Shown piece by piece: positions 1-64,000 of a DNA stretch of 64,000 nt. Positions within the stretch are counted from its first letter, which is position 1; each line of letters opens with the position of its first letter. Where the stretch lies: assembly GCF_005377625.1 (NCBI RefSeq), contig NZ_CP040098.1:930001-994000 (forward strand), given 5' to 3'. This DNA is from Desulfoglaeba alkanexedens ALDC. GTDB taxonomy: Bacteria > Desulfobacterota > Syntrophobacteria > Syntrophobacterales > DSM-9756. The notes under the pieces are model-generated. The model was given only the letters and a program-made list of their open reading frames with translations, ran no database searches and was not told the DNA's origin. The translations under genes and the position numbers were made by a program.

Positions 1-136
1 ATTGAACATTGAACGTCCAACATCGAATGAAAAACCGGGGCGCATTTATGCCATTGAGCTGTTTTTAAAGATGAACATCGAACATCGAACATTGAACGTC
101 CAACATCGAATGAAAAACCGGGGCGCATTTCCCCTC

Positions 137-218
137 GTTCCCAAGCTCTGGCTTGGGAACGGCCTCACCGAAGCTGGAGCTTCTGCACAGTTGTGTTCCC
201 AAGCTGGAGCTTGGGAAC
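137..218. repeat. Two GTTCCCAAGC...GCTTGGGAAC palindromes
   Basis: Palindromic units at 137-160 and 195-218, each able to form a 10-12 bp hairpin. The same module, 134-180, occurs in element B at about 21250-21299 in the opposite orientation relative to the element's arms. Small palindromes of this type are interspersed repeats in many bacterial genomes; no function can be read from the sequence. Confidence 0.85.
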
Positions 219-249
219 AAGAAGCAAGTTCCTTTTTTCCCATTCACTA

Positions 250-336
<87 letters not shown>

Positions 337-414
337 ATTTTTTCCAGTCGATACAGGGAAAAAAACAACTTAGCACTTATGCCCTTCATCCACCGGCGGC
401 GGGCGAACCGCCCC

Positions 415-483
415 GCCGCCTCCCCTCAAGCCGCCTCCCCTCAAGCCGCCTCCCCTCAAGCCGCCTCCCCTCAAGCCGCCTCC
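415..483. repeat. 15-bp tandem repeat, 4.6 copies
   Basis: Unit GCCGCCTCCCCTCAA at 415-429, 430-444, 445-459 and 460-474 plus a partial copy to 483. It overlaps the last codons and stop of the Sir2 gene (stop at 471-473) and extends beyond it, so slippage here would change the region after the stop rather than the enzyme core. Confidence 0.95.
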
Positions 484-1226
484 GGCTCCACCAACCGCGG
501 GAGAATCTCGCCCGCCTTCCCGAGGAGACTGACGTCCAGCATGCTGCTGAACGGAGTGGGTTCCAGGTTGATTTCGGCCACGAACGCTCCGTGTTTTCTG
601 GCGTAGAGCCCCATGGAAGCGGCCGGCTGGACCACGGCCGATGTCCCGATCACCAGCATCAGATCGCAGGATCGAAGCCCTTCGTAGACCCTCTCCAGCA
701 CCTCGGGATCCAGCGCCTCCCCGAACCAGACCACGTCGGGCCGAAGCAGCCCACCGCACACACCGCACGTAGGCAGTTCGGGAAGCGGCACACGGCGGTC
801 TTCGGAGGTTACGGCGCAGCGCGTGCAGCGCACCCGCCAGATGTTGCCGTGAAGCTCCAGTACATTGCGGCTTCCGGCCTCTTGGTGCAGGTTGTCGATG
901 TTCTGGGTGACGAGGGTGAAACGGGGAAAGCGCCGCTCCATGGCGGCCAAGGCGCGGTGGCCTGGATTCGGCGAGAGCGGACCCAGCAGCTCCCGCCTCC
1001 AGTTGTAGAACGCCCATACCAGACGCGGGTCTCGGGCGAAAGCTTCCGGGGTGGCGAGATCCACGGCCCGGTGACTCCGCCACAGGCCCCCTTCCCCACG
1101 GAAGGTGGGCACACCGGACTCCGCGGAAACTCCGGCCCCGGTCAGCGCCACCACATGGTGAGCCTGACGGAGCCGTTCCTTGAGTTGAGTCAGGGCGCGT
1201 TCCAGGACGGGATCGCCTGCGCTCAC
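471..1226 (-). CDS. Sir2-family NAD-dependent protein deacylase
   Basis: Predicted sirtuin of 251 aa, the usual length for bacterial CobB-type enzymes; it would remove acyl groups from lysines using NAD+ and release nicotinamide and O-acyl-ADP-ribose in the cytoplasm. Seen in order: the NAD-binding GAGVSAESGVPTFRG motif, TQNIDNLH with the catalytic-region His in LELHGN, a zinc knuckle CTRC...CGVC, and GTSAVVQPAA. The family motif normally reads GIPDFR; here it is GVPTFR, a mild change. I chose the GTG at 1226 because it overlaps the stop of the upstream ATP-grasp gene as GTGA and has GGAGG 8 bp before it; a longer in-frame start exists but would run into that gene. The overlap implies translational coupling. 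Confidence 0.93.
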   Translation of the reverse strand: MSAGDPVLERALTQLKERLRQAHHVVALTGAGVSAESGVPTFRGEGGLWRSHRAVDLATPEAFARDPRLVWAFYNWRRELLGPLSPNPGHRALAAMERRFPRFTLVTQNIDNLHQEAGSRNVLELHGNIWRVRCTRCAVTSEDRRVPLPELPTCGVCGGLLRPDVVWFGEALDPEVLERVYEGLRSCDLMLVIGTSAVVQPAASMGLYARKHGAFVAEINLEPTPFSSMLDVSLLGKAGEILPRLVEPEAA

Positions 1227-2020
1227 AACGTTCCTCCATCGTCCAGGCGTTTCAGGATCTCGTGGATGTTCAGACACCGCCTATGGAAGCCTTCCAGGCC
1301 GTAAACCATGTTCGCTTCCAGCACGTAGTAGCGGCCGTCATGCCGGCAGATGTCCAGGCCCACTTCGCCGAACCCGCACCGGCAGGCCACATCGCGCGCG
1401 AAATCCAGGGCGTCTTCCGGAATGGCATCGAACACCAGCGAAGCTCCCAGGGAAACATTGTTTCGAAATTCGCCGGGGGGTGCCACCCGCCAGTAGGCGT
1501 GCACCACCCGGCCCGCGATCAGAACCACCCGAAGGTCCCGGTCGATCGGGAGGTATTCCTGGATGTACGCGGGTCGACAGCGCGCCAGGTATCGCTCCAG
1601 GTCCTTTCGGTTTTCGATCCGCCAGACGCCGGAGCCCTGCGAAGATCCCAGGGGATCTTTCGCGATGAAGGGGTACGTGAAATCGCTGAGGATGCAGGGG
1701 CTCCGACGCCTTCCGTAATAGACTTTCGTCCTGGGATGCGAAACGTCGAGAAGCTGGAACAAGCCGGTCTGCCGGATCTTGTTTCCCATGAATTCGTAAT
1801 AGTTCCGCGGAAAGACGTCCTTTCCGGTGGAAAGGAAGAACGTCTCGTAAAGCCGGCTCGGATAGTAGATCTTGGCGGCACCGCGGATCAGGTCCCGCTC
1901 CTCCCCGGAATAGTCCTCCCAGTTGGGCCGGACCCCCAGGCACCTGAAGGACGGGCACCCCCGCGGCCTCTTACCCAGGGAGACTTTCTCACGACCCGAT
2001 CCTGAACCGCCACGCTTCAT
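1223..2020 (-). CDS. ATP-grasp family protein (RimK-like)
   Basis: Predicted ATP-grasp ligase; such enzymes activate a carboxylate with ATP and join it to an amine or thiol. Seen: a lysine plus glycine-rich nucleotide loop (PFIAKDPLGSSQGSG), an IQEYLPIDRDLRV segment, and a C-terminal EVGLDICRHDGRYYVLEANMVYG that supplies the metal-binding acidic and Asn residues (family pattern E...N). The substrate is unknown. It shares a 4-bp overlap with the Sir2 gene, so the two are very likely one operon and may act on the same modification. The start is uncertain: ATG at 2020 has GGAG 11 bp upstream, while a GTG at 2104 would add 28 low-complexity residues. Confidence 0.8.
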   Translation of the reverse strand: MKRGGSGSGREKVSLGKRPRGCPSFRCLGVRPNWEDYSGEERDLIRGAAKIYYPSRLYETFFLSTGKDVFPRNYYEFMGNKIRQTGLFQLLDVSHPRTKVYYGRRRSPCILSDFTYPFIAKDPLGSSQGSGVWRIENRKDLERYLARCRPAYIQEYLPIDRDLRVVLIAGRVVHAYWRVAPPGEFRNNVSLGASLVFDAIPEDALDFARDVACRCGFGEVGLDICRHDGRYYVLEANMVYGLEGFHRRCLNIHEILKRLDDGGTL

Positions 2021-2370
2021 GCCGGGTGAAACTCCATCCGGAATAGGACCATCGCCCGCCCGCGCCTTCGAATCCCCGTCATGGTGAGCCCCCTTCGGGT
2101 GCACGGCAGCCTCGTCGAAGCCGGTTGGGACGGCTTCGGGCTTCGCCGTGCCGGGGCGCGGCGGAGGCCGCAGGAACTCACGGGCTCATCCTCCTCACCG
2201 GGCGGACATCGGCCCCTTGATTTTGAACTGAAAATCTAGGACAAATCAGGAGCGTTGTGAAGCCCTTGCCGCAGGGTTTATAGAGCGAAGCAACCGGCGC
2301 CGGAGTCAGGGGCCCCGCCGCCCTCGGGAAACCGGCGGCCCCAAGGTTCCATGCCAGGAAGACGCGAGCC
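2021..2370. other. Intergenic region between divergent genes
   Basis: No gene seen. It separates the minus-strand ATP-grasp gene from the plus-strand flavodoxin-like gene and holds one weak plus-strand promoter candidate listed separately. The stretch after 2220 is more AT-rich than its surroundings. Confidence 0.6.
2255..2284 (+). promoter_or_regulatory. Weak sigma-70-type promoter candidate
   Basis: TTGTGA at 2255-2260 and TATAGA at 2279-2284 with an 18-bp spacer, about 87 bp before the flavodoxin-like gene. Each hexamer matches consensus at four of six positions, so this is only a candidate. Confidence 0.3.
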
Positions 2371-2970
2371 ATGACCAGAATCGTCGCCATCTACGGAAGC
2401 CCCCGAAGGAACGGTAACACCTCGATGCTTCTACGGAGCGCCGTTTCGGCGGCACGGGACGAAGGCGCCGTGGTGGAGGAGTTCGTTCTTCGAGATCTCA
2501 GGATTTCGCCCTGTCTCGAAATCTACGCTTGCAAGGAGAAGGGGGAATGCGCCATCCAGGACGATTTTCAGCAGGTCGCTCGATCCATGCTGAACGCCCA
2601 GGGGATCATGCTGGCGTCGCCGATCTTCTTTTACACGGTGAGCGCCCACACCAAGGCGTTCATGGACCGCTGCCAGTCGCTCTGGGTCAAGCGCTACTGG
2701 ATCGACCGGATTCCCTTCGGCATACGGCATTACGCCAGGAAGGGGCTCTTCGTTTCCGTTGGGGCGACCACCGGAAAGCGGCTCTTCGACGGCACCCTCC
2801 TCACGGTCCGATATTTCTTCGACGCCGTGGACACGGAACTGTGGGGGACCTTGCTCTACCGGGAATTGGACCTGGAAGGCGACGTCCTCAAACACCCGGA
2901 TTACCTCACGTCCGCCTACCTGAAGGGCAGGGAAATGGCGATGACTTTGAAGGAAGCCGATTCCGGCTGA
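2371..2970 (+). CDS. Flavodoxin-fold NAD(P)H-dependent FMN reductase family protein
   Basis: A 199-aa cytoplasmic protein of the FMN reductase/iron-sulfur flavoprotein family, expected to bind FMN and pass electrons from NAD(P)H to an unknown acceptor. Seen: the N-terminal phosphate-binding loop GSPRRNGNTSMLL (residues about 9-21), the ASPIFFYTVSAHTKAFMDR segment typical of this fold, and a C-terminal extension. Only two cysteines lie in the middle region (SPCLEIYACKEKGEC), close to the cluster region of iron-sulfur flavoproteins, but the full four-cysteine pattern is not clear. ATG with AGGAAG upstream. It precedes the ABC exporter pair by about 50 bp on the same strand and may be co-transcribed. 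Confidence 0.85.
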   Translation: MTRIVAIYGSPRRNGNTSMLLRSAVSAARDEGAVVEEFVLRDLRISPCLEIYACKEKGECAIQDDFQQVARSMLNAQGIMLASPIFFYTVSAHTKAFMDRCQSLWVKRYWIDRIPFGIRHYARKGLFVSVGATTGKRLFDGTLLTVRYFFDAVDTELWGTLLYRELDLEGDVLKHPDYLTSAYLKGREMAMTLKEADSG

Positions 2971-3019
2971 GCCGCCGTCGGCCTTGTCCCCTGTTCCCCC
3001 TTGTTTCGAAGGTGTGATT

Positions 3020-4795
3020 TTGACCGATTCCGACCGCGGACGGCACCGACTCCGAAGAGCTCTGGGGCTTCTGAGCCCGTTTTTCCGGCGCTACGGCCTG
3101 AGACTCACCGCTGGATGCCTGGCGCTGATCACCGTCGATTTCATCCAGCTCTGGATTCCACGGATCATCAAGAGCGCGGTGGACAGCCTGCAGGAAGGTT
3201 CCGCGTCTTCGGAGAGCCTCCTGCACCATGGCGGCCTGATTCTCCTCCTTTCCATCGCCGTCGCCGCGCTGCGCTTCCTCTGGCGCTATTTCATTCTGGG
3301 ATTTTCGCGGTATCTCGAACGAGACATCCGCAATTCCATGGTTTCACACGTCATCACCCTGGATCGCACTTTCTTTCAGAAACGACCGGCCGGCGAAATC
3401 ATGGCGCTCTCGTCCAACGACCTCGCCTCCGTTCAATTGGCCTGCGGCATGGGCCTGGTGGCCTTCACCGACGCGGTGGTCATGACCGTTGCGGCGCTGG
3501 CGTTCATGGCTTACATCCACCCGGGCCTCACCGCCATCGCGATGGCCCCGATGCCCGTCTTGGCGGTCCTCACCCGCTTTCTCGCGGCCCGCCTGCACCA
3601 CCGGTTTCGCCGGGTCCAGGAACTTTTTTCCCATCTCACCGAGTTCACCCGCAATTGCCTGGCTTCCTTGAGGCTCATCAAGGCCTACACACAGGAACGC
3701 GTTCAATTGGAACGATTCGACCGACTGGGGCGCGCTTACATCCGAAACAACCTAAAGCTGGCGGCCATCCAGGGAACGCTCTTTCCCATGTCCGGATTCA
3801 TCGGCAACATGAGCCTTCTTCTGGTGCTTTTCTTCGGAGGCCGGCTGACCATCCGGGAAACCATCACGGCCGGTGATTTTGTGGCCTTCATCAACTACCT
3901 GTTCATGCTGACCTGGCCTATGATGGCCCTGGGCTGGGTGGCGAACCTGTTTCAGCGCGGGGTGACGTCCTTGGAACGGATCCGGGACCTTCTGGAAGAA
4001 AGGCCCGCGCTGCGGGATCCGCTTCACCCGGTGACCTTGCCGGTTGTGCGGGGACAGCTCCGGATTCGGAACCTCACCTTCACCTACCCTGGAACGCGGG
4101 AACCGGCGCTGAACGAAGTCTCCCTGGAAGCGGGCCGCGGGCTGCTCGGCATCGTGGGCCGGACCGGTTCGGGAAAATCCACCCTCTGCCGGCTGCTCGC
4201 CCGCCTGTACCCGATCCCTGACGGCACGTATTACGTGGACGGGATCGATGTGAACCGCCTCTCGGTCGACGCCGTGCGGAGGCAGATCGCTTATGTGCCG
4301 CAGAACGTGATCCTCTTTTCCGAAAGCATCGCTCAAAACATCGCGCTGGGCCGGCCCGAGGCTTCACGGGAAGAAATCGAATCGGTGGCCCGGGCCGCCG
4401 CCATCCACGAGGAGATCATGGCCATGGAAGAGGGCTACGACACGCGGGTGGGGGAACGGGGCGTGAGGCTTTCAGGCGGTCAACGGCAACGCATCGCCCT
4501 GGCCCGCGCCCTCCTCACCCGAAGGCCCATCCTCATCATCGACGACGGCCTTTCCGCCGTGGACATGGAAACGGAGTACGCGATCGTTCACTCGCTCCGG
4601 TCGTACCTGGAAGGGCGCACGTGCATTATCGTGTCCCACCGGGTCGCCCCGCTTTCCGATGCGGACGAAATAGTCATTTTGGAGGCGGGGCGGGTCGCGG
4701 CCCGTGGAACACACCGCCGGTTGTTGGAAACCAACGGGTTTTACGCCGCCATCGCTCGACACCAGGCAGCCCGCCGGACGGCGGACGGCGCCTGA
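3020..4795 (+). CDS. ABC exporter half-transporter, MdlA-like subunit
   Basis: A 591-aa fusion of a six-helix transmembrane domain (about residues 25-310) and an ATPase domain (about 340-580). Seen: Walker A GRTGSGKST, Q-loop PQN, signature LSGGQRQR, Walker B ending LIIDD, and switch HR. The residue after the Walker B Asp is Asp, not the catalytic Glu, which is typical of one partner of heterodimeric exporters. The next gene starts 19 bp downstream and encodes the partner, so together they form a multidrug- or lipid-type heterodimeric exporter in the inner membrane; the substrate is unknown. I chose TTG at 3020 because GAAGG sits 7 bp upstream; an upstream TTG at 2984 lacks a good ribosome site. 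Confidence 0.88.
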   Translation: MTDSDRGRHRLRRALGLLSPFFRRYGLRLTAGCLALITVDFIQLWIPRIIKSAVDSLQEGSASSESLLHHGGLILLLSIAVAALRFLWRYFILGFSRYLERDIRNSMVSHVITLDRTFFQKRPAGEIMALSSNDLASVQLACGMGLVAFTDAVVMTVAALAFMAYIHPGLTAIAMAPMPVLAVLTRFLAARLHHRFRRVQELFSHLTEFTRNCLASLRLIKAYTQERVQLERFDRLGRAYIRNNLKLAAIQGTLFPMSGFIGNMSLLLVLFFGGRLTIRETITAGDFVAFINYLFMLTWPMMALGWVANLFQRGVTSLERIRDLLEERPALRDPLHPVTLPVVRGQLRIRNLTFTYPGTREPALNEVSLEAGRGLLGIVGRTGSGKSTLCRLLARLYPIPDGTYYVDGIDVNRLSVDAVRRQIAYVPQNVILFSESIAQNIALGRPEASREEIESVARAAAIHEEIMAMEEGYDTRVGERGVRLSGGQRQRIALARALLTRRPILIIDDGLSAVDMETEYAIVHSLRSYLEGRTCIIVSHRVAPLSDADEIVILEAGRVAARGTHRRLLETNGFYAAIARHQAARRTADGA

Positions 4796-4814
4796 CCGTC
4801 CCGGGGAACCGCTC

Positions 4815-6641
4815 ATGCATTACGGTTATGGATACTTCGAAGAAGAACGCTTGGGGCAGATCGGCGATGTCGGCCTGTGGCGGCGGATCCTGAGCTATGT
4901 AAAGCCTTACTGGAAAGCGGTCCTGGCGGCGATCTTGCTGGCTCTGCTCATTTCGGCCGCCGCCCTGAGTCTTCCGTACCTGGTTCGGATCGGGATCGAT
5001 GCATACATCGTCAACGCCGATCCGACCATGGAAGAACGGCTCCGCGGCCTCGCTCACCTCGCCTTGATATTCGCCGCCCTGATGCTGCTCGAATTCACCA
5101 CCAACTTCCTCCAGGTGATGCTCCTGGAACGAACCGGACAGCAGGTCATGCATGAAATCCGCCAGGACCTTTTCGGGCATGTACTGGACCTGGACCTGGC
5201 CTTCTTCAATCGAAACCCTGTGGGCAAACTGGTCACGCGGCTCACAAACGACGTCCAGAACATGCACGAAATGTTCACCTCCGTGATCGTGACCCTCTTC
5301 AACGACGCCGCCAAGATCATCGCCATCCTCGCAATCATGTTCTGGATGCACTGGGAACTGACCCTGATATTGAGCCTGCTCCTGCCGGTCATGGTTTTGA
5401 ACGCCGTGGTTTTCAGCCGGTACGCCCGGGAAGCCTTTCGGGCCATCCGCACGCAGCTGGCGCGGATCAATGCCTTTCTCGAGGAAGTCCTTTCGGGGAT
5501 CACCATCCTGCAGATCTTTTCCCGCGAAAGGGATACAGAAACCCGCTTCCGCCAACTCAACCAGAACTACCTGGACGCCACACTCCATCAGATCCGAGTG
5601 TTCGGTGTTTTCGTCCCCCTGATCGAAGTGCTCAGTTCCACGGCCACGGCCGTCATCATCTGGTACGGTGGGCGGGAAATCCTCCACGGGCGGATGACTC
5701 TCGGTATTCTGGTGGCCTTCCTTTCCTACATGAGGCTTTTTTTTCAGCCGCTTCGGGAACTTTCCGCCAAGTATTCCATCATCCAGTCCGCCATGGCCTC
5801 CGCCGAAAGGATTTTTCAGCTGCTCGAAACCCAAGGCACTGTTCTTCCGCCGAAGACCCCGATGACACTCCCTGATCTTCGGGGCGCCATCACCTTTCGG
5901 GATGTGACCTTCGGCTACAAACCGTCCCAGCCGGTGGTCGACCGCTTGAACTTCCAGGTGGCGCCGGGGGAGACCCTGGCGGTCGTCGGGGCCACCGGCG
6001 CCGGGAAAACCACCCTCATCAATTTACTGGAACGCTTTTACGATCCGGACGCCGGAGAGATTTCCATCGACGGTGCCGATCTCAAGAAGCTGAATCCCGC
6101 GTGGCTGCGCCGTCAGATCGGCCTGGTGATGCAGGACATTTTCATTGTCCCCGGTACCCTTAAGGAAAACATCCTCCTGGACCGATCCCTGACTGACGAC
6201 GCCCTGAATCGCATCATCCACGAAGCCCAACTCACCGGTCTGGTGAACCGACTTCCCCAGGGACCGGAAACCCGGATCGGAGAAGGCGGTATCGACCTTT
6301 CCGCCGGAGAAAAGCAACTCCTTGCCTTCGCCCGGGTGCTCGCTCGAAATCCCCGCATCCTGGTGCTGGACGAGGCCACTTCCAACGTGGACAGTGAAAC
6401 CGAAATGCTCATCGAAAAGGCCATCGCCTCGACCCTCGCCGGCCGAACCAGTATCGTCATTGCTCACCGCCTCTCCACCATTCGGCGAGCGGACCGGATC
6501 CTTGTCATGAACCGCGGCCGGATCGTCGAAGAAGGCACACACACGGCCCTCATGGCTCAGCAAGGACTCTACCATCACCTCCAGAGCCTGCAGTTCCGGA
6601 CGGCGGACCTCGAACCCGGGGCGGCCGCCCGGGAACCATGA
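4815..6641 (+). CDS. ABC exporter half-transporter, MdlB-like subunit
   Basis: A 608-aa partner of the preceding exporter subunit: membrane domain (about residues 25-330) then ATPase domain. Seen: Walker A GATGAGKTT, signature LSAGEKQ (not LSGGQ), Walker B ending LVLDEATSNVDSE with the catalytic Glu intact, and switch AHRLST. The altered signature here and the missing Glu in the partner would fall in the same composite ATP site, leaving one canonical and one degenerate site, which is the known arrangement of heterodimeric exporters such as TM287/288 and BmrCD. ATG at 4815 chosen because upstream in-frame codons overlap the previous gene. Confidence 0.9.
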   Translation: MHYGYGYFEEERLGQIGDVGLWRRILSYVKPYWKAVLAAILLALLISAAALSLPYLVRIGIDAYIVNADPTMEERLRGLAHLALIFAALMLLEFTTNFLQVMLLERTGQQVMHEIRQDLFGHVLDLDLAFFNRNPVGKLVTRLTNDVQNMHEMFTSVIVTLFNDAAKIIAILAIMFWMHWELTLILSLLLPVMVLNAVVFSRYAREAFRAIRTQLARINAFLEEVLSGITILQIFSRERDTETRFRQLNQNYLDATLHQIRVFGVFVPLIEVLSSTATAVIIWYGGREILHGRMTLGILVAFLSYMRLFFQPLRELSAKYSIIQSAMASAERIFQLLETQGTVLPPKTPMTLPDLRGAITFRDVTFGYKPSQPVVDRLNFQVAPGETLAVVGATGAGKTTLINLLERFYDPDAGEISIDGADLKKLNPAWLRRQIGLVMQDIFIVPGTLKENILLDRSLTDDALNRIIHEAQLTGLVNRLPQGPETRIGEGGIDLSAGEKQLLAFARVLARNPRILVLDEATSNVDSETEMLIEKAIASTLAGRTSIVIAHRLSTIRRADRILVMNRGRIVEEGTHTALMAQQGLYHHLQSLQFRTADLEPGAAAREP

Positions 6642-6910
6642 CCCGGCGAATCGCCGGCCGGCCACCGGGAAGGGCGACCGCCGACCGGTGAAGCGGCCGT
6701 GAAGCGTTGCTTTTGAGGCGCTTTGTGAATATGTGTTGGTTTGAAACAGAAACCTGTAGGAGCCGGCTTGCCGGCGATCAGGGTCAGCGCGGCATTGCCG
6801 GTTTTACGGATCGCGGGCAAGCCCGCTCCTACAGGAACAAGGAACCGGAGGCGCGACTTTCACGAGCTTGTTCTTAAACAAGCTCTCTGAATCTCTGAAA
6901 GAGACGGACC
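6642..6910. other. Intergenic region with REP-like pair
   Basis: No gene seen. It contains the REP-like inverted pair at 6753-6835 and leads to the metallophosphoesterase start at 6911. Confidence 0.7.
6753..6835 (-). repeat. REP-like inverted pair, full copy 1
   Basis: Two CCTGTAGGAGCSGGCTTGCC half-sites facing each other, each itself hairpin-forming, separated by about 33 bp. Its reverse complement matches the copy at 13509-13592 almost base for base, including the spacer. This is a BIME-like intergenic repeat family; further partial copies lie at 10971, 22882, 28289 and 47105. Confidence 0.9.
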
Positions 6911-8032
6911 GTGCTGAGATTTCTCCTGTTCTTCCTCGCCATCTACAGCGCCATGCACGCGCTCTTTTTCCTTCGCGTGCACGTGCTGCTCCCTGAAAGG
7001 CGTTCCGCACAATGGGGGTTCGCTCTATTCCTGTTCCTCATGATTCTTGCGCCCATTCTGTGCCGCCTGATGGAGCGGGCGGGCCACGACCTCGCGGCAA
7101 GGATTACGGCCACCGTGGGATACGTTTGGATGGGCTTCATTTTCGTCTCCTTCTGGTTCTGCCTCCTCATGACCCTTTACGACGCACTGGCCTGGACAGG
7201 AGCCAGGCTTCTCCCCCACGCTCCTCCGCTTCTTACAGGAAAAACTCCGGTCCTCGCCATGCTGGCCGCCACGTTGCTGCTTTGCGGCTACGGAGCCTTC
7301 GAAGCCGGACGCATTCGCACCGAGCGGGTCACGCTGACGACCACTAAACTGCCCGCTCATATCCCCCGGCTGACCATCGCTCAGATCACGGATGTCCACC
7401 TGGGCATGATGGCCCGTTCGGGGCGGTTGAAGACCATTCTCGAAAAGGTCGACACCTTGGACCCAGATATCCTGGTATCCACGGGAGACCTGGTCGACGG
7501 ATCCCTGGATCATCTTCCGGAACTGCTGGAGCTCCTTCAGACCGTCCGGCCCCGGTACGGCAAGTTCGCCGTCACGGGGAACCACGAGGTCTATTCCGGG
7601 CTTTCGAAGGCCGCCGCCTTCACCCGGGAAGCCGGCTTCACCGTGCTCCGAAACAGCACCTCCGATCGGGAAACCCCCATCAACATCGTCGGAGTGGACG
7701 ACGCCCCCGTGAATCTCCCCGAAAGGGAAGTCCCCTTACTCCGTATCGCCCGGAATGGAAAATTCACCCTCTATCTGAAGCATCGCCCCCTCATATGCCC
7801 GGAAACCACCGGCTTGTTCGATCTCCAGCTTTCCGGGCACACCCACGCCGGCCAGATGTTTCCTTTCAACTTCGTTGTGGCGCTGCAGTATCCCCTATTG
7901 AAAGGATGGTTTCCCCTGGAAAACGGATCGACCCTCTATACCAGCCGGGGCACCGGGTTCTGGGGCCCGCCCATGCGACTGCTGGCGCCGCCCGAAATCA
8001 CCCTCATCGAACTCGTCCGGGGGTCTTCCTAA
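6911..8032 (+). CDS. Membrane-anchored metallophosphoesterase
   Basis: A 373-aa protein with four or so hydrophobic N-terminal segments (residues 1-135) followed by a calcineurin-like phosphoesterase domain. Seen: the metal-ligand motifs DVHLG, GDLVDG, GNHEVYSG and GHTHAGQ in the normal order and spacing, so both metal sites look intact. The architecture matches the YkoQ/YaeI-type group of membrane metallophosphoesterases, some of which act on lipid-linked phosphates such as UDP-diacylglucosamine; the substrate here is not known. Start is a GTG at 6911 with AGAG about 7 bp upstream. It stands alone after the ABC genes. Confidence 0.88.
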   Translation: MLRFLLFFLAIYSAMHALFFLRVHVLLPERRSAQWGFALFLFLMILAPILCRLMERAGHDLAARITATVGYVWMGFIFVSFWFCLLMTLYDALAWTGARLLPHAPPLLTGKTPVLAMLAATLLLCGYGAFEAGRIRTERVTLTTTKLPAHIPRLTIAQITDVHLGMMARSGRLKTILEKVDTLDPDILVSTGDLVDGSLDHLPELLELLQTVRPRYGKFAVTGNHEVYSGLSKAAAFTREAGFTVLRNSTSDRETPINIVGVDDAPVNLPEREVPLLRIARNGKFTLYLKHRPLICPETTGLFDLQLSGHTHAGQMFPFNFVVALQYPLLKGWFPLENGSTLYTSRGTGFWGPPMRLLAPPEITLIELVRGSS

Positions 8033-8077
8033 TTGCGCCCGGACGGGTTTGAACCCCCTCAGCCGACGCGCCTTGAG

Positions 8078-8099
8078 CCCATCGGGGAGTCCCGATGGG
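8078..8099. other. Perfect hairpin between genes
   Basis: CCCATCGGG, loop GAGT, CCCGATGGG: a perfect 9-bp stem 46 bp after the phosphoesterase stop. There is no U-run, so it is more likely a transcript-end stabiliser or repeat than an intrinsic terminator. Confidence 0.6.
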
Positions 8100-8230
8100 G
8101 TCGGCATGCGTTCAGACGGCCCGCACCCGCGGGGTTGGCTTTTGAAGCCGAATGGGGAAAAATAGTGCCTAAAAAACCTGCTTCACCTATTCGATTCATC
8201 AACTTTCGTCCACCTCAAAGGAGGATCACG

Positions 8231-8587
8231 ATGCGGTGCGACAAGTGCGGTGCAACTTTTCCCCCTGAAGATGCCCTCCACCACGCCGGGCAAACACTTT
8301 GCGAGGACTGCTACCTGGACCTCATGGCGACGCCCAAGGCCTGCGACCCGTGGGCGGTTCACAGCGCGAAGCGAACCGCGGAACAGCAGACGATCCTGAC
8401 GCCCGTTCAAGAGAAAATCTTAGCACTCATTCGGGAAAACGGCCCCCTCACGGCCCAGGAAATCTGCGAGAAAGCGGGCCTCAGTGAAAACGAATTTCAA
8501 CGCAATTTCGCAACACTCCGGCACATGGAGCTCGCCAGAGCGTTTAAAGCCGAGGACGGGGTCCGTTACACGCTTTTTGACAAGTGA
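8231..8587 (+). CDS. Zinc-ribbon plus winged-helix DNA-binding protein
   Basis: A 118-aa cytoplasmic protein. Seen: an N-terminal four-cysteine zinc finger (CDKC...CEDC, residues 3-27), a short linker with a PWAV segment, then a helix-turn-helix (about residues 57-115: LTPVQEKILALI, LTAQEICEKAGLSENEFQRNFATLRHMELARAF) that resembles MarR/ArsR-type winged helices. It probably senses or binds something through the zinc module and regulates transcription, but the target is unknown. ATG chosen because AAAGGAGGATCACG precedes it. It lies just upstream of the small membrane protein on the same strand, about 90 bp apart, so co-regulation is possible. Confidence 0.75.
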   Translation: MRCDKCGATFPPEDALHHAGQTLCEDCYLDLMATPKACDPWAVHSAKRTAEQQTILTPVQEKILALIRENGPLTAQEICEKAGLSENEFQRNFATLRHMELARAFKAEDGVRYTLFDK

Positions 8588-8680
8588 CGTTTTCAAGACG
8601 GGCGCTTGAGGGCTGGAAGTCCCCCTGGGAACCGGGGCTTCGGTTCGTGTTTTCGTGCCGGCGGGCGAAAGGAGAGGGTC

Positions 8681-9025
8681 ATGGAGAAGAACACGTGGAA
8701 GTTCGTGGTGAACACGCTGCTTTTCGTTGATTTCTGCACCCTGGCGGCCATCGGGCTGTTGCTGGGCCTGGTGGTTCCCAAAGGAGGCGGTCGGCAGGGC
8801 ACGAACAGCTTCTTGGGATTGCAGCGCCACGACTGGGGAGACATTCATTTCACCCTGGCTCTCCTTTTTCTGGGGTTGCTTGTCGTGCACATCTGGAACA
8901 ACTGGACCTGGGTCGTCCAATCGGCCAAGCGGATCTTCGGCGAACTGTCGAGCAAGGCGCTCTGCATGATCGCTGGGGCATGGATCCCCCTTCTCTTGAT
9001 CCTGTGGCTCGCCGCCCGCTTTTGA
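8681..9025 (+). CDS. Small membrane protein, DUF4405-like (possible heme b binding)
   Basis: A 114-aa protein with three transmembrane helices (about residues 7-30, 55-75 and 93-112). Between and within them are histidines in HDWGDIHF and VVHIWNN, spaced on neighbouring helices as in DUF4405 and other small cytochrome-b-like proteins. That suggests possible heme ligation and membrane electron transfer, but no biochemical role can be assigned. AAGGAGAGGGTC precedes the ATG at 8681. No redox partner gene is adjacent. Confidence 0.7.
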   Translation: MEKNTWKFVVNTLLFVDFCTLAAIGLLLGLVVPKGGGRQGTNSFLGLQRHDWGDIHFTLALLFLGLLVVHIWNNWTWVVQSAKRIFGELSSKALCMIAGAWIPLLLILWLAARF

Positions 9026-9150
9026 GTGCCTCCGGGCGGGAAACGCCCCCCTGGGGCCGGGCGGCGCTTTACGAGCGGCGCCTGCGACGGACGCTTGACA
9101 GCCGGACCGACGCTCTGATACGGATGCGGCCAAAGCGACGGCAATGAAGT

Positions 9151-9278
9151 CTGCCGGAACCGCCCGATGGAAGTGCATCCCGCGCATATAGTCGGGCTGA
9201 TGACTTCTACCTTGGGGGTAGGAGTCTCCGGCAGCGCGGACAACCTGCCCCGCCTGGAAGATCCGGGCGGGTTTTTTT
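9151..9278 (+). promoter_or_regulatory. Candidate cation-responsive riboswitch with terminator platform
   Basis: A structured leader directly before the antiporter gene. Seen: P1 CTGCCGGA (9151-9158) with TCCGGCAG (9227-9234), perfect 8 bp; P2 GCCCGA (9162-9167) with TCGGGC (9192-9197); P3 GACTTCTACC (9202-9211) with GGTAGGAGTC (9217-9226), 10 bp with one wobble. These form a closed three-way junction, followed by an intrinsic terminator (9249-9278) and the ribosome site. This is the layout of a transcription-terminating riboswitch. The gene it controls points to a cation ligand (the Na+-I/DUF1646 or Li+ nhaA-type classes); I cannot match the consensus from memory. A CTGATGA...CTAC core also recalls fluoride riboswitches. 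Confidence 0.65.
9249..9278 (+). terminator. Intrinsic terminator in antiporter leader
   Basis: CCCGCCTGGA, loop AGA, TCCGGGCGGG, then seven T residues (9272-9278). It ends only 21 bp before the antiporter ATG, so it can only be a regulated terminator for that gene and not the end of the upstream one. Confidence 0.88.
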
Positions 9279-9299
9279 GTGGAGCGAAAGGAGGTATCG

Positions 9300-10787
9300 A
9301 TGGCGGTCAGCCTGGCGATCATCATCATCCTGGGGCTCGCTGCGGATTATCTCTTTCGAAAGATGAAGCTTCCCGGACTCGTCGGCATGCTGCTGGTCGG
9401 CGTCGGCGCGGGCCCTTACGTACTGGGGCTGATACGCCCCGAGATGATGGAGGTCTCCGGCGATCTTCGAAAAATCGCCCTGATCGTGATCCTCCTTCGG
9501 GCCGGCTTCGAACTCCACCGCGACACCCTGAACCGGGTGGGACGGGCGGCGCTGCTCATGAGCGCCGTTCCGGCCGTTTTCGAGATCGCGGGCGTCATGC
9601 TTGTGGCCCCCCGCTGGCTTGGGTTGTCCCTCATCGAAGCCGCCATCCTGGGATCTATTCTTGCGGCGGTGTCACCGGCCGTCGTGGTTCCACTCATGAT
9701 CGATTTCATGGACCGGGGGCGCGGCGTAAAGAAGGGAATCCCCACGCTGGTGCTCGCCGCGTCCTCGGTGGACGACGTCTTCGTGATCGTGCTCTTTTCG
9801 ATTTTTCTCGGCATGTACGGAGGCGGCGAAGTTCATGTATGCGCCAAGCTGGCGGAGATTCCGGTTTCCATCGGCCTGGGGATTTTCATGGGCCTTCTTC
9901 CCGGCTACCTGCTCTACCGGCTGTTCGTCACCTACGACTGGCGGCCTCCCAAGCGAACCCTGCTGGTGCTGGGCGTCTCCATTGCCCTGACCTGGCTGGA
10001 ATCCGCCCTGGAACCCTGGGTCCATGCGGCAAGCCTTCTCGGAATCATGGCCATCGGTTTCATCATCCTGGAAAAATCGGAACCCATCGCCCACCTCATT
10101 TCCCAGGAACTGAAAAAACTCTGGGTCTTCGCCGAACTGATCCTGTTCGTGCTCGTGGGCGCCCAAGTAAACATCCACGTGGCCTGGCAGGCGGGGCTCG
10201 CGGGAACCGCCGTGATTGTCGTCGGCCTCCTTTTCCGAAGCGCCGGGGTTTACCTTTCGCTCCTGGGAACGGCGCTCCACTGGAAGGAAAAGCTTTTCTG
10301 CGTGGTGGCCTACGTCCCCAAGGCCACGGTCCAGGCGGCCATCGGCGCCGTACCGCTGGCCGCAGGGGTAGCGTCCGGGGAAGTGATCCTTGCGGTGGCG
10401 GTACTTTCCATTCTGCTGACAGCGCCTCTCGGCGCCGTGGGCATCACCTTGCTGGGAGAACGCATTCTGGACCGCTCGGAACTTTCCATCTACAAGTTCC
10501 GCGAACTCAGAGAACGCCTGGCCCTTCCCCGCGTGGGGGAACGGGTCCGAAGCAAACGTTACGGAACGGTCTGGAAGGTGATCGAAGAAAAGGAAACCTG
10601 GCTGAGTTCCTCGGAAGCCGGGGGGAGCCACGGAGGTCACGACGGCCGCCTGGTCCCCGCGATCCACATCAGGTTCTGGCGGGAAGATACCAGCAAGGGT
10701 CCGGGAACGGGAAAGACCATGACGTACCTCTACAGCATCGCGGACCCGTCCTTCCAGGAACACTGGGAAATCCTCTACGACTGGTGA
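9300..10787 (+). CDS. Cation:proton antiporter (CPA family)
   Basis: A 495-aa inner-membrane protein with about 12 transmembrane segments (residues 1-390) and a roughly 100-aa cytoplasmic tail. Seen: the SSVDDV motif (about residue 158) carrying the paired aspartates used for ion binding in the CPA superfamily, FVLVGAQV near helix 9, and a conserved VPKATVQAA segment. It would exchange Na+, K+ or Li+ for protons; which ion is unknown. The tail (RVGERVRSKRYGTVWKV onward) is not a TrkA domain I recognise. ATG at 9300 follows AAGGAGG by 6 bp. Expression should depend on the structured leader and terminator immediately upstream. Confidence 0.87.
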   Translation: MAVSLAIIIILGLAADYLFRKMKLPGLVGMLLVGVGAGPYVLGLIRPEMMEVSGDLRKIALIVILLRAGFELHRDTLNRVGRAALLMSAVPAVFEIAGVMLVAPRWLGLSLIEAAILGSILAAVSPAVVVPLMIDFMDRGRGVKKGIPTLVLAASSVDDVFVIVLFSIFLGMYGGGEVHVCAKLAEIPVSIGLGIFMGLLPGYLLYRLFVTYDWRPPKRTLLVLGVSIALTWLESALEPWVHAASLLGIMAIGFIILEKSEPIAHLISQELKKLWVFAELILFVLVGAQVNIHVAWQAGLAGTAVIVVGLLFRSAGVYLSLLGTALHWKEKLFCVVAYVPKATVQAAIGAVPLAAGVASGEVILAVAVLSILLTAPLGAVGITLLGERILDRSELSIYKFRELRERLALPRVGERVRSKRYGTVWKVIEEKETWLSSSEAGGSHGGHDGRLVPAIHIRFWREDTSKGPGTGKTMTYLYSIADPSFQEHWEILYDW

Positions 10788-11111
10788 AATCCGGCACGAA
10801 ACCGTGCCACAAACCTGGGTGGCTGCAGTGGGCTTGACGGAGAGCGCCAAAGAACGAGCGGCACACGCTCAAGTGATGCGTCGCATCCCTCCGCCCACTC
10901 ATAGCGAGTGTTTGTGGATGGCTGCTTGGAACCGCGACGCCGCCTCACCTTCTGTCGCCGGCACATGTTCTGTCGCCGGCAAGTCGGCTCCTACAGGTGG
11001 ACTCGCGATTTCACGCTTATGGCCTCGCGATTTCACGATTGAGGACCAGTGAGGACGCACGGTGTCCACATGGCCGGGAACGCCACACCCTCCGCCCGCG
11101 AACCTCGCGCT
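10788..11111. other. Intergenic region with REP half-copy and short direct repeat
   Basis: No gene seen between the plus-strand antiporter and the convergent minus-strand kinase. It holds a REP-like half-site at 10971-10998 and a 14-bp direct repeat CTCGCGATTTCACG at 11002-11015 and 11024-11037. Confidence 0.7.
10971..10998. repeat. REP-like half-copy
   Basis: TGTCGCCGGCAAGTCGGCTCCTACAGGT; one half of the REP pair seen complete at 6753 and 13509. Confidence 0.7.
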
Positions 11112-13064
11112 TCAGTCTTTCGGCAACGCCACGAAGAACGTGGTCCCTCGATCCTCCTGCGATTCCACCCACACTCGGCCCCCGTGGCGCTCGGCCAGTT
11201 CCTTGACGATGGCGAGCCCGAGGCCCGTTCCCTGGGTGTCGCCGGTGTTTCCCTCACGGTGGAAGAGCCCGAAGATCCGTTCTGCGTTTTCCCCGCGTAT
11301 GCCCGCGCCGTTGTCGGCTACGGTAAGCACGTGCAGACCCGCGGAAGCTTGGTAGCTCAGGCGGATTTCGGTAAGGCTTTCCCCGCCGTACTTGAGGGCG
11401 TTGTCCACGAGGTTTCGGAAGATGCGGATCATGGCCAACCGATCCGCCAGGATTTCCGCTTCGGTATCCGGTTCGCACCAGCCGATCCGGCGAAGCCCCG
11501 GCTGCAGCGAGAACTCCTCCCGGATCATTTCGAACAGTTCCTTCACCCGGAGGCTTTCAACGTTCAGAGGCGATTCCTTGCTGGCGATGAAAAGATTGAT
11601 CTTGTCCACCAGCGCCGCTACCTGTTCGGAAGCCTTGAGGATCTGGCTGCAGACGGCTCTTCCCTTTTCGTCGAGCCGGTCGGAGTATTTCCGCACGAGC
11701 AGATTGGCCAGCCCGTAGATTCCGATCGCCGGGCTCTTCAGGTCGTGAGCCACGGAGTATGCGAAGAATTTTATCTTTTCAGAGCTTTCCCGGAGCGCCT
11801 CCTCCACTTCTTCGCGCCGGGCTATTTCCGCCCTTAGTTCTTCGTTGGCCTGCGCCAGCTCCCGCGTACGCTCCTCGACCCGCCTTTCCAGCTGGACCCT
11901 GGCCCGTTCCAGAGCCGCCGCCATCTGTTTCTGCTGGGTGATGTCCCGAGCAATGTTGGAAATACCGACGATCCGGCCTTCGGCGTCTTTCACCGGGGAA
12001 ATGGTGACCGAAACATGGAGGTGTCTCCCGTCCCTCGTGATTCGGACCGATTCGTGGTGCTCCAATCGTACCCCATTCTTGATGCGCTCCAGGTCGCCGA
12101 GGACTTCCTCGTGGTAGTCGGGAGGAACCAGCGTGAGAATCGACCGGCCTACCATTTCCTCCGCCGAATAGCCGTAGATTCTTTCCGCGGCCGGGTTCCA
12201 GCTTCGCACGGTGCCGTTGAGGTCGATGGACAGGATGGCGTCGTTGGAAAATTCCACGATGGACGCCAGTTCCAGGAGTTTTTCCTCCGCGAGTTTTTCA
12301 CGGCTCCGGTCCGTATAAACGGCCACCACTTCGCCCGACGGCAGCCGATAGACGTAGTTTTCCCGCCAGCCGCTCATACGGCGGCCCGTGTAAAAACGGA
12401 CCGGGTGGCTCTGAGGCTTCCCTGACTCCCAGACCCTCCGAAAGACATCCAGCAGACCGGACGTCTCGATGCTGGGAAAAACCGCTGTCACGTCTTTTCC
12501 CAGCACTTCCTTTTTCGAGACGCCGTCCAGGAGTTCCGCCGCCTCGTTCATGTCCACGGTGACGAAGCTTCGGCCGTCATCCACGGTTTTGTAAACGGCG
12601 ACGCCTTCGGACATGTGCCGAAACATTTCGCTGTACCGCGTCCGGCTCAAGACCAGCTCCCGCTGGACGCCCTTGAGCCTTTCACTGAGGGCCGCCACCG
12701 CGAAGCCGATCCCCACCAGCAGAGAGACCCGGACCCAGTCTTCGGTGTTCAGCGGCCTGTCCCACACAAATCGGTGGCTCCAAAGTACGTAGGCGGAAAG
12801 AAAGAGGGCGATACCGACACCTTTTTTTCCCCAAAACAGCGCAGCGAGAACGATGGGCAGGTAGTAGAAATGGACGAATATCGCTTCTGCATGTAGAACC
12901 CCGTGGAAGTAGGCGGTTATTCCGATACAGAACGCGGTGAGGAGGCCGACGGCTGTCGCGCGGCGCTTCTCACACAGCTTCCTGAACGACGGAAAGAGCC
13001 CGCGCCCTCTTACGGCTTGAGCCCGGTCGATTTTCGACCCTTCCATGGAATCCGTCTCGTTCAT
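11112..13064 (-). CDS. Membrane PAS-PAS sensor histidine kinase
   Basis: A 650-aa sensor kinase. Seen in order: four or so hydrophobic helices (about residues 35-135), a PAS-like domain (about 140-250), a clearer PAS/PAC domain (FSNDAILSIDLNGTV...ISNIARDITQQK), a coiled coil rich in E/R/A/L, the phosphoacceptor box SVAHDLKSP, and the ATPase motifs NLVDNALKYGG, DNGAGI and GTGLGLAI. It should autophosphorylate on His in response to an unknown signal; no receiver gene is adjacent, so it is an orphan. Its kinase core closely resembles that of the kinase at 24175-25476. ATG at 13064 chosen because GGAGGACGGAG sits just before it; an ATG at 13091 overlaps the NfeD gene stop as ATGA. Confidence 0.92.
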   Translation of the reverse strand: MNETDSMEGSKIDRAQAVRGRGLFPSFRKLCEKRRATAVGLLTAFCIGITAYFHGVLHAEAIFVHFYYLPIVLAALFWGKKGVGIALFLSAYVLWSHRFVWDRPLNTEDWVRVSLLVGIGFAVAALSERLKGVQRELVLSRTRYSEMFRHMSEGVAVYKTVDDGRSFVTVDMNEAAELLDGVSKKEVLGKDVTAVFPSIETSGLLDVFRRVWESGKPQSHPVRFYTGRRMSGWRENYVYRLPSGEVVAVYTDRSREKLAEEKLLELASIVEFSNDAILSIDLNGTVRSWNPAAERIYGYSAEEMVGRSILTLVPPDYHEEVLGDLERIKNGVRLEHHESVRITRDGRHLHVSVTISPVKDAEGRIVGISNIARDITQQKQMAAALERARVQLERRVEERTRELAQANEELRAEIARREEVEEALRESSEKIKFFAYSVAHDLKSPAIGIYGLANLLVRKYSDRLDEKGRAVCSQILKASEQVAALVDKINLFIASKESPLNVESLRVKELFEMIREEFSLQPGLRRIGWCEPDTEAEILADRLAMIRIFRNLVDNALKYGGESLTEIRLSYQASAGLHVLTVADNGAGIRGENAERIFGLFHREGNTGDTQGTGLGLAIVKELAERHGGRVWVESQEDRGTTFFVALPKD

Positions 13065-13087
13065 GCCGCAATCTCCGTCCTCCGCTT

Positions 13088-13411
13088 TCATGGCTCAGTC
13101 ACCGGGCCCCGCCCATCTCCAAGAGGCGCCACCTCGAGCACCGTTCCCTGCACGGCGCGGATGGCCACTTTTTCGCCGGCGGCAAGCGATGCCGCTCCCC
13201 GGGCCTTCCACCGCTCGCCTTCCGCGAAAACCCGCCCGCTTCCACTCGACCAGGAAATCACGGTCCCCTCACGCCCGATCAAGCCCTCGGCACCGCACGG
13301 CGAACGACGCCGCTTCTGGATGATGGCGAAAGACAGGGGAAGCACCACGTGTTCGACGATTTCGAACACCACCACCGCCACGATCACAATTAAAATCGCC
13401 GAGTTCAACAT
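13088..13411 (-). CDS. NfeD-like membrane protein with OB-fold tail
   Basis: A 107-aa protein: one or two hydrophobic segments (residues 1-30, MLNSAILIVIVAVVVFEIVEHVV) followed by an NfeD-type C-terminal OB domain (GLIGREGTVISW...GRVFAEGERWKARG...GEKVAIRAVQGTVLEV). NfeD proteins normally accompany stomatin/SPFH proteins or membrane serine proteases and influence membrane protein quality or microdomains; no stomatin gene is present here, so it is a solitary short form. The stop overlaps or nearly touches the kinase gene. ATG at 13411 chosen since upstream in-frame sequence is REP repeat. Confidence 0.78.
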   Translation of the reverse strand: MLNSAILIVIVAVVVFEIVEHVVLPLSFAIIQKRRRSPCGAEGLIGREGTVISWSSGSGRVFAEGERWKARGAASLAAGEKVAIRAVQGTVLEVAPLGDGRGPVTEP

Positions 13412-13508
13412 TGCCGACTTCCCGAAGCGGCACCGCCGAAGCGGACCGCTGGCAAGCAGGGGCACGGCATGCCGTACCCCTACAGGCCAGCGGCCCGGTT
13501 TTCCGTTA

Positions 13509-13592
13509 TCGGTAGGAGCGGGCTTGCCCGCGACCCGTAAAACCGGCAATACCCCGTTGACCCTGGTCGCCGGCAAGCCGGCTCCTACAGGG
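13509..13592 (+). repeat. REP-like inverted pair, full copy 2
   Basis: GGTAGGAGCGGGCTTGCCCG and CGGCAAGCCGGCTCCTACAG facing each other around a spacer with CCCGTAAAACCGGCAAT. It is the same 84-bp unit as 6753-6835 in the opposite orientation, upstream of the NfeD gene. Confidence 0.9.
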
Positions 13593-13683
13593 CATGAGCC
13601 CTTGTAGGATCGGCACCCTCGCCGCGATGAACCGACTAAGAATTAAGACCGCAGAAACAGCAAGCCGGGATCGCCGTCGAAGC

Positions 13684-14118
13684 TCAACGGGCGCTTTCAA
13701 GCTCGCGGATCCGTTCCGCGATCTCCTCCGGTAGAGACGCTTTGGCATTCCCGCGGTAGTCAAAGAAAACGATCATTGCGTCGCCTTCCGCGGCAACGCG
13801 CCGGTGCTGCTCGCTCACCACTCGGTATTCCATAAGGAATCGATCTTCGCCCAGTTCGGGAACCCGGGCGCCCACCCGTACCGTGTCGGGGTAGGTCAGA
13901 GGCAGCTTAAAGCGGCAGCGCGCAGATCCAAGAATCGGACCCACGCCCTTTTCCTTCATGAACTCCAAGGCACCGATCCGTTCGAAATAGGCGATCCGGG
14001 CGCTTTCGAAGTATCGGAAATACCTCACATTGTTCACGTGCTGAAAAGCGTCCATATCTCCCCACAGGACGGGGATTTCGACCACAACGGGAAACCCTTC
14101 GAGCCGTTCTTCCGTCAT
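13684..14118 (-). CDS. Acyl-CoA thioesterase, hotdog fold (YbgC/FadM-like)
   Basis: A 144-aa single hotdog-domain enzyme expected to hydrolyse acyl-CoA thioesters in the cytoplasm. Seen: the family signature WGDMDAFQHVNNVRYFRYFE (residues about 16-35) including the catalytic-region Asp, then FERIG, an RCRFKLPLTYPDTVRV strand and the closing EGDAMIVFFDY. Length is normal for the 4-hydroxybenzoyl-CoA thioesterase family. ATG at 14118 follows AAGGAG by 10 bp. It is 47 bp downstream of the CDF-MauE fusion on the same strand; chain-length preference cannot be judged. Confidence 0.9.
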   Translation of the reverse strand: MTEERLEGFPVVVEIPVLWGDMDAFQHVNNVRYFRYFESARIAYFERIGALEFMKEKGVGPILGSARCRFKLPLTYPDTVRVGARVPELGEDRFLMEYRVVSEQHRRVAAEGDAMIVFFDYRGNAKASLPEEIAERIRELESAR

Positions 14119-14165
14119 GCGAACCTTGCTCCTTTTCGACCGCCGGGCGCTCCGCCCGGTCCGTT

Positions 14166-15707
14166 CTACGGCATCCGCCTCGCTACCGCCCGTCTGAAGA
14201 CAAGCAGGTAATGCAGTGCGCCGCCCCAGGCGAGAAACGCCGTGTCGCGGAGGGCGCTCCAGGCCATATTTCCGGAATCCCCCGTTCCCGGGCCGGCGAC
14301 GAAGCAGCCGCAATCGACGTTCAAACCCCTATGGATGTTGAATAAGAGAACCCCCAGAAAAACCGCCAGCAGACTGTCGGCCGTAAGCAGCGCTCCGGGA
14401 AGCCAGAACCCGAAGAGCACGCAGAGCCCGACCAGGCATTCGAGCCAGGGGAGCACAAGGGCGGCCGGATTGATCCAATAGTCGGGCAGAATCTGGTAGT
14501 TGAAAACCGCCTGTGCGAAGGCTTCAGGCTGCCGGATCTTGGCGGCACCGGCATAGAGGAACATGCCCCCGAAGAGCATTCTGCAAGCGGCAAGCAGCCC
14601 AGCCCTCAGTCGAACCCGCCTTTCTTCCGCCTTTCTGCGTTTTTCCTCTTGAGACTCCGGCTCCGCTGCCGCTGCGCACGAGAGTTCGCAAAGGAGGCTC
14701 CCGTTCCCGCATGGCACGGTTTCGAATTGGAGGACGGGATGGTCGATCCCGAATCGCCGCCACAGATCCTCGCGAATGCGTTCCGCAAGCACCTCGGTGC
14801 GGCTCACCGGCTGATCGGCCACCACCAAGTGACACGAAAAGGCCACGCTGGAAGCGCTCACGTTCCACGCGTGAACGTAGTGCACACCACACACGTCCGG
14901 AAAGCCCTCCAAGTAGGTCTTCACTTTCTCGATGTCCAGACCCCTGGGCGTCGCATTCATCAGGATGGTTGCGGCCTCTTTCAAGATCGACCAGCAGTTT
15001 TTCAGAATGAAGACAACGATCGTCAGCGAAAGCAGCGGATCGAGCCAGTACCAGGGTTTGAAGAGAAGTACGGCACCGTTCAGCAGGACCACCACGGAGG
15101 TAAGAAGGTCGCCCATCATGTGAAGGAACGCGCCGCGCACGTTGAGGCTGTGCTTGGCGTCGCGATGAAGGAGCCACGCGGAAAAGCCGTTTCCCGCCAC
15201 GCCGACGGCCGCGACGGCCATGACCAGCTGCCCCGATACGGCTTCAGGGCTTTGAAAGCGCCGAACCGCCTCGTGCACGATGAATCCCGAAGCCCCAACC
15301 AGAATGGCCACGTTGGCCAGGGCGGCAAGAATCTCGGCCCGCTTGTAGCCGAACGTGAGCCTCGGAGACGGTCCGCGCCGTCCTATGAGAAACGCGAAAT
15401 AGGCGATCACGATGGCGGTGAAATCACTGAAATTGTGGGTCGCATCGGAAATCAAGGCCACGCTGTGGGCGTAAAAACCTCCGGCCATCTGGACCGCCGG
15501 AATGAGCAGGTTAAGCCCCATGGTGAGAAGGAGCCTCGAGCCTTGCGCCCTTTCTACGTCGGGAGCACGATGCGGTCCGAAAGACACGCCATGGCACCCG
15601 CACTCATGATTGAGGCCGCAATTCCCCCCGACAAGATCGCCGGCGGCCGAAGCCTCGCCACCGGCAGCCTCTTCAGGAGGCGGAACCTGCGAAACGTCTT
15701 GCGTCAT
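14166..15707 (-). CDS. CDF-family metal efflux transporter fused to a MauE domain
   Basis: A 513-aa membrane protein joining two families. Residues about 20-50 form a Cys/His-rich tail (GNCGLNHECGCHG...H). Residues about 55-345 are a cation diffusion facilitator: six helices with SDATHNFSDF and HMMGDLLTS, the HxxxD-type zinc site motifs, then a cytoplasmic tail (VKTYLEGFPDVCGVHYVHAWNVS). Residues about 370-513 are a MauE/DoxX-like four-helix domain with GAAKIRQPEAF and the NVDCGCF cysteine pair. MauE-type proteins usually pass redox equivalents for disulfide chemistry. The single frame is continuous, with no stop or shift at the junction. It lies 115 bp after a membrane rhodanese gene, a partner commonly next to stand-alone MauE in related bacteria. 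Confidence 0.9.
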   Translation of the reverse strand: MTQDVSQVPPPEEAAGGEASAAGDLVGGNCGLNHECGCHGVSFGPHRAPDVERAQGSRLLLTMGLNLLIPAVQMAGGFYAHSVALISDATHNFSDFTAIVIAYFAFLIGRRGPSPRLTFGYKRAEILAALANVAILVGASGFIVHEAVRRFQSPEAVSGQLVMAVAAVGVAGNGFSAWLLHRDAKHSLNVRGAFLHMMGDLLTSVVVLLNGAVLLFKPWYWLDPLLSLTIVVFILKNCWSILKEAATILMNATPRGLDIEKVKTYLEGFPDVCGVHYVHAWNVSASSVAFSCHLVVADQPVSRTEVLAERIREDLWRRFGIDHPVLQFETVPCGNGSLLCELSCAAAAEPESQEEKRRKAEERRVRLRAGLLAACRMLFGGMFLYAGAAKIRQPEAFAQAVFNYQILPDYWINPAALVLPWLECLVGLCVLFGFWLPGALLTADSLLAVFLGVLLFNIHRGLNVDCGCFVAGPGTGDSGNMAWSALRDTAFLAWGGALHYLLVFRRAVARRMP

Positions 15708-15822
15708 TACTCCCTCTTAGCTCCCGACACCGGGATCAATTAAACCCTATCATAACAAGGCATCGCTCCGCGACCAATGGACACCGCCCGCCGCGATGCC
15801 GAGCTCGAGATGGAGCGGGAAC

Positions 15823-16332
15823 CTACTCAGGCTCGAGTCCGAATCCTCCGGCCACATCCACGGGAAGCGTTCGGTCCCGCCAGACCGTCCAGCCGTTCAC
15901 CAGCACCCGCACATGGGTGTACCCCTTGGCCAGGAGCGCAAGGGCCAACTCCCGGCTCAACCCGCACCCCTCCCCGTCGCAGTAGGTGACGATCACGACG
16001 TCCCGGCCGACATCCCCCATGACCTTTTCAAATGCCGTTTCGAACTCCATCCACGGAAGATTCCGCGCTCCGTAGATGTGCCCCGAAGCGTACTCGGAAG
16101 CATCTCTCGCATCCAGGAAAACCGCTTCCCCGGAAAAGAAAAGGGCCTCTGCTTCTTCGATGGGAATAGAGAGGTTCGTTCCATTTTCCAGGGAAAGCCG
16201 AGCCTCCGGGGACCAGTCGCCAATCAACGGAATCCCGTCGGGGCGGATGGCGTTTACCCCCAGCGCCAGCAGTCCCGCCGCAAGAAGCAGCGCCGCCGCC
16301 TGACAGAGGCTCTTCGTGCAGATTTCCACCAT
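15823..16332 (-). CDS. Membrane-anchored rhodanese-domain protein
   Basis: A protein of about 169 aa with one N-terminal hydrophobic helix (SLCQAAALLLAAGLLALGV) and a periplasm-facing rhodanese domain. Seen: the entry motif AVFLDARDASEYASGHIYGARNLP and the active-site loop TYCDGEGCGLS, whose first Cys is the expected sulfur carrier. It would carry persulfide sulfur or reducing sulfur chemistry at the outer face of the membrane. It is followed by the CDF-MauE fusion and preceded by arsC, all on the same strand. The start is uncertain: ATG at 16332 has an AAGGGG 11 bp upstream; an ATG at 16353 is also possible. Confidence 0.83.
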   Translation of the reverse strand: MVEICTKSLCQAAALLLAAGLLALGVNAIRPDGIPLIGDWSPEARLSLENGTNLSIPIEEAEALFFSGEAVFLDARDASEYASGHIYGARNLPWMEFETAFEKVMGDVGRDVVIVTYCDGEGCGLSRELALALLAKGYTHVRVLVNGWTVWRDRTLPVDVAGGFGLEPE

Positions 16333-16489
16333 GCTCAAGGCATCCCCTTCCATTGCGGCCGTCCGGTACCCGGGCGGTATGGGCTGGATTGCATCGTCCA
16401 GCACGCCGTCAAGGGTTCTGAATCTCGGTCCGCTGCGCTCAACGCCGCGTTTCGGGCCGCCACCCACGCTCATGACTTAAAAAAACCAC

Positions 16490-16936
16490 TCATGCCGAAC
16501 ACCCCGTTTCCAGGCCATCGGGAAGCCTTTCCACAAAGCGCCGCACTTCGTCTCGAACCCTCCGGTAATGCGCCAAGGCGTCTTCCTCAGTTGCCGCGCC
16601 GGCGGCCAGCTTCGGAGGATCCTCGAAGGGGGCGTGGATTCTCTTCACGCGTCCCGGAAAGAAGGGGCATGTTTCCTGCGCATGGTCGCAAAGTGTCACA
16701 ACGTAATCGAATTCCAAGCCGGCCAGGTCATCGATGGACTTGGACCGCTGGCCGGAAATGTCGATGCCCGCTTCAGCCATGGCGCGAACGGCACGCGGGT
16801 CCACGGTCTTCGGTTCGACTCCGGCGGAATGAGCTTCAATCACATCACCCTTGAGGGCCCGCGCCCACCCCTCGGCCATCTGGCTTCTGCAGGAGTTCCC
16901 GGTACAGAGAAAAAGGATGCGTCGTTTGGATTCCAT
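16490..16936 (-). CDS. arsC: Arsenate reductase, LMW-phosphatase type
   Basis: A 148-aa cytoplasmic enzyme that reduces arsenate to arsenite, normally recycled by thioredoxin. Seen: the P-loop CTGNSCRSQ (residues about 10-18) with nucleophilic Cys and Arg, and the second redox pair in VTLCDHAQETCPFFPG. All three catalytic cysteines of the pI258-type family are present, which separates it from plain low-molecular-weight tyrosine phosphatases. ATG at 16936 with GGGAGG upstream. No arsenite pump or ArsR is adjacent; instead the next genes are rhodanese and CDF-MauE, suggesting a small metal/thiol stress cluster. Confidence 0.92.
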   Translation of the reverse strand: MESKRRILFLCTGNSCRSQMAEGWARALKGDVIEAHSAGVEPKTVDPRAVRAMAEAGIDISGQRSKSIDDLAGLEFDYVVTLCDHAQETCPFFPGRVKRIHAPFEDPPKLAAGAATEEDALAHYRRVRDEVRRFVERLPDGLETGCSA

Positions 16937-17220
16937 CTGGGTTCCAGCCTCCCTTTCAGGTCGATACACTGGCGGCTTTGCGGCTCCCCTTCCGGAGACT
17001 CAGCGGCCGGTCTCGTTCCGACACGAATGGCGGCCAGGAAGCCAGGCCCAAGCGTTCGCCCCACACGGCCGTCAGGTGAGCGCCCGAAAAGGCTTCCCGC
17101 ACGGTATTGATCCGCCAGCCCAACAAGGCTCACAACAAGAGAAGCGACGATTCGCTGATGAGTCGGCATGAAGAAACCTCATTAGGGCCCGAGTTCCATG
17201 AGCTTGTTTTCGACAAGCCC

Positions 17221-17652
17221 TCACATGGTGTACACCTTGCTCCCATTGATGACCGTAACGCCGTTGGCCATGAGCACCTTCACGGCCTCGTCCAGGTTGT
17301 CGAACCGGAAGATGATCACCGCGTTGTTGCCGCTTTGCTGGACGAAGGCGTACATGTACTCCACATTGATGCCCGCCTTTCGAAGCGTTTCCAGAATCTT
17401 GTGCAACCCTCCCGGCCGGTCCTCCACTTCCACCGCCACCACGTCGGTCTTCCCCACGGTAAACCCGTTGCTCCGAAGGACTTCCTTCGCCTTCTGCGTA
17501 TCGTTCACAATGAGCCGCAGGATACCGAAGTCCGAAGTGTCGGCCAGGGAAAGCGCCCGGATGTTCACGCCCGCTTCGCTGAGGATCCGGGTCACCTCGG
17601 CCAGGCGGCCCGCCTTGTTTTCCAGAAAAACCGAGATCTGTTCGACTCGCAT
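17221..17652 (-). CDS. Tandem ACT-domain protein
   Basis: A 143-aa protein made of two ACT repeats (residues 1-70 and 72-143): [22 protein letters not shown] and [31 protein letters not shown], each with the Gly-rich ligand loop. ACT pairs bind amino acids and control enzymes or transcription. It lies 27 bp after the phenylacetate-CoA ligase gene and shares its ribosome-site spacing, so it is in the same operon; the same ligase/ACT pair is common in anaerobes that degrade aromatic amino acids through aryl-pyruvate oxidoreductases. AAGGAGG lies before the ATG. Confidence 0.9.
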
Positions 17653-17679
17653 GGTGAACCTCCTTCACCGCCCGGGGGG

Positions 17680-18981
17680 TTAGAGCCTTCGGTTGTCGAT
17701 CACCCGTTTGGCTTTTCCTTCGCTTCGTGCAATAGTTTTGGGCTCCACGAGTTTCACCTTAGCAGAAATTCCCAGGTATTCTTTAATGTTTTTGGCTATG
17801 GTCTTTTCCAGCACCTGGAGCTTCTTGATCTCATCGGAAAAGGCCTGTTCGCCCACCTCCACCATCACCGTGAGCATGTCCAGGGTCCCTTCGCGATCCA
17901 CCACCAGCTGATAGTGAGGCTCCACGCCTTCGATTTCCATGAGCACGCTTTCGATCTGAGACGGAAAGACATTGACGCCGCGGATGATCAGCATATCGTC
18001 GGTCCGGCCGCTCACGCGCCTCATCCGCACGTGGGTTCGCCCGCACACGCACGGTTCCGGGTTGATGGACGTGACGTCCCGGGTGCGGTAACGGATCACG
18101 GGAAACGCCTCCTTGGTGATCGACGTGAACACCAGTTCGCCCATCTCGCCGTGTGGCAGCACCTCTCCCGTTTCCGGATGAATGATCTCGGCGATGAAAT
18201 GGTCTTCGAAGATATGGAGGCCGCTCTTGGCTTCGATGCATTCGACCGCAACCCCCGGGCCGATGACTTCGCTCAGCCCATAGATGTCGAGGGCGGCGAG
18301 ATGCAGCTTCCTTTCGATTTCCGAGCGCATTTCCTCGGACCAGGGTTCCGCTCCGAAAATCCCCGATTTGAATTTCAATTCCCTGAAATCCACGCCCATC
18401 TCTTCGGCCACCTCCGCAAGGTGCAGCGCGTAAGATGGCGTGCAGGTGAGAATCGTCGCGCCGAAATCCTTCATGATCATGATCTGTCGCTTGGTGTTCC
18501 CGCCGGAAATGGGGATGACCGAAGCGCCGAGCCGCTCGGCCCCGTAGTGTACTCCAAGTCCTCCGGTGAAGAGGCCGTAGCCGTAGGCGTTATGGATGAT
18601 GTCGCCCCGGTTGGCGCCGGCCGCCGCCAGGCAGCGCGCCATGAGCTCCGCCCAGGTCTGGATGTCCCTGGCCGTGTAGCCCACCACCGTGGGTTTCCCC
18701 GTGGTCCCGGAAGAGGCGTGAATGCGGACCACATTGTCCATGGGAACGGCAAAGAGCCCGAAGGGATAGTTGTCGCGAAGGTCCTGTTTGGTGGTGAACG
18801 GCAACCGGCGGAGATCATCCAGGCTCTGAATATCGGAAGGCTTGACCCCCGCCTCGTCGAACCTCGCGCGATAAAAGGGAACCGTGGCGTAGACACGCTG
18901 CAAAGTGTTCTGAAGCCGCCGCATCTGAATGGCTTCGAGCGCTTCGCGGGGCATGGTTTCATACTCGATGTTGAGAATCAT
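17680..18981 (-). CDS. paaK: Phenylacetate-CoA ligase
   Basis: A 433-aa AMP-forming ligase that activates phenylacetate or a related aryl acid to its CoA ester. Seen: the AMP-binding P-loop [14 protein letters not shown] (about residues 91-104), [10 protein letters not shown] (A5-like motif), the YRTRDV motif, [16 protein letters not shown] hinge, and the C-terminal lysine region [10 protein letters not shown]. Length is normal. In anaerobes this type works with indolepyruvate/phenylpyruvate:ferredoxin oxidoreductases, which may be elsewhere in the genome. It is the first gene of an operon with the ACT protein. The long leader upstream contains two terminators and mutually exclusive pairings, so its transcription is probably attenuated. 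Confidence 0.93.
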
Positions 18982-19056
18982 GGCATTCGCGCTCCTTGTT
19001 CAAAAGGTGTGGATGGGGACTCGTCACCCGGGAAGTCAAGACCCGGCCCGCTTACC

Positions 19057-19089
19057 AAAAAGGGCCGGGTTCGAAAGCTCACGGCCCTT
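19057..19089 (-). terminator. Second terminator-like hairpin in paaK leader
   Basis: On the minus strand: AAGGGCCG, 14-nt loop, CGGCCCTT followed by TTT. Its 3' arm can instead pair with 19041-19049, so it may also be switchable. The U-run after the stem is short. Confidence 0.6.
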
Positions 19090-19094
19090 GAAAG

Positions 19095-19134
19095 AAAAAA
19101 CGGCCATGGGTTCCTTTTGCGTCTACCCATGGCC
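19095..19134 (-). terminator. Intrinsic terminator 1 in paaK leader
   Basis: On the minus strand: GGCCATGGGT, 13-nt loop, ACCCATGGCC, G, then TTTTTT. A perfect 10-bp stem followed by a U-run, about 115 bp before the ligase start. Confidence 0.85.
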
Positions 19135-19316
19135 GATGTGAGCGTCGAAAAACCGGTTTTGCCTACATGGACCGCCCACGGGTAGACTTCCTAAACAAGA
19201 AGCCCCCGAAAAACCCAAAAAAGGCATCGCGGCAAAACCGATCGCGCATCCTGATTCCTTCGCCTCGTCCCGTCATTCCCAAAACACCGGAGAAGCCGAG
19301 GCACCGTCCGAGCCGT

Positions 19317-19346
19317 TGCATAGCGGATCCGTCACGGCTTTGTCAA
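19317..19346 (-). promoter_or_regulatory. Sigma-70-type promoter candidate for the paaK leader
   Basis: On the minus strand TTGACA (plus 19341-19346), 18-bp spacer, TATGCA (plus 19317-19322). The -35 is perfect and the -10 is moderate. It would give a leader of about 330 nt. Confidence 0.5.
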
Positions 19347-19388
19347 GGAAAACGAAACCTTTTCCCAAACCTCCGGCCCTCGTTTCCG

Positions 19389-20138
19389 TCACGAAGCCGC
19401 CTCTTCCCCGGTTTCCCCCGAAGAGGACCCCGAAGACACCTCCCGGCGCAGCCGGGCGATGGTCTCGTCCAGGAGATCTTCACCGGGGTAAAAGCCCGAG
19501 GTCTCGGCCGCCTTTTCGTAAAATTCCAGAGCCTCGGCGGTTTCGCCCTTCTCCTCAAGGATCTTCCCCACGTGCCAAAGGGCTTCCCGCCGCATCTCCG
19601 CAGGCGCCGACTCGGAAAGCAGCCGCCAGGAAGCGATGGCTTCATCCTTCCGGTCCAAGGCTTCCAGCGTGAGCCCCATCTGGTAGCGGACCAAAAGATC
19701 GGTTCCGGCCTTCCCGTCGGCTTCCTTCAGCGCCCGCTTCTGCCATTGCAGCGCATCGTCGTACCGACCGGCTTCAAAACACAGGCGGCTCAAGTCCACC
19801 AGTGCGTTGCGTGCGGCCCGCGTTCCTGAGTTTGCCGCGACGAACCCCTCCAGTTCCCGAATCAGCTCATCCCTGCGGGCTTCCGCAGCCTCCGGCCCCG
19901 CCGCGTCGGCCCATTTTTGGAAAATCTCCGTGTATTCCGTGAGCGCCCGCCGCTCCCCGGCACTGTCGTAAACCCCGTAACCCCAAGAAATCAGAAGCAC
20001 CGCGACGATGCCGGCCAGAAATCCGCCAAGCACCCTGAGGTGCTCCGTCACCCAGAGCTGAAGGCGCTCTATCATTCCCGGAATATCGTCCGCTTTCCTG
20101 GTTGCGCCTTTTGGAACCTTGATCCGTTTGGCCGCCAA
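19389..20138 (-). CDS. Single-pass TPR protein (YfgM-like)
   Basis: A 249-aa protein with a basic N-terminal segment, one transmembrane helix (residues about 38-58, LGGFLAGIVAVLLISWGYGVY) and a periplasmic tail built of helical TPR-like repeats (for example NALVDLSRLCFEAGRYDDALQW, QMGLTLEALDRKDEAIASW, HVGKILEEKGETAEALEFYEKA). This is the layout of YfgM/tetratricopeptide assembly factors that bind periplasmic clients or the Sec translocon. It ends in a Ser/Gly/Glu tail. Start is TTG at 20138 with GGAGG 9 bp before it. Confidence 0.8.
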   Translation of the reverse strand: MAAKRIKVPKGATRKADDIPGMIERLQLWVTEHLRVLGGFLAGIVAVLLISWGYGVYDSAGERRALTEYTEIFQKWADAAGPEAAEARRDELIRELEGFVAANSGTRAARNALVDLSRLCFEAGRYDDALQWQKRALKEADGKAGTDLLVRYQMGLTLEALDRKDEAIASWRLLSESAPAEMRREALWHVGKILEEKGETAEALEFYEKAAETSGFYPGEDLLDETIARLRREVSSGSSSGETGEEAAS

Positions 20139-20274
20139 GTGAATTCACCTCCGGTGCTTCGGTTTCCGCGGCATGCCACCGCTTATGAGCGCCTCAAAAC
20201 GCGGCTACTGATAACAGACGCCCCAGAGGGCGTCAAGCAAACAGACGGTCGCCTCCCGCAGAAGATTTCGTGAG

Positions 20275-20301
20275 TTGACAAGTCCGGCGCGCTTCTTTAA
20301 T
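20275..20301 (+). promoter_or_regulatory. Promoter candidate for pyrR
   Basis: TTGACA at 20275-20280 and TTTAAT at 20296-20301 with a 15-bp spacer (TTAATG one or two bases later gives a longer spacer). It lies about 50 bp before the attenuator hairpin. Confidence 0.5.
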
Positions 20302-20329
20302 GAAGTGTTAGATGTTACTGATGGATTCG

Positions 20330-20383
20330 GATCGAACCCCCGAGAGGGCAAAAGGGGTGCCTCGAAGGCGCCCCTTCCTTTTT
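20330..20383 (+). terminator. PyrR-type attenuator and terminator
   Basis: AAGGGGTGCC (20352-20361), loop TCGAA, GGCGCCCCTT (20367-20376), then CC and five T residues (20379-20383): a 10-bp stem with one wobble. Just before it, ACCCCCGAGAGGGCAAAAGG (from about 20336) resembles the anti-antiterminator loop to which PyrR-UMP binds. This fits self-control of pyrR by transcription attenuation. Confidence 0.7.
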
Positions 20384-20418
20384 CACCCGCGTACGGCGGC
20401 GCGCATTGGAGCTGCACC

Positions 20419-20970
20419 ATGCAGGAAACGGACAAGCGTTTGATCATGGGCCCGGAAGACATGGGTCGAACTCTAAAGCGACTGGCTTCGGAAATCGTGG
20501 AACAGGCCGATCATCCGGAAAATCTGGTGCTGGTCGGGATTCACACCGGAGGCGTCTACCTGGCCAGACGCCTCCGTGCCATCCTGGAACGGGATTTCCA
20601 GCTGGCACTCCCCATGGGGACCCTGGACATCACCCTCTACCGGGACGACTGGACCCGCCTGCACCACCATCCCGTAGTCCGCTCCACCAACCTGCCCTTT
20701 TCCATGGACGACAAAGACGTGGTCCTGGTCGATGACGTGCTCTATACAGGCCGGACCATCCGGGCCGCCCTGGACGCGCTCATCGACTACGGAAGGCCCA
20801 GCCGCGTCCGCGTGGCGACCTTGGTGGATCGCGGCAACCGGGAACTGCCCATCTGCAGCCAGTTCGTGGGCATTCAGCTGGACACGCTTCCGGAAGAACA
20901 GGTGAACGTACACTTCAAGGAAAAAGACGGCGAAGACCGAGTGATCCTCGAATGCGCCTCGGCGGCCTGA
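20419..20970 (+). CDS. pyrR: Bifunctional pyr attenuator / uracil phosphoribosyltransferase
   Basis: A 183-aa protein. It binds pyr leader RNA when UMP is plentiful and also makes UMP from uracil and PRPP. Seen: VGIHTGGVYLARRL near the N-terminus, the DITLYRDDW flap, the PRPP loop VVLVDDVLYTGRTIRAAL and the closing LVDRGNRELPI strand, all as in Bacillus-type PyrR. Length is normal. It is not followed by other pyrimidine genes, so it would act on distant targets and on its own leader, where a terminator hairpin and a PyrR-site-like sequence are seen. ATG at 20419 follows GGAG by 8 bp. Confidence 0.95.
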   Translation: MQETDKRLIMGPEDMGRTLKRLASEIVEQADHPENLVLVGIHTGGVYLARRLRAILERDFQLALPMGTLDITLYRDDWTRLHHHPVVRSTNLPFSMDDKDVVLVDDVLYTGRTIRAALDALIDYGRPSRVRVATLVDRGNRELPICSQFVGIQLDTLPEEQVNVHFKEKDGEDRVILECASAA

Positions 20971-21032
20971 CGGTCCCGTCCCCGTCCGGCCGCCGCCCCT
21001 CGAACATCTCCTCGAAACCTCAGCCAGGGCCG

Positions 21033-21500
<468 letters not shown>

Positions 21501-21631
21501 AACCGAAGCCGGCGCCGCGGCTCCGGCCACTTCAGCCAGGTTCTGCGTACAGCGAAGAGCCAGGCGGACGCCGCACCATTTCTTCACTTGAACAGGAAAT
21601 CGTTTCGTGTTAGACAGGAGCCACTATTGAC

Positions 21632-21708
21632 GCGGGAGTAGCTCAGCTGGCTAGAGCATCAGCCTTCCAAGCTGAGGGTCGCGGGTTCGAAGCCCGTCTC
21701 CCGCTCCA
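21632..21708 (+). tRNA. tRNA-Gly (anticodon TCC)
   Basis: 77 nt including encoded CCA. Acceptor stem GCGGGAG with CTCCCGC, D-arm GCTCAGCTGGCTAGAGC, anticodon arm CAGCC TTCCAA with anticodon TCC, T-arm GCGGGTTCGAAGCCCG C, then T and CCA. It lies 150 bp after element B. Confidence 0.97.
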
Positions 21709-21755
21709 GCCAATCCACCACTCAGAGGGTCAGCCATAGAAGGAATCTAGGAGCT

Positions 21756-21843
21756 TGTCCGAGAATGCCGATTTTGGCCGTTTTGGGTACGCTAAGTGTG
21801 CGAAATTGCGTTGCCCCAAAGGTTGATTCTTAGTTCTCGGACA
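21756..21843. repeat. Short inverted-repeat unit near the usp genes
   Basis: TGTCCGAGAA (21756-21765) and TTCTCGGACA (21834-21843) form a perfect 10-bp terminal inverted repeat around a 68-bp centre. The right half is included in the duplicated usp block and recurs at 22954-22963. It may be a tiny MITE-like unit or a transcript-end hairpin for the usp gene. Confidence 0.5.
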
Positions 21844-21848
21844 CGGCC

Positions 21849-22811
21849 CTAGCTCACCACCCAGACGGCCTTGTCCCGGGCCATATGGACAACCTTGCTG
21901 CTCACCCGCCCTATGAAGAATTCTTCCACCCGGGACAGCCCCCGCCGCCCCACCACGATGGTGCTGAAATTCCTCGCGCGGGCTTCTTCGACGATGGACA
22001 CCGCCCGACTGGCCGCCCCGGTCAACAGCTTGGTTTCGATCCGCTCGGCCGGAATCCCGGCTTCTTGGAGCCGAGAGCGGGCGGTATCAAAGACCGTGTG
22101 CATGTGCTGCTTGGCGCGTTCGAATTCTTCCTGAACCTTCCCGATCCAGTCCCGATGTTCCCCGGGGGAGAAAAAGAGTCCATACCCTTGCAGCAAGGAC
22201 TCCACTCCTCGAATCACGTGGAACAGCATGATGCGCGCCTCGGTGCCCCCAAACATCCGGCCGGCGTATTCCACGGCCTTCATGGCGCCTTCGGACGCAT
22301 CGAGGGCCACCACGGCTCCTTCGCCCCGCTGGTATTCCCCGACGATCCAAAGCGGGATGTTCATCAGGCACGCCAGGAGCTTCTGGACGACGCTTCCCAG
22401 GACGAGGTCCTGGATGTTGCTCATCCCCCGCCGACCCACGGCCACCGCATCGTAGCCCTTCTCCGCCTCGAAGACGATATCGCGAGCGATCCCCACCTCG
22501 CGCTCGCGGCTTTCCGCCCTCACGGCATCTTCGGGAAATCCCCTGTCCGCCAGAAGCTTTTTCGCCTTGGCCAGGTACTCTTCCATGCCCGCCCGCTGGC
22601 CGATCTCCCACGCTCGCACGGAAGCCAGCCGCGGACGGAACGCCGGATTGCCTTCGATGTCCCGGAAGTTTTCCGGGATGGAAGTTACCACGTGAAAGAG
22701 CGTCACTTCCAGCCGGTCCGGCGGCAGCAGCTCGCTCACGTAACGAACCGCTTCGAAGGAACCCTGCGAACCATCCACCGCCACGAGCACTCTCTTTTTG
22801 CTTTCGTCCAT
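21849..22811 (-). CDS. Tandem-domain universal stress protein, copy 1
   Basis: A 320-aa cytoplasmic protein with two UspA domains (residues about 1-150 and 160-320). Seen: VLVAVDGSQGSFEAVRYVSELLP at the start and, in the second half, VVALDASEGAMKAVEYAGRMFGG, plus the nucleotide-loop motifs VGRRGMSNIQDLVLGSVVQKLL and VGRRGLSRVEEFFIGRVSSKVVHMA. UspA domains of this kind bind ATP and act in stress survival; a specific partner is unknown. The next copy, 158 bp upstream on the same strand, differs at about 28 of 320 residues, so this is a recent tandem duplication. Confidence 0.92.
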   Translation of the reverse strand: MDESKKRVLVAVDGSQGSFEAVRYVSELLPPDRLEVTLFHVVTSIPENFRDIEGNPAFRPRLASVRAWEIGQRAGMEEYLAKAKKLLADRGFPEDAVRAESREREVGIARDIVFEAEKGYDAVAVGRRGMSNIQDLVLGSVVQKLLACLMNIPLWIVGEYQRGEGAVVALDASEGAMKAVEYAGRMFGGTEARIMLFHVIRGVESLLQGYGLFFSPGEHRDWIGKVQEEFERAKQHMHTVFDTARSRLQEAGIPAERIETKLLTGAASRAVSIVEEARARNFSTIVVGRRGLSRVEEFFIGRVSSKVVHMARDKAVWVVS

Positions 22812-22881
22812 GAGCGCCTCTCCTTTTCGAGATCAAGACCCTGCCACCACTGGTGGGGCGGTCTTGGCCGCTAAGGAGGCC

Positions 22882-22939
22882 TTTGTAGGAGCGGCGTTGG
22901 CCACGATTCGGGTCGCCGGCAAGCCGGCTTCTACACAAG
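22882..22939. repeat. REP-like degenerate pair between usp copies
   Basis: TTTGTAGGAGCGGCGTTGGC and GCCGGCAAGCCGGCTTCTAC facing each other; a decayed version of the REP pair at 6753 and 13509. Confidence 0.75.
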
Positions 22940-22968
22940 GGCCCTGAAACGGATTCTCGGACACGGAC

Positions 22969-23931
22969 CTAGCTCACCACCCAGACGGCCTTGTCCCGGG
23001 CCATGTGGACAATCTTGTTGCTCACCCGCCCTATGAAGAATTCTTCCACCCGGGACAGCCCCCGCCGCCCCACCACGATGGTGCTGAAATTCCTCGCGCG
23101 GGCTTCTTCAACGATGGCCACCGCCCGACTGGCCGCCCCGGTCAACAGCTTCGTTTCGATCCGCTCGGCTGGAATCCCGGCTTCTTGGAGCCGAGAGCGG
23201 GCGGTATCGAAGACCGTGTGCATGTGCTGCTTGGCGCGTTCGAATTCTTCCTCAGCCTTCTCGATCCAGTCCCGCTGTTCCCCTGGGGCGAAAAAGCGTC
23301 CGTACCTCTGCATCAAGGACTCCACTCCTCGAATCACGTGGAAAAGCATGATGCGCGTCTCGGTGCCCCCGAACATCCGGCCGGCATATTCCACGGCCTT
23401 CATGGCGCCTTCGGACGCATCGAGGGCCACCACGGCTCCTTCGCCCCGCTGGTATTCCCCGACGATCCAAAGCGGGACGGTCACCAGGCGCGCCAGGAGC
23501 TTGTGGACGACGCTTCCCAGGACGATATCCTGGATGTTGCTCATCCCCCGCCGACCCACGGCCACCGCATCGTAGCCCTTCTGCGCCTCGAAGACGATAT
23601 CGCGAGCGATCCCCACCTGACGCTCGCGGCTTTCCGCCGTCACGGCATCTTCGGGAAATCCCCTGTCCGCCAGAAGCTTCTTCGCCTTGGCCAGGTACTC
23701 TTCCATGGCCGCCCGCTGACCGATCTCCCACGCTCGTACGGAAGCCAGCCGCGAACGAAACGCCGGATTGCTTTCGATATCCCAAAAGCTTTCCGGAATG
23801 GAAGTAGCCACGTGAAAGAGCATCACTTCCAGCCGGTCCGGCGGCAGCAGCTCGCTCACGTAACGAACCGCTTCGAAGGAACCTTGCGAACCATCCACCG
23901 CCACGAGCACTCTCTTTTTGCTTTCGTCCAT
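22969..23931 (-). CDS. Tandem-domain universal stress protein, copy 2
   Basis: A 320-aa double UspA protein, the upstream partner of the duplication. It keeps the same start region and both nucleotide loops (VGRRGMSNIQD and VGRRGLSRVEEF). Most of the roughly 28 differences from copy 1 cluster in three stretches: residues about 37-60, about 170-180 (HKLLARLVTVPLW against QKLLACLMNIPLW) and about 235-260 (RYGRFFAPGEQRDWIEKAEEE against GYGLFFSPGEHRDWIGKVQEE), so the copies may be diverging at a partner or ligand surface. AGGAGAGGCGCCC precedes the ATG. Confidence 0.92.
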   Translation of the reverse strand: MDESKKRVLVAVDGSQGSFEAVRYVSELLPPDRLEVMLFHVATSIPESFWDIESNPAFRSRLASVRAWEIGQRAAMEEYLAKAKKLLADRGFPEDAVTAESRERQVGIARDIVFEAQKGYDAVAVGRRGMSNIQDIVLGSVVHKLLARLVTVPLWIVGEYQRGEGAVVALDASEGAMKAVEYAGRMFGGTETRIMLFHVIRGVESLMQRYGRFFAPGEQRDWIEKAEEEFERAKQHMHTVFDTARSRLQEAGIPAERIETKLLTGAASRAVAIVEEARARNFSTIVVGRRGLSRVEEFFIGRVSNKIVHMARDKAVWVVS

Positions 23932-24174
23932 GGGCGCCTCTCCTTTTCGAGATCAAGACCCTGCCACGGCCTTCTTTCGTTCAGCCCTTCGCCATGTCCC
24001 GAGAAACCGTCGATACCGCCCGGAAACACACTCCGCTCCGCCGGCCGTACCTGCAAAGCCGGCCGCCGCTCGATCAACCACGAGAGCTCTTCGCACATTA
24101 CGCGAAACCGGAGCCTTTTGTCATTCCCGTCCGTTCGGGGCGAGAACCAGAACGAGGGAGGAAACCCCACGAGC

Positions 24175-25476
24175 TCAACGGGATCCCTCCGTCCCGGTTT
24201 CCCGGCACGCAGCGTCGAGCTGTTTCGAAATGGAGAAGAAGAAGGTGGTTCCCCTGCCCGGCTCCGATTCCACCCAGACTTCTCCGCCATGCCTCTTGGC
24301 CACCTCCTTCAGGATGGCGAGCCCCAGCCCCGTTCCTTCCACACCTTTTGCGGCACCGCGATGAAATGGCTGGAAGAGCCGCGCCCTTTGGTCTTCACGG
24401 ATGCCCGCACCATCGTCGGAAATCGCCAAGATGTAGCTCCTTTCGTCTTCACGCCACTCGAACCGGATCTCCCTGAGCTCCTCGCCGCCGTGCTTCAAGG
24501 CGTTGTCGATGAGGTTTTGCACTGCCCGGGTAAGGAGCATCTCGTCGCCCACCACCTCGGGAAGAACCTGAGGCTCGACCCAACGAACTCCCCGCTCTCT
24601 TATCCTTATGGAAAATTCGTCCCGAAGCCCGCTCAACACCGACTTCAAACAAACCTTCCGCATGGGCCGAGGCACTTCCCGGGCGGTGATGTAGGTGTTG
24701 ATCTGCTCGACCAGGGTCACAATCCTTTCCGCCGCCTTGAGGATCTGGTCGCAATAGAGGCGCCCCGTTTCATCCAGGCTTTCCCCGTAACGGGTCTTCA
24801 GCCTCTTCGTCAGGCCGTAAAGGCCCACCGCCGGGCTCTTCAAATCGTGACTCACCGAATAGGCGAAGAACTTGATGGTCTCCCTTTGCTCCCGCACTTT
24901 GTCCAACTTGGCGCTCAATTCCCGCATGATCCTGGCATTGGCGACGGCGGCGCCGATCTGATGCCCCATCACCATGAGCAGGTCGATCTTTTCCGAATCC
25001 AGTTCGAAAAACCCCCGAGACGACAGATTCATTACGCCCTCCACCCTGTCCAGGACAATCATGGGCACGCACACAACAACCTTCAATCCTTTACTGCTAA
25101 GGAGTGCGGCCCTTTCCCGGTCGGTCAGGTCCGAAACGTTCTGAGCGATTAAGCAACGGTTTCGAGCAGACCGTCCGGAGAACCCTTCGTCCATGCGTAC
25201 GATTTCCAGGCCGGCGGGATCCAGCCCCCGGCTGGCTTTCAGCACCAAAGTGTTCGTTTCCGAATCCAAGAGGTACAGACGTGCGGTATCCAGTTGGAAA
25301 TGGCCGCAGACGACTTCCAGCGCTTCGTGGAGCAGCTCGCCGAGATCCGTCGCTCCGGCAAGAACGTTGCTCAGGCGAAGCAGGACCGAAAGGGCGGCGT
25401 TTCTCTCGGTCAACCGACTTTCGTCGAAGGCCACCGTAACGATGTCCCTGGTACCAGGGGGTTTTGGAGCGGCCAT
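24175..25476 (-). CDS. GAF-domain sensor histidine kinase
   Basis: A 433-aa cytoplasmic kinase with no membrane segment. Seen: a GAF domain (residues about 25-200, with DTARLYLLDSETNTLVLKASRG and VCVPMIVLDRVEGVMNLSS), a short coiled coil, the phosphoacceptor box SVSHDLKSP, and ATPase motifs NLIDNALKHGG, DDGAGI and GTGLGLAI. The kinase core is close to that of the kinase at 11112-13064 (both share the KFFAYSV.HDLKSPA.G.YGL stretch pattern). It starts 12 bp after the PEP-synthase-like gene, so the two are co-transcribed. ATG at 25476 has GGAG 7 bp upstream. Confidence 0.92.
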   Translation of the reverse strand: MAAPKPPGTRDIVTVAFDESRLTERNAALSVLLRLSNVLAGATDLGELLHEALEVVCGHFQLDTARLYLLDSETNTLVLKASRGLDPAGLEIVRMDEGFSGRSARNRCLIAQNVSDLTDRERAALLSSKGLKVVVCVPMIVLDRVEGVMNLSSRGFFELDSEKIDLLMVMGHQIGAAVANARIMRELSAKLDKVREQRETIKFFAYSVSHDLKSPAVGLYGLTKRLKTRYGESLDETGRLYCDQILKAAERIVTLVEQINTYITAREVPRPMRKVCLKSVLSGLRDEFSIRIRERGVRWVEPQVLPEVVGDEMLLTRAVQNLIDNALKHGGEELREIRFEWREDERSYILAISDDGAGIREDQRARLFQPFHRGAAKGVEGTGLGLAILKEVAKRHGGEVWVESEPGRGTTFFFSISKQLDAACRETGTEGSR

Positions 25477-25487
25477 CCATCGTCTCC

Positions 25488-28148
25488 TTACCCGGAGTCC
25501 CCGGCCGCGACTTGAAGGCATTCACCTACAAGCGGCCGGAGATGATCCAGCATCTGGCTGCGATACCTCTCCACGGAATAGCCGTCGGTCATTACCATGT
25601 CCAATTGTCGGGTATGAATGATCAGATAACCCAAAGCCCGCAGACGGCTTACCATGAAAGACGGGCCATGGCCTTCCAGCCGGGCGAACGCGGCGTCTTC
25701 CTTGACCTCGGCATGAAATCCCAGTTCTTCGAGCAGCCCGGCGACCAAGCGGGCTCGAATGATCCGGCGATCCAGGTTGGCGGCTCCTCCCTTGAACTGA
25801 AAGCTCACGTAATTTTCCGAATCCCGCTCGCTCACCAGCGCTTCCACGGTGGAAAAGTGGAATCCAAAACGGGACTGCAGGCTGCAGAAATGCCGAGAGA
25901 TCATGAAATAATTGCGGATGGCGTAAGGCGAATGCAGGGCCGGGTCCAGACCCGGATTGGTGGTGGCCTCCAACAGCACGGAAAGAAACCCCCGGGTATC
26001 GACGGGAGGCGGCCCGTGCCAGGGCACGGCCACCATTCCCTCCCAGAGCGCCCGCATGGGGATGGAATCGATGTTTTCGAGCGATACAAACTTCCCTTCG
26101 GTTTCCGCCTTGAATCCGTCATCGAGGTTGATCACCCAGAACTGCATGGGAACGTCGCAAACCAGCTGCTTACTGGATCGCTCGGGGAAGTGGTGTGTTT
26201 CCCCGAAGCGGAACATTTCGAAGACGGCCTTCTCATGGCAGAATCGCGTGATATCGTGGAAAGTGCGGCAGTTGCCGGGCCGGAAGTCCGGAGAATCCGG
26301 GTCCAGCAGGTTCAGCGGAACGATCCATCGCGCCGCCCCTTCCAGCGCCCGGTGGACCGGACTTCCTTCCATGAGCTTTCGTTGAGGCCGCTCAGAGATC
26401 TCCGGCATTTCAATCCGCCCGTCGTAGACCACCCGTTGGTCGGCGTCCACCGTTACGATGCGTCCGGTGGAAAGGCGCCTGCAGGCATCTGGAACACCAA
26501 ACAGGGCCGGTACGCCGAACTCTCTCGCAACGTTGGCCAGGTGGCCCGCAACGCTTCCCTTTTCACTCACCACCGCAGCCGCCCGGCCGAGGAGGGTGGC
26601 CCAGCGCGGGAGGGCCTGAGCGGTGACGAGGACGCCCCCGGGCGGAAACTGGAGTGCGTCCACGTCCCGCTGAACGACAAAGGCGGTGCCGGTCGCGACG
26701 CCGGCAGACGCAGTGCTTCCGCCTTCCAGGAGGACCGGAGCGTCCCGTCGCGAGGCGTTTCTACGTATCGCCTCCTCCGGCATCCCGGTCGGCAGAAGCG
26801 GCCGGCTCTGCAGCACCACGAAGTCTCCGGAAGGGTCCAGGGCCCACTCGATGTCCTGCGGTGACCCGTAGTGGGCCTCGATCCGGAGGGCCAGCCGGGC
26901 GAGGGCCGCCGCTTGGTCTTCGTGGAGGCAAGGCTCAGACCGTTCTGCGCCCACCACGTCCAGGCGGCACACGCCTTCGTCGGGATCGCATACGAATCGC
27001 AACGACTTGTCCGCGATATCGCGCCGCAGCACACGGTGCGGCGGCTCGCGGGACACCACGAAAAGATCCGAGACCGCACTGCCGTCCACCACCGGCTTCG
27101 GAAGGCCCCAGACCCCATGGATCACGAGTTCGTCCTCACGGAGATTCAACGGATTTCTCGTGTAGAGCACACCGCTCGCCACCGCGTCCACCATTTCCAG
27201 GCAGCCGACACACATGGCGATGTCCTCGTCCCGGATGCCGCGGTGGAGGCGGTAGGTCATGGCGGTGAGCCCGTACTTGCCGGCTACGACTTCTTTGTAG
27301 GCTTGGAGCACGTTGTCGGCACTGACGTTGAGTTCCGACCGGTACTGGCCCGCAAAGGAGACGCCCGGAAGATCCTCGCCCAGAGCGCTGCTCCGTAGAG
27401 CCAGCCGAACCGGACCGGCCGTTCGATTCTGAAGCAGCTTCAATTGTTCTTCGATGGCTTCCCGTAGATCTGAAGGCAGGGGGGAACGGATGATGAGCTG
27501 CTGGATGTCCGCACTGAGGCTGTAGAGTTCGTCCAGGCGTTCCGCATCCGCGGACTGAAGGCGCCGGTCGATCTCAGCCTGGAGGCCTGTTTCAGCAAGG
27601 AAACGCTGGTAGCCCCGGGCGGTAACCACAAAACCCCGGGGAACACGAAACCCGAGCCGGTTGGCGACCTCCCCCAGGTTGGCCATCTTGGCTCCCACCA
27701 AGTCCGCGGCATGAGCCCCCACGTCCTCCAGAGCGACGACCAGGGGAGCGGCCCGGGTTGCAGGAGCCGAACTGTGGATGAACGGGTTGATCTTCTTCTG
27801 AATGTCTCGGAACCGGTCGTAAAGTTCCGTGTATTTGCCAGGTGCGAGCGCGTCCAGGTGCCGGATGATCTGGAAAACGCTGGTGGACACCCGGGTGCAG
27901 CGCGACCGGACAAAGGTCATGCCGAACGGACGATTCCCTCGAATCATCTCTTCCATCTCCGCCATGACCTCCAGCGCCCGGTTGTTGGCGTTGAGCAACA
28001 GCTTGAAGTGATGATATCGGGCCTTGAAAGCGAGCCGCAGCTGCTCCAGTTCCTCCGGAGGCGGGGGCGTCGAAGGGCCCACGTCTCCGAGCACCCATTT
28101 TCGCAACGCCTTGCGAAGCTTTCCGGCCCTTTCCCTTTTCCACATCAT
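25488..28148 (-). CDS. PEP-synthase-related protein with unfamiliar C-terminal domain, copy 1
   Basis: An 886-aa protein. Seen in order: an N-terminal helical domain (1-135) shared only with the paralogue at 40969; a PEP/pyruvate-kinase-type ATP-grasp domain (about 150-460) with GAKMANLGE, RSSALGED, SFAGQY and the closing VLQSRP; a swivelling phosphohistidine domain with GSVAGHLANVAREFGVP (His near residue 533); then about 280 aa that do not resemble the PEP-binding TIM barrel. So it could accept phosphate from ATP onto His, but lacks the domain that makes or uses PEP. It is operonic with the GAF kinase and close to TauE/SafE and receiver genes. The function is unknown; a phosphate relay or acceptor for a new substrate is possible. 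Confidence 0.85.
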   Translation of the reverse strand: MMWKRERAGKLRKALRKWVLGDVGPSTPPPPEELEQLRLAFKARYHHFKLLLNANNRALEVMAEMEEMIRGNRPFGMTFVRSRCTRVSTSVFQIIRHLDALAPGKYTELYDRFRDIQKKINPFIHSSAPATRAAPLVVALEDVGAHAADLVGAKMANLGEVANRLGFRVPRGFVVTARGYQRFLAETGLQAEIDRRLQSADAERLDELYSLSADIQQLIIRSPLPSDLREAIEEQLKLLQNRTAGPVRLALRSSALGEDLPGVSFAGQYRSELNVSADNVLQAYKEVVAGKYGLTAMTYRLHRGIRDEDIAMCVGCLEMVDAVASGVLYTRNPLNLREDELVIHGVWGLPKPVVDGSAVSDLFVVSREPPHRVLRRDIADKSLRFVCDPDEGVCRLDVVGAERSEPCLHEDQAAALARLALRIEAHYGSPQDIEWALDPSGDFVVLQSRPLLPTGMPEEAIRRNASRRDAPVLLEGGSTASAGVATGTAFVVQRDVDALQFPPGGVLVTAQALPRWATLLGRAAAVVSEKGSVAGHLANVAREFGVPALFGVPDACRRLSTGRIVTVDADQRVVYDGRIEMPEISERPQRKLMEGSPVHRALEGAARWIVPLNLLDPDSPDFRPGNCRTFHDITRFCHEKAVFEMFRFGETHHFPERSSKQLVCDVPMQFWVINLDDGFKAETEGKFVSLENIDSIPMRALWEGMVAVPWHGPPPVDTRGFLSVLLEATTNPGLDPALHSPYAIRNYFMISRHFCSLQSRFGFHFSTVEALVSERDSENYVSFQFKGGAANLDRRIIRARLVAGLLEELGFHAEVKEDAAFARLEGHGPSFMVSRLRALGYLIIHTRQLDMVMTDGYSVERYRSQMLDHLRPLVGECLQVAAGDSG

Positions 28149-28288
28149 CGGACCTTGTCACCCCGCCCGGCGGTCAGGACCTACCGACCGGATTCGGTTG
28201 CATCGCTCCGTAACCATGACGGGCCTCAAAACCGCCATTGCTGTCTCCAGCCGATGGTCCCATGGCCACCCATCCCCAGGGGCTTATT

Positions 28289-28338
28289 CCGCAGGAGCCG
28301 ACACGCCTTCTGTCGCCGGCAAACCGGCTCCCTTAGGG
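28289..28338. repeat. REP-like degenerate pair
   Basis: GCAGGAGCCGACACGCC and GTCGCCGGCAAACCGGCTCC, a decayed member of the family at 6753 and 13509, just after the stop of the small membrane protein. Confidence 0.6.
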
Positions 28339-28340
28339 GT

Positions 28341-29048
28341 TCACACTTCCTTCTTGGCGGCTTTCTTCATTTCCAGGCCGCAGCCTTCACAAAGAAGGAA
28401 AATCGCATAGCCCCACCACAGCGTGTAGATCACGTAAAAGATCAGAGCGAAGCTGAGAATACCCGCCCGAGAAGCGGCCTTTTCGGGGCTGATGCCATAA
28501 AAATTGTAGCCGACTTCCATCCCTTTAGCGATGGGTTCTTCCAGGAAAGACGCCAGCTTGAACTCCTCCTGCTCGTTGAAGGCCTTCTGTGCCGCCTTCA
28601 TGAAGGACCACCAAGCGAAAAGCACTTCCCGCTCGTTGAATCCATAGCGCTCGGAGACTTCCTGGCCGTTGTTGTAGTACATGGCCTCGGCGTCCTTCAG
28701 AGCAGCCTCCACCAAGCGGCCCAGGTCGCCGGAGACCTTGAGCTGAGCTCCATTCTGCCAAACTTCGGCACCACCCTCCATCAAGACCTTCCGAGCATCA
28801 GACGCCACCTTTTCGGATGCCATGGCTACATCCACGGTAAAGGTGTGGCCTTTCCTGGCTTCCACCTTTTCCAGCAAGGCGGGGAAGTAGTACGTGGATC
28901 CCTTCGCGATGGTGTTGAACAGGCGGTCGGAAGCGTGGAAGGCGTTTTCGCCGCCGAACAGCGGCATGAACATGACCGCCAGCACCACCAAGAAGGACAC
29001 CAAAAGAACGGCTCCCTGGGAAAACGCTTTCTTGTCTCGAACCAACAT
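28341..29048 (-). CDS. Two-helix membrane protein linked to TauE/SafE, unknown function
   Basis: A 235-aa protein: one N-terminal transmembrane helix (residues about 12-30), a periplasmic domain of about 160 aa, and a second helix near the C-terminus (AGILSFALIFYVIYTLWWGYAIFLL) followed by a short tail with CEGCG. I do not recognise the domain. It starts one base after the stop of the TauE/SafE-type gene (TGAG ATG), so it is tightly coupled to that exporter and probably works with it. The CxxC-like CEGC pair near the membrane could bind metal or be redox-active. Confidence 0.75.
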   Translation of the reverse strand: MLVRDKKAFSQGAVLLVSFLVVLAVMFMPLFGGENAFHASDRLFNTIAKGSTYYFPALLEKVEARKGHTFTVDVAMASEKVASDARKVLMEGGAEVWQNGAQLKVSGDLGRLVEAALKDAEAMYYNNGQEVSERYGFNEREVLFAWWSFMKAAQKAFNEQEEFKLASFLEEPIAKGMEVGYNFYGISPEKAASRAGILSFALIFYVIYTLWWGYAIFLLCEGCGLEMKKAAKKEV

Positions 29049-29049
29049 C

Positions 29050-30339
29050 TCAGGCCTCCCCTCGCAATGTCTTGAGGTTAGCGAAGAACTTGCTGATGAT
29101 CCAGAAGGCGAAAATGCTCACGACGATGAAGAACGCCCAGTTGCCGATGACGGCGATGAACTTGGCCGTCGAAGGTGACAGCGTGATGATTTTCATGTCG
29201 GCCAGCTTCCCGGGAAGGGCGAAAAGCCGATTGATAAATCCGGCCAGTATCGCCACCGCGTAGAAACCCCGGATGTAGATCCCCTTCACGACCTTGGTGG
29301 TGAGGGCCCCGAGTTGAATCCCAAGGAGTGATCCCAGGAGCATGCCCATGGCGAGGGTGTAGAAGATGTACCCATAGATGGCGTACTGGCTGATGGAGGC
29401 GTAGCCCGCGGTGAAGATGATCTGCAGAATGTCCGTCCCCACGGTGGTGAAGGACGAAACCCCCAGAATGTAAACGAAAATGGGGAATGTGAGGAAGCCG
29501 CCGCCCACACCCATGATGGCGGCCACGAAACCCACCAGGGCGCCGGCAATCACCACGAACACAGCGGGGATCTTTTTTCCCCCCGGCACCAAGTCTTCAT
29601 CGAAGCGGATCATCGGCGGCAGGTTCGCGCCTTGCAAGCGGGCGGGCAGACCCACCTTGCCGGTAGCCGCTTCTTTACCATGGGGGCTCTCGCCGTGATG
29701 GGCTCCCACGTCGGCGCCGCTCTTACGCAGCCTGAGAAAATCGGAAAGCGCGTAGATCCCCAGGAACCCGAGAAGGACCACGTAGACCACGCTGATGAAG
29801 GTATCGCTCATGACCGGGTTCTTCTCGTAGATGGCTCGGTTGATGACGCCGCCTCCGGTGACGCCGATACCGGATCCCACGAGAAACCAGACGGCCAAAG
29901 GCACCGAGACATTCCCCAGCTTCTTGTGAACGGCCGTCCCCATGATGGCCTTGGCAAAAATGTGAAAAAGATCGGTCCCGACGGCAAGGATGCCCTTGAT
30001 GCCGGCGCTCATGAGGGCCGGCGTGATGATGAACCCGCCTCCGGCTCCGATGCAGCCGGTGATGAGCCCGGCACACACCCCGATCAAGATGGAAACGAGA
30101 AAGATGGAGGGTGTGTAATAGGCCGGACTGTATGCGTGTTTCCCGCCCAGGATGGACGGCAGGTCGCCGTCGCCCGCCGCGAAGACGACCGAGAGAAGGA
30201 CGGCCGGAAGCGCCAGGAGTCCCAAGATGGCCAGCCGTTTGCGGCTTCTCAGGATGTTCATCGACGCCTCATAGTCCCACCGGGCGTGGGCCATGGATGC
30301 CATGAGCAACAGGTCGTAGATCTTTCGAACGCTTTTCAT
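29050..30339 (-). CDS. TauE/SafE-family anion exporter, long form
   Basis: A 429-aa inner-membrane protein with about nine helices. Seen: two copies of the family motif (GCIGAGGGFIITPAL near residue 94 and GVGGGFLTFPIFVYILGVSS near 275), each followed by a VGTDL/VGTDI sequence. This inverted-repeat design is the TauE/SafE hallmark; members export sulfite, sulfoacetate or similar anions, or act as permeases. A cytoplasmic or periplasmic loop of about 60 aa with SGADVGAHHGESPHGKEAATG separates the halves. The substrate is unknown. It is followed by the small membrane protein with no gap. Confidence 0.88.
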   Translation of the reverse strand: MKSVRKIYDLLLMASMAHARWDYEASMNILRSRKRLAILGLLALPAVLLSVVFAAGDGDLPSILGGKHAYSPAYYTPSIFLVSILIGVCAGLITGCIGAGGGFIITPALMSAGIKGILAVGTDLFHIFAKAIMGTAVHKKLGNVSVPLAVWFLVGSGIGVTGGGVINRAIYEKNPVMSDTFISVVYVVLLGFLGIYALSDFLRLRKSGADVGAHHGESPHGKEAATGKVGLPARLQGANLPPMIRFDEDLVPGGKKIPAVFVVIAGALVGFVAAIMGVGGGFLTFPIFVYILGVSSFTTVGTDILQIIFTAGYASISQYAIYGYIFYTLAMGMLLGSLLGIQLGALTTKVVKGIYIRGFYAVAILAGFINRLFALPGKLADMKIITLSPSTAKFIAVIGNWAFFIVVSIFAFWIISKFFANLKTLRGEA

Positions 30340-30438
30340 CGTCTCCCGCCTCTCCTCAAAATGTTGATGGGGTCACGTTCCATTCGGCTCATACCGCAGG
30401 GGCCCGCCGCCGGCTTCCCGGCGCTCGGCCCTAAATCC

Positions 30439-30650
30439 TTGGTAGCGTAGAAAATAATAGACCTAATATTTGATGCTAAATTCTATTTCCCCTCCCCTTG
30501 TGGGAGGGGATTAAGGGGAGGGGAATGTAACTGCTTGCCATGCGTTAATTTTCTCACCCTCACCCCAACCCTCTCCCATCAAGGGAGAGGGAGACTTTTT
30601 GACCTTCGTTAACCTTTTTGCTTAAGGTCTCCACTTTAGAACGCTACCAA
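30439..30650. mobile_element. MITE-like element with 10-bp terminal inverted repeats
   Basis: TTGGTAGCGT (30439-30448) and ACGCTACCAA (30641-30650) are perfect inverted termini around 192 bp. Inside are an AT-rich left part, a CCCCTCCCCTTGTGGGAGGGG palindromic stretch, a CTCTCCCATCAAGGGAGAGG palindrome, and a right part with GACCTTCGTTAACC. The right part recurs in reverse complement at 38149-38210. No gene. It lies between the TauE/SafE gene and the receivers. Confidence 0.6.
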
Positions 30651-30696
30651 ATCCTTTCGGACAGGCTCCGACCATGCACCTCATCTCCCGGCGGCG

Positions 30697-31125
30697 TCAT
30701 GCAGGCCGCCCAGCGATCACCTCCTTCCGCCTTTGGATCCGCTTTTCCTGGAGCGCCTTTTTCTTGTAGGCGTCCTGGACCTTGTAAAGCAGTTCATCGA
30801 TGTCCATGGGTTTCATCAGGTAGTCGAAGGCACCCAGTTCCATGCCCTGGATGGCCACCTCCACACTGGCATGTCCGGTGAGCATGATCACTTCCACCAG
30901 GGGATTCATGGACTTGATGGCCTTGAGTGTTTGGATGCCGTCCATGCCGGGCATCTTGACGTCCAACACCACCACGTCCACCGGCTGCCTCCTGATGAGG
31001 TCAAGGGCTTCTTCGCCGCTTCTCACCCCCTGAACGTCCACGCGGCGCTTCTTCAGGCGCTTAACGAGCGTCTCGAGAAACTCCGCCTCGTCATCGACGA
31101 GCAACACTCGTATGGCTTCCACCAC
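30697..31125 (-). CDS. Single-domain response regulator
   Basis: A receiver of about 142 aa with a short basic C-terminal helix and no output domain. Seen: acidic pair DDE, phosphoacceptor Asp in VVLDVKMPGMDG, Thr in LTGHAS and Lys in YLMKPMD, so all key residues are intact. It is the last of three receivers transcribed together with the kinase at 32034. I chose GTG at 31125 because AAGGAGG precedes it and the upstream gene ends at 31128. Confidence 0.92.
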   Translation of the reverse strand: MVEAIRVLLVDDEAEFLETLVKRLKKRRVDVQGVRSGEEALDLIRRQPVDVVVLDVKMPGMDGIQTLKAIKSMNPLVEVIMLTGHASVEVAIQGMELGAFDYLMKPMDIDELLYKVQDAYKKKALQEKRIQRRKEVIAGRPA

Positions 31126-31127
31126 CG

Positions 31128-31523
31128 TCACCTCCTTCGCTCCACCGCCTGCTCGATCTTTTCTATGAGTTCCGCCAGGTCGCACGGCTTCGTCAGGTAA
31201 TCGAAAGCTCCAAGTGCCATGCCCTCCCGGGCCGACTGTTCCGAACCGTGGCCGGTGAGCATGATGACCGGCATGTCCGGATCCATCTTCTTGAAGATCT
31301 TGAGCACCTCGATCCCGTCCAGATCTTCCATCTTCAGATCGAGCACGGCCACGTCGAAGGGCTGCCGCCGGAGTGCCTGGATTCCTGCCGTGCCGTTGAT
31401 TGCTGCGGTCACTTCGATCCCTCTTCGTGCCATCCGCTTTTTCAGCACGTCCACGTAGCCGACCTCGTCGTCCACCAGGAGCAGCCGGATGGGACCGGTG
31501 GCTTTGCCTTTCCCTTTTTCCAT
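31128..31523 (-). CDS. Single-domain response regulator
   Basis: A 131-aa receiver without output domain. Seen: DDE acidic pair, Asp in VAVLDLKMEDLDG, Thr in LTGHGS, Lys in YLTKPCD. A stretch KMEDLDG replaces the usual KMPGMDG after the phosphoacceptor. It lies two bases from the next receiver and 15 bp after the previous one. Confidence 0.92.
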   Translation of the reverse strand: MEKGKGKATGPIRLLLVDDEVGYVDVLKKRMARRGIEVTAAINGTAGIQALRRQPFDVAVLDLKMEDLDGIEVLKIFKKMDPDMPVIMLTGHGSEQSAREGMALGAFDYLTKPCDLAELIEKIEQAVERRR

Positions 31524-31538
31524 GACGACCCGCCCCGT

Positions 31539-31973
31539 TCAGTCCCCGCGGCGAAGGACGATGCTCTGAGCCTTGGCTTCGATAATCTTCTGTTCATGAC
31601 GGGCTTTCTTGTCTCTCGCTTCCTTCACCTTGCCCAAAAGCTCCTCGATATCGCATGGCTTCATCAGGTAATCGTGGGCTCCAAGCTTCATGCCTTCGAT
31701 AGCCGTTTCCACGGTGGCATGACCCGTAAGCATGATCACCTCCAGCAGGGGAAACCGGCTCTTGATCTCCCGGAGCGTCTCGATCCCATCCATGCCGGGC
31801 ATCTTTACGTCCAGGACGACCACGTCCACGCCCTTCATGCCGTCGAGCTTTTCCAGGGCTTCCGCCCCGCTGAAAGCCGTCACCACGTCCAAGCCCCGCT
31901 TGGTCAACCGCTTGGTCATGGTGTCCACAAAGGGAACTTCATCGTCCACCAGCATCACGCGGATGTCTTTCAT
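31539..31973 (-). CDS. Single-domain response regulator
   Basis: A 144-aa receiver with a charged C-terminal helix. Seen: DDE, Asp in VVLDVKMPGMDG, Thr in LTGHAT and Lys in YLMKPCD. GGAGGGCGAG precedes the ATG. It sits 60 bp after the kinase gene at 32034-33818 and is its most probable cognate partner. Confidence 0.93.
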   Translation of the reverse strand: MKDIRVMLVDDEVPFVDTMTKRLTKRGLDVVTAFSGAEALEKLDGMKGVDVVVLDVKMPGMDGIETLREIKSRFPLLEVIMLTGHATVETAIEGMKLGAHDYLMKPCDIEELLGKVKEARDKKARHEQKIIEAKAQSIVLRRGD

Positions 31974-32033
31974 CTCGCCCTCCGTCCTTCGCTGTTCTTT
32001 CGGTCGCCGTCACGAGGTGCCGTCCCGAAGCCG

Positions 32034-33818
32034 TCATCGATCGGGTTCGGACGCCGCCAGGCTGCCCCCTCCCGCCACGGGAAGGTGAATATGAAAGGTC
32101 GTCCCTAACCCCACAGCGCTGTTGACCGTTATGTCGCCGCCCATCTTCTTGACGATCCCATAGCAGATGGACAGCCCCAGGCCCGTCCCTTTCCCTACAG
32201 GCTTCGTTGTGAAGAAAGGATCGAAGATGCGCTGCAGATTCGCCTTGGGAATCCCTTCGCCCGTATCCGCCACATCCACCACCAGGAATCCGTCTTCCAA
32301 CCGGGTGGTGATGTCGATGGCCCCCCCTTTACGCTCCATGGCGTCGATGGCGTTGTTGATGAGATTCAGGAGTACCTGCTGCATTTCGGACGGGGACACG
32401 GCGATGGGCGGGAGCTCAGGGGTGAGGTGCGTCCGAATCCGGATATTGGCGAATCGGGCGCGCTGTTCCGAAAGGCCCACCACTTCCTGCACCAGTTCGT
32501 TGATCGACACCACCTGGACCTTGGGATCCGTCCGCCTCGCAAAACTCAACAACTTGTGGGTGATTTCCTTGCAGCGAGCCCCCTGGGTCTTGATCTGCGT
32601 CAGAGCGCGACGGACTTCCTCCAAGGTTTCCGTACTTTCCGCCCGTAGTTCCTCCAGCAGATCCTCCACCCACCCCGCCTCCTCCACCATGATGGCCACC
32701 GGGTTGTTGATCTCGTGAGCGATCCCCGCCGCCAGCTCGCCCACCGAAGCCAGCTTCCCCGCTTCGATGATCTGCTCGTTCATCATCTCTTTTTCCCGAT
32801 CCGCCTGGACGATCCGTTTCACCGTCCTTCTCGCGAGATAGACGGCCATACCGCCGATCATGCAGGCGCTCAGGATGATGAGACCCACAGTGATGCTCCG
32901 CGCTTCATAAAGATCCCTGAATGCGTCGTGAACGCTCTGCTGAAACACCAGGATCCAGTCCCCGTTCTTCAGGACGGTGGCGAGATAAATCGTTTCGGAA
33001 TGGGTCGTCGGGTTTCGATCCTCGAAGATCTTCACATCAGGATGCCGTTCCAATCTAAAGGACTCGTATCCGGGCGGCGCCGACAGCCCTTCACCGGGCA
33101 TCAGCGAAATCGTCTGCTCTGGCCGCCCTTCGAACAACTCCACGAACTTTTCCGGTAACAGCGCGGGCTTGTCGACGGACTGGGTCTGCAATTCCCCGTC
33201 TCGGTTGATGATGACGGCATGCCCTGTCTTCCCGACCCTGAGGTTTTCCACCAAGCGGTTGAAATGAACAAAATCGATGGTGGAGCGAAGAATCCAGGAA
33301 GCGCCGTCGCCTCCCACGCGGATGGCGACGATAAAGTGCGGCAGGCCCCGCACCCCCAGAAACACGTCGCTGATGGTGTACGGATTGGACATCGCCCGCA
33401 GAAACCACTGGGCATCGGCGTAATTGACACGCCTCAGCTTGAAAGGCCCCGCATAAGCCACCTGAACCCCTTCCTCATTGACAAACCCCAGGTCAACAAA
33501 CGTCCCGCCATGGTGCTCTTGCAGCGACTGCAGCAGATTCTCCAAGACCCTTTCGTCGCTCAACTGCTCAGGGGAGTAGATCGAACCGATCACCCGGATG
33601 TCGGCGAGTTTCTCCCGCAGGAAACTGTCGATGTTTTCCCGATGTCTTTCCACCAGGGCCGCCAGATGATCCATGACCTTGTGTTTGTAAGCGGTCTGAA
33701 ACTGATAGCCGGCGATGGCCGCGATAAGAAGCAGCGGCGTGCACGAAACCACAATGATGATCAAGACAATGCTCCGGGTCAAAGACCGGTAGTACTTGTC
33801 TTCACTCATGTCCGCCAT
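32034..33818 (-). CDS. Membrane sensor histidine kinase with dCACHE-type sensor
   Basis: A 594-aa kinase: N-terminal helix (about residues 16-38), an extracytoplasmic double-CACHE-like domain of about 270 aa, a second helix (about 312-332), then a kinase core. Seen: H-box [15 protein letters not shown]-box NLINNAIDAM, DTGEGIP and [15 protein letters not shown]. This is the NtrB-like HisKA/HATPase type found with receivers in deltaproteobacteria. The CACHE sensor suggests a small organic or inorganic anion ligand. It heads an operon with three receivers. The start at 33818 has GGAG about 10 bp upstream. Confidence 0.93.
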   Translation of the reverse strand: MADMSEDKYYRSLTRSIVLIIIVVSCTPLLLIAAIAGYQFQTAYKHKVMDHLAALVERHRENIDSFLREKLADIRVIGSIYSPEQLSDERVLENLLQSLQEHHGGTFVDLGFVNEEGVQVAYAGPFKLRRVNYADAQWFLRAMSNPYTISDVFLGVRGLPHFIVAIRVGGDGASWILRSTIDFVHFNRLVENLRVGKTGHAVIINRDGELQTQSVDKPALLPEKFVELFEGRPEQTISLMPGEGLSAPPGYESFRLERHPDVKIFEDRNPTTHSETIYLATVLKNGDWILVFQQSVHDAFRDLYEARSITVGLIILSACMIGGMAVYLARRTVKRIVQADREKEMMNEQIIEAGKLASVGELAAGIAHEINNPVAIMVEEAGWVEDLLEELRAESTETLEEVRRALTQIKTQGARCKEITHKLLSFARRTDPKVQVVSINELVQEVVGLSEQRARFANIRIRTHLTPELPPIAVSPSEMQQVLLNLINNAIDAMERKGGAIDITTRLEDGFLVVDVADTGEGIPKANLQRIFDPFFTTKPVGKGTGLGLSICYGIVKKMGGDITVNSAVGLGTTFHIHLPVAGGGSLAASEPDR

Positions 33819-33864
33819 CCGTCGCCCGCTCCATCAGCAGTCAGCCCTCTTCTCTTCGCCTTCG

Positions 33865-34272
33865 TCAGCGGTCGGCTCCGTCCCTTCGCGATCCACGGCC
33901 GGGGTAAACCTGCGCCAGCACCCCCGCTACGGCCGCCTTGAGCCTTTCCGCATTGCCTCCCTTGGTAACCAGCGCCGCTGCATGTCGCACCACTTCCGGA
34001 TCCTCCTGCTCGGCGGCGAAGGAGTGGATCACGATAGGAAGCGCCGGCCGCCGGGCCACGAGGCTTTCGATCAAGGCGAGGCTGCAGCCGAAGGCGATCT
34101 CGGTATCCAAAACGAGAAGATCGCACCGGTCGTGGGAATTAAGCAGGCGGATCAGGTCCGTCCCGTCTCTGGCCAGAATCACCTCGTAGCCCTCCCGCCC
34201 CAATTCTCGTTTGAGAAAGTCGCGAACATGCCGGTTGCGATCTGTCACCAGGATTCTGAAAGCATCCGTCAT
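33865..34272 (-). CDS. Receiver-like protein with altered acidic pocket
   Basis: A 135-aa single receiver domain. The phosphoacceptor Asp (LLVLDTEI), a Ser (VIHSFA) and the Lys (LVTKGG) are present, but the usual DD pair at the end of strand 1 reads TDRN, so metal binding is likely weakened. It stands upstream of the kinase and may be a modulator rather than a normal output partner. AGGAAAGAA precedes the ATG. Confidence 0.85.
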   Translation of the reverse strand: MTDAFRILVTDRNRHVRDFLKRELGREGYEVILARDGTDLIRLLNSHDRCDLLVLDTEIAFGCSLALIESLVARRPALPIVIHSFAAEQEDPEVVRHAAALVTKGGNAERLKAAVAGVLAQVYPGRGSRRDGADR

Positions 34273-34497
34273 TTCTTTCCTGCCCGCATGTTCGGCTCGA
34301 AGGTCCGCCGCAGGCCACCGCTCCCCTGCCGTCGACGTCTCGCAATGCCGTGTCTACGAAAGGGCAATCGGTGTGCCAAGGCGGAAAAGGGCGGCCTTCC
34401 TTCTAGAAGCCTCGTATTCTCTGCGGTGCAAGCCTGTGGGTGTGGCAGTGATGATGAGATGGGGAGGGGATGAACTGTCAGGAAACTTTACGGTTCG

Positions 34498-35301
34498 TCA
34501 ATCGGAATCTTCCGAGGGGGCATTCACCAGGCGGACGTATGCGTCGGTGGGGAGGGAAGCGGACCCCGAAACGCAGGCGATGGAATCCGAAGCGCCCGCG
34601 GAGGTCACCCGGGCCCTTCCCGCCGGCCGGCCGTGACGGTCCAGGATCTCGAGGGTGTCTCCCGGCCTGATGCCGTCATCCCGGCCCAGTGCAAAGGCAA
34701 TTTCCCATCCTTCCTTGACCTTTTTCGCCCGGAAGACTGCACCGATGCCCTTCCGATGAAGCAGCGACTCCTGTTGAGACCAAAGGCGATGGGACATGCC
34801 GAGGCACACGAGCATCAGCGGGAAACTGAAGGCGGTGACCGCCATGGGCGAAACGCCTGCATACCTCCGGAAAAGAGAGGTTTCACTGCTGCGCAGCGCC
34901 GCTTCGTCGGCAAAGACCCGGACGGTGTACACCGGATTTTCTCTTGCCTCTTCTTCGTCTTCCCCGTGCAGGAAGATTCGAACCGCGTAGGAGCCCGGCG
35001 CCGCGATATCAGACGCTTCAACCTTCGCCCTCCAGAGCCTTCCCTGACATTCCACGAAATCTACGGCGATTTCGGGCGATTCCGACTCGTAAGTGAGCCA
35101 GTTCAGTTCGGGGATCCGGATCTCCGCCTTGCCCGAGACGAGCACGGTCGATCCGGCAAGAAGCCGCACTTCGCGCTTGGGTTCCAGGTACCCGGCAACG
35201 CAACTGTCCAGGATCGACGCCAGGAACAAGCATCCCAGAAACGCTCCCACCCCATGGACCAAGGCGATCCGGGATGCGGAGGATTCCACCCGGCCCCTCA
35301 C
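34498..35301 (-). CDS. Two-helix membrane protein, unknown function
   Basis: A 267-aa protein. Seen: an N-terminal helix (about 17-35) followed by CVAG, a periplasmic beta-rich domain of about 110 aa (residues 40-150), a second helix (about 150-170, VTAFSFPLMLVCLGM), then a cytoplasmic domain of about 95 aa with an OB-like strand pattern (GDTLEILDRHGRPAGRARV). No family recognised. GTG at 35301 overlaps the stop of the small gene upstream as GTGA, so the two are translationally coupled. Confidence 0.7.
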   Translation of the reverse strand: MRGRVESSASRIALVHGVGAFLGCLFLASILDSCVAGYLEPKREVRLLAGSTVLVSGKAEIRIPELNWLTYESESPEIAVDFVECQGRLWRAKVEASDIAAPGSYAVRIFLHGEDEEEARENPVYTVRVFADEAALRSSETSLFRRYAGVSPMAVTAFSFPLMLVCLGMSHRLWSQQESLLHRKGIGAVFRAKKVKEGWEIAFALGRDDGIRPGDTLEILDRHGRPAGRARVTSAGASDSIACVSGSASLPTDAYVRLVNAPSEDSD

Positions 35302-35510
35302 TCAAGTTCCCCCGCAACCGGCACCGCTCGCCACCTTCTGACGAGCAGCCGCGCAGACACCACCGTCACAAGAGCCAAGGGGAGAAACGTCCGAAGGAAC
35401 ACGGCGGTCATCTCGTCGCCCCTTCCATGACCCAGGTAGATGCTCCAGGTCAGTTCCACCAGCAGCAGAAGATCCATCACCAGTACGACGATTTTCTGTT
35501 TGACGTTCAT
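35298..35510 (-). CDS. Small two-helix membrane protein
   Basis: A 70-aa protein with helices at about residues 5-24 and 38-56. No recognised family. It overlaps the following gene by 4 bp (GTGA), which supports it being real despite its size, and the pair probably form one complex. A plausible ATG is at 35510. Confidence 0.65.
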   Translation of the reverse strand: MNVKQKIVVLVMDLLLLVELTWSIYLGHGRGDEMTAVFLRTFLPLALVTVVSARLLVRRWRAVPVAGELE

Positions 35511-35582
35511 GCCATTCCTCGTCCGTTTGCGGCCCGCCCACTCCCAAGCGGCCTTTCAAAGTGTCGATGCCCGTTCCCAAGG

Positions 35583-35620
35583 CCCCCCTCCCTTGGAGCG
35601 GGGAGGGGGAGGTTGGAGGC
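35583..35620. repeat. CCCTCCC...GGGAGGG imperfect palindrome
   Basis: CCCCCCTCCCTTGGAGCG followed by GGGAGGGGGAGGTTGG, a GC-rich palindromic repeat in the 190-bp gap between small genes. It resembles the palindromes inside the elements at 30439 and 38149. Confidence 0.5.
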
Positions 35621-35702
35621 GGGGGATCTCCGCCCGGCAGCAATCCCCCCGGCGTGAGCAGGAATGCATTCAAGCGAAACAAAGTCCTCGCCGATGGCTT
35701 GC

Positions 35703-36041
35703 CTACTTCTTCCTCAGGTCCTGCTTGGAAACGTTCATCACCTTGAGGGCGACTCGGTCCGTCCCCCGCACCTCATAGGCAATACGGAGGATATCGCCCG
35801 GCTCCGGAGGAATCCCCACCAAAGCCTTATCTATAAGGTACTCGTTCACCACTCCGGTCGACCGCCCGTAAGGATGCTCGTCACTGAAGTTCACGTCATA
35901 TTCTTCGATCACCAGCGTCTTTTCCGCTGCCCTCACCTCGACGCACTTGCCCTGGACCACATCGGCCGCCACGGCCCAACCCGCGAAGCAAAAGGCGACC
36001 GCGATCAGCAGAACACCGGCCATGGAAAGTTTTCTCAACAT
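35703..36041 (-). CDS. Small secreted protein, unknown function
   Basis: A 112-aa protein with a clear Sec signal peptide (residues 1-26, cleavage after AVAA), and a mature part of about 85 aa with GKCVEVRAAEKTLVIEEYDVNF and PGDILRIAYEV, which looks like a small beta-barrel. No family named with confidence. It lies 70 bp after the TauE/SafE gene at 36111 on the same strand, so it may be a periplasmic partner of that exporter. Confidence 0.78.
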   Translation of the reverse strand: MLRKLSMAGVLLIAVAFCFAGWAVAADVVQGKCVEVRAAEKTLVIEEYDVNFSDEHPYGRSTGVVNEYLIDKALVGIPPEPGDILRIAYEVRGTDRVALKVMNVSKQDLRKK

Positions 36042-36110
36042 CGGACACTCCTTTTCTTACGGTCAGCGGCGGCTCCCCGGTGGAAGGGGAGCCGCCCAAG
36101 GTCAACGTCT

Positions 36111-37142
36111 TCAATGCACCCCCTCTTGGCGCAGCTTCTTCTCGCGCAACTCCGCCGCGGCCCCCTTGAACATGACCACGATGATGTAAAGGCAGATCAG
36201 GCTAATCGCCCCATAGATGACCACCGTGGCGGCGGCATCAAAACCGTACTGCTTGAGGATGATGGAAACCATGCAAGCCAGCACGGCGCAGCCGAAAGCC
36301 ACTCGGATGCCGTAACCCTTGGAGTACTTGGTCGCCACGGTGCCGATCTGCGCCCCAATGGCGGCCCCGGTCAGCATCACAAACACCGCCACCAGCTCGA
36401 TGCGGCCCTTCAAGGTATAGGTGAACGCCCCGTAGAGACCCGAAATCATCACTTCGAAGAGGTCGGTTCCCACGGCGATATGGGTAGGGCAGCCGATGAG
36501 GTAGATCAAGGCCGGCATGCGCAGCAAACCGCCGCCGATCCCCAGAAAACCCGCCAGCACCCCCGTGAGAAAACTCACCCCAATGGGAACCCACGCCGAA
36601 CACGTAAATCCTGCAGCCTTGAAATGCATCACGGGGGGGATCTTGATCTTGTGGAACGTGCGGTACCAGGTCACACCCTCGGTGCCCTTGTCGCCATCCA
36701 CAATGCCGACCTTCTTCTTCTGTACCGCTTTATAGTAATCGTAGAAGACCATGGTGGCGATCAGGAAGAGAAACACCACGTAAACCCACCGGACCACACT
36801 GCCTACTCGGCCGATCCGTTCCAGCCACATGACGATTTGGGCACCGCATTCGATGCCGACCATAGTGCCAACCAGCATCACGATTCCCAGCTTATAGTCC
36901 ACGTTACCAAACTTGGAATGGCGGAAGGTGGAAACCATCGATTTGCCGGCGATGTGTGCGATATCGGTGCCGATGGCGAAGGCCATGGGGAAACCCAGGA
37001 TGTTGAGGCCCGGGGTGACCATCCAGGCGCCTCCCATACCGAAGAAGCCGCCGATGACGCCCACGGAAAATCCGAGGAGCACGAGGCCGGGCCAGAAGAT
37101 TTCCACCCCTGCAATGGGCATATACATGTAAAGCCAATCCAT
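36111..37142 (-). CDS. TauE/SafE-family anion exporter, short form
   Basis: A 343-aa inner-membrane protein with about eight helices. Seen: motif copies GGFFGMGGAWMVTPGLNILG (near residue 31) and GFLGIGGGLLRMPALIYLIG (near 200), each followed by IGTDIAH or VGTDLFE. It is a second, shorter member of the same family as the gene at 29050, with a middle loop of about 40 aa. AGAAAGGAGAGCGATC precedes the ATG. It lies between the small signal-peptide protein and the small two-helix protein, giving a possible three-gene transport unit. Confidence 0.9.
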   Translation of the reverse strand: MDWLYMYMPIAGVEIFWPGLVLLGFSVGVIGGFFGMGGAWMVTPGLNILGFPMAFAIGTDIAHIAGKSMVSTFRHSKFGNVDYKLGIVMLVGTMVGIECGAQIVMWLERIGRVGSVVRWVYVVFLFLIATMVFYDYYKAVQKKKVGIVDGDKGTEGVTWYRTFHKIKIPPVMHFKAAGFTCSAWVPIGVSFLTGVLAGFLGIGGGLLRMPALIYLIGCPTHIAVGTDLFEVMISGLYGAFTYTLKGRIELVAVFVMLTGAAIGAQIGTVATKYSKGYGIRVAFGCAVLACMVSIILKQYGFDAAATVVIYGAISLICLYIIVVMFKGAAAELREKKLRQEGVH

Positions 37143-37212
37143 GATCGCTCTCCTTTCTCTCCAGACCGAAACAATTTTTCGAGGAATGATTGTCCCGGAC
37201 TCCAGCCGGCTT

Positions 37213-37512
37213 TCAATGTTCGACGATCTTCCGCGACCTCAGGTCCAGCCCGGTTCGCCTCATGATAAAATCCATCAATAGGCCCAGGAAACAACCGTAG
37301 GCGGCCGTGAGCACCACCGCCCAGACGGCGAAGAGCAGAATGTTGGTGTTGTAGAGATCAGCGAAATACTTCATGATGCCGCCCGATATCCGGCGCGTAT
37401 CCGCCACCACGACCAGCGGCGCCGCCTTGCCTCCCGCCGCCCACACCATTTCGGGGATGAGCAGGTAGAGAGCCATAAAGATTCCCAACCATCTTCCCAG
37501 AACACGTTTCAT
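37213..37512 (-). CDS. Small two-helix membrane protein associated with TauE/SafE
   Basis: A 99-aa protein: N-terminal helix or signal (residues 6-26), a short periplasmic segment, a second helix (about 58-82, ILLFAVWAVVLTAAYGCFLGLLMDF) and a basic tail. Families of this shape sit next to TauE/SafE genes in sulfate reducers, but I cannot name the function. ATG at 37512 has GAGG 6 bp upstream; an ATG at 37575 would add a charged 21-aa leader. Confidence 0.75.
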   Translation of the reverse strand: MKRVLGRWLGIFMALYLLIPEMVWAAGGKAAPLVVVADTRRISGGIMKYFADLYNTNILLFAVWAVVLTAAYGCFLGLLMDFIMRRTGLDLRSRKIVEH

Positions 37513-38116
37513 GGCGATCCTCCTCTTTCGTTTCGGATGATGGGTCTTTGAAGCCTTTGCCTTCGCGCGGTCCAATTCCCTTCCTCCACTTCACCTGTTA
37601 GACACCGACGCCGTCGGCACCCTTTCCGCCGGCACGCCACCCAGCGGGGCGTTATTCCGTGCCCGTTTTCGGGCCTTCCCCCATGGGCGCGGCCTTGCCG
37701 GTTCACCCCCTCACTAGTCAACTTCCGTGCCAGCCCATCGCGCCACCCTTTGCGCGATGGTTCTGAATGCCATGATTTATGGGCCTTCCGGGGCTGCCTC
37801 CGGCTAACCATCCCGCCGGCCCGGAGGGATCGCGCCACCTCTCTCAACGCAATCGCGCATCGGCCACGGCTCATCCAGCGGCGCAAAACCACGGGCCGTT
37901 TGCGTGACAGCAGGCGCCGACCATCCGGCCGGGACGATGCGAAGGGATTTCACAACCGGGAAGAAAGAGCGGATCTTCGGGGCCGTCGAGCCGGCAAAGT
38001 CCGCCGACCGTAAAAAAACTTAACGGCGGGCGTCGATGGAAGAACGGGCCGCATGAGAGCAAATTAGTTTATTCAATGATTTCAATCGAATGCAAAGTGG
38101 ACCGACATGGTGAAAC

Positions 38117-38130
38117 GGCACGTCCTTTGC
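38117..38130 (+). promoter_or_regulatory. Sigma-54 (RpoN) promoter
   Basis: GGCACG, four bases, TTGC (GG at 38117-38118 and GC at 38129-38130): a match to all conserved positions of the -24/-12 consensus except the leading T. It is about 220 bp before the AAA+ regulator. Confidence 0.6.
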
Positions 38131-38148
38131 CTCTGCCAATAAAGGGCG

Positions 38149-38272
38149 GGTAGCGTTCTAAAGTCGAGACCTTAAGCAAAAAGGTTAACGAAGGTCAAAA
38201 AATCCCCTTCTCCCCCCTCCCCTTAATCCCCTCCCACAAGGGGAGGGGAAGGGGATGAGAGAAAAGCTTCCT
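38149..38272. repeat. Partial copy of the GGTAGCGT element
   Basis: Starts with GGTAGCGTTCTAAAGT and includes GACCTTAAGCAAAAAGGTT and GAAGGTCAAAAAATCCCC, the reverse complement of 30590-30650, then the CCCCTCCCC palindrome. The other terminus is missing, so it looks like a truncated or one-ended copy. Confidence 0.6.
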
Positions 38273-38337
38273 TTCACGAACAGACCCTGAACGGAGCAGC
38301 ACCTTCGACAGGCGCTCCCACATAGAGGCGGGAATCG

Positions 38338-40878
38338 ATGGGCATACTGAGGCTATTCAACGGCGGGTTCTCCTTGTTCCGTCCGGGGTCGCTCTTTCAA
38401 TCTTTGAGAATTCGAACCAAGCTTCTGGCGGCGCTGGTCCCGTCAACGATCGTCATCCTGGTGGGGACTGGTTTCGTGACCAACTGGTTCGCCAACCAGT
38501 TCCTGACGGAAGCCGTCCAGCGCACGGTGCGCCTCCAGACCTTGGCCTTGGCCCACGAGTGTGAAAGCTTCCTGGCGCGGTGCCGTGAGGACCTGCTGCG
38601 GCTGTCGGAAGGGCCGGCCGACTTCGAAACACTGGAGCGTTTTTGGGCCTCGACCCGGGCGATCAGGGGCTGGACCTATGCGGAACTGGCCTACCTTTCC
38701 GAGCGCCCCGGCGAGAAGTCCTGGTTCGCCTTCGACACCGGCGAGGATCTCCATGTGCCGGCCGTCCATGAGATCGCTCAAGTGAGGCCGAACCCTTACG
38801 AGATCCTGGAGGAGGCCGGGGAGCTCGCCGTGGGGGAGATCCACCTTTCCGAGGTCTTTGAGAGCCACTATCCGCTCGACGCCGAGGAATGGAACGGCCT
38901 GACCCGCAGCCGCGCGGTGCTGCGCCTAGCGACGCCCGTTGCTGGAAACGACGGCAAACGGGCCGGCTTCTTGATCCTCGGCGTGGACGCGCGAAGATTC
39001 CGAGATATTCTTTCTCTTTACAATTCTTCCAAATCCCCGATTTTCGCCTACGTAAGGAGTCCCGAAGTACGCTACTGTTATTTCGTCGACACCGAGGGAT
39101 GGATCCTGTTTCAGTCGGAGGAACCGGAAGGGCCGCCGCGGCCGCTGGCCACGGACACCGCCCGGAGCGGATTCTCGGGAACCTTTGGAAAACCGGGGCT
39201 TCCCGGAGCCTTCCGGCCGGCACCCTGCCACTGCGCTTATTGGAAAATGATCGAGGATATTTCGCGCGGCCGCCATGGGATCCTTACGTTAAATGTAAAT
39301 GATGCTTCTGAGTCGGCCGTGGACGAGGTCTACGTGGGATACGCCCCGGTGCACCTGCCGTCCGCAAAGGGAAAGGGGCGGGTGATCGGCGGCGTGGCCT
39401 TCGTGGACCGGAGCCGACTGGGTCTCTTTGCCGGCTACCGGCAGATCGACGTCATCTTCGTGATCCTGCTTTCGTCCACCGTCCTCGTAACGTTGCTGAT
39501 CTGGCTGTTGAGCCGCCTGATCACGCGCCCGATCTTCGAACTCGCGGCCGCCGTCAATCATATTCAGGAAACCGGGGAGCTGAAGCCTTTAGATCTTCCC
39601 ACCCACGACTACGAAACCAGTTTCCTCAAGTTCTCCATAAACAACATGATTTCCACCATACGGGATCAGATCGAAGAAATCCGCGACCGCGACCGCCGAC
39701 TCCAACAAGCGGCCCAACGGGAACGGGCCGTCTTCGACGAGGATCCCCCGGCATTGGGAACGGCGGACCCCGGCGTCCTGATCCGGGAAATCGTGGGCGC
39801 CAGCCCGGCTGTTGCCTCTTTGCGCGAAGAGATCGGAAAAGCCGCCGCGGTGGATGCAGACGTTCTGATCATTGGAGAAACGGGAACCGGAAAGCAGTTG
39901 GCCGCCGAAGCCATTCACAAGCTGAGCCGCAGGCGGCACAAGCCCTTCATCTCCATAAACTGCGGCGCTCTGGACGAGAATCTCCTCCTCGACGCCCTCT
40001 TCGGTCACGTGAGAGGCGCCTTCTCCGACGCCAGAACAGACCGTAAAGGGGCTTTTCTCACAGCCCACGGCGGAACCCTCTTCCTGGACGAGGTTGGTAC
40101 CGCTTCTCCCAAGGTGCAACAGGCTTTGCTTCGGGCTGTGGCCATGCGCAAGATTCATCCGCTGGGCAGCGACGTCGAATACGACGTGGATGTACGCCTC
40201 ATCGCCGCCACCAACCAGGACCTGAAGGACCTGGTGGAGAAGGGCGTTTTTCGTGAAGACCTCTATTATCGGCTGAACGTCATCACCGTCCACACTCCGC
40301 CGCTTCGCGAGCACAGAGAGGACATCCCGCTCCTCGCCCACCACTTCCTCAAGGAAGCCGAAGCTCGGATGAATCGGCAGGAGATCGGGCTCAGCCGCGG
40401 AGCACTGGAACGATTGAAGGCATACGACTGGCCAGGAAACGTCCGCGAGCTTCAAAACTGCATCACCCGGGCCGTGGCCATGGTGGAAGGATCTCTCATT
40501 CACGTGCAGGATCTGCAACTCGGAGACTTCGCCCCTGAACCGGAGCCGCCGACTCCCGCCTCGCCCTCGCCCGCCCCCAGGGATGCGCCTACATGCGCCC
40601 AAGCGGACGAAACAGCAGGCGTCTCCTTGAATGTACGACAGGCCCGGGTCATCCCGTTGCTCTTGCAAAAAGGGGAAATCAGCCGGGCCGAATACCAGCG
40701 GGAAGTGGGCGACGGACTGCCTGCACGGACCGCCCTGTACGACCTCCAGGATCTGGTGACCAAGGGCGTCCTGGTTAAAACCGGTCGCGGGCCGGCCACA
40801 CGCTACCGACTTAAGGACCGATCTCTCATCATGAACGGGGCGGCGAAGAAATCGCCCCAACCTTGTTCTGCCGATTAA
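38338..40878 (+). CDS. Membrane-anchored AAA+ regulator with degenerate GAFTGA and winged-helix tail
   Basis: An 846-aa one-component regulator. Seen: helix (about 28-48), an extracytoplasmic sensor of about 300 aa, second helix (about 370-390), HAMP-like linker, a sigma-54-activator-type AAA+ domain with Walker A GETGTGKQ (about 513), GTLFLDEVG Walker B (about 582) and WPGNVREL (about 698), then a winged-helix-like tail (about 768-830, ISRAEYQREVG, ALYDLQDLVTKGVLVKTG) instead of the usual Fis-type HTH. The sigma-54 contact loop reads GAFSDA instead of GAFTGA, so normal sigma-54 activation is doubtful. It is followed 90 bp later by the PEP-synthase-like gene. A sigma-54 promoter precedes it. 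Confidence 0.88.
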   Translation: MGILRLFNGGFSLFRPGSLFQSLRIRTKLLAALVPSTIVILVGTGFVTNWFANQFLTEAVQRTVRLQTLALAHECESFLARCREDLLRLSEGPADFETLERFWASTRAIRGWTYAELAYLSERPGEKSWFAFDTGEDLHVPAVHEIAQVRPNPYEILEEAGELAVGEIHLSEVFESHYPLDAEEWNGLTRSRAVLRLATPVAGNDGKRAGFLILGVDARRFRDILSLYNSSKSPIFAYVRSPEVRYCYFVDTEGWILFQSEEPEGPPRPLATDTARSGFSGTFGKPGLPGAFRPAPCHCAYWKMIEDISRGRHGILTLNVNDASESAVDEVYVGYAPVHLPSAKGKGRVIGGVAFVDRSRLGLFAGYRQIDVIFVILLSSTVLVTLLIWLLSRLITRPIFELAAAVNHIQETGELKPLDLPTHDYETSFLKFSINNMISTIRDQIEEIRDRDRRLQQAAQRERAVFDEDPPALGTADPGVLIREIVGASPAVASLREEIGKAAAVDADVLIIGETGTGKQLAAEAIHKLSRRRHKPFISINCGALDENLLLDALFGHVRGAFSDARTDRKGAFLTAHGGTLFLDEVGTASPKVQQALLRAVAMRKIHPLGSDVEYDVDVRLIAATNQDLKDLVEKGVFREDLYYRLNVITVHTPPLREHREDIPLLAHHFLKEAEARMNRQEIGLSRGALERLKAYDWPGNVRELQNCITRAVAMVEGSLIHVQDLQLGDFAPEPEPPTPASPSPAPRDAPTCAQADETAGVSLNVRQARVIPLLLQKGEISRAEYQREVGDGLPARTALYDLQDLVTKGVLVKTGRGPATRYRLKDRSLIMNGAAKKSPQPCSAD

Positions 40879-40968
40879 GACCCATGATACGCCCTCGGCC
40901 GTCTCGGCGGCATCGGTCATGAACCGCCTGACGCCGGCAAACCGTTCACCCAGCAGGATGCACCCGTC

Positions 40969-43569
40969 ATGTGGCAGAGGCTTTCCAGGATTTTCATAAA
41001 GCGTGAATCCAAACCCCAGCGCACCCCGGAAGAAATCGCGGATCTTTTCCGCTACAAGTATTCGAACTTCAAAGACCTCTTGCATTCCAACTCGGAACTA
41101 GCCAAGATCCTTTCCGATCTTTCTGTGAAGCTCCAGGGATACGAACCCTTCGGGATGGCCTACGTGCGCTCCCAGGCGACCCTCGCCGTTTCTCACAGCG
41201 CGCGCATGATCCGAGCCCTCAACGCCCTCTCGGAAAACCGCTACGGGCTCCTTTCCGCAGTCCTCGAAAAGATTCACACCCGCATCAAGCAGGAATTGGA
41301 AGCCGTTGAGACACCTTCCATCGACGAACTGGTTCTGCCCTACTGCCGGGTCACCCGCGAAATGGTGGATTGGGTCGGCGGTAAGAACGCCAACCTCGGG
41401 GAAGTTCGAAACAGAGCGGGGCTCGCCGTTCCTGAGGGCTTCGCCGTCACCACACGCGCCTTTCAACTCTTCTTGGCGGAAAACGACCTAGTCGACCGCA
41501 TCAACAAGCTGAAAACCGAGGTCGACCCACGGGACCCCCAGGCGGTCCATGCGTTGAGCGAATCGATCCAACACATGGTGCTCACGGCCGGAGTCCCCGA
41601 CCCGCTCCGGAAAGCCCTTGAGGAAGCCTTCGACACTGTACAAGACGCTCGGGCCCGAAAAACGCCGGGGGCTCGGACCCCTCTTCGCGTCGCCATGCGA
41701 AGCAGCGCCATCGGGGAAGACACCGAGCTGTCTTACGCCGGCCAATACGTTTCCATGCTCAACACTCCCCGGGAACGCCTGGCCGAAACCTACCGCATCA
41801 TAGCGGCCGGGCTCTACACGCCGCGCGCCATCACCTATCGCTTCAACAAGGGCATCCGAGACGAAGACGTGGCCATGGCGGTCGCTTGCCTGGAAATGAT
41901 CGATTCTGTGGCAAGTGGGGTGGTGTATTCGCGGAATCCCGTCGATCCTTCGGACGACCGGCTGGTGGTGAGCGCCGTGTGGGGTCTGGGGCCATATGCC
42001 GTCGACGGCACGGTGACACCCGACACGTACCGCGTGGCCCGTGGCGATAGACTCACCATCGTGGAAAGAAAGGTTTCGGTGCAGACGGTCCAGTTGGTCG
42101 CCGATCCGGACGGCGGACTGAAAGAAATCGAAGTACCGGAATCCCTCCGTGCGAAGGCCCGCCTCGACGACGAACAGATCCTGCAACTGGCCGGCTTCGC
42201 CCTCAAGCTGGAGCGGCATTTCGGCAGCCCGCAGGACATCGAATGGGCGCTCGCCCCCGACGGACGCCTCCTCATCCTCCAGTCCCGCCCACTGCACCCT
42301 CCCGATGTCTCGTTTGCCGAAGGACGGCCCCGTTCCGCTCGAATAGAAGGCTACCACGTGATCCTGGAAGGGGGAAATACCGCCTGCCCCGGAGTCGGAT
42401 ACGGGCCCGCTTTTCATGTGCAAACCGAAGAAGACCTGCTCCATTTCCCGGAAGGCGCCGTCCTAGTCGCCCGCCATTCTTCGCCCGCTTACGCCGTCGT
42501 TATCCCTCGAGCCGCCGCCATCGTGACCGATGCGGGAAGCGTTACCGGGCACATGGCGTCCATCGCCCGTGAGTTCTCCGTTCCCACCCTGCTCGGAACC
42601 CTCGATGCCACCGAACGGATCCCACCAGGTGTCGACGTGACCGTGGACGCCTCTTCGGGCCGCGTGTACCGCGGCCAAGTCAAGGAACTGCTCGGCCCCG
42701 GCCCGAAACTCAAACCCTTCATGAAAGGAACGCCCGTCCACGATACCCTGAAGCGGGTAACGCGCCACATCCTGCCCATCAATCTCGTGGACCCCAAGGC
42801 CCCCGATTTCCGCCCGGAATCCTGCGAAACACTTCACGATATCATGCGGTTCGTGCACGAGCGGTCCTACGAAGAAATGTTCCGCTTGAGCGACGCCGTC
42901 TCCAACGGCGAAGGATGGGCCGTAAAAGTGGAAGCCGACATCCCCATCGACCTGTTTCTCATCGACCTGGGAGGCGGACTCATGGACGTCAAACCGGGAG
43001 ACACAAAGGTCTCCCTCGACCGGATCGCCTGTGAACCGTTAAGGGCCCTTCTGGCCGGCATGACCCGTCCGGAACTCCGCCACCGGGAACCTCGACCCAT
43101 TCACTTGGGCGGGTTTCTTTCCGTCATGACCGAACAGATGCTCTCACCGCCCCGCCTGGACGTGGAACGGTTCGGCGATCGCAGCTACGCCATCGTTTCC
43201 GAAAAGTATCTGAACTTCAGTTCGCGGGTCGGCTACCACTACAGCATCCTGGACACCTACTGCGGCGAAACCGTCAACAAGAACTACATCACCTTCTCCT
43301 TCATGGGCGGCGCCGCCGATGAAACCCGCCGGAACCGGCGGGCCAGGGCCATCGCCCGCATCCTGGAAGCCCTGGGTTTTGTGGTCACTGTAGCGGGGGA
43401 CCGAGTAACCGGCCGCTATGTGAAATACGAACGGAAAGAGACCCTTGAGAGGCTGGATCGGATCGGCCGGATGCTGCAGTATACCCGGCAGATGGACATG
43501 CTCATGGACAGCGAGCAGAGCGTGGAAGTCCTGGCCGCAAATTTCATCGAAGAGCGCTACCGGTTGTAG
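40969..43569 (+). CDS. PEP-synthase-related protein with unfamiliar C-terminal domain, copy 2
   Basis: An 866-aa paralogue of the gene at 25488, with the same four-part layout: helical N-terminus with PFGMAYVRSQ (copy 1 has PFGMTFVRSR), ATP-grasp domain with GGKNANLGE, RSSAIGED, SYAGQY and LILQSRP, phosphohistidine domain with GSVTGHMASIAREFSVP (His near residue 528), and the same C-terminal region beginning GTPVHDTLKRVTRHILPINLVDP. Both keep ATP-site and His motifs while lacking a PEP TIM barrel, so this is a distinct family rather than a decayed enzyme. It follows the AAA+ regulator and is convergent with a receiver/kinase operon. Confidence 0.86.
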   Translation: MWQRLSRIFIKRESKPQRTPEEIADLFRYKYSNFKDLLHSNSELAKILSDLSVKLQGYEPFGMAYVRSQATLAVSHSARMIRALNALSENRYGLLSAVLEKIHTRIKQELEAVETPSIDELVLPYCRVTREMVDWVGGKNANLGEVRNRAGLAVPEGFAVTTRAFQLFLAENDLVDRINKLKTEVDPRDPQAVHALSESIQHMVLTAGVPDPLRKALEEAFDTVQDARARKTPGARTPLRVAMRSSAIGEDTELSYAGQYVSMLNTPRERLAETYRIIAAGLYTPRAITYRFNKGIRDEDVAMAVACLEMIDSVASGVVYSRNPVDPSDDRLVVSAVWGLGPYAVDGTVTPDTYRVARGDRLTIVERKVSVQTVQLVADPDGGLKEIEVPESLRAKARLDDEQILQLAGFALKLERHFGSPQDIEWALAPDGRLLILQSRPLHPPDVSFAEGRPRSARIEGYHVILEGGNTACPGVGYGPAFHVQTEEDLLHFPEGAVLVARHSSPAYAVVIPRAAAIVTDAGSVTGHMASIAREFSVPTLLGTLDATERIPPGVDVTVDASSGRVYRGQVKELLGPGPKLKPFMKGTPVHDTLKRVTRHILPINLVDPKAPDFRPESCETLHDIMRFVHERSYEEMFRLSDAVSNGEGWAVKVEADIPIDLFLIDLGGGLMDVKPGDTKVSLDRIACEPLRALLAGMTRPELRHREPRPIHLGGFLSVMTEQMLSPPRLDVERFGDRSYAIVSEKYLNFSSRVGYHYSILDTYCGETVNKNYITFSFMGGAADETRRNRRARAIARILEALGFVVTVAGDRVTGRYVKYERKETLERLDRIGRMLQYTRQMDMLMDSEQSVEVLAANFIEERYRL

Positions 43570-43577
43570 TGATCGGC

Positions 43578-43994
43578 TTACTGCGGCCGTTTCGCGACAC
43601 GCTCCCGGGCGAGTTTCTTTTCATAAGCCGCATCGATCCGGGCAGTGAGTTCGTCCATGGGGCAGGGTTTCAGAAGATATTCGTAGCCGCCCAGCTTCAT
43701 GATTTCGACGGCTGCGTCCACCGAAGCATGGCCGGTCAGGATGATCACCTCGGAAAGGGGACTTTCCTTCTTGATGCGCGCCAAGGCCTCGATCCCGCTC
43801 ATGCCCGGCATCTTCACGTCGAGCAGAATCACGTCGAAGGCCCGATCGCGTATCTTTTCCAGCGCTTCCGGGCCGCTTCCCGCCGAATCGACAGGGTACC
43901 CCCTGGATCCAAGAAGCTTTCCCAGGGTCAACCGGAAACGGTCTTCGTCGTCCACGATCAGGACCTGCGGCTTGGAACCCGCTTCACCACCCAT
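43578..43994 (-). CDS. Single-domain response regulator
   Basis: A 138-aa receiver. Seen: DDE acidic pair, Asp in VILLDVKMPGMSG, Thr in LTGHAS and Lys in YLLKPCP. It ends 8 bp from the convergent PEP-synthase-like gene and lies three bases after the stop of the kinase at 43998, its likely partner. GGAGGAG precedes the ATG. Confidence 0.93.
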   Translation of the reverse strand: MGGEAGSKPQVLIVDDEDRFRLTLGKLLGSRGYPVDSAGSGPEALEKIRDRAFDVILLDVKMPGMSGIEALARIKKESPLSEVIILTGHASVDAAVEIMKLGGYEYLLKPCPMDELTARIDAAYEKKLARERVAKRPQ

Positions 43995-43997
43995 GGC

Positions 43998-44915
43998 TCA
44001 CTCCTCCTCGCGAACCGGCAAAATAACGTAAAAGGATGTCCCCTCCCCCGGTCGACTTTCCACTTCGATCCTTCCCCCCAACCGCTGGACGATGCCATGA
44101 CAGATGGAAAGCCCTAAGCCCGTCCCTTTGCCGGGGGGCTTGGTGGTGAAGAACGGATCGAAAATCCGGGACTGGAGTTCCTCCGGGATGCCGCAGCCGG
44201 TGTCGGAAACCACCAGCTCCACGTGGTCGCCCATGAGGCGCGTTTCCAGCGAGATCGAACCGTCCTCGCCGATGGAGTGCATGGCATTGTTCAAAAGGTT
44301 CAAGACCACCTGCCTGACCAGGGGTGGGTCGGTCCGTATCGGCGGGAGATCTTCCCGGTAACGGCGGATCAAGGTGATCTTGCGGAGCCGGGCTTCCTTT
44401 TCCACCAGACAGGCCATTTCTTCGATCAGGCGGTTGATGTCCACCGGCTGTATCACCGGATCCATCTTGCGGGCGAAACCAAGCAGCTTGTGGGTCACTT
44501 CCTTGCATCGCTCCACCTGTCGGGCGATCTCGTTAAGCGAATCTTTGAGTTCTTCGAACCCGCTCGACTTCAGCGACTCCTCCGAGGCCATGAGGTGCCG
44601 GATCCATTCCAGCTCCTGGGTCATGATGGCCAGCGGATTGTTGATTTCGTGTGCAATTCCCGCCGATAATTCGCCGATGGCGGCCAGCTTCTGGGCCTGC
44701 AGGAGCTGCTGGTCCAGCGATTTCCTCTGCTTTTCCGCGGATTCGATTCGACGCAGAAGCGTTCCAACGGAATAAGCGGAAAGGCCCCCGAGGGCGGCGG
44801 CGGCTATCGCCCACAGCCTTCTTCCGGAAACGACGCCCCAGGCCGCGGCGAGAAACAGCAGAATGGAAACCGCGTAGTTACTGGCTCTGTTTTTCGCGAA
44901 GCCGCTTTCGTTCAT
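43998..44915 (-). CDS. Small membrane histidine kinase without a sensor domain
   Basis: A 305-aa kinase: two short helices (about 14-50) and no obvious periplasmic domain, then a NtrB-like core with [31 protein letters not shown] and [15 protein letters not shown]. It may sense the membrane itself or rely on another sensor. It overlaps the receiver gene at 44878 by 38 bp and leads directly into the next receiver, forming a receiver-kinase-receiver run. Confidence 0.92.
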
Positions 44916-45270
44916 AGGCCTGTTCCACCTTGGCGATGAGGTCTCCCAGCTTGGCGGGTTTCATCACATAGTCGTAAGCTCCAAGTTCCATGCCCTGGAT
45001 GCCCGATTCCACGGAACCATGGCCCGTGAGAAGGATCACTTCCACGAAAGGCCATCTTCGCTTGATGCGTCGAAGGGTTTCCAGGCCGTCCATGCCCGGC
45101 ATCTTCACATCCAGGATAACCACGTCGACGGGAAAGGTTTCCAGCTGCTTCAAGGCTTCCTCACCGCTTGCCACCCCGGTGACCGTGATCCGGCGCCTCT
45201 CCAGCCGCTTCACGATCGTCTCCAGGAAGTCCAATTCATCGTCGACCACCAACACCTTGTACGGCATCAT
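44878..45270 (-). CDS. Single-domain response regulator
   Basis: A 130-aa receiver with all key residues: DDE, Asp in VVILDVKMPGMDG, Thr in LTGHGS, Lys in YVMKPAK. GGAGG precedes the start. It lies between two kinases (43998 and 45342), so which one phosphorylates it cannot be told from position alone; its sequence is close to the receiver at 30697. Confidence 0.93.
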   Translation of the reverse strand: MMPYKVLVVDDELDFLETIVKRLERRRITVTGVASGEEALKQLETFPVDVVILDVKMPGMDGLETLRRIKRRWPFVEVILLTGHGSVESGIQGMELGAYDYVMKPAKLGDLIAKVEQAYERKRLREKQSQ

Positions 45271-45341
45271 GGCATGCCTCCGCCGCGTTCCCAGTCGCCC
45301 CCGGTTGGATCGCCTCCAAGCCTCTTTTCACGTCCTGCCGT

Positions 45342-47003
45342 TCAATCCGCACCCTGGCGGGCAGGAAAAGAAAGAGTGAAGACGGCTCCTTTCGGCCGAT
45401 TGCTTTTCACCACAATCTCTCCCCCGAGCTTTTTTACGATGCTGTAACTGATGGACAGTCCGAGTCCGGTCCCGCTTCCCGTTCTCTTTGTGGTAAAGAA
45501 GGGGTCGAAGATCTTGCTCAGGTGCTCCGGCGGGATGCCGGGCCCGTTGTCTGCGATTTCAACCGTAATAGAATTCTTCTTCCCGTCCCGATGAGTCCGG
45601 ACCCAGATGTCACCGTCCTGCTCCACCGCATCGATGGCGTTGTTGATGATATTGAGAAAGACCTGCTGCAACTGGGAAGAATCGCTGATGATGGTCGGCT
45701 CATCGGCCATGTACTCCTTGTGAATAGCGATGTTGCGGTGACGGGCTTCGTTTTCCAAGAAAGCGATCGTTTCGTCCAGCACACGGTGAAGGTCCACCTC
45801 TTCTTCAACCGGTTCCATGCGTCGGGCGAACCCGAGCAGCCGGTGGGTCACGGTCCGGGCCCTTTCCACGTGGGCTTCGATCTTTTCCACGGCATCGGCG
45901 AATTCCGCGAAATTGTCGCTGCTCTGGATGTCCTCCTCTTCCAGAAGGTCCCGGATCCAGCCCGCCTTTTCCCGGATCACCGCCAGCGGATTGTTGATTT
46001 CATGGGCGATGCCTGCCGCAAGTTTTCCCACCGCCGCCAGCTTGGCCGACTGCATCAGGTTCGCATCCAGTTCCGCCTTTTCCCTGTCCGCTCGAATGAG
46101 CTGCCGGATCATCAGTTGTGAAACCAGTACCGTCCCGAAGACCACGGCGATGACGCCGGCCGTCATGAGCCCGATGGTCAAATGGCGGGTCCGGAAAAGC
46201 GGCAGGAGTTCCTCCCCGGGATCTTGCTCCACCACAAGCAGCCATTCCTTGTTCTCAAGCCAGGTGGCGGCCACCAGCAGCCGACGGCCTTCCATGGCAT
46301 GTTCGATCAGCCGGGTTCCCATGAACATCGGTAGTTGCAGGCTGGTGTTCTTTTCGAGAAGCCCGCCGTGGAACCGAGGCGCCGTCTGATAGACGAAGTC
46401 GCGGTTGAGCAGGAACGCATCGCCTTTTCGCCCTGTTTGGGCCGCACGGACCATGGCTTCGAAGAGGTCCGTGTTGATGGTGGCCCGGAGAACCCACGTA
46501 TGGTCGTCTTCTCTTCGAGCGACCGCGATGATGAAGTGAGGCACCTTGCGAAACCCCAGGAAGACGTCGCTGATGTAGGTTCCGCGCGCAATCACCGACT
46601 GGAACCAGTCGGTGTCCCGATAGTTGAGGCCCTTCAGCTTGTAAGGACCGCAATAAGCCACGTGCTCCCCGTTCTCGTCGATGACCCCCAAGTCCACGTA
46701 ATATTTGGACCGACTCTGGATCAGATCGTACAGCCGCTCCAAGGTCCCCGGCGCCGTGACCCGATCGAACGTCATCGTGTAGGCTACTGTCGTGAGCTGC
46801 GAAATCCTTTCGTCAAAAAAGAGGTCGAGGGCGTGGCGTCGGTTTTCCGCCATCGCACGGAGGTTTTCGTGAATCTTCGACGAATAGGACTGGTGAAATT
46901 GGTAATAGATGCTCGCCCCCAAGACAAAAAGCGGGATCAGGGAAAAGGTGAGCGTCGTCGCAATGATCTTGAGGCGCAGATTGCGGTAACCTTCGTGCGG
47001 CAT
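45342..47003 (-). CDS. Membrane sensor histidine kinase with dCACHE-type sensor
   Basis: A 553-aa kinase similar in layout to the one at 32034: helix (about 15-36), extracytoplasmic CACHE-like domain of about 240 aa (with [23 protein letters not shown] and [10 protein letters not shown], patterns also in the other kinase), second helix, then H-box [31 protein letters not shown] and [15 protein letters not shown]. The shared sensor motifs suggest that both kinases detect related ligands. ATG at 47003 has GGAG 5 bp upstream; an ATG at 47069 lacks this. Confidence 0.93.
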
Positions 47004-47342
47004 GGAAGCTCCAGCCTCGAAACACCGCTCGCGGCGGCGGAAGAGACCCTTCCCCCGGGCCACTTCCACGAGAACCCTCCGGTATCCTCACCGCCCTCCC
47101 GTCAGGCCGGCAAGCCGGCTCCTGCACTTGCGCCGGCCTCCTGGCTTCCGAAAGAGAAGCCCGAAGGAACGCTTTGGATATCGTTTCCACGAGCAACGAA
47201 CATACCAGCGGCGGAGAACGATACATCGCGGGGAACCGCGTATGACGCAAAGGGCGGCTGTCGGATTTCTTTACAAGGTGTAAAGACGGAGGCGTCGAAG
47301 GTTTCATCGACACGCCGTCAGGGCTTCGCAGTGGAGGATGGT
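47004..47342. other. Intergenic region with REP half-copy
   Basis: No gene seen. A REP-like half-site, CCGGCAAGCCGGCTCCTGCA, lies at 47105-47126. Confidence 0.65.
47105..47126. repeat. REP-like half-copy
   Basis: CCGGCAAGCCGGCTCCTGCA, a half-site of the REP family lying between kinase and NtrC genes. Confidence 0.6.
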
Positions 47343-48782
47343 CTACGATACCGAGGTTTCGATCTTGAGGCCGTATTTTTCGATCCGAGCGATGAGGGTG
47401 GGCCGGGATATCCCCAGGAGTTTCGAAGCCCGGGTGCGGTTTCCTCCCGTGAAATCCAGAGCCTCCCGGATCACCAAGGCCCCCAGTTCGTCGATCAGCT
47501 GTTCGAAGAGGTTTTCTTCGGAGGAACTGCGGATCCTTTCCCGGATCCAGTCGCGAAGGGTCTGGTCCCCTCCGATACTCCCTTCGCCGTGGCTTCGGCT
47601 GGGAGCCGTGCGCTCCCCCTGCCCGATGGCCCGCAGGACGTCTTCGCGGTCCAGGGGGCAACCCCGGTTGAAAATGAGCGCTTTCTGAAGGGTGTTGGCC
47701 AGTTCCCTGACGTTTCCCGGCCAGGGGAAATGGCTCAGCAATTCGGCGGCGTCGCGGGTGAGTCCCGGATTCACCATGTTCATTTCCCGGGCGAACCGGG
47801 CCAGAAAGTAGTCGGCCAGCATGGGAACGTCGCCGTGGCGGTCCCTGAGCGGAGGCAGGGTGAGCGTCACCACCTTCAGGCGGTAATAAAGATCTTCCCG
47901 GAAGCGGCCCTCGGCGACGGCTCTTTCCAGATCGCGGTTGGTGGCGGCGATGATCCGCACATCCACCGGGATAGGTTTCCTCCCGCCCAGTCTTTCGATG
48001 CTCCGTTCCTGGAGCAGGCGCAGGATCTTGGCCTGGATCGAAAAGGGCATGTCCCCGATTTCGTCGAGAAAGAGGGTCCCGCGGTGGGCCTGTTCGATTT
48101 TTCCCACCCGCCGGCTCACCGCCCCCGTGAAGGCCCCCTTCTCGTAGCCGAAAAGCTCGCTTTCCAGGAGCGTTTCCGGGATGGCCACACAGTTGATCAC
48201 CAGGAACGGTCCGTCGGCCCGCTCGCTGTACTGGTACACCGCGCGCGCCACCAGTTCCTTTCCGGTGCCGGATTCTCCACGGATGAGTACGGTGGCGTCC
48301 GTGGGCGCCACGCGGCCGATGGCCTTGTAGACCTCCTGCATGGCCTGACTTCGGCCGATCAGCGCATCGCAAGGGGCCGTTTCGGGCTGCGCGTCCACTT
48401 CCACGCGCGATCGCATGAAACGGCCGGCGCTCAAGGCCTGCTCCATGAGCTCCAAGATGGCAGGGATTTCGAACGGTTTCAGCACGTAGTCGAACGCCCC
48501 CAGCTTGGTGGCCTGGATGGCGGTTTCCGTGGTGCCGTAGGCCGTCATGATGATGACCGGAAGCTTGCGGTCCATTTCCCTGAGCGCATGGAACGTCTGC
48601 AGCCCGTCCATGCCAGGGAGCCGCACGTCCATGATGACGAGATCGGGCGACGCCTCTTGCACCAGGGCCAGGGCCGCCTCCCCGGAAGAAGCCGTCCTCA
48701 CCCGATGCCCCTCACGGGTCAGGAGCCTTTCGAAGCTCTGGCGAAGCTGCGCATCGTCGTCCACGATCAAGATCTCAGCCAA
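47343..48782 (-). CDS. NtrC-family sigma-54-dependent response regulator
   Basis: A 479-aa regulator: receiver (1-120; DDD, Asp in LVIMDVRLPGMDG, Thr in MTAYGT, Lys in YVLKPFE), AAA+ domain (about 135-375) with Walker A GESGTGKE, an intact GAFTGA loop, Walker B GTLFLDEIGD, and WPGNVREL, then a Fis-type HTH (GGNRTRASKLLGISRPTL). Everything needed to activate sigma-54 promoters is intact, unlike the AAA+ regulator at 38338. It overlaps its kinase gene by 16 bp and starts at TTG 48782 with GGAG 8 bp before it. Confidence 0.95.
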   Translation of the reverse strand: MAEILIVDDDAQLRQSFERLLTREGHRVRTASSGEAALALVQEASPDLVIMDVRLPGMDGLQTFHALREMDRKLPVIIMTAYGTTETAIQATKLGAFDYVLKPFEIPAILELMEQALSAGRFMRSRVEVDAQPETAPCDALIGRSQAMQEVYKAIGRVAPTDATVLIRGESGTGKELVARAVYQYSERADGPFLVINCVAIPETLLESELFGYEKGAFTGAVSRRVGKIEQAHRGTLFLDEIGDMPFSIQAKILRLLQERSIERLGGRKPIPVDVRIIAATNRDLERAVAEGRFREDLYYRLKVVTLTLPPLRDRHGDVPMLADYFLARFAREMNMVNPGLTRDAAELLSHFPWPGNVRELANTLQKALIFNRGCPLDREDVLRAIGQGERTAPSRSHGEGSIGGDQTLRDWIRERIRSSSEENLFEQLIDELGALVIREALDFTGGNRTRASKLLGISRPTLIARIEKYGLKIETSVS

Positions 48783-50251
48783 TGGTCCTGCTCCTCACAC
48801 GGAAGGGCGATTACAAAGGTGGTCCCCTGCCTCCCGGTGGAACTCACCTGCATCCACCCGCCGTGGTCCTCGATGATGCGTTTGGCGATACTCAAGCCCA
48901 GCCCCGATCCTTCCTCCTTGGTACTGAAGAACGGCTCGAACACCTTGTCCTGCAACGTCTCGGGAATCCCAGGGCCGCTGTCGGTCACCCGGATCACCAG
49001 GGTCCGCCCCCGCGGAGGCACCACCCCTTCCTCTTCCCGAATCTGGATGACGCCGCCTTCCGTCATGGCTTCGCAGGCGTTCAGTAGAAGGTTCACCAGC
49101 ACCTCCTTCAGCTGCTCCGGATCCGCTGAAATCTTGGGAAGCCGACGCTCCCGCTGGACCTTGACCTCCACACCGTACGATTCCAGCCGGTGGCGCAGGA
49201 GCTGCAAAGTCATGTCCACCACATCGGAGGGGCTTATCCGCTGCATCTTTAACTTGGGAGGCCTGGAAAACTCCAGGAAATTCCTCAGTATGGTATCAAT
49301 GTGGCGGATTTCTTCGGAAATCACCTCCAGATCTTCACGCTGGGTGGTATCCAGCTTGAGGCTCCGCTCCAGGGAGAAGAGCCGCATCTTGACCGAGGTG
49401 AGCGGGTTTCGGATGCTGTGAGCCACTCCGGCCGCCAGTTTACCCACCAGGGCGAGTTTCTCCGACTGCATCAGGTGCTCACGACTCTCTTCCAACTGGC
49501 TGTGCGCTTCGTCCACGTCGTCCATGAGGCTCCGGACCCGACGGCTCAGAGCCTTTACTTCGTCGCCCACCCTTCTCAGATCCCCTTCCGGCAGGCTGTC
49601 CAGCGCCATCCGGCGGATCGGTTCCAGAACCTGCCCGAAGAGGATGGACCCCAGCACGAACCCCACCACAATGGTTGCCGGGATGGCGCTCCAGGCCAGC
49701 CTCGTCACCAGCTTGGCCTGCGCGCTGTAGCGCTCGCGCGCTTCCAGGATCCGGGCTTCGTGGAGCCTCTTGTACGCTTCGGTGAGGTCGTAGATGGCAT
49801 GGAACTGGTCCCGGACCTTCCAATGAAGTTCCGCCCCCTCCTCAACCTTTTCTTCCTTGTAGAGATGGACGACCCGGTCCCGGGCATGAGCGTAGCGAAT
49901 GTACTCCGACTCGATGGCGTTCAAGATTTCCCGAGCTTCTTCCAGGTAAGCCGATTGTCTCGCCCTCTGCAGCCAATCTTCGAATCGGCCGTGATAGTCG
50001 CTCAATTGCGTGAGCCACTGGGGATCGCGATTGAGAAAGTAATAAGTCACGAACCCCTTCTGCATCACCAGGGAACTTTCGAGCTTCTGAGCCGCCAGGA
50101 GCGCCTCCACATCGCGGTCCACCATGGACGTGTAGAGCGCCTGGGTTCGCTTGGTGTACCAGAGCGTCACCAGTGCCCCAGCGCAGTTGACGCCGATGAG
50201 GACCCCGAGAAGCACCAGTATCCTGGCGCGCAGGCTGAGCCGCTTCAGCAT
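48767..50251 (-). CDS. Membrane sensor histidine kinase (NtrB-like), partner of the NtrC regulator
   Basis: A 494-aa kinase: helix (about 9-31), a four-helix-bundle-like extracytoplasmic domain of about 140 aa, second helix (about 185-205), coiled coil, H-box GKLAAGVAHSIRNP, NLLLNACEAM, DSGPGIP and GSGLGLSIAKRII. The H-box has HSIRNP instead of HEINNP, which is seen in the AtoS/ZraS group. Overlap with the NtrC gene makes it the cognate pair. ATG at 50251 has AAGGA 9 bp upstream. Confidence 0.93.
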   Translation of the reverse strand: MLKRLSLRARILVLLGVLIGVNCAGALVTLWYTKRTQALYTSMVDRDVEALLAAQKLESSLVMQKGFVTYYFLNRDPQWLTQLSDYHGRFEDWLQRARQSAYLEEAREILNAIESEYIRYAHARDRVVHLYKEEKVEEGAELHWKVRDQFHAIYDLTEAYKRLHEARILEARERYSAQAKLVTRLAWSAIPATIVVGFVLGSILFGQVLEPIRRMALDSLPEGDLRRVGDEVKALSRRVRSLMDDVDEAHSQLEESREHLMQSEKLALVGKLAAGVAHSIRNPLTSVKMRLFSLERSLKLDTTQREDLEVISEEIRHIDTILRNFLEFSRPPKLKMQRISPSDVVDMTLQLLRHRLESYGVEVKVQRERRLPKISADPEQLKEVLVNLLLNACEAMTEGGVIQIREEEGVVPPRGRTLVIRVTDSGPGIPETLQDKVFEPFFSTKEEGSGLGLSIAKRIIEDHGGWMQVSSTGRQGTTFVIALPCEEQDHWLRS

Positions 50252-50265
50252 GACCCGCGTTCCTT

Positions 50266-51690
50266 TCAGGGACGGATGTCGATGGTCGGATACAGCCCCT
50301 GCATCTCCCCTTCCGGGTACGGCTGCATGATGTTGAATGAGATGTTCTGGCCCTTCTGAGCGTGCCCCACGTTGTTCGTCCCGTCGAAGTACGCCCCGTT
50401 GGCCTCGAGGATGTGCTCGATCCGGTGCCGGAAGGCTTCCACGAAACGGGCGCCGTTTCCTTCGAACCGCATCGCCCCCTTTTCCATCAACCCTTCGACA
50501 CGGCTCAGGTCTTCCAGGGCGAGGCTCTGGTGTTCCAGGTCCGCCCGGCGAGACACGTAACCCCACACCAGCCGCCCCGGCGGGATATCCACCGGCTCCT
50601 CCAGGTCGACCACCGTGTGCGGCATGACGATGGAACCTTCGCCGATCTTCAAGGGACAGTCTTCGCTTGCCCGGAGAAACGCATTGAAGCCCACAAACAC
50701 CTTGGGCCCCAATACCGCGTGGATGATCTTGCCGCCGTGGGCCGTGACGTTCCAGCCTTGCAGGCGCGAGCGGATGATGTAACAGTTTTCCTGCGCGTTC
50801 GCCCCTTTTCCCAGGTAGGCGTCTTCCAGGTAGGCCCGCTGAGCCACCAGGACGTTTTCGGCGATTTCCGTGTCACCACGGACCACAGCGTAACGGCTGA
50901 GCGCCGCCCCCGGGGGGACATCGATCCGGGGTGGCCGTCGAACCGCGCCGTCGAACACTTCCTGGAAATCTTCCTTTCGCGCTTCCACGAAATCCATGAG
51001 CACCCCCTCGGGGTTCCTTCCCGAAAGGGCGTTCACATAGCGCTTCAGGACAGTGTCCGGAAAGCGGTACCGGAAATCGAAATCCCCGTCGGAACGGATC
51101 CAGATGGTTCCCGGTTCCACCTCGCGATGAGCCAGCTCCCCCACCTGGACGTAGGCGAATGGACCGATCACACAGTCGTGCACGGTGGTGAGATCCACCG
51201 TGGCGAACGGCCCCAGGAAACTTCCCTCCACGGGCGCTCCGTGGATGTTCGCGTAATGGAGGGAGACGGTGTTCTGGATGAGGAACTCCTCGGGGTTTTC
51301 CGGATCGTGAGAGTAATTGTGGACCAGGGTCTTCACCAGAAAGCCGTCCTTGATCCGGATGACCTCGTCGTCGTGGAGCGGCACCTGGAGCCCCTTGTGG
51401 CACAAAACGTCGCCTCGCATCTTCAGCTCGTCGCCCCGGATGTCGCTCTTGTATAGCACGGAATGCTCCACGATACACTTTCCCAGGAAGTAGCTCCCCG
51501 CAAGGCTCGATCCCCGAAAATGGAAGTGAAGGGGATGGTGGGGGCTCAGGCCGTAAAAGGCGTAAAACCGTTCAAATTGCTCCACGGGGATGAGCCCGCG
51601 AACATAGGGCCCCACGTCGAAGGCGGGCTCCCTCAGATTGATATTCACCCGGTCGATGATGCGGTCGATGAGCTGTTCGATGCGTTTCAT
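50266..51690 (-). CDS. Left-handed beta-helix (hexapeptide-repeat) protein
   Basis: A 474-aa protein whose middle has the short repeating pattern of LbetaH proteins (for example GSFLGPFATVDLTTVHDCVIGPFAYVQVG and AENVLVAQRAYLEDAYLGKGANAQENCYI). Such proteins are acyl- or nucleotidyl-transferases, carbonic anhydrase-like metal enzymes, or scaffolds. I cannot tell which; no recognised catalytic signature stands out. It lies 10 bp after the SLC13 transporter and 15 bp before the kinase, so it belongs to this transport-sensing operon. Confidence 0.75.
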   Translation of the reverse strand: MKRIEQLIDRIIDRVNINLREPAFDVGPYVRGLIPVEQFERFYAFYGLSPHHPLHFHFRGSSLAGSYFLGKCIVEHSVLYKSDIRGDELKMRGDVLCHKGLQVPLHDDEVIRIKDGFLVKTLVHNYSHDPENPEEFLIQNTVSLHYANIHGAPVEGSFLGPFATVDLTTVHDCVIGPFAYVQVGELAHREVEPGTIWIRSDGDFDFRYRFPDTVLKRYVNALSGRNPEGVLMDFVEARKEDFQEVFDGAVRRPPRIDVPPGAALSRYAVVRGDTEIAENVLVAQRAYLEDAYLGKGANAQENCYIIRSRLQGWNVTAHGGKIIHAVLGPKVFVGFNAFLRASEDCPLKIGEGSIVMPHTVVDLEEPVDIPPGRLVWGYVSRRADLEHQSLALEDLSRVEGLMEKGAMRFEGNGARFVEAFRHRIEHILEANGAYFDGTNNVGHAQKGQNISFNIMQPYPEGEMQGLYPTIDIRP

Positions 51691-51700
51691 GAAAAGCCTC

Positions 51701-53167
51701 CTAACCTCCGATAGTCACCGGCATGCCCATGATGGGCCAGATGACGGCGACCGCGATCCCCACCACCACCATGAGCAGGATGCTGGCCGGAATCCCGTAA
51801 AGGAAGAATTCACCGGTGGTGAACTGCTTGGAATCGTACGCGATGGCGTTGGGTGCGGCTCCCACGAGAAGCAGGAAGGGCATGCCCGCCGTCACCAGCG
51901 ACGCAAAAAGGATGACCTCCGGGGCCACGCCCAGGTAAGGCGCGATCACCAGAGCCACGGGAAGCGAGATGGCGATGGCCGCCACATTCATGATGAAATT
52001 GGTCATCACCATCACGAAAAACGCGATGCTCATCACGAACACGAACCAGTTCGCCTTCTGGAACATGCTGAGCCAGTTCACGGCGAGCCACCTGGCCGCT
52101 TCCGTCTCCCACAGGCAGAAGCCGATACTCATCGCCCCGGCGAAAAGCAGGATGATGTTCCAGGAGATCTGCTCCAGGTCCTCCAAATCCAGGATTCCCA
52201 CCACGAAAAAGAGGATCGTGGACACCAGGATGATGGCCGTCTTGTCGATGGGTTCCAGCGCCGGGATGAAAGAGCGCAGACTCATGACCCCCACCACGGA
52301 AAAGATGATCCCCAGCGCCAGGATTTCCTTTCGAGTGATCGGACCCTGCTCGGCGCTCAATTGTTTCGCTCTTTCCTTCAGCCCGGGAATCACCTTCTTT
52401 TCCGGCTTGCAGAAGATCATGAAAAAGCCCCACAGCAGGAACGTCATGAGCCAGCCGATGGGGAACATGTAGTAGCTCAGTTCGAAAAATCCCACATTCT
52501 TGTCGACGATCTCGTTGAAAAACCCGATGGCCACGGCGCCCCGCGCCGCCCCGAGAAGCGTCACGATGCTCCCGGCGCCCGCCACGTAGGCCATCCCCAT
52601 AAAGAGGGCTTTGCCGAACTTGGTGGGCTTTTCGTCCGCGCCGTAGAGGGCGTAGATGGAAAGGAGCAGCGGGTAGATGGTGGCGGCCACCGCCGTGTGG
52701 GCCATTATATGGGTGAGCGCCGCCGTCACCACGAAACAGCCCAGCATGATGTGGCTAGTCTTTTCACCCACGACGGCGAGCATCTTGTAGGCCAGCCGCC
52801 GGGTGAGCCCCGTCTTGGTGAAGACCATGCCGATCACGATGGAGCCGAAGATGAAAAGCACCGACGGATCCATGAAATCCTTGAAAGCGACCTTGGCGGG
52901 CCGGATGAGAAAGAGCGCCTGAAGGACCCCGATGAGAAGGCTCGTGACCCCGATGGGCACCACTTCGAACACCCACCAGGTTCCAGCCCACAGAAAAACG
53001 GCCAAAGCCCCCTTTCCCTCCCGGGAAAGCGGGAAATGCTTGCCCATGGGATCGACGGCGTCCGCCCAGGGCGGGGAAAAATAGACCAGGCAAAAGAGTG
53101 CGACTCCAGTGAGCATGAAAACCAGCCGCATCCAGTTCACTCTCTTTTTGCTCATCTGTGCATGCAT
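51701..53167 (-). CDS. SLC13 (DASS) family anion:sodium symporter
   Basis: A 488-aa inner-membrane protein with about 11-12 helices. Seen: the DASS motifs around HIMAHTAVAATIYPLLL, GAGSIVTLLGAARGAVA, and near the C-terminus TNFIMNVAAIAISLPVA with ASLVTAGMPFLLLVGAAPNAIAY, the two SNT-type substrate/Na+ regions (here TAV and GAAPN forms). It would carry a divalent anion such as sulfate or a C4-dicarboxylate. Its neighbours are a CBS protein and an NtrB/NtrC pair, which probably control it. ATG at 53167 has GAGGAGG 8 bp upstream. Confidence 0.88.
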   Translation of the reverse strand: MHAQMSKKRVNWMRLVFMLTGVALFCLVYFSPPWADAVDPMGKHFPLSREGKGALAVFLWAGTWWVFEVVPIGVTSLLIGVLQALFLIRPAKVAFKDFMDPSVLFIFGSIVIGMVFTKTGLTRRLAYKMLAVVGEKTSHIMLGCFVVTAALTHIMAHTAVAATIYPLLLSIYALYGADEKPTKFGKALFMGMAYVAGAGSIVTLLGAARGAVAIGFFNEIVDKNVGFFELSYYMFPIGWLMTFLLWGFFMIFCKPEKKVIPGLKERAKQLSAEQGPITRKEILALGIIFSVVGVMSLRSFIPALEPIDKTAIILVSTILFFVVGILDLEDLEQISWNIILLFAGAMSIGFCLWETEAARWLAVNWLSMFQKANWFVFVMSIAFFVMVMTNFIMNVAAIAISLPVALVIAPYLGVAPEVILFASLVTAGMPFLLLVGAAPNAIAYDSKQFTTGEFFLYGIPASILLMVVVGIAVAVIWPIMGMPVTIGG

Positions 53168-53204
53168 GTGAGACACCTCCTCGGCTCCTAGTCGGAAAAT
53201 CCGT

Positions 53205-53765
53205 TTATCCTTCCAGTTCGCAGGCCTTGATCAAGCGGCACACTTCCAGAAAGACATCGGAAAGGCGAAGAACGCCCACGATCTCTTCGCCCCTCGTGAC
53301 CAGAAGCGAATGGTGCTGGCCCAGAACCAATTGCTTGATGGCTTCATTCACGCTCGCTTCTTCGTCCACGTACTCACCGCCGGTGAGAGTGTGCATGATG
53401 TCGCGGACCTTCACCTTGGCCGCCTTGCGACAGATGTCATTGAGAGGCTTCTCCATCAGGCTGAACTGCCGGCTCATCATCTTCACGAACTCCGACCCGA
53501 AACCGAACCGGCTGAGCATGCTCAGATCACCCACTTCCTTGAAGCGCGGTTCCAGGCCCTTCAGCACGTCCAATTGGCCGACCTTCCCTATCACCCGGCC
53601 TTCGGCGTCATGGACCAGCACCGCCCGGTGCTTGTAATAATGGTCGTCGAATTTTTCATGAACTTCTTCGAGCGCCAACACCGCCTGGGCCAGGGTGGCG
53701 TCCTCAGGGACACGGGCGTAGTGGTCCAGGGGTACCATGAGCGCTTTCACCTTGACCGTTTCCAT
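53205..53765 (-). CDS. CBS-domain pair protein
   Basis: A 186-aa cytoplasmic protein with two CBS motifs (residues about 8-65, with RVIGKVGQLDVLKGL, and about 120-180, with EEIVGVLRLSDVFLEV). CBS pairs bind adenosine nucleotides and regulate transporters or enzymes. It lies 37 bp upstream of the SLC13 gene and so is the likely energy-state sensor for that transporter. GAGGAGG precedes the ATG. Confidence 0.92.
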   Translation of the reverse strand: METVKVKALMVPLDHYARVPEDATLAQAVLALEEVHEKFDDHYYKHRAVLVHDAEGRVIGKVGQLDVLKGLEPRFKEVGDLSMLSRFGFGSEFVKMMSRQFSLMEKPLNDICRKAAKVKVRDIMHTLTGGEYVDEEASVNEAIKQLVLGQHHSLLVTRGEEIVGVLRLSDVFLEVCRLIKACELEG

Positions 53766-53947
53766 ACGCTGCCTCCTCGAAACGTTGGGTTATGGCCGGA
53801 TTTCCGTTTTGCCGGCGCCGATGTGGGATCGGCTATGTGTGAACGAAGTCACAAGGTACCGCCGTCTGCGGCGGCCCTCAACGCCGCTCGCCGCTTGAAC
53901 GACCCCCAAAAAGCCGGCCCGCGGCTCCGCCTCCCCAAAGACCGCCT

Positions 53948-54445
53948 TCAGCGATCGCGGCGTGTCTCCGTGCGACGTCGTGCCTTCTTCTTTTTCTGTC
54001 GCGGCTTCCCGGGCCCTTCCGCGCTGTCGGGTTCTCCGCCTTGGGTGGTGGTTCCCATCCGGTCCTCGTGGGCCACCGCCCCGGCTTCGATAACCTTCCG
54101 CAGCAGCAGCGAAAGGTCGAAGGGGATCATGAGGTCGTCGAAGGCCCCGCGCTTCATCCCCTCGATGGAAAGGGCCGCCTGGCCGGAAGGCACCAGAAGG
54201 ATCACCGCTGCCCGCGGCCGCCGCTCCTTGATCCTTTCAAGGAGAGCCAAGCCCTCGGCTCCGTCTTCCTTGAGGCCGATGAGGACCACCTGCGCATCGC
54301 CGGCGGCGTCCAAAGCCTCCAAGGCGTTGTCGGCTTCGGTGACCTGCAGGCCGTTTCGGCGCAAGTAATTGGCCAGATTCATTCGGAAAGGGCCGTCTTC
54401 TTCGTAGAGGACTAGCTTCGCGACTCTGGAATCCTCGATCGGCAC
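53948..54445 (-). CDS. Degenerate (pseudo-)receiver with basic tail
   Basis: A 165-aa protein. The first 120 residues fold as a receiver by pattern, but the phosphoacceptor is lost (VVLIGLKEDG, Gly in place of Asp) and the lysine is replaced (DLMIPFD, Ile). The acidic pair survives as YEEDG. The last 40 residues are lysine- and arginine-rich (KPRQKKKKARRRTETRRDR). This suggests a phosphorylation-independent regulator that binds nucleic acid or an acidic partner through its tail. GTG at 54445 with GAGGG upstream; spacing to the CBS gene is 180 bp. Confidence 0.8.
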   Translation of the reverse strand: MPIEDSRVAKLVLYEEDGPFRMNLANYLRRNGLQVTEADNALEALDAAGDAQVVLIGLKEDGAEGLALLERIKERRPRAAVILLVPSGQAALSIEGMKRGAFDDLMIPFDLSLLLRKVIEAGAVAHEDRMGTTTQGGEPDSAEGPGKPRQKKKKARRRTETRRDR

Positions 54446-54674
54446 GGCACCCTCGTCCCCATGTGGTCTCGGCGGCCGGCTTCCGTCGGATGCGGCCGCG
54501 GCGTTCCTGATCCCTGCCTCGGGCTCAAGACGGGAGCAAAAGGGGTGCCAGGTGTTTCGACCTTGTGATGTCCGTCACTTTCGGGGAGGAGGTCTTGAGA
54601 CGAGGACGGGATCTTAGACAGAATGAAACATTATGAAAGCTACATTATGATACGTTTTAACACATCCTGGCGGA

Positions 54675-55025
54675 CTACCGCCGCACCTTGCGCTCAAACA
54701 GCACGGTCCCGGATTCCAACCTCCCCTCCAAGAAGGCCCGAAACACCTCGGCACGCCGGCCCACCACCGAATCGATCACGGCGACCTTCTTCCAGACCAG
54801 GTAATCGTAATAGAGTTCTTCGATCCCGCCGCAGATCACCGTCTTCGCCCTTTCGGAGACGATGAGATGGCACAGCGCCTCCGCCGACGCCTGAGGCAGG
54901 ACCACGATCCGCTCTTCCTCCAGACCGCCTTCGGCGTTCAACCGCCCGATCCACACCTCAGCGGCCAAGTCGAAGCGCGGCGCCACCTCTTCTCCATTCA
55001 ATGGAATCACCACCTTGTGCGCCAT
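54675..55025 (-). CDS. NifX/dinitrogenase iron-molybdenum-cofactor family protein
   Basis: A 116-aa protein of the family that includes NifX, NafY and orange-protein (ORP) subunits; members bind Fe-S or Mo-Fe-type clusters. Seen: VAPRFDLAAEVWIG near the N-terminus and the CGGI segment (VICGGIEEL) near residue 66. Cysteines are few (two), as in other short forms. It lies 31 bp after the sigma-54 activator at 55057, a pairing known from ORP-type gene groups in sulfate reducers. Whether it works in nitrogenase or in cell-division-type ORP systems is not shown. Confidence 0.82.
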   Translation of the reverse strand: MAHKVVIPLNGEEVAPRFDLAAEVWIGRLNAEGGLEEERIVVLPQASAEALCHLIVSERAKTVICGGIEELYYDYLVWKKVAVIDSVVGRRAEVFRAFLEGRLESGTVLFERKVRR

Positions 55026-55056
55026 GATCGCCCGTTCCCACCGGTTTTGAGACCCT

Positions 55057-56493
<1,437 letters not shown>

Positions 56494-56631
56494 CTGAACT
56501 CCGTTTCCATCACGGTGTCCCGCAACACCCCTCGACCACCTTCCCCGCCTCCGACCCTGCCCCTATAAGCGCTAAGTTATTTTGTAAACATTCACGGGTT
56601 GCATTTATGCCACTGGGTTCTTTTTAAAGAT

Positions 56632-56842
56632 GAACGTCGAACATCGAACAAAGATGAACATCGAACAAAGATGAACATCGAACAAAGATGAACATCGAAC
56701 ATCGAACATCGAACGTTGAACGTTGAATGAAAAAAGCGCGTTGCATTTACGCCATTGGGTTCTTTTTAAAGATGAACGTCGAACATCGAACATCGAATAA
56801 AGATGAACGTCGAACATCGAACATCGAACGTTGAACATCGAA
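56632..56842 (-). repeat. GAACATC/GAACGTC heptamer arms (element C left)
   Basis: Two arm blocks, about 56632-56722 and 56772-56842, of degenerate heptamers (GAACATC, GAACGTC, GAACGTT, with AAAGATG interruptions), each ending GAATGAAAAAA. They are the reverse complement of the right arm. Confidence 0.9.
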
Positions 56843-56889
56843 TGAAAAAAACGAGGTCAGCGTAGACTCCGATGTCGAACTTTGAATGA

Positions 56890-57255
56890 CTATTTCCCTT
56901 TCTTTTCAGCCGTTTTGATACTCGTAACGAAAATCTTAATTAATTCTTCTGTTTCCTTTAAAATATCATCCAATAGTTCAGGTTTTTTGATTAGTGGTAC
57001 ACGCTGAATAAGTTTTAACCATCTCTGTGTCTCCCTAAGTTCCTTTAATGAGATACGAAGCTTATGGATAAAGTCCTTTGGGGACTCGGCCGCCTGGGCT
57101 TCACCGTGGTTTGGATAAGGTGAAGTTCCCGATCTTAACAATTGGGTCGCAACGTGGTTGCCTGTTCTGGTATTTGGAAGCTGTGCGACGATCTTTATGA
57201 TTCGCACCGAATACTCAAGCAGCCTTTCTTCCAGGTCATATGTCTGTTTCTTCAT
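56890..57255 (-). CDS. 23S rRNA-intervening-sequence-type four-helix-bundle protein
   Basis: A 121-aa, mostly helical protein of the S23/IVP (four helix bundle) family. Seen: an N-terminal LEERLLEYSVRIIKIVAQLP helix, the family-diagnostic GNHVATQLLRSGTSPYPNHGEAQAAES segment (residues about 31-60, pattern QLLRSGTSVGAN.EA in relatives), then FIHKLRISLKELRETQRWL and a C-terminal helix. Relatives are found inside 23S rRNA intervening sequences and as accessory proteins (Avd) of diversity-generating retroelements; their basic surface binds nucleic acid. Here it is not in an rRNA gene but inside element C, 16 bp from the heptamer arm, which forms its 5' leader. AT-rich codon use differs from neighbours. 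ATG with a weak GAAAAG site. Confidence 0.87.
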   Translation of the reverse strand: MKKQTYDLEERLLEYSVRIIKIVAQLPNTRTGNHVATQLLRSGTSPYPNHGEAQAAESPKDFIHKLRISLKELRETQRWLKLIQRVPLIKKPELLDDILKETEELIKIFVTSIKTAEKKGK

Positions 57256-57271
57256 CTTTTCACATTCACCA

Positions 57272-57400
<129 letters not shown>

Positions 57401-57561
57401 ATTTTTTCCAGTCGATACAGCGAAAAAACAACTTAGCGCTTATGTTCCCCCTCCCGCCCCGCAACCCGGTGGCGGCGAGCGAAAAACTATGGCATAAAAG
57501 GAGCCGCAAGGAAATCGTCGGTGATCCCCTTTTGAACCTTCATCCTGCGAGGCCGCTGACC

Positions 57562-58167
57562 ATGACTTCCGACGGGCGCTTCTTTGAAGTGGAACGGACC
57601 ACCCGGGAGACTTCCATCCGGCTCAAGTTCACCCTGGACGGCACCGGCCGGACCGACATCACCTCCGGGATCCCTTTCCTGGATCACATGCTCACTCTGT
57701 TCGCCGTGCACGGCTTCTTTGACCTGGAGATCCAAGCCACGGGGGACCATGCGGACGATCGGATGGACTGTCACCACGCGGCGGAGGACCTGGGCATCTG
57801 CCTGGGAAAGGCCCTGGAAGGCGCCCTGGGAGACCGAAAAGGCATCCGCCGCTACGGCGAGGCGTCGGTCCCCATGGACGAAACCCTGGCGCACGTGGCC
57901 CTGGATCTTTCCCGAAGGCCGTTTCTCGTCTACCACACGCCAAAGCTCATTGAACGACTTGGACGGTTCGAAACGGAACTGGTGCCCGAATTTTTGCGAG
58001 CCTTCTGCCAGCACGGCGGCGTCACCCTACACGTGGGCGTTCCTTATGGAGAAAACTCCCACCACATCCTGGAAGCGGTCTTCAAGGCCTTCGGCCGCGC
58101 CCTGGACCAGGCGGCGGCTCCCGACCCGCGCCGGGCGGGCGTCCCGTCGTCCAAGGGCAGCCTGTAG
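57562..58167 (+). CDS. hisB: Imidazoleglycerol-phosphate dehydratase
   Basis: A 201-aa enzyme of histidine synthesis that dehydrates imidazole glycerol phosphate to imidazole acetol phosphate, with two Mn2+ ions. Seen: GIPFLDHMLTLFAVHG, the first metal motif DCHHAAEDLGICLG, and the second ENSHHILEAVFKAFG with a conserved HH pair. Length is normal for the monofunctional form. ATG at 57562 chosen because the longer in-frame ORF upstream is only heptamer repeat. No other his genes are adjacent; ettA follows 61 bp later. The element C insertion ends 118 bp before the start, so it may have displaced the native promoter. Confidence 0.96.
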   Translation: MTSDGRFFEVERTTRETSIRLKFTLDGTGRTDITSGIPFLDHMLTLFAVHGFFDLEIQATGDHADDRMDCHHAAEDLGICLGKALEGALGDRKGIRRYGEASVPMDETLAHVALDLSRRPFLVYHTPKLIERLGRFETELVPEFLRAFCQHGGVTLHVGVPYGENSHHILEAVFKAFGRALDQAAAPDPRRAGVPSSKGSL

Positions 58168-58228
58168 GACCCCGCCGGCAGTGCCCGCCGGCAACTTCCC
58201 ACCACAGCCCTTTTGAAGGAGACGTGCT

Positions 58229-59917
58229 TTGGCAACCACGCAAGAACCCAACAAAATCATCTATTCCATGGTCCGGGTGGGAAAGTTCTACCAGAAGCGC
58301 CCGGTTCTCAAGGACATATCGCTTTCCTTCTTCTATGGCGCCAAAATCGGCGTTCTGGGGCTCAACGGGTCCGGGAAGAGCACGCTGCTTCGGATCATCG
58401 CGGGCGTGGATAAGGATTTCGTCGGCGAAACGGTCCTCAGCCCGGGCCAGACCATCGGTTTTTTGGAACAGGAACCCGTGTTGGACGATTCCAAGCAGGT
58501 CCGCGACATCGCCCGGGAAGGCGTCCAGCAAACCGTGGACCTCATGGACGAATTCAACCGCATCAACGAACGCTTCGCCGAACCCCTGTCCGACGACGAA
58601 ATGGACCGGCTTATTGAACGCCAGGCGGCCGTCCAGGAAAGATTGGACGCCTTGGACGCCTGGGACCTCGATTCCCGGCTGGAGATGGCCATGGATGCGC
58701 TTCGCTGTCCGCCCGGAGACACTCCCGTCCGCGTGCTCTCGGGCGGTGAACGGCGCCGCGTGGCCCTCTGCCGGCTGCTCCTCCAGCAGCCCGATATCCT
58801 GCTTCTCGATGAACCCACCAACCATCTGGACGCCGAATCCGTGGCCTGGCTCGAACAGCACCTCCGGCGCTACCCCGGGACCGTCATCGCCGTCACCCAC
58901 GACCGCTACTTCCTGGACAACGTGGCCGGCTGGATCCTGGAACTGGACCGCGGCGAAGGCATCCCCTGGAAGGGTAATTACAGCTCTTGGCTGGAACAGA
59001 AGGAAAAGCGGCTGGCCAACGAGGAAAAGGCGGCTTCCGAACGCCGTAAAACCCTGCAGCGCGAACTGGAATGGATCCACACGCCCCCCAAGGGACGGCA
59101 CGCCAAGGCCCGGGCCCGCATCAAGGCCTATGAGCAGCTCCTTGCCAAGGAAAGCGAGCGCCGAGCCGAGGATCTCGAAATCTACATACCCCCCGGCCCC
59201 CGCCTGGGGAAGACGGTCATCGAAGCCGAAAGCGTAAGTAAGGCTTACGGCGACCGCCTGCTGGTCGAAGACCTGTCATTTCTGGTGCCGCCCGGCGCCA
59301 TCGTGGGCGTGATCGGCCCGAACGGCGCCGGAAAGACAACCCTTTTCCGCATGATCACCGGGCAGGAAGAGGCCACGTCCGGGACGATCCGCGTCGGCGA
59401 TTCCGTGAAACTCGCCTACGTGGACCAGAGCCGTGATGCTCTGGACCCGGACCAAACCGTCTGGGAAGCGGTGAGCGACGGGAAGGACAAGATCCTGCTG
59501 GGGAGCCGCGAAGTGAATTCCCGGGCCTACGTGGCGCGGTTCAACTTTTCCGGGGCCGACCAGCAGAAGAAGGTGGGGCGGCTTTCGGGAGGCGAACGGA
59601 ACCGGGTTCACCTGGCCCGCATGCTCAAGGAAGGCGCCAACGTCCTGCTCCTGGACGAACCCACCAACGACCTGGACGTCAACACGCTCCGCGCCCTGGA
59701 AGAGGCGCTCCTCAACTTCGCCGGCTGCGCGCTGGTCATCAGTCACGACCGGTGGTTTCTGGACCGCGTGGCCACCCACATCCTGGCCTTCGAAGGGGAA
59801 AGCCGCGTCGTGTGGTTCGACGGCAACTATTCCGACTACGAAGCGGACCGAAGAGCCCGTCTGGGCGAAGCCGCCGCCCAGCCCCACCGGATCAAATACC
59901 GCCACCTGACCCGGTAA
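58229..59917 (+). CDS. ettA: ABC-F translation factor, EttA
   Basis: A 562-aa soluble protein with two ATP-binding cassettes and no membrane domain, which binds the ribosomal E site and gates the first elongation steps according to energy charge. Seen: Walker A GLNGSGKST and GPNGAGKTT, signatures LSGGERRRVALCRLLL and LSGGERNRVHLARML, Walker B LLLDEPTNHLD and LLLDEPTNDLD, and the ABC-F linker (about 240-320, KGRHAKARARIKAYEQLL) with the arm-type insert. Both catalytic Glu residues are present. Length matches EttA (555 aa in E. coli). TTG start at 58229 follows GAAGGAG by 7 bp. Confidence 0.95.
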   Translation: MATTQEPNKIIYSMVRVGKFYQKRPVLKDISLSFFYGAKIGVLGLNGSGKSTLLRIIAGVDKDFVGETVLSPGQTIGFLEQEPVLDDSKQVRDIAREGVQQTVDLMDEFNRINERFAEPLSDDEMDRLIERQAAVQERLDALDAWDLDSRLEMAMDALRCPPGDTPVRVLSGGERRRVALCRLLLQQPDILLLDEPTNHLDAESVAWLEQHLRRYPGTVIAVTHDRYFLDNVAGWILELDRGEGIPWKGNYSSWLEQKEKRLANEEKAASERRKTLQRELEWIHTPPKGRHAKARARIKAYEQLLAKESERRAEDLEIYIPPGPRLGKTVIEAESVSKAYGDRLLVEDLSFLVPPGAIVGVIGPNGAGKTTLFRMITGQEEATSGTIRVGDSVKLAYVDQSRDALDPDQTVWEAVSDGKDKILLGSREVNSRAYVARFNFSGADQQKKVGRLSGGERNRVHLARMLKEGANVLLLDEPTNDLDVNTLRALEEALLNFAGCALVISHDRWFLDRVATHILAFEGESRVVWFDGNYSDYEADRRARLGEAAAQPHRIKYRHLTR

Positions 59918-59960
59918 GCCGCAGCCGCGGGAGCTGGAACGGATGGCCGCACCGGGCCGG

Positions 59961-60515
59961 TCATAGCGTGAGTTCGGATTCCAGTTCCTCGCGATCCGCC
60001 AGAACGTCGCCCAGCATGCGGAAATGGGGCGCGAGGAGCGTCAGCGGAAGTTCCTTGAGTCGCCCGTCTTCCAGGTAGCGGTCGTTGATCTCCGAACAAA
60101 GGATGCGGCCGACGAGGAGGGCGTAACGCTCGTCGGTCACTTCCCGCTCGAGCGTTGCTTCGACCCAACCGATGGCCGCCGCGATCCGGGGCGGTGAAAC
60201 CCTCTTGGACGGGACCGTTTCCAAACCCACCCTTTCCAGTTCATCCACGTCCGGCGGGTAGGGCCGCGCCGTGCGCATGGCGTCTCGAAAAGACGGTCGC
60301 CCGATGACATTCACCACGAACTGGCCCGTTTCCCGGATGTTTTGCAGCGTATGGCGTGGAAGGGCGGAAGCCAGCGCGATGAGCGGATACGGGCGAAGGA
60401 TGGGCATGACGCAGCTGTAGGGGGCCGCATTGGCGACCCCGCGTCCGTCCCTTGTGGTGATCACTGTCACCGGGAGGGGAAAAAACTGTTTGAATTTTTC
60501 CGGTGCAAGTTCCAT
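59961..60515 (-). CDS. Flavin reductase-like FMN-binding split-barrel protein
   Basis: A 184-aa protein of the flavoredoxin/flavin reductase family, expected to bind FMN and move electrons in the cytoplasm. Seen: the split-barrel opening PLPVTVITTRDGRGVANAAPYSCVMPI, the VNVIGRPSF loop and a closing GRILCSEINDRYLEDGRL. Relatives in sulfate reducers include flavoredoxin; the acceptor is unknown. Start ATG at 60515 has AAGGAG 7 bp upstream. It stands alone between ettA (convergent) and acnA. Confidence 0.85.
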   Translation of the reverse strand: MELAPEKFKQFFPLPVTVITTRDGRGVANAAPYSCVMPILRPYPLIALASALPRHTLQNIRETGQFVVNVIGRPSFRDAMRTARPYPPDVDELERVGLETVPSKRVSPPRIAAAIGWVEATLEREVTDERYALLVGRILCSEINDRYLEDGRLKELPLTLLAPHFRMLGDVLADREELESELTL

Positions 60516-60647
60516 GGGTCGTCTCCTTTCCATCGGGGGATTTGCGGAAGTCTCCTTTTTTGACCGCAGGATGACCAAGGGCGGCGGATGGAACAGCTTC
60601 GCGTGGACAGGTTCAACGCCCCATCCACCCTGAACGGACGCCGTATT

Positions 60648-63404
60648 TCAGGCGCCGCCGCCGTGGATCTTTCTCAAAACATAGGCCAAGACGCCGCCGT
60701 GGCGGAAATAGGCCACGTCCACATCGGTATCGAGCCGGGCGACGGCGTCGAAGGAAACCACCGAACCGTCCGGCTTTTCGGCTTCCACGCGGAGCATCTT
60801 CCGCGGAGCGAGATCGTCAAGACCTGAAATGGTAAAGACTTCGGTTCCGTCCAGTCCCAGGGATTCGATACTTTCGCCGCTCTTGAAAACAAGCGGCAGG
60901 ACACCCATTCCCACCAGGTTGCTTCGGTGAATCCGTTCAAAGGACCGGGCGATCACGGCCCTGACTCCAAGGAGCGCCGTGCCCTTGGCCGCCCAGTCCC
61001 GGGAAGAGCCCGTGCCGTATTCGGAGCCTGCGAGCACCACCAGAGGCACGCCTTCGCGGGCATAGGCCATGGCGGCATCGAAGACAAACATCTCTTCGCC
61101 TTCCGGAAACTTCCGCGTGAAACTCCCTTCTTTTCCTCCCGCCAGCCGGTTCTTGATGCGGATGTTCCCGAAGGTGCCGCGCATCATCACCTCGTGGTTT
61201 CCGCGGCGCGACCCGTAGGAATTGAAATTCGGAGGCTTCACCCCCTTGGAAACCAAGTACTTGCCCGCCGGGTAGTGTTCGGGAATGGCGCCGGCGGGGG
61301 AGATGTGATCGGTGGTCACCGCGTCCCCGAGGACCAGCAGAGCCCGCGCGCCTCGGATGTCTTGGAGCGGCTTGGTTTCCGGCGACCAATCGTCGAAGTA
61401 AGGGGGTTTTCGGATGTAGGTGGACGCAGGGTCCCAGGCGAAGGTGGTGCCGGCTTCCGCCTGAAGTCCCTGCCAGAAGGCGTCTCCGTCGAAGATGGCG
61501 GCGTATTCCTTTTGGAAGAATGCCGACTTGCAGTGAGCCGCCGCCATGCGGCGGATTTCGTCCTCGCCGGGCCAAAGCTCGTCCAGGGTGACGGGTTCGC
61601 CGTTGGGATCCAGGGCGACGGGTTCCCGGGTGAAGTCCACGTCCACACGGCCGGCCAAGGCGAAGGCCACCACCAGCATGGGGGACGCGAGGTAGTTGGA
61701 ACGGACCCTCTGGTGGATTCGAGCTTCAAAGTTGCGGTTCCCCGAAAGGACCGACACCACGTTGAGATTTTCCCGTTCAATGACCTCTTCCAACGCCGGG
61801 TGGAGCGGTCCGCTGTTTCCGATGCAGGTGGTGCAGCCGAAGCCCACGCAGTGGAATCCCAAGGCCTGGAGGTACGGTGTAAGGCCGGCTTCCTCGAGGT
61901 AATCCATAACGACCTTGCTTCCCGGAGCCAGTGACGTCTTCACGTGGGCCGGTACGGTGAGGCCGCGCTTTACGGCGTTTCGGGCGATGAGGCCGGCTCC
62001 GATCATCACCGACGGGTTTGATGTGTTGGTGCACGACGTAATGGCCGCAATGACCACGCTGCCGTCGCCGATCCGCGAAAGTCTTCCGTTGACTTCCACG
62101 TCGAAAAAGCGCTGGCTGAGCGGCGTGCAGGTCCGGGGACGCCGGGTACGGCAGCCCGATTCGTTGATGAACGCGGAGACCTGTTCGACCGTGGCGTCCG
62201 GTTCATAGTGGCATCCCAGAACTTGAGCAAAGCGTTCCTTCAAGTTCCGCAGTTCCACGCGATCCTGGGGACGGGCCGGCCCGGCGACCGAAGGCTCGAC
62301 CGTAGTGAGGTCCAGTTCCAGGACATCCGTGTATTCGGGTTCCTCGGTCCCCGAGGCAAAAAGCCCCAGAGCTTCGGCGCAAGCCGCCGCCAAATCGGCC
62401 TGAGCTTCCCGCCCGGTCGCCCGGAGGTAATCCACGGTGACCCGATCGATCGGGAAATAGCCCAATGTGGCGCCGTATTCGGGAGCCATGTTGGCTACCG
62501 TCGCTCGATCCGGAAGACTCAACCCCTTCAGCCCCGGTCCAAAAAATTCCACGAACTTTTCCACGACGTTGTGAGCTCGAAGCATTTCAGTGACCCGAAG
62601 CACAAGATCCGTCGCCGTTACGCCGGGACGCAGCCCGCCGACCAGCCGCACCCCGATCACTTCCGGGAGGCTCATGGTGTAAGGTTCCCCCAGCATCACC
62701 GCTTCCGCTTCGATCCCCCCGACGCCCCAGCCCACGACCCCGATGCCGTTCACCATGGTGGTGTGTGAATCGGTTCCCACCAGGGTGTCCGGATAGGCGA
62801 GCCTTTCACCCTGTTCCCCGGTGGGTTCCACGATCATCACCCGCGCCAGGTATTCCAGGTTCACCTGGTGGCAGATGCCGGACCGAGGCGGCACCACCCG
62901 CAGCGTATCGAAGTTTCTTTGAGCCCATTTGAGCAGGGCGTAGCGTTCCCGGTTGCGTTCGTATTCGCGGGCCACGTTGATTTCCACGGCCCGCTCGGTG
63001 CCGTAGGCGTCGACCTGCACGGAATGATCGATCACAAGGTCCACGGGAACCAACGGGTTGATCCGCCTGGGGTCTCCGCCCCTATCCTTCACGGCGTCCC
63101 GCATGACGGCGATATCCACCACGGCGGGAACCCCCGTAAAATCTTGCATGAGCACGCGGGCCGGATGGAACGGAATCTCCACCGGATTCGCATACCGCTT
63201 CCGCCAGTGGGCGACTTCCAGAACATCTTCTTCGGTCACAACCGTTCCGTCCCACTTCCGAAGCACATTTTCCAGCAGGATCTTGATGGAAAAGGGCAAC
63301 CTTCCGACGTCCGCCAAACCGTCCCGTTCCAGCTTGCCGATGTCGAAAAACGTAATCGCCTGCCGGTCCGTTTCCAAGCGTCCCATCCATTCGGTTTTGC
63401 GCAT
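60648..63404 (-). CDS. acnA: Aconitate hydratase, AcnA type
   Basis: A 918-aa enzyme of the TCA cycle converting citrate to isocitrate with a [4Fe-4S] cluster. Seen: PRSGICHQVNLEYL, the substrate-site DSHTT, the cluster cysteine of AAITSCTNTSNP and the pair in GFGCTTCIGNSGPL (three ligands in all), and the swivelling C-terminal domain with GAIPEHYPAGKYL and GSEYGTGSSRDWAAKG. Length is normal for the AcnA/IRP1 branch. Start ATG at 63404 has GGGAG 6 bp upstream. It precedes no other TCA gene. Confidence 0.96.
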   Translation of the reverse strand: MRKTEWMGRLETDRQAITFFDIGKLERDGLADVGRLPFSIKILLENVLRKWDGTVVTEEDVLEVAHWRKRYANPVEIPFHPARVLMQDFTGVPAVVDIAVMRDAVKDRGGDPRRINPLVPVDLVIDHSVQVDAYGTERAVEINVAREYERNRERYALLKWAQRNFDTLRVVPPRSGICHQVNLEYLARVMIVEPTGEQGERLAYPDTLVGTDSHTTMVNGIGVVGWGVGGIEAEAVMLGEPYTMSLPEVIGVRLVGGLRPGVTATDLVLRVTEMLRAHNVVEKFVEFFGPGLKGLSLPDRATVANMAPEYGATLGYFPIDRVTVDYLRATGREAQADLAAACAEALGLFASGTEEPEYTDVLELDLTTVEPSVAGPARPQDRVELRNLKERFAQVLGCHYEPDATVEQVSAFINESGCRTRRPRTCTPLSQRFFDVEVNGRLSRIGDGSVVIAAITSCTNTSNPSVMIGAGLIARNAVKRGLTVPAHVKTSLAPGSKVVMDYLEEAGLTPYLQALGFHCVGFGCTTCIGNSGPLHPALEEVIERENLNVVSVLSGNRNFEARIHQRVRSNYLASPMLVVAFALAGRVDVDFTREPVALDPNGEPVTLDELWPGEDEIRRMAAAHCKSAFFQKEYAAIFDGDAFWQGLQAEAGTTFAWDPASTYIRKPPYFDDWSPETKPLQDIRGARALLVLGDAVTTDHISPAGAIPEHYPAGKYLVSKGVKPPNFNSYGSRRGNHEVMMRGTFGNIRIKNRLAGGKEGSFTRKFPEGEEMFVFDAAMAYAREGVPLVVLAGSEYGTGSSRDWAAKGTALLGVRAVIARSFERIHRSNLVGMGVLPLVFKSGESIESLGLDGTEVFTISGLDDLAPRKMLRVEAEKPDGSVVSFDAVARLDTDVDVAYFRHGGVLAYVLRKIHGGGA

Positions 63405-63445
63405 GATGCACTCCCTGTTCCTATGCCTTCTCCCACCGTCCCGGT

Positions 63446-63946
63446 TCACGCTCCGCCTTGGCGCACCGAAACCCCGCGGCGCCTTAGGAATTCCTTCACG
63501 GCGGGGCCGGTCCCTTTCTCCCAGGGTCTCACCCTTTCAGGAGGCAACGCCTTGACTTCGGCCAGTTCGTCGCCCAAGACGATTTCCCCTTCCCCGCTCA
63601 CGTGGTAGGCGAAAATCACCTGGTTCCTTTCAAAAAAAGAGTAGATCCCCAGAAAATCGACGATCCGGCCTTCAAGCCCCAGTTCTTCCCGGACCTCCCG
63701 CAATACCCCTTCCTCGGGCGTCTCCCCAGCTTCGAGAAATCCCGCCACCACACCGAAAAACTTCTCCGGCCATCCCTTGCTGCGAACCAGGATCACCGAT
63801 CCGTTCCATTCCACTACGGCGGCCACCACCGGCGTTGGATTGTTCCAGAAAACGTACCCGCACCGGGAATCGGAACAGGCCAGGCGGTTTCGGCCGTCGA
63901 TGACTTTTTCCACCAAAGGAGCTGCGCACTGCGGGCAAAATTTCAT
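63446..63946 (-). CDS. NUDIX hydrolase with zinc ribbon
   Basis: A 166-aa hydrolase: an N-terminal four-cysteine zinc ribbon (CPQC...CSDSRCGY) followed by a NUDIX domain with the full box GFLEAGETPEEGVLREVREELG. Zinc-ribbon NUDIX proteins of the NudC or MutT-like type act on NAD(H) or nucleotide diphosphates; which is not shown, since the SQPWPFPxS motif of NudC is not visible. The box residues that bind metal are intact. ATG at 63946 has AGAGGA 6 bp upstream. Confidence 0.9.
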   Translation of the reverse strand: MKFCPQCAAPLVEKVIDGRNRLACSDSRCGYVFWNNPTPVVAAVVEWNGSVILVRSKGWPEKFFGVVAGFLEAGETPEEGVLREVREELGLEGRIVDFLGIYSFFERNQVIFAYHVSGEGEIVLGDELAEVKALPPERVRPWEKGTGPAVKEFLRRRGVSVRQGGA

Positions 63947-64000
63947 TTGCAATCCTCTTTCTCGCCTTGCCGGAAGTCCGTCCTTCGCCTTCGGGCTCCG
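63947..64000. other. Window end
   Basis: Nothing recognised in the last 54 bases. Confidence 0.5.

What the first reader, a model, noticed from the sequence alone, without database searches (positions are those of the whole stretch)
14166..15707. A zinc exporter fused to a MauE/DoxX redox domain
Seen: one uninterrupted frame joins a CDF transporter with HxxxD sites to a MauE domain with the DCGC pair, preceded by a Cys/His-rich tail and neighboured by a membrane rhodanese and arsC. Known: MauE-type proteins supply reducing power for disulfides. Inference: metal export is coupled to periplasmic thiol or persulfide chemistry, or the fusion lets sulfur stress and metal efflux share one complex.
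Basis: partly seen in the sequence, partly recalled or inferred. Interest (0 to 1): 0.62.

Follow-up and report, generated by a model that had tools for sequence, protein, structure and literature searches.

The report
Zinc exporter fused to MauE domain
A bacterial zinc-export protein really is joined in one chain to a membrane thiol-redox domain; the same fusion is conserved across many sulfate-reducing relatives, usually right behind a rhodanese gene and inside arsenic-resistance gene clusters, which points to a shared defence against metalloid and thiol stress that can be tested.

Summary
Window 14166-15707 (-) is one open frame of 513 aa: a ZnT/ZitB-like CDF zinc transporter (HNFSD and HMMGD sites, cytosolic CTD) followed by a four-helix MauE/DoxX-type domain with an invariant CGC pair. 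It is not a sequencing error: at least 22 genomes (window included) in at least six families of the phylum carry it full length, among them Desulfobacter vibrioformis and Desulfoferrobacter suflitae. No match passed E 1e-76 in about 745 genomes from two other phyla. Both halves are under purifying selection. A membrane-anchored rhodanese with a CDGxxC loop lies directly upstream in most carriers (9 of 10 fused, 0 of 70 unfused loci in one sample), usually within an ars island (ArsR, ArsP, ACR3, ArsC, Trx, CcdA). Rhodanese-MauE pairs without the CDF are common. Best reading: a zinc exporter and a quinone-linked periplasmic thiol/sulfane-redox module, co-inherited as part of arsenic/thiol-stress defence. 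Direct coupling of transport to redox is not shown. The Cys/His tail is variable and more likely a ZnT8-like zinc site. I found no published description of the fusion. New variant of known kinds.

The parts
14166..15707 (-). CDF::MauE fusion gene, 513 aa
   Evidence: single open frame; Pfam Cation_efflux, ZT_dimer and MauE; AlphaFold2 model pLDDT 83 with 6 helices + CTD + 4 helices
15558..15707 (-). N-terminal Cys/His-containing tail (residues 1-50), variable between relatives
   Evidence: alignment; pLDDT below 50 for residues 1-47
14961..15557 (-). CDF transmembrane domain (residues 51-249) with HNFSD (15423-15437) and HMMGD (15108-15122)
   Evidence: invariant in fused and unfused relatives; ZnT/YiiP fold matches
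14718..14951 (-). Cytosolic zinc-transporter dimerisation domain (residues 253-330), with H276, H293 and E329 conserved
   Evidence: ZT_dimer; invariant columns
14676..14711 (-). CDF tail motif CGNGSLLCELSC (C333, C340, C344)
   Evidence: shared with unfused CDFs of the subfamily; aligns to the ZnT8 C-terminal cysteines
14175..14654 (-). MauE/DoxX-type four-helix domain (residues 352-511); C466-G-C468 at 14304-14312 in the loop between the last two helices, predicted periplasmic
   Evidence: MauE; models; invariant CGC
15823..16473 (-). Membrane-anchored rhodanese with active loop CDGEGC; true start probably the ATG near 16353
   Evidence: Pfam Rhodanese E 5e-17; directly upstream of the fusion in most carriers
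16490..16969 (-). arsC-type arsenate reductase (pI258/thioredoxin-like LMW phosphatase fold)
   Evidence: TIGR02691 145 bits, under its 174-bit cut-off, and LMWPc; ArsC homologues in the same island in relatives

Best explanation
The gene encodes a two-part inner-membrane protein. The N-terminal part is a ZnT/ZitB-like CDF that exports zinc (possibly also cadmium) from cytosol to periplasm by H+ antiport through the His-Asp-His-Asp site. Its Cys/His tail and CGxGxLLCxxSC motif probably bind regulatory zinc on the cytosolic side. The C-terminal part is a DoxX-like four-helix MauE domain whose CGC pair faces the periplasm. It probably exchanges electrons between the neighbouring rhodanese (CDGxxC, a persulfide or disulfide carrier) and the quinone pool, as the DoxX-rhodanese pair is thought to do in mycobacteria. 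The two activities are inherited together as part of an arsenic/thiol-stress module: arsenite binds protein thiols and can displace zinc, so cells that reduce and expel arsenic also need to expel displaced zinc and to repair or recycle thiols and sulfane sulfur. Shown: architecture, conservation, selection, gene context. Inferred: substrates, electron partners, the reason for co-inheritance.
For: One frame with both domains. Fusion in at least 22 genomes including G000 (8 genomes of family f1, 5 of f2, 3 of f3, and 6 in f38, f62, f93) and in named organisms. Invariant HxxxD sites and CGC. dN/dS 0.06-0.14 for the CDF half and 0.11-0.29 for the MauE half. Best fold matches are human ZnT3/ZnT1. 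Rhodanese directly upstream in 9 of 10 fused and 0 of 70 unfused loci; rhodanese-MauE pairs without a CDF are frequent. ars islands with ArsR, ArsP, ACR3, ArsC, Trx and CcdA around the fusion. Two of three unfused pairs overlap at start/stop codons. Topology: positively charged linker and C-tail put the CGC loop outside. Precedent: the DoxX-SseA-SodA complex oxidises thiosulfate and is genetically tied to the metal ATPase CtpC (PMC7662651; PMC6930017). Arsenite displaces zinc from cysteine-rich sites (statement in PMC9965246).
Against: No biochemistry. In family f2 (5 of 5 genomes) the fusion has neither rhodanese nor ars genes nearby. In this genome only arsC and the rhodanese remain beside it, and the ACR3-like and ArsP matches lie far away on the chromosome. 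The halves separate and rejoin on the trees. CDFs of other phyla also sit near ars genes now and then without MauE. Wild-type E. coli K-12 showed no change of its zinc proteome under arsenic (PMC9965246).
Confidence: 0.5

Rival explanations
1. Two independent proteins in one chain: the fusion only fixes equal amounts and co-location of a zinc exporter and a thiol-redox protein that do not influence each other.
For: Separate versions exist, two of three with overlapping start/stop codons, which already favours coupled translation; the fused state changes about 7-8 times on the trees; variable linker length and sequence.
Against: The fused state is kept in every sampled member of two families and found in at least six, with both halves under selection.
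Confidence: 0.3
2. Direct coupling: the redox or persulfide state of the periplasmic CGC/rhodanese pair gates zinc export, or exported zinc is used in sulfur chemistry.
For: Covalent fusion plus conserved rhodanese; both act on the periplasmic face in the predicted topology.
Against: CDFs of the same subfamily exist without MauE, and MauE-rhodanese without the CDF; no conserved element in the linker beyond the CDF's own motif.
Confidence: 0.13
3. The MauE half is a structural or assembly domain that stabilises the CDF dimer, with no redox activity.
For: The closest solved fold is NACHO/TMEM35A, a receptor assembly factor (VIA Z 12.7, rmsd 2.2 over 119 residues).
Against: Invariant CGC pair and conserved rhodanese neighbour; a shared helical bundle does not show function, and Z near 13 is close to what helical bundles can reach by a common arrangement.
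Confidence: 0.06
4. Assembly or sequencing artefact joining two genes.
For: The two halves are separate genes in some relatives.
Against: The same junction in more than 20 independently assembled genomes.
Confidence: 0.01

Closest known systems
CDF zinc transporters (ZitB, ZnT1/3/8, YiiP/FieF)
   Same: Six helices, HxxxD in TM2 and TM5, ZT_dimer cytosolic domain, His/Cys tail and C-terminal cysteine motif comparable to the ZnT8 cytosolic zinc sites
   Different: Four extra helices (MauE) fused at the C-terminus
MauE (PF07291) / DoxX family membrane proteins
   Same: Four-helix domain scoring 91 bits to MauE and just over the DoxX cut-off; CGC pair
   Different: Fused to a transporter; neighbours are ars and rhodanese genes, and no mau gene was seen (no match to methylamine dehydrogenase light chain in the genome, though that search had no positive control)
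DoxX-SseA-SodA complex of Mycobacterium tuberculosis
   Same: A DoxX-family membrane protein with a rhodanese-type partner, with a genetic link to a metal transporter, CtpC (that SseA is a rhodanese is from general knowledge)
   Different: No SodA among the neighbour genes identified; rhodanese is single-domain and membrane-anchored; the metal transporter is a CDF in the same chain rather than a separate P-type ATPase
ars operons that hold a CDF
   Same: A survey of about 2,500 strains listed two CDFs in ars operons, both with ACR3 (PMC4435449)
   Different: That survey text mentions neither DoxX nor MauE, and here the association is recurrent in one phylum

Membership tests
CDF zinc transporter (ZnT-like) | Cation_efflux and ZT_dimer domains | tested here: met
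   147.9 and 42.7 bits, both over cut-off; TIGR01297 261 bits
CDF zinc transporter (ZnT-like) | His-Asp-His-Asp transport site | tested here: met
   H91/D95 and H196/D200, invariant
CDF zinc transporter (ZnT-like) | Zinc/proton antiport activity | not testable with these tools
   needs an assay
ZitB equivalog (NF002923) | Score over the curated cut-off of 408 bits | tested here: not met
   200.6 bits
MauE family (PF07291) | Profile match over cut-off | tested here: met
   91.4 bits against 27
MauE family (PF07291) | Four membrane helices with a conserved cysteine pair | tested here: met
   models; invariant CGC
MauE of methylamine dehydrogenase maturation | Located with methylamine dehydrogenase and mauD | tested here: inconclusive
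   no PF02975 match in the genome, but the control genomes did not ring either; neighbours identified are ars/rhodanese genes
DoxX-SseA-SodA type complex | Rhodanese partner gene | tested here: met
   directly upstream in most carriers
DoxX-SseA-SodA type complex | Thiosulfate-oxidising, thiol-recycling activity | not testable with these tools
   needs an assay
DoxX-SseA-SodA type complex | Association with SodA | not tested
   no SodA among the neighbour genes identified, but SodA was not searched for
ars operon | Co-location with ArsR, an arsenite transporter and ArsC | tested here: inconclusive
   ars genes in most carriers of families f1 and f3 and in several Desulfobacteraceae loci, not in f2; in this window only arsC is adjacent
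Rhodanese-type arsenate reductase (HAC1, CX4R) | CX4R active loop in the neighbouring rhodanese | tested here: not met
   loop is CDGEGC, C-x4-C, in the window; CDGxxC in most relatives; motif from PMC9454679

The most novel reading that the evidence does not exclude
A redox-gated zinc exporter: the periplasmic CGC pair, loaded by the rhodanese with persulfide or disulfide, senses thiol/arsenic stress and switches or drives the CDF half, so that zinc efflux and sulfur-redox repair act as one machine.
Probability: 0.12. Interest if true: 0.78.

Novelty: new variant of a known kind. Interest (0 to 1): 0.5.

Why it matters
Metal efflux, arsenic resistance and periplasmic thiol/sulfur redox are usually studied apart. 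A recurrent covalent fusion of a zinc exporter with a DoxX-family redox domain, placed behind a rhodanese and inside arsenic islands of sulfate reducers, ties them together and gives a defined, testable two-gene module. It also adds a parallel to the DoxX-rhodanese-metal transporter link seen genetically in mycobacteria, and offers a handle on what MauE/DoxX proteins do.

Tried and rejected
Artefact/frameshift: rejected, the fusion recurs in many assemblies. Cys/His tail as a conserved redox element: rejected, it varies between relatives, and the conserved cysteines before MauE (CGxGxLLCxxSC) also occur in unfused CDFs. Rhodanese as HAC1-like arsenate reductase: its loop lacks the CX4R arginine. 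Fusion outside the phylum: no match at E 1e-76 in 347 and 398 genomes drawn from the phyla of two other CDF carriers; those scans had no internal positive control and a strict threshold. Paper searches for MauE with CDF, and for MauE/DoxX with rhodanese, found no report of the fusion. No solved structure relates to the MauE half by sequence, and Foldseek gave nothing at E 0.001; VIA-align put NACHO/TMEM35A first, and a VKOR-like structure appears there only at Z 6.2 with rmsd 7.7. The promoter/terminator scan was no better than shuffles. The tree of the short MauE domain does not resolve one origin with several losses from several origins.

Full report
The feature. Window 14166-15707 on the minus strand is a single open frame of 513 aa. 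Pfam assigns Cation_efflux (residues 59-249), ZT_dimer (253-328) and MauE (370-499), all over their cut-offs. NCBIfam calls it a CDF (TIGR01297, 261 bits), nearest to but well below the ZitB equivalog. An AlphaFold2 model on 42 sequences (mean pLDDT 83, pTM 0.56) shows six helices, a cytosolic alpha/beta domain and four more helices; residues 1-47 and 341-350 have pLDDT under 50. The CDF half matches human ZnT3, ZnT1 and ZnT8 best.

It is not an artefact. The genome is one 3.37 Mb contig, and this is its only MauE match. Among 59 relatives, full-length fusions occur in all seven other genomes of the same family, five of family f2 in the same order and three of f3 (two copies in one); G043 looks like a fusion cut by contig ends. 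A sample of 395 genomes of the phylum added six more in families f38, f62 and f93. Named carriers include Desulfobacter vibrioformis DSM 8776, Desulfoferrobacter suflitae DRH4 (two copies), a Desulfosoma MAG and Desulfobacteraceae MAGs. Samples of 347 and 398 genomes from two other phyla gave nothing at E 1e-76, with the caveat that these scans had no positive control.

Conservation. Both HxxxD sites and the CGC of the MauE half are invariant in 14 aligned fusions. Pairwise dN/dS is 0.06-0.14 in the CDF half and 0.11-0.29 in the MauE half, so neither half is decaying. The motif CGxGxLLCxxSC between CDF and MauE is also in unfused CDFs of the subfamily, so it belongs to the CDF. It aligns with the C-terminal cysteines of ZnT8, which with an N-terminal His-Cys-His of the neighbouring subunit bind zinc in the cytosolic domain (PMC7428307). 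H276, H293 and E329 are also conserved. That these match the ZnT8 ligands His301, His318 and Glu352 is my inference.

Topology. CDF termini are cytosolic by established knowledge of the family. From there, four MauE helices put the CGC loop (residues 460-480) in the periplasm and the C-terminus (VFRRAVARRMP) in the cytosol; charges of linker and tail agree. This is inference, not measurement.

Gene context. A rhodanese with a predicted N-terminal membrane anchor and a CDGxxC loop lies directly upstream of the fusion in all eight f1 genomes, in f38, f62 and f93, and in most named loci. In the named sample 9 of 10 fused loci and 0 of 70 unfused CDF loci have it (Fisher p about 4e-11; related sequences and short flanks make this p-value optimistic). 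Rhodanese-MauE pairs without a CDF are common in the phylum, so rhodanese plus MauE is a module of its own to which the CDF is joined. Around the fusion, families f1 and f3 and several Desulfobacteraceae loci show an arsenic island: ArsR, small thioredoxins, ArsP permease, DGC protein, Fe-S protein, ACR3, ArsC, ArsM, universal stress protein, CcdA/DsbD-like, thioredoxin, and a DsbA-like protein. In the window only arsC and the rhodanese remain. In f2 neither is present. ArsP and ACR3-type matches of this genome lie far away.

History. On the CDF tree the fused label needs 8 changes (4 forced by well supported branches), and on the MauE tree 7. One old fusion with repeated splitting, or several joinings, cannot be told apart. 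In two of three unfused tandem pairs the stop of the CDF overlaps the start of MauE, so co-translation is probably kept even when the chain is split. In L046 a MauE protein behind a rhodanese has an N-terminal stretch resembling the CDF tail, perhaps a relic of a lost transporter (inference).

Mechanism. I judge most likely that the CDF half exports zinc, and that the MauE half is a DoxX-like membrane thiol or sulfane oxidoreductase working with the rhodanese. The best parallel is the mycobacterial DoxX-SseA-SodA complex, which oxidises thiosulfate, supports thiol recycling and interacts genetically with the metal ATPase CtpC (PMC7662651; PMC6930017). Why both in an arsenic island? Arsenite binds cysteine thiols and displaces zinc from cysteine-rich sites (statement in PMC9965246), which would call for zinc export and thiol repair together. 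This is inference. Against it, E. coli K-12 showed no change in its zinc proteome under arsenic, though its arsenic-sensitive mutant did. Electron direction, quinone use and metal specificity are not shown.

Fold of the MauE half. Alone it models well (pLDDT 85). No solved protein is related by sequence. The top structural match is NACHO/TMEM35A (Z 12.7, rmsd 2.2, 119 residues), a receptor assembly factor that I recall as DoxX-like. This keeps open a minor rival in which MauE is a structural domain.

What is known. CDFs in ars operons have been noted as rare (2 of about 700 transporters; PMC4435449). I found no paper that describes a CDF-MauE fusion. I rate it a new variant of known kinds: a new, conserved domain architecture with a consistent partner, of moderate interest, with a direct path to test.

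Noticed in passing
L046:7290-7937 (G048): A MauE protein behind a rhodanese has an N-terminal stretch (DNDHASLRSERSEGDSDTMLKEVSC) that resembles the tail of the CDF half, as if a fused transporter had been lost.
   Followed up: partly
L024, L025, L041, L050 (G027, Desulfoferrobacter suflitae): One genome holds two fused and two unfused CDFs of this subfamily, three of them inside separate arsenic islands.
   Followed up: partly
L149-L188: Rhodanese with a CDGxxC loop directly upstream of a MauE gene is a recurrent pair in the phylum, independent of any transporter; I found no paper on its role.
   Followed up: partly
L024:7241-8725: A protein with an apparent VKOR-like N-terminal membrane part, a SurA-like stretch and a DsbA-like thioredoxin domain sits right after the fusion in G027 and near it in G011 (the VKOR part is my reading; Pfam reported the last two).
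   Followed up: no
L098:6001-7773: In a Bacteroidales MAG the CDF match spans 1.77 kb for under 300 query residues, suggesting two neighbouring CDF segments or an insertion.
   Followed up: no
window 8606-9025: A small membrane protein like the one (DUF4405-type by my reading) that follows rhodanese-MauE in L045 lies about 6 kb from the fusion, on the other strand.
   Followed up: no
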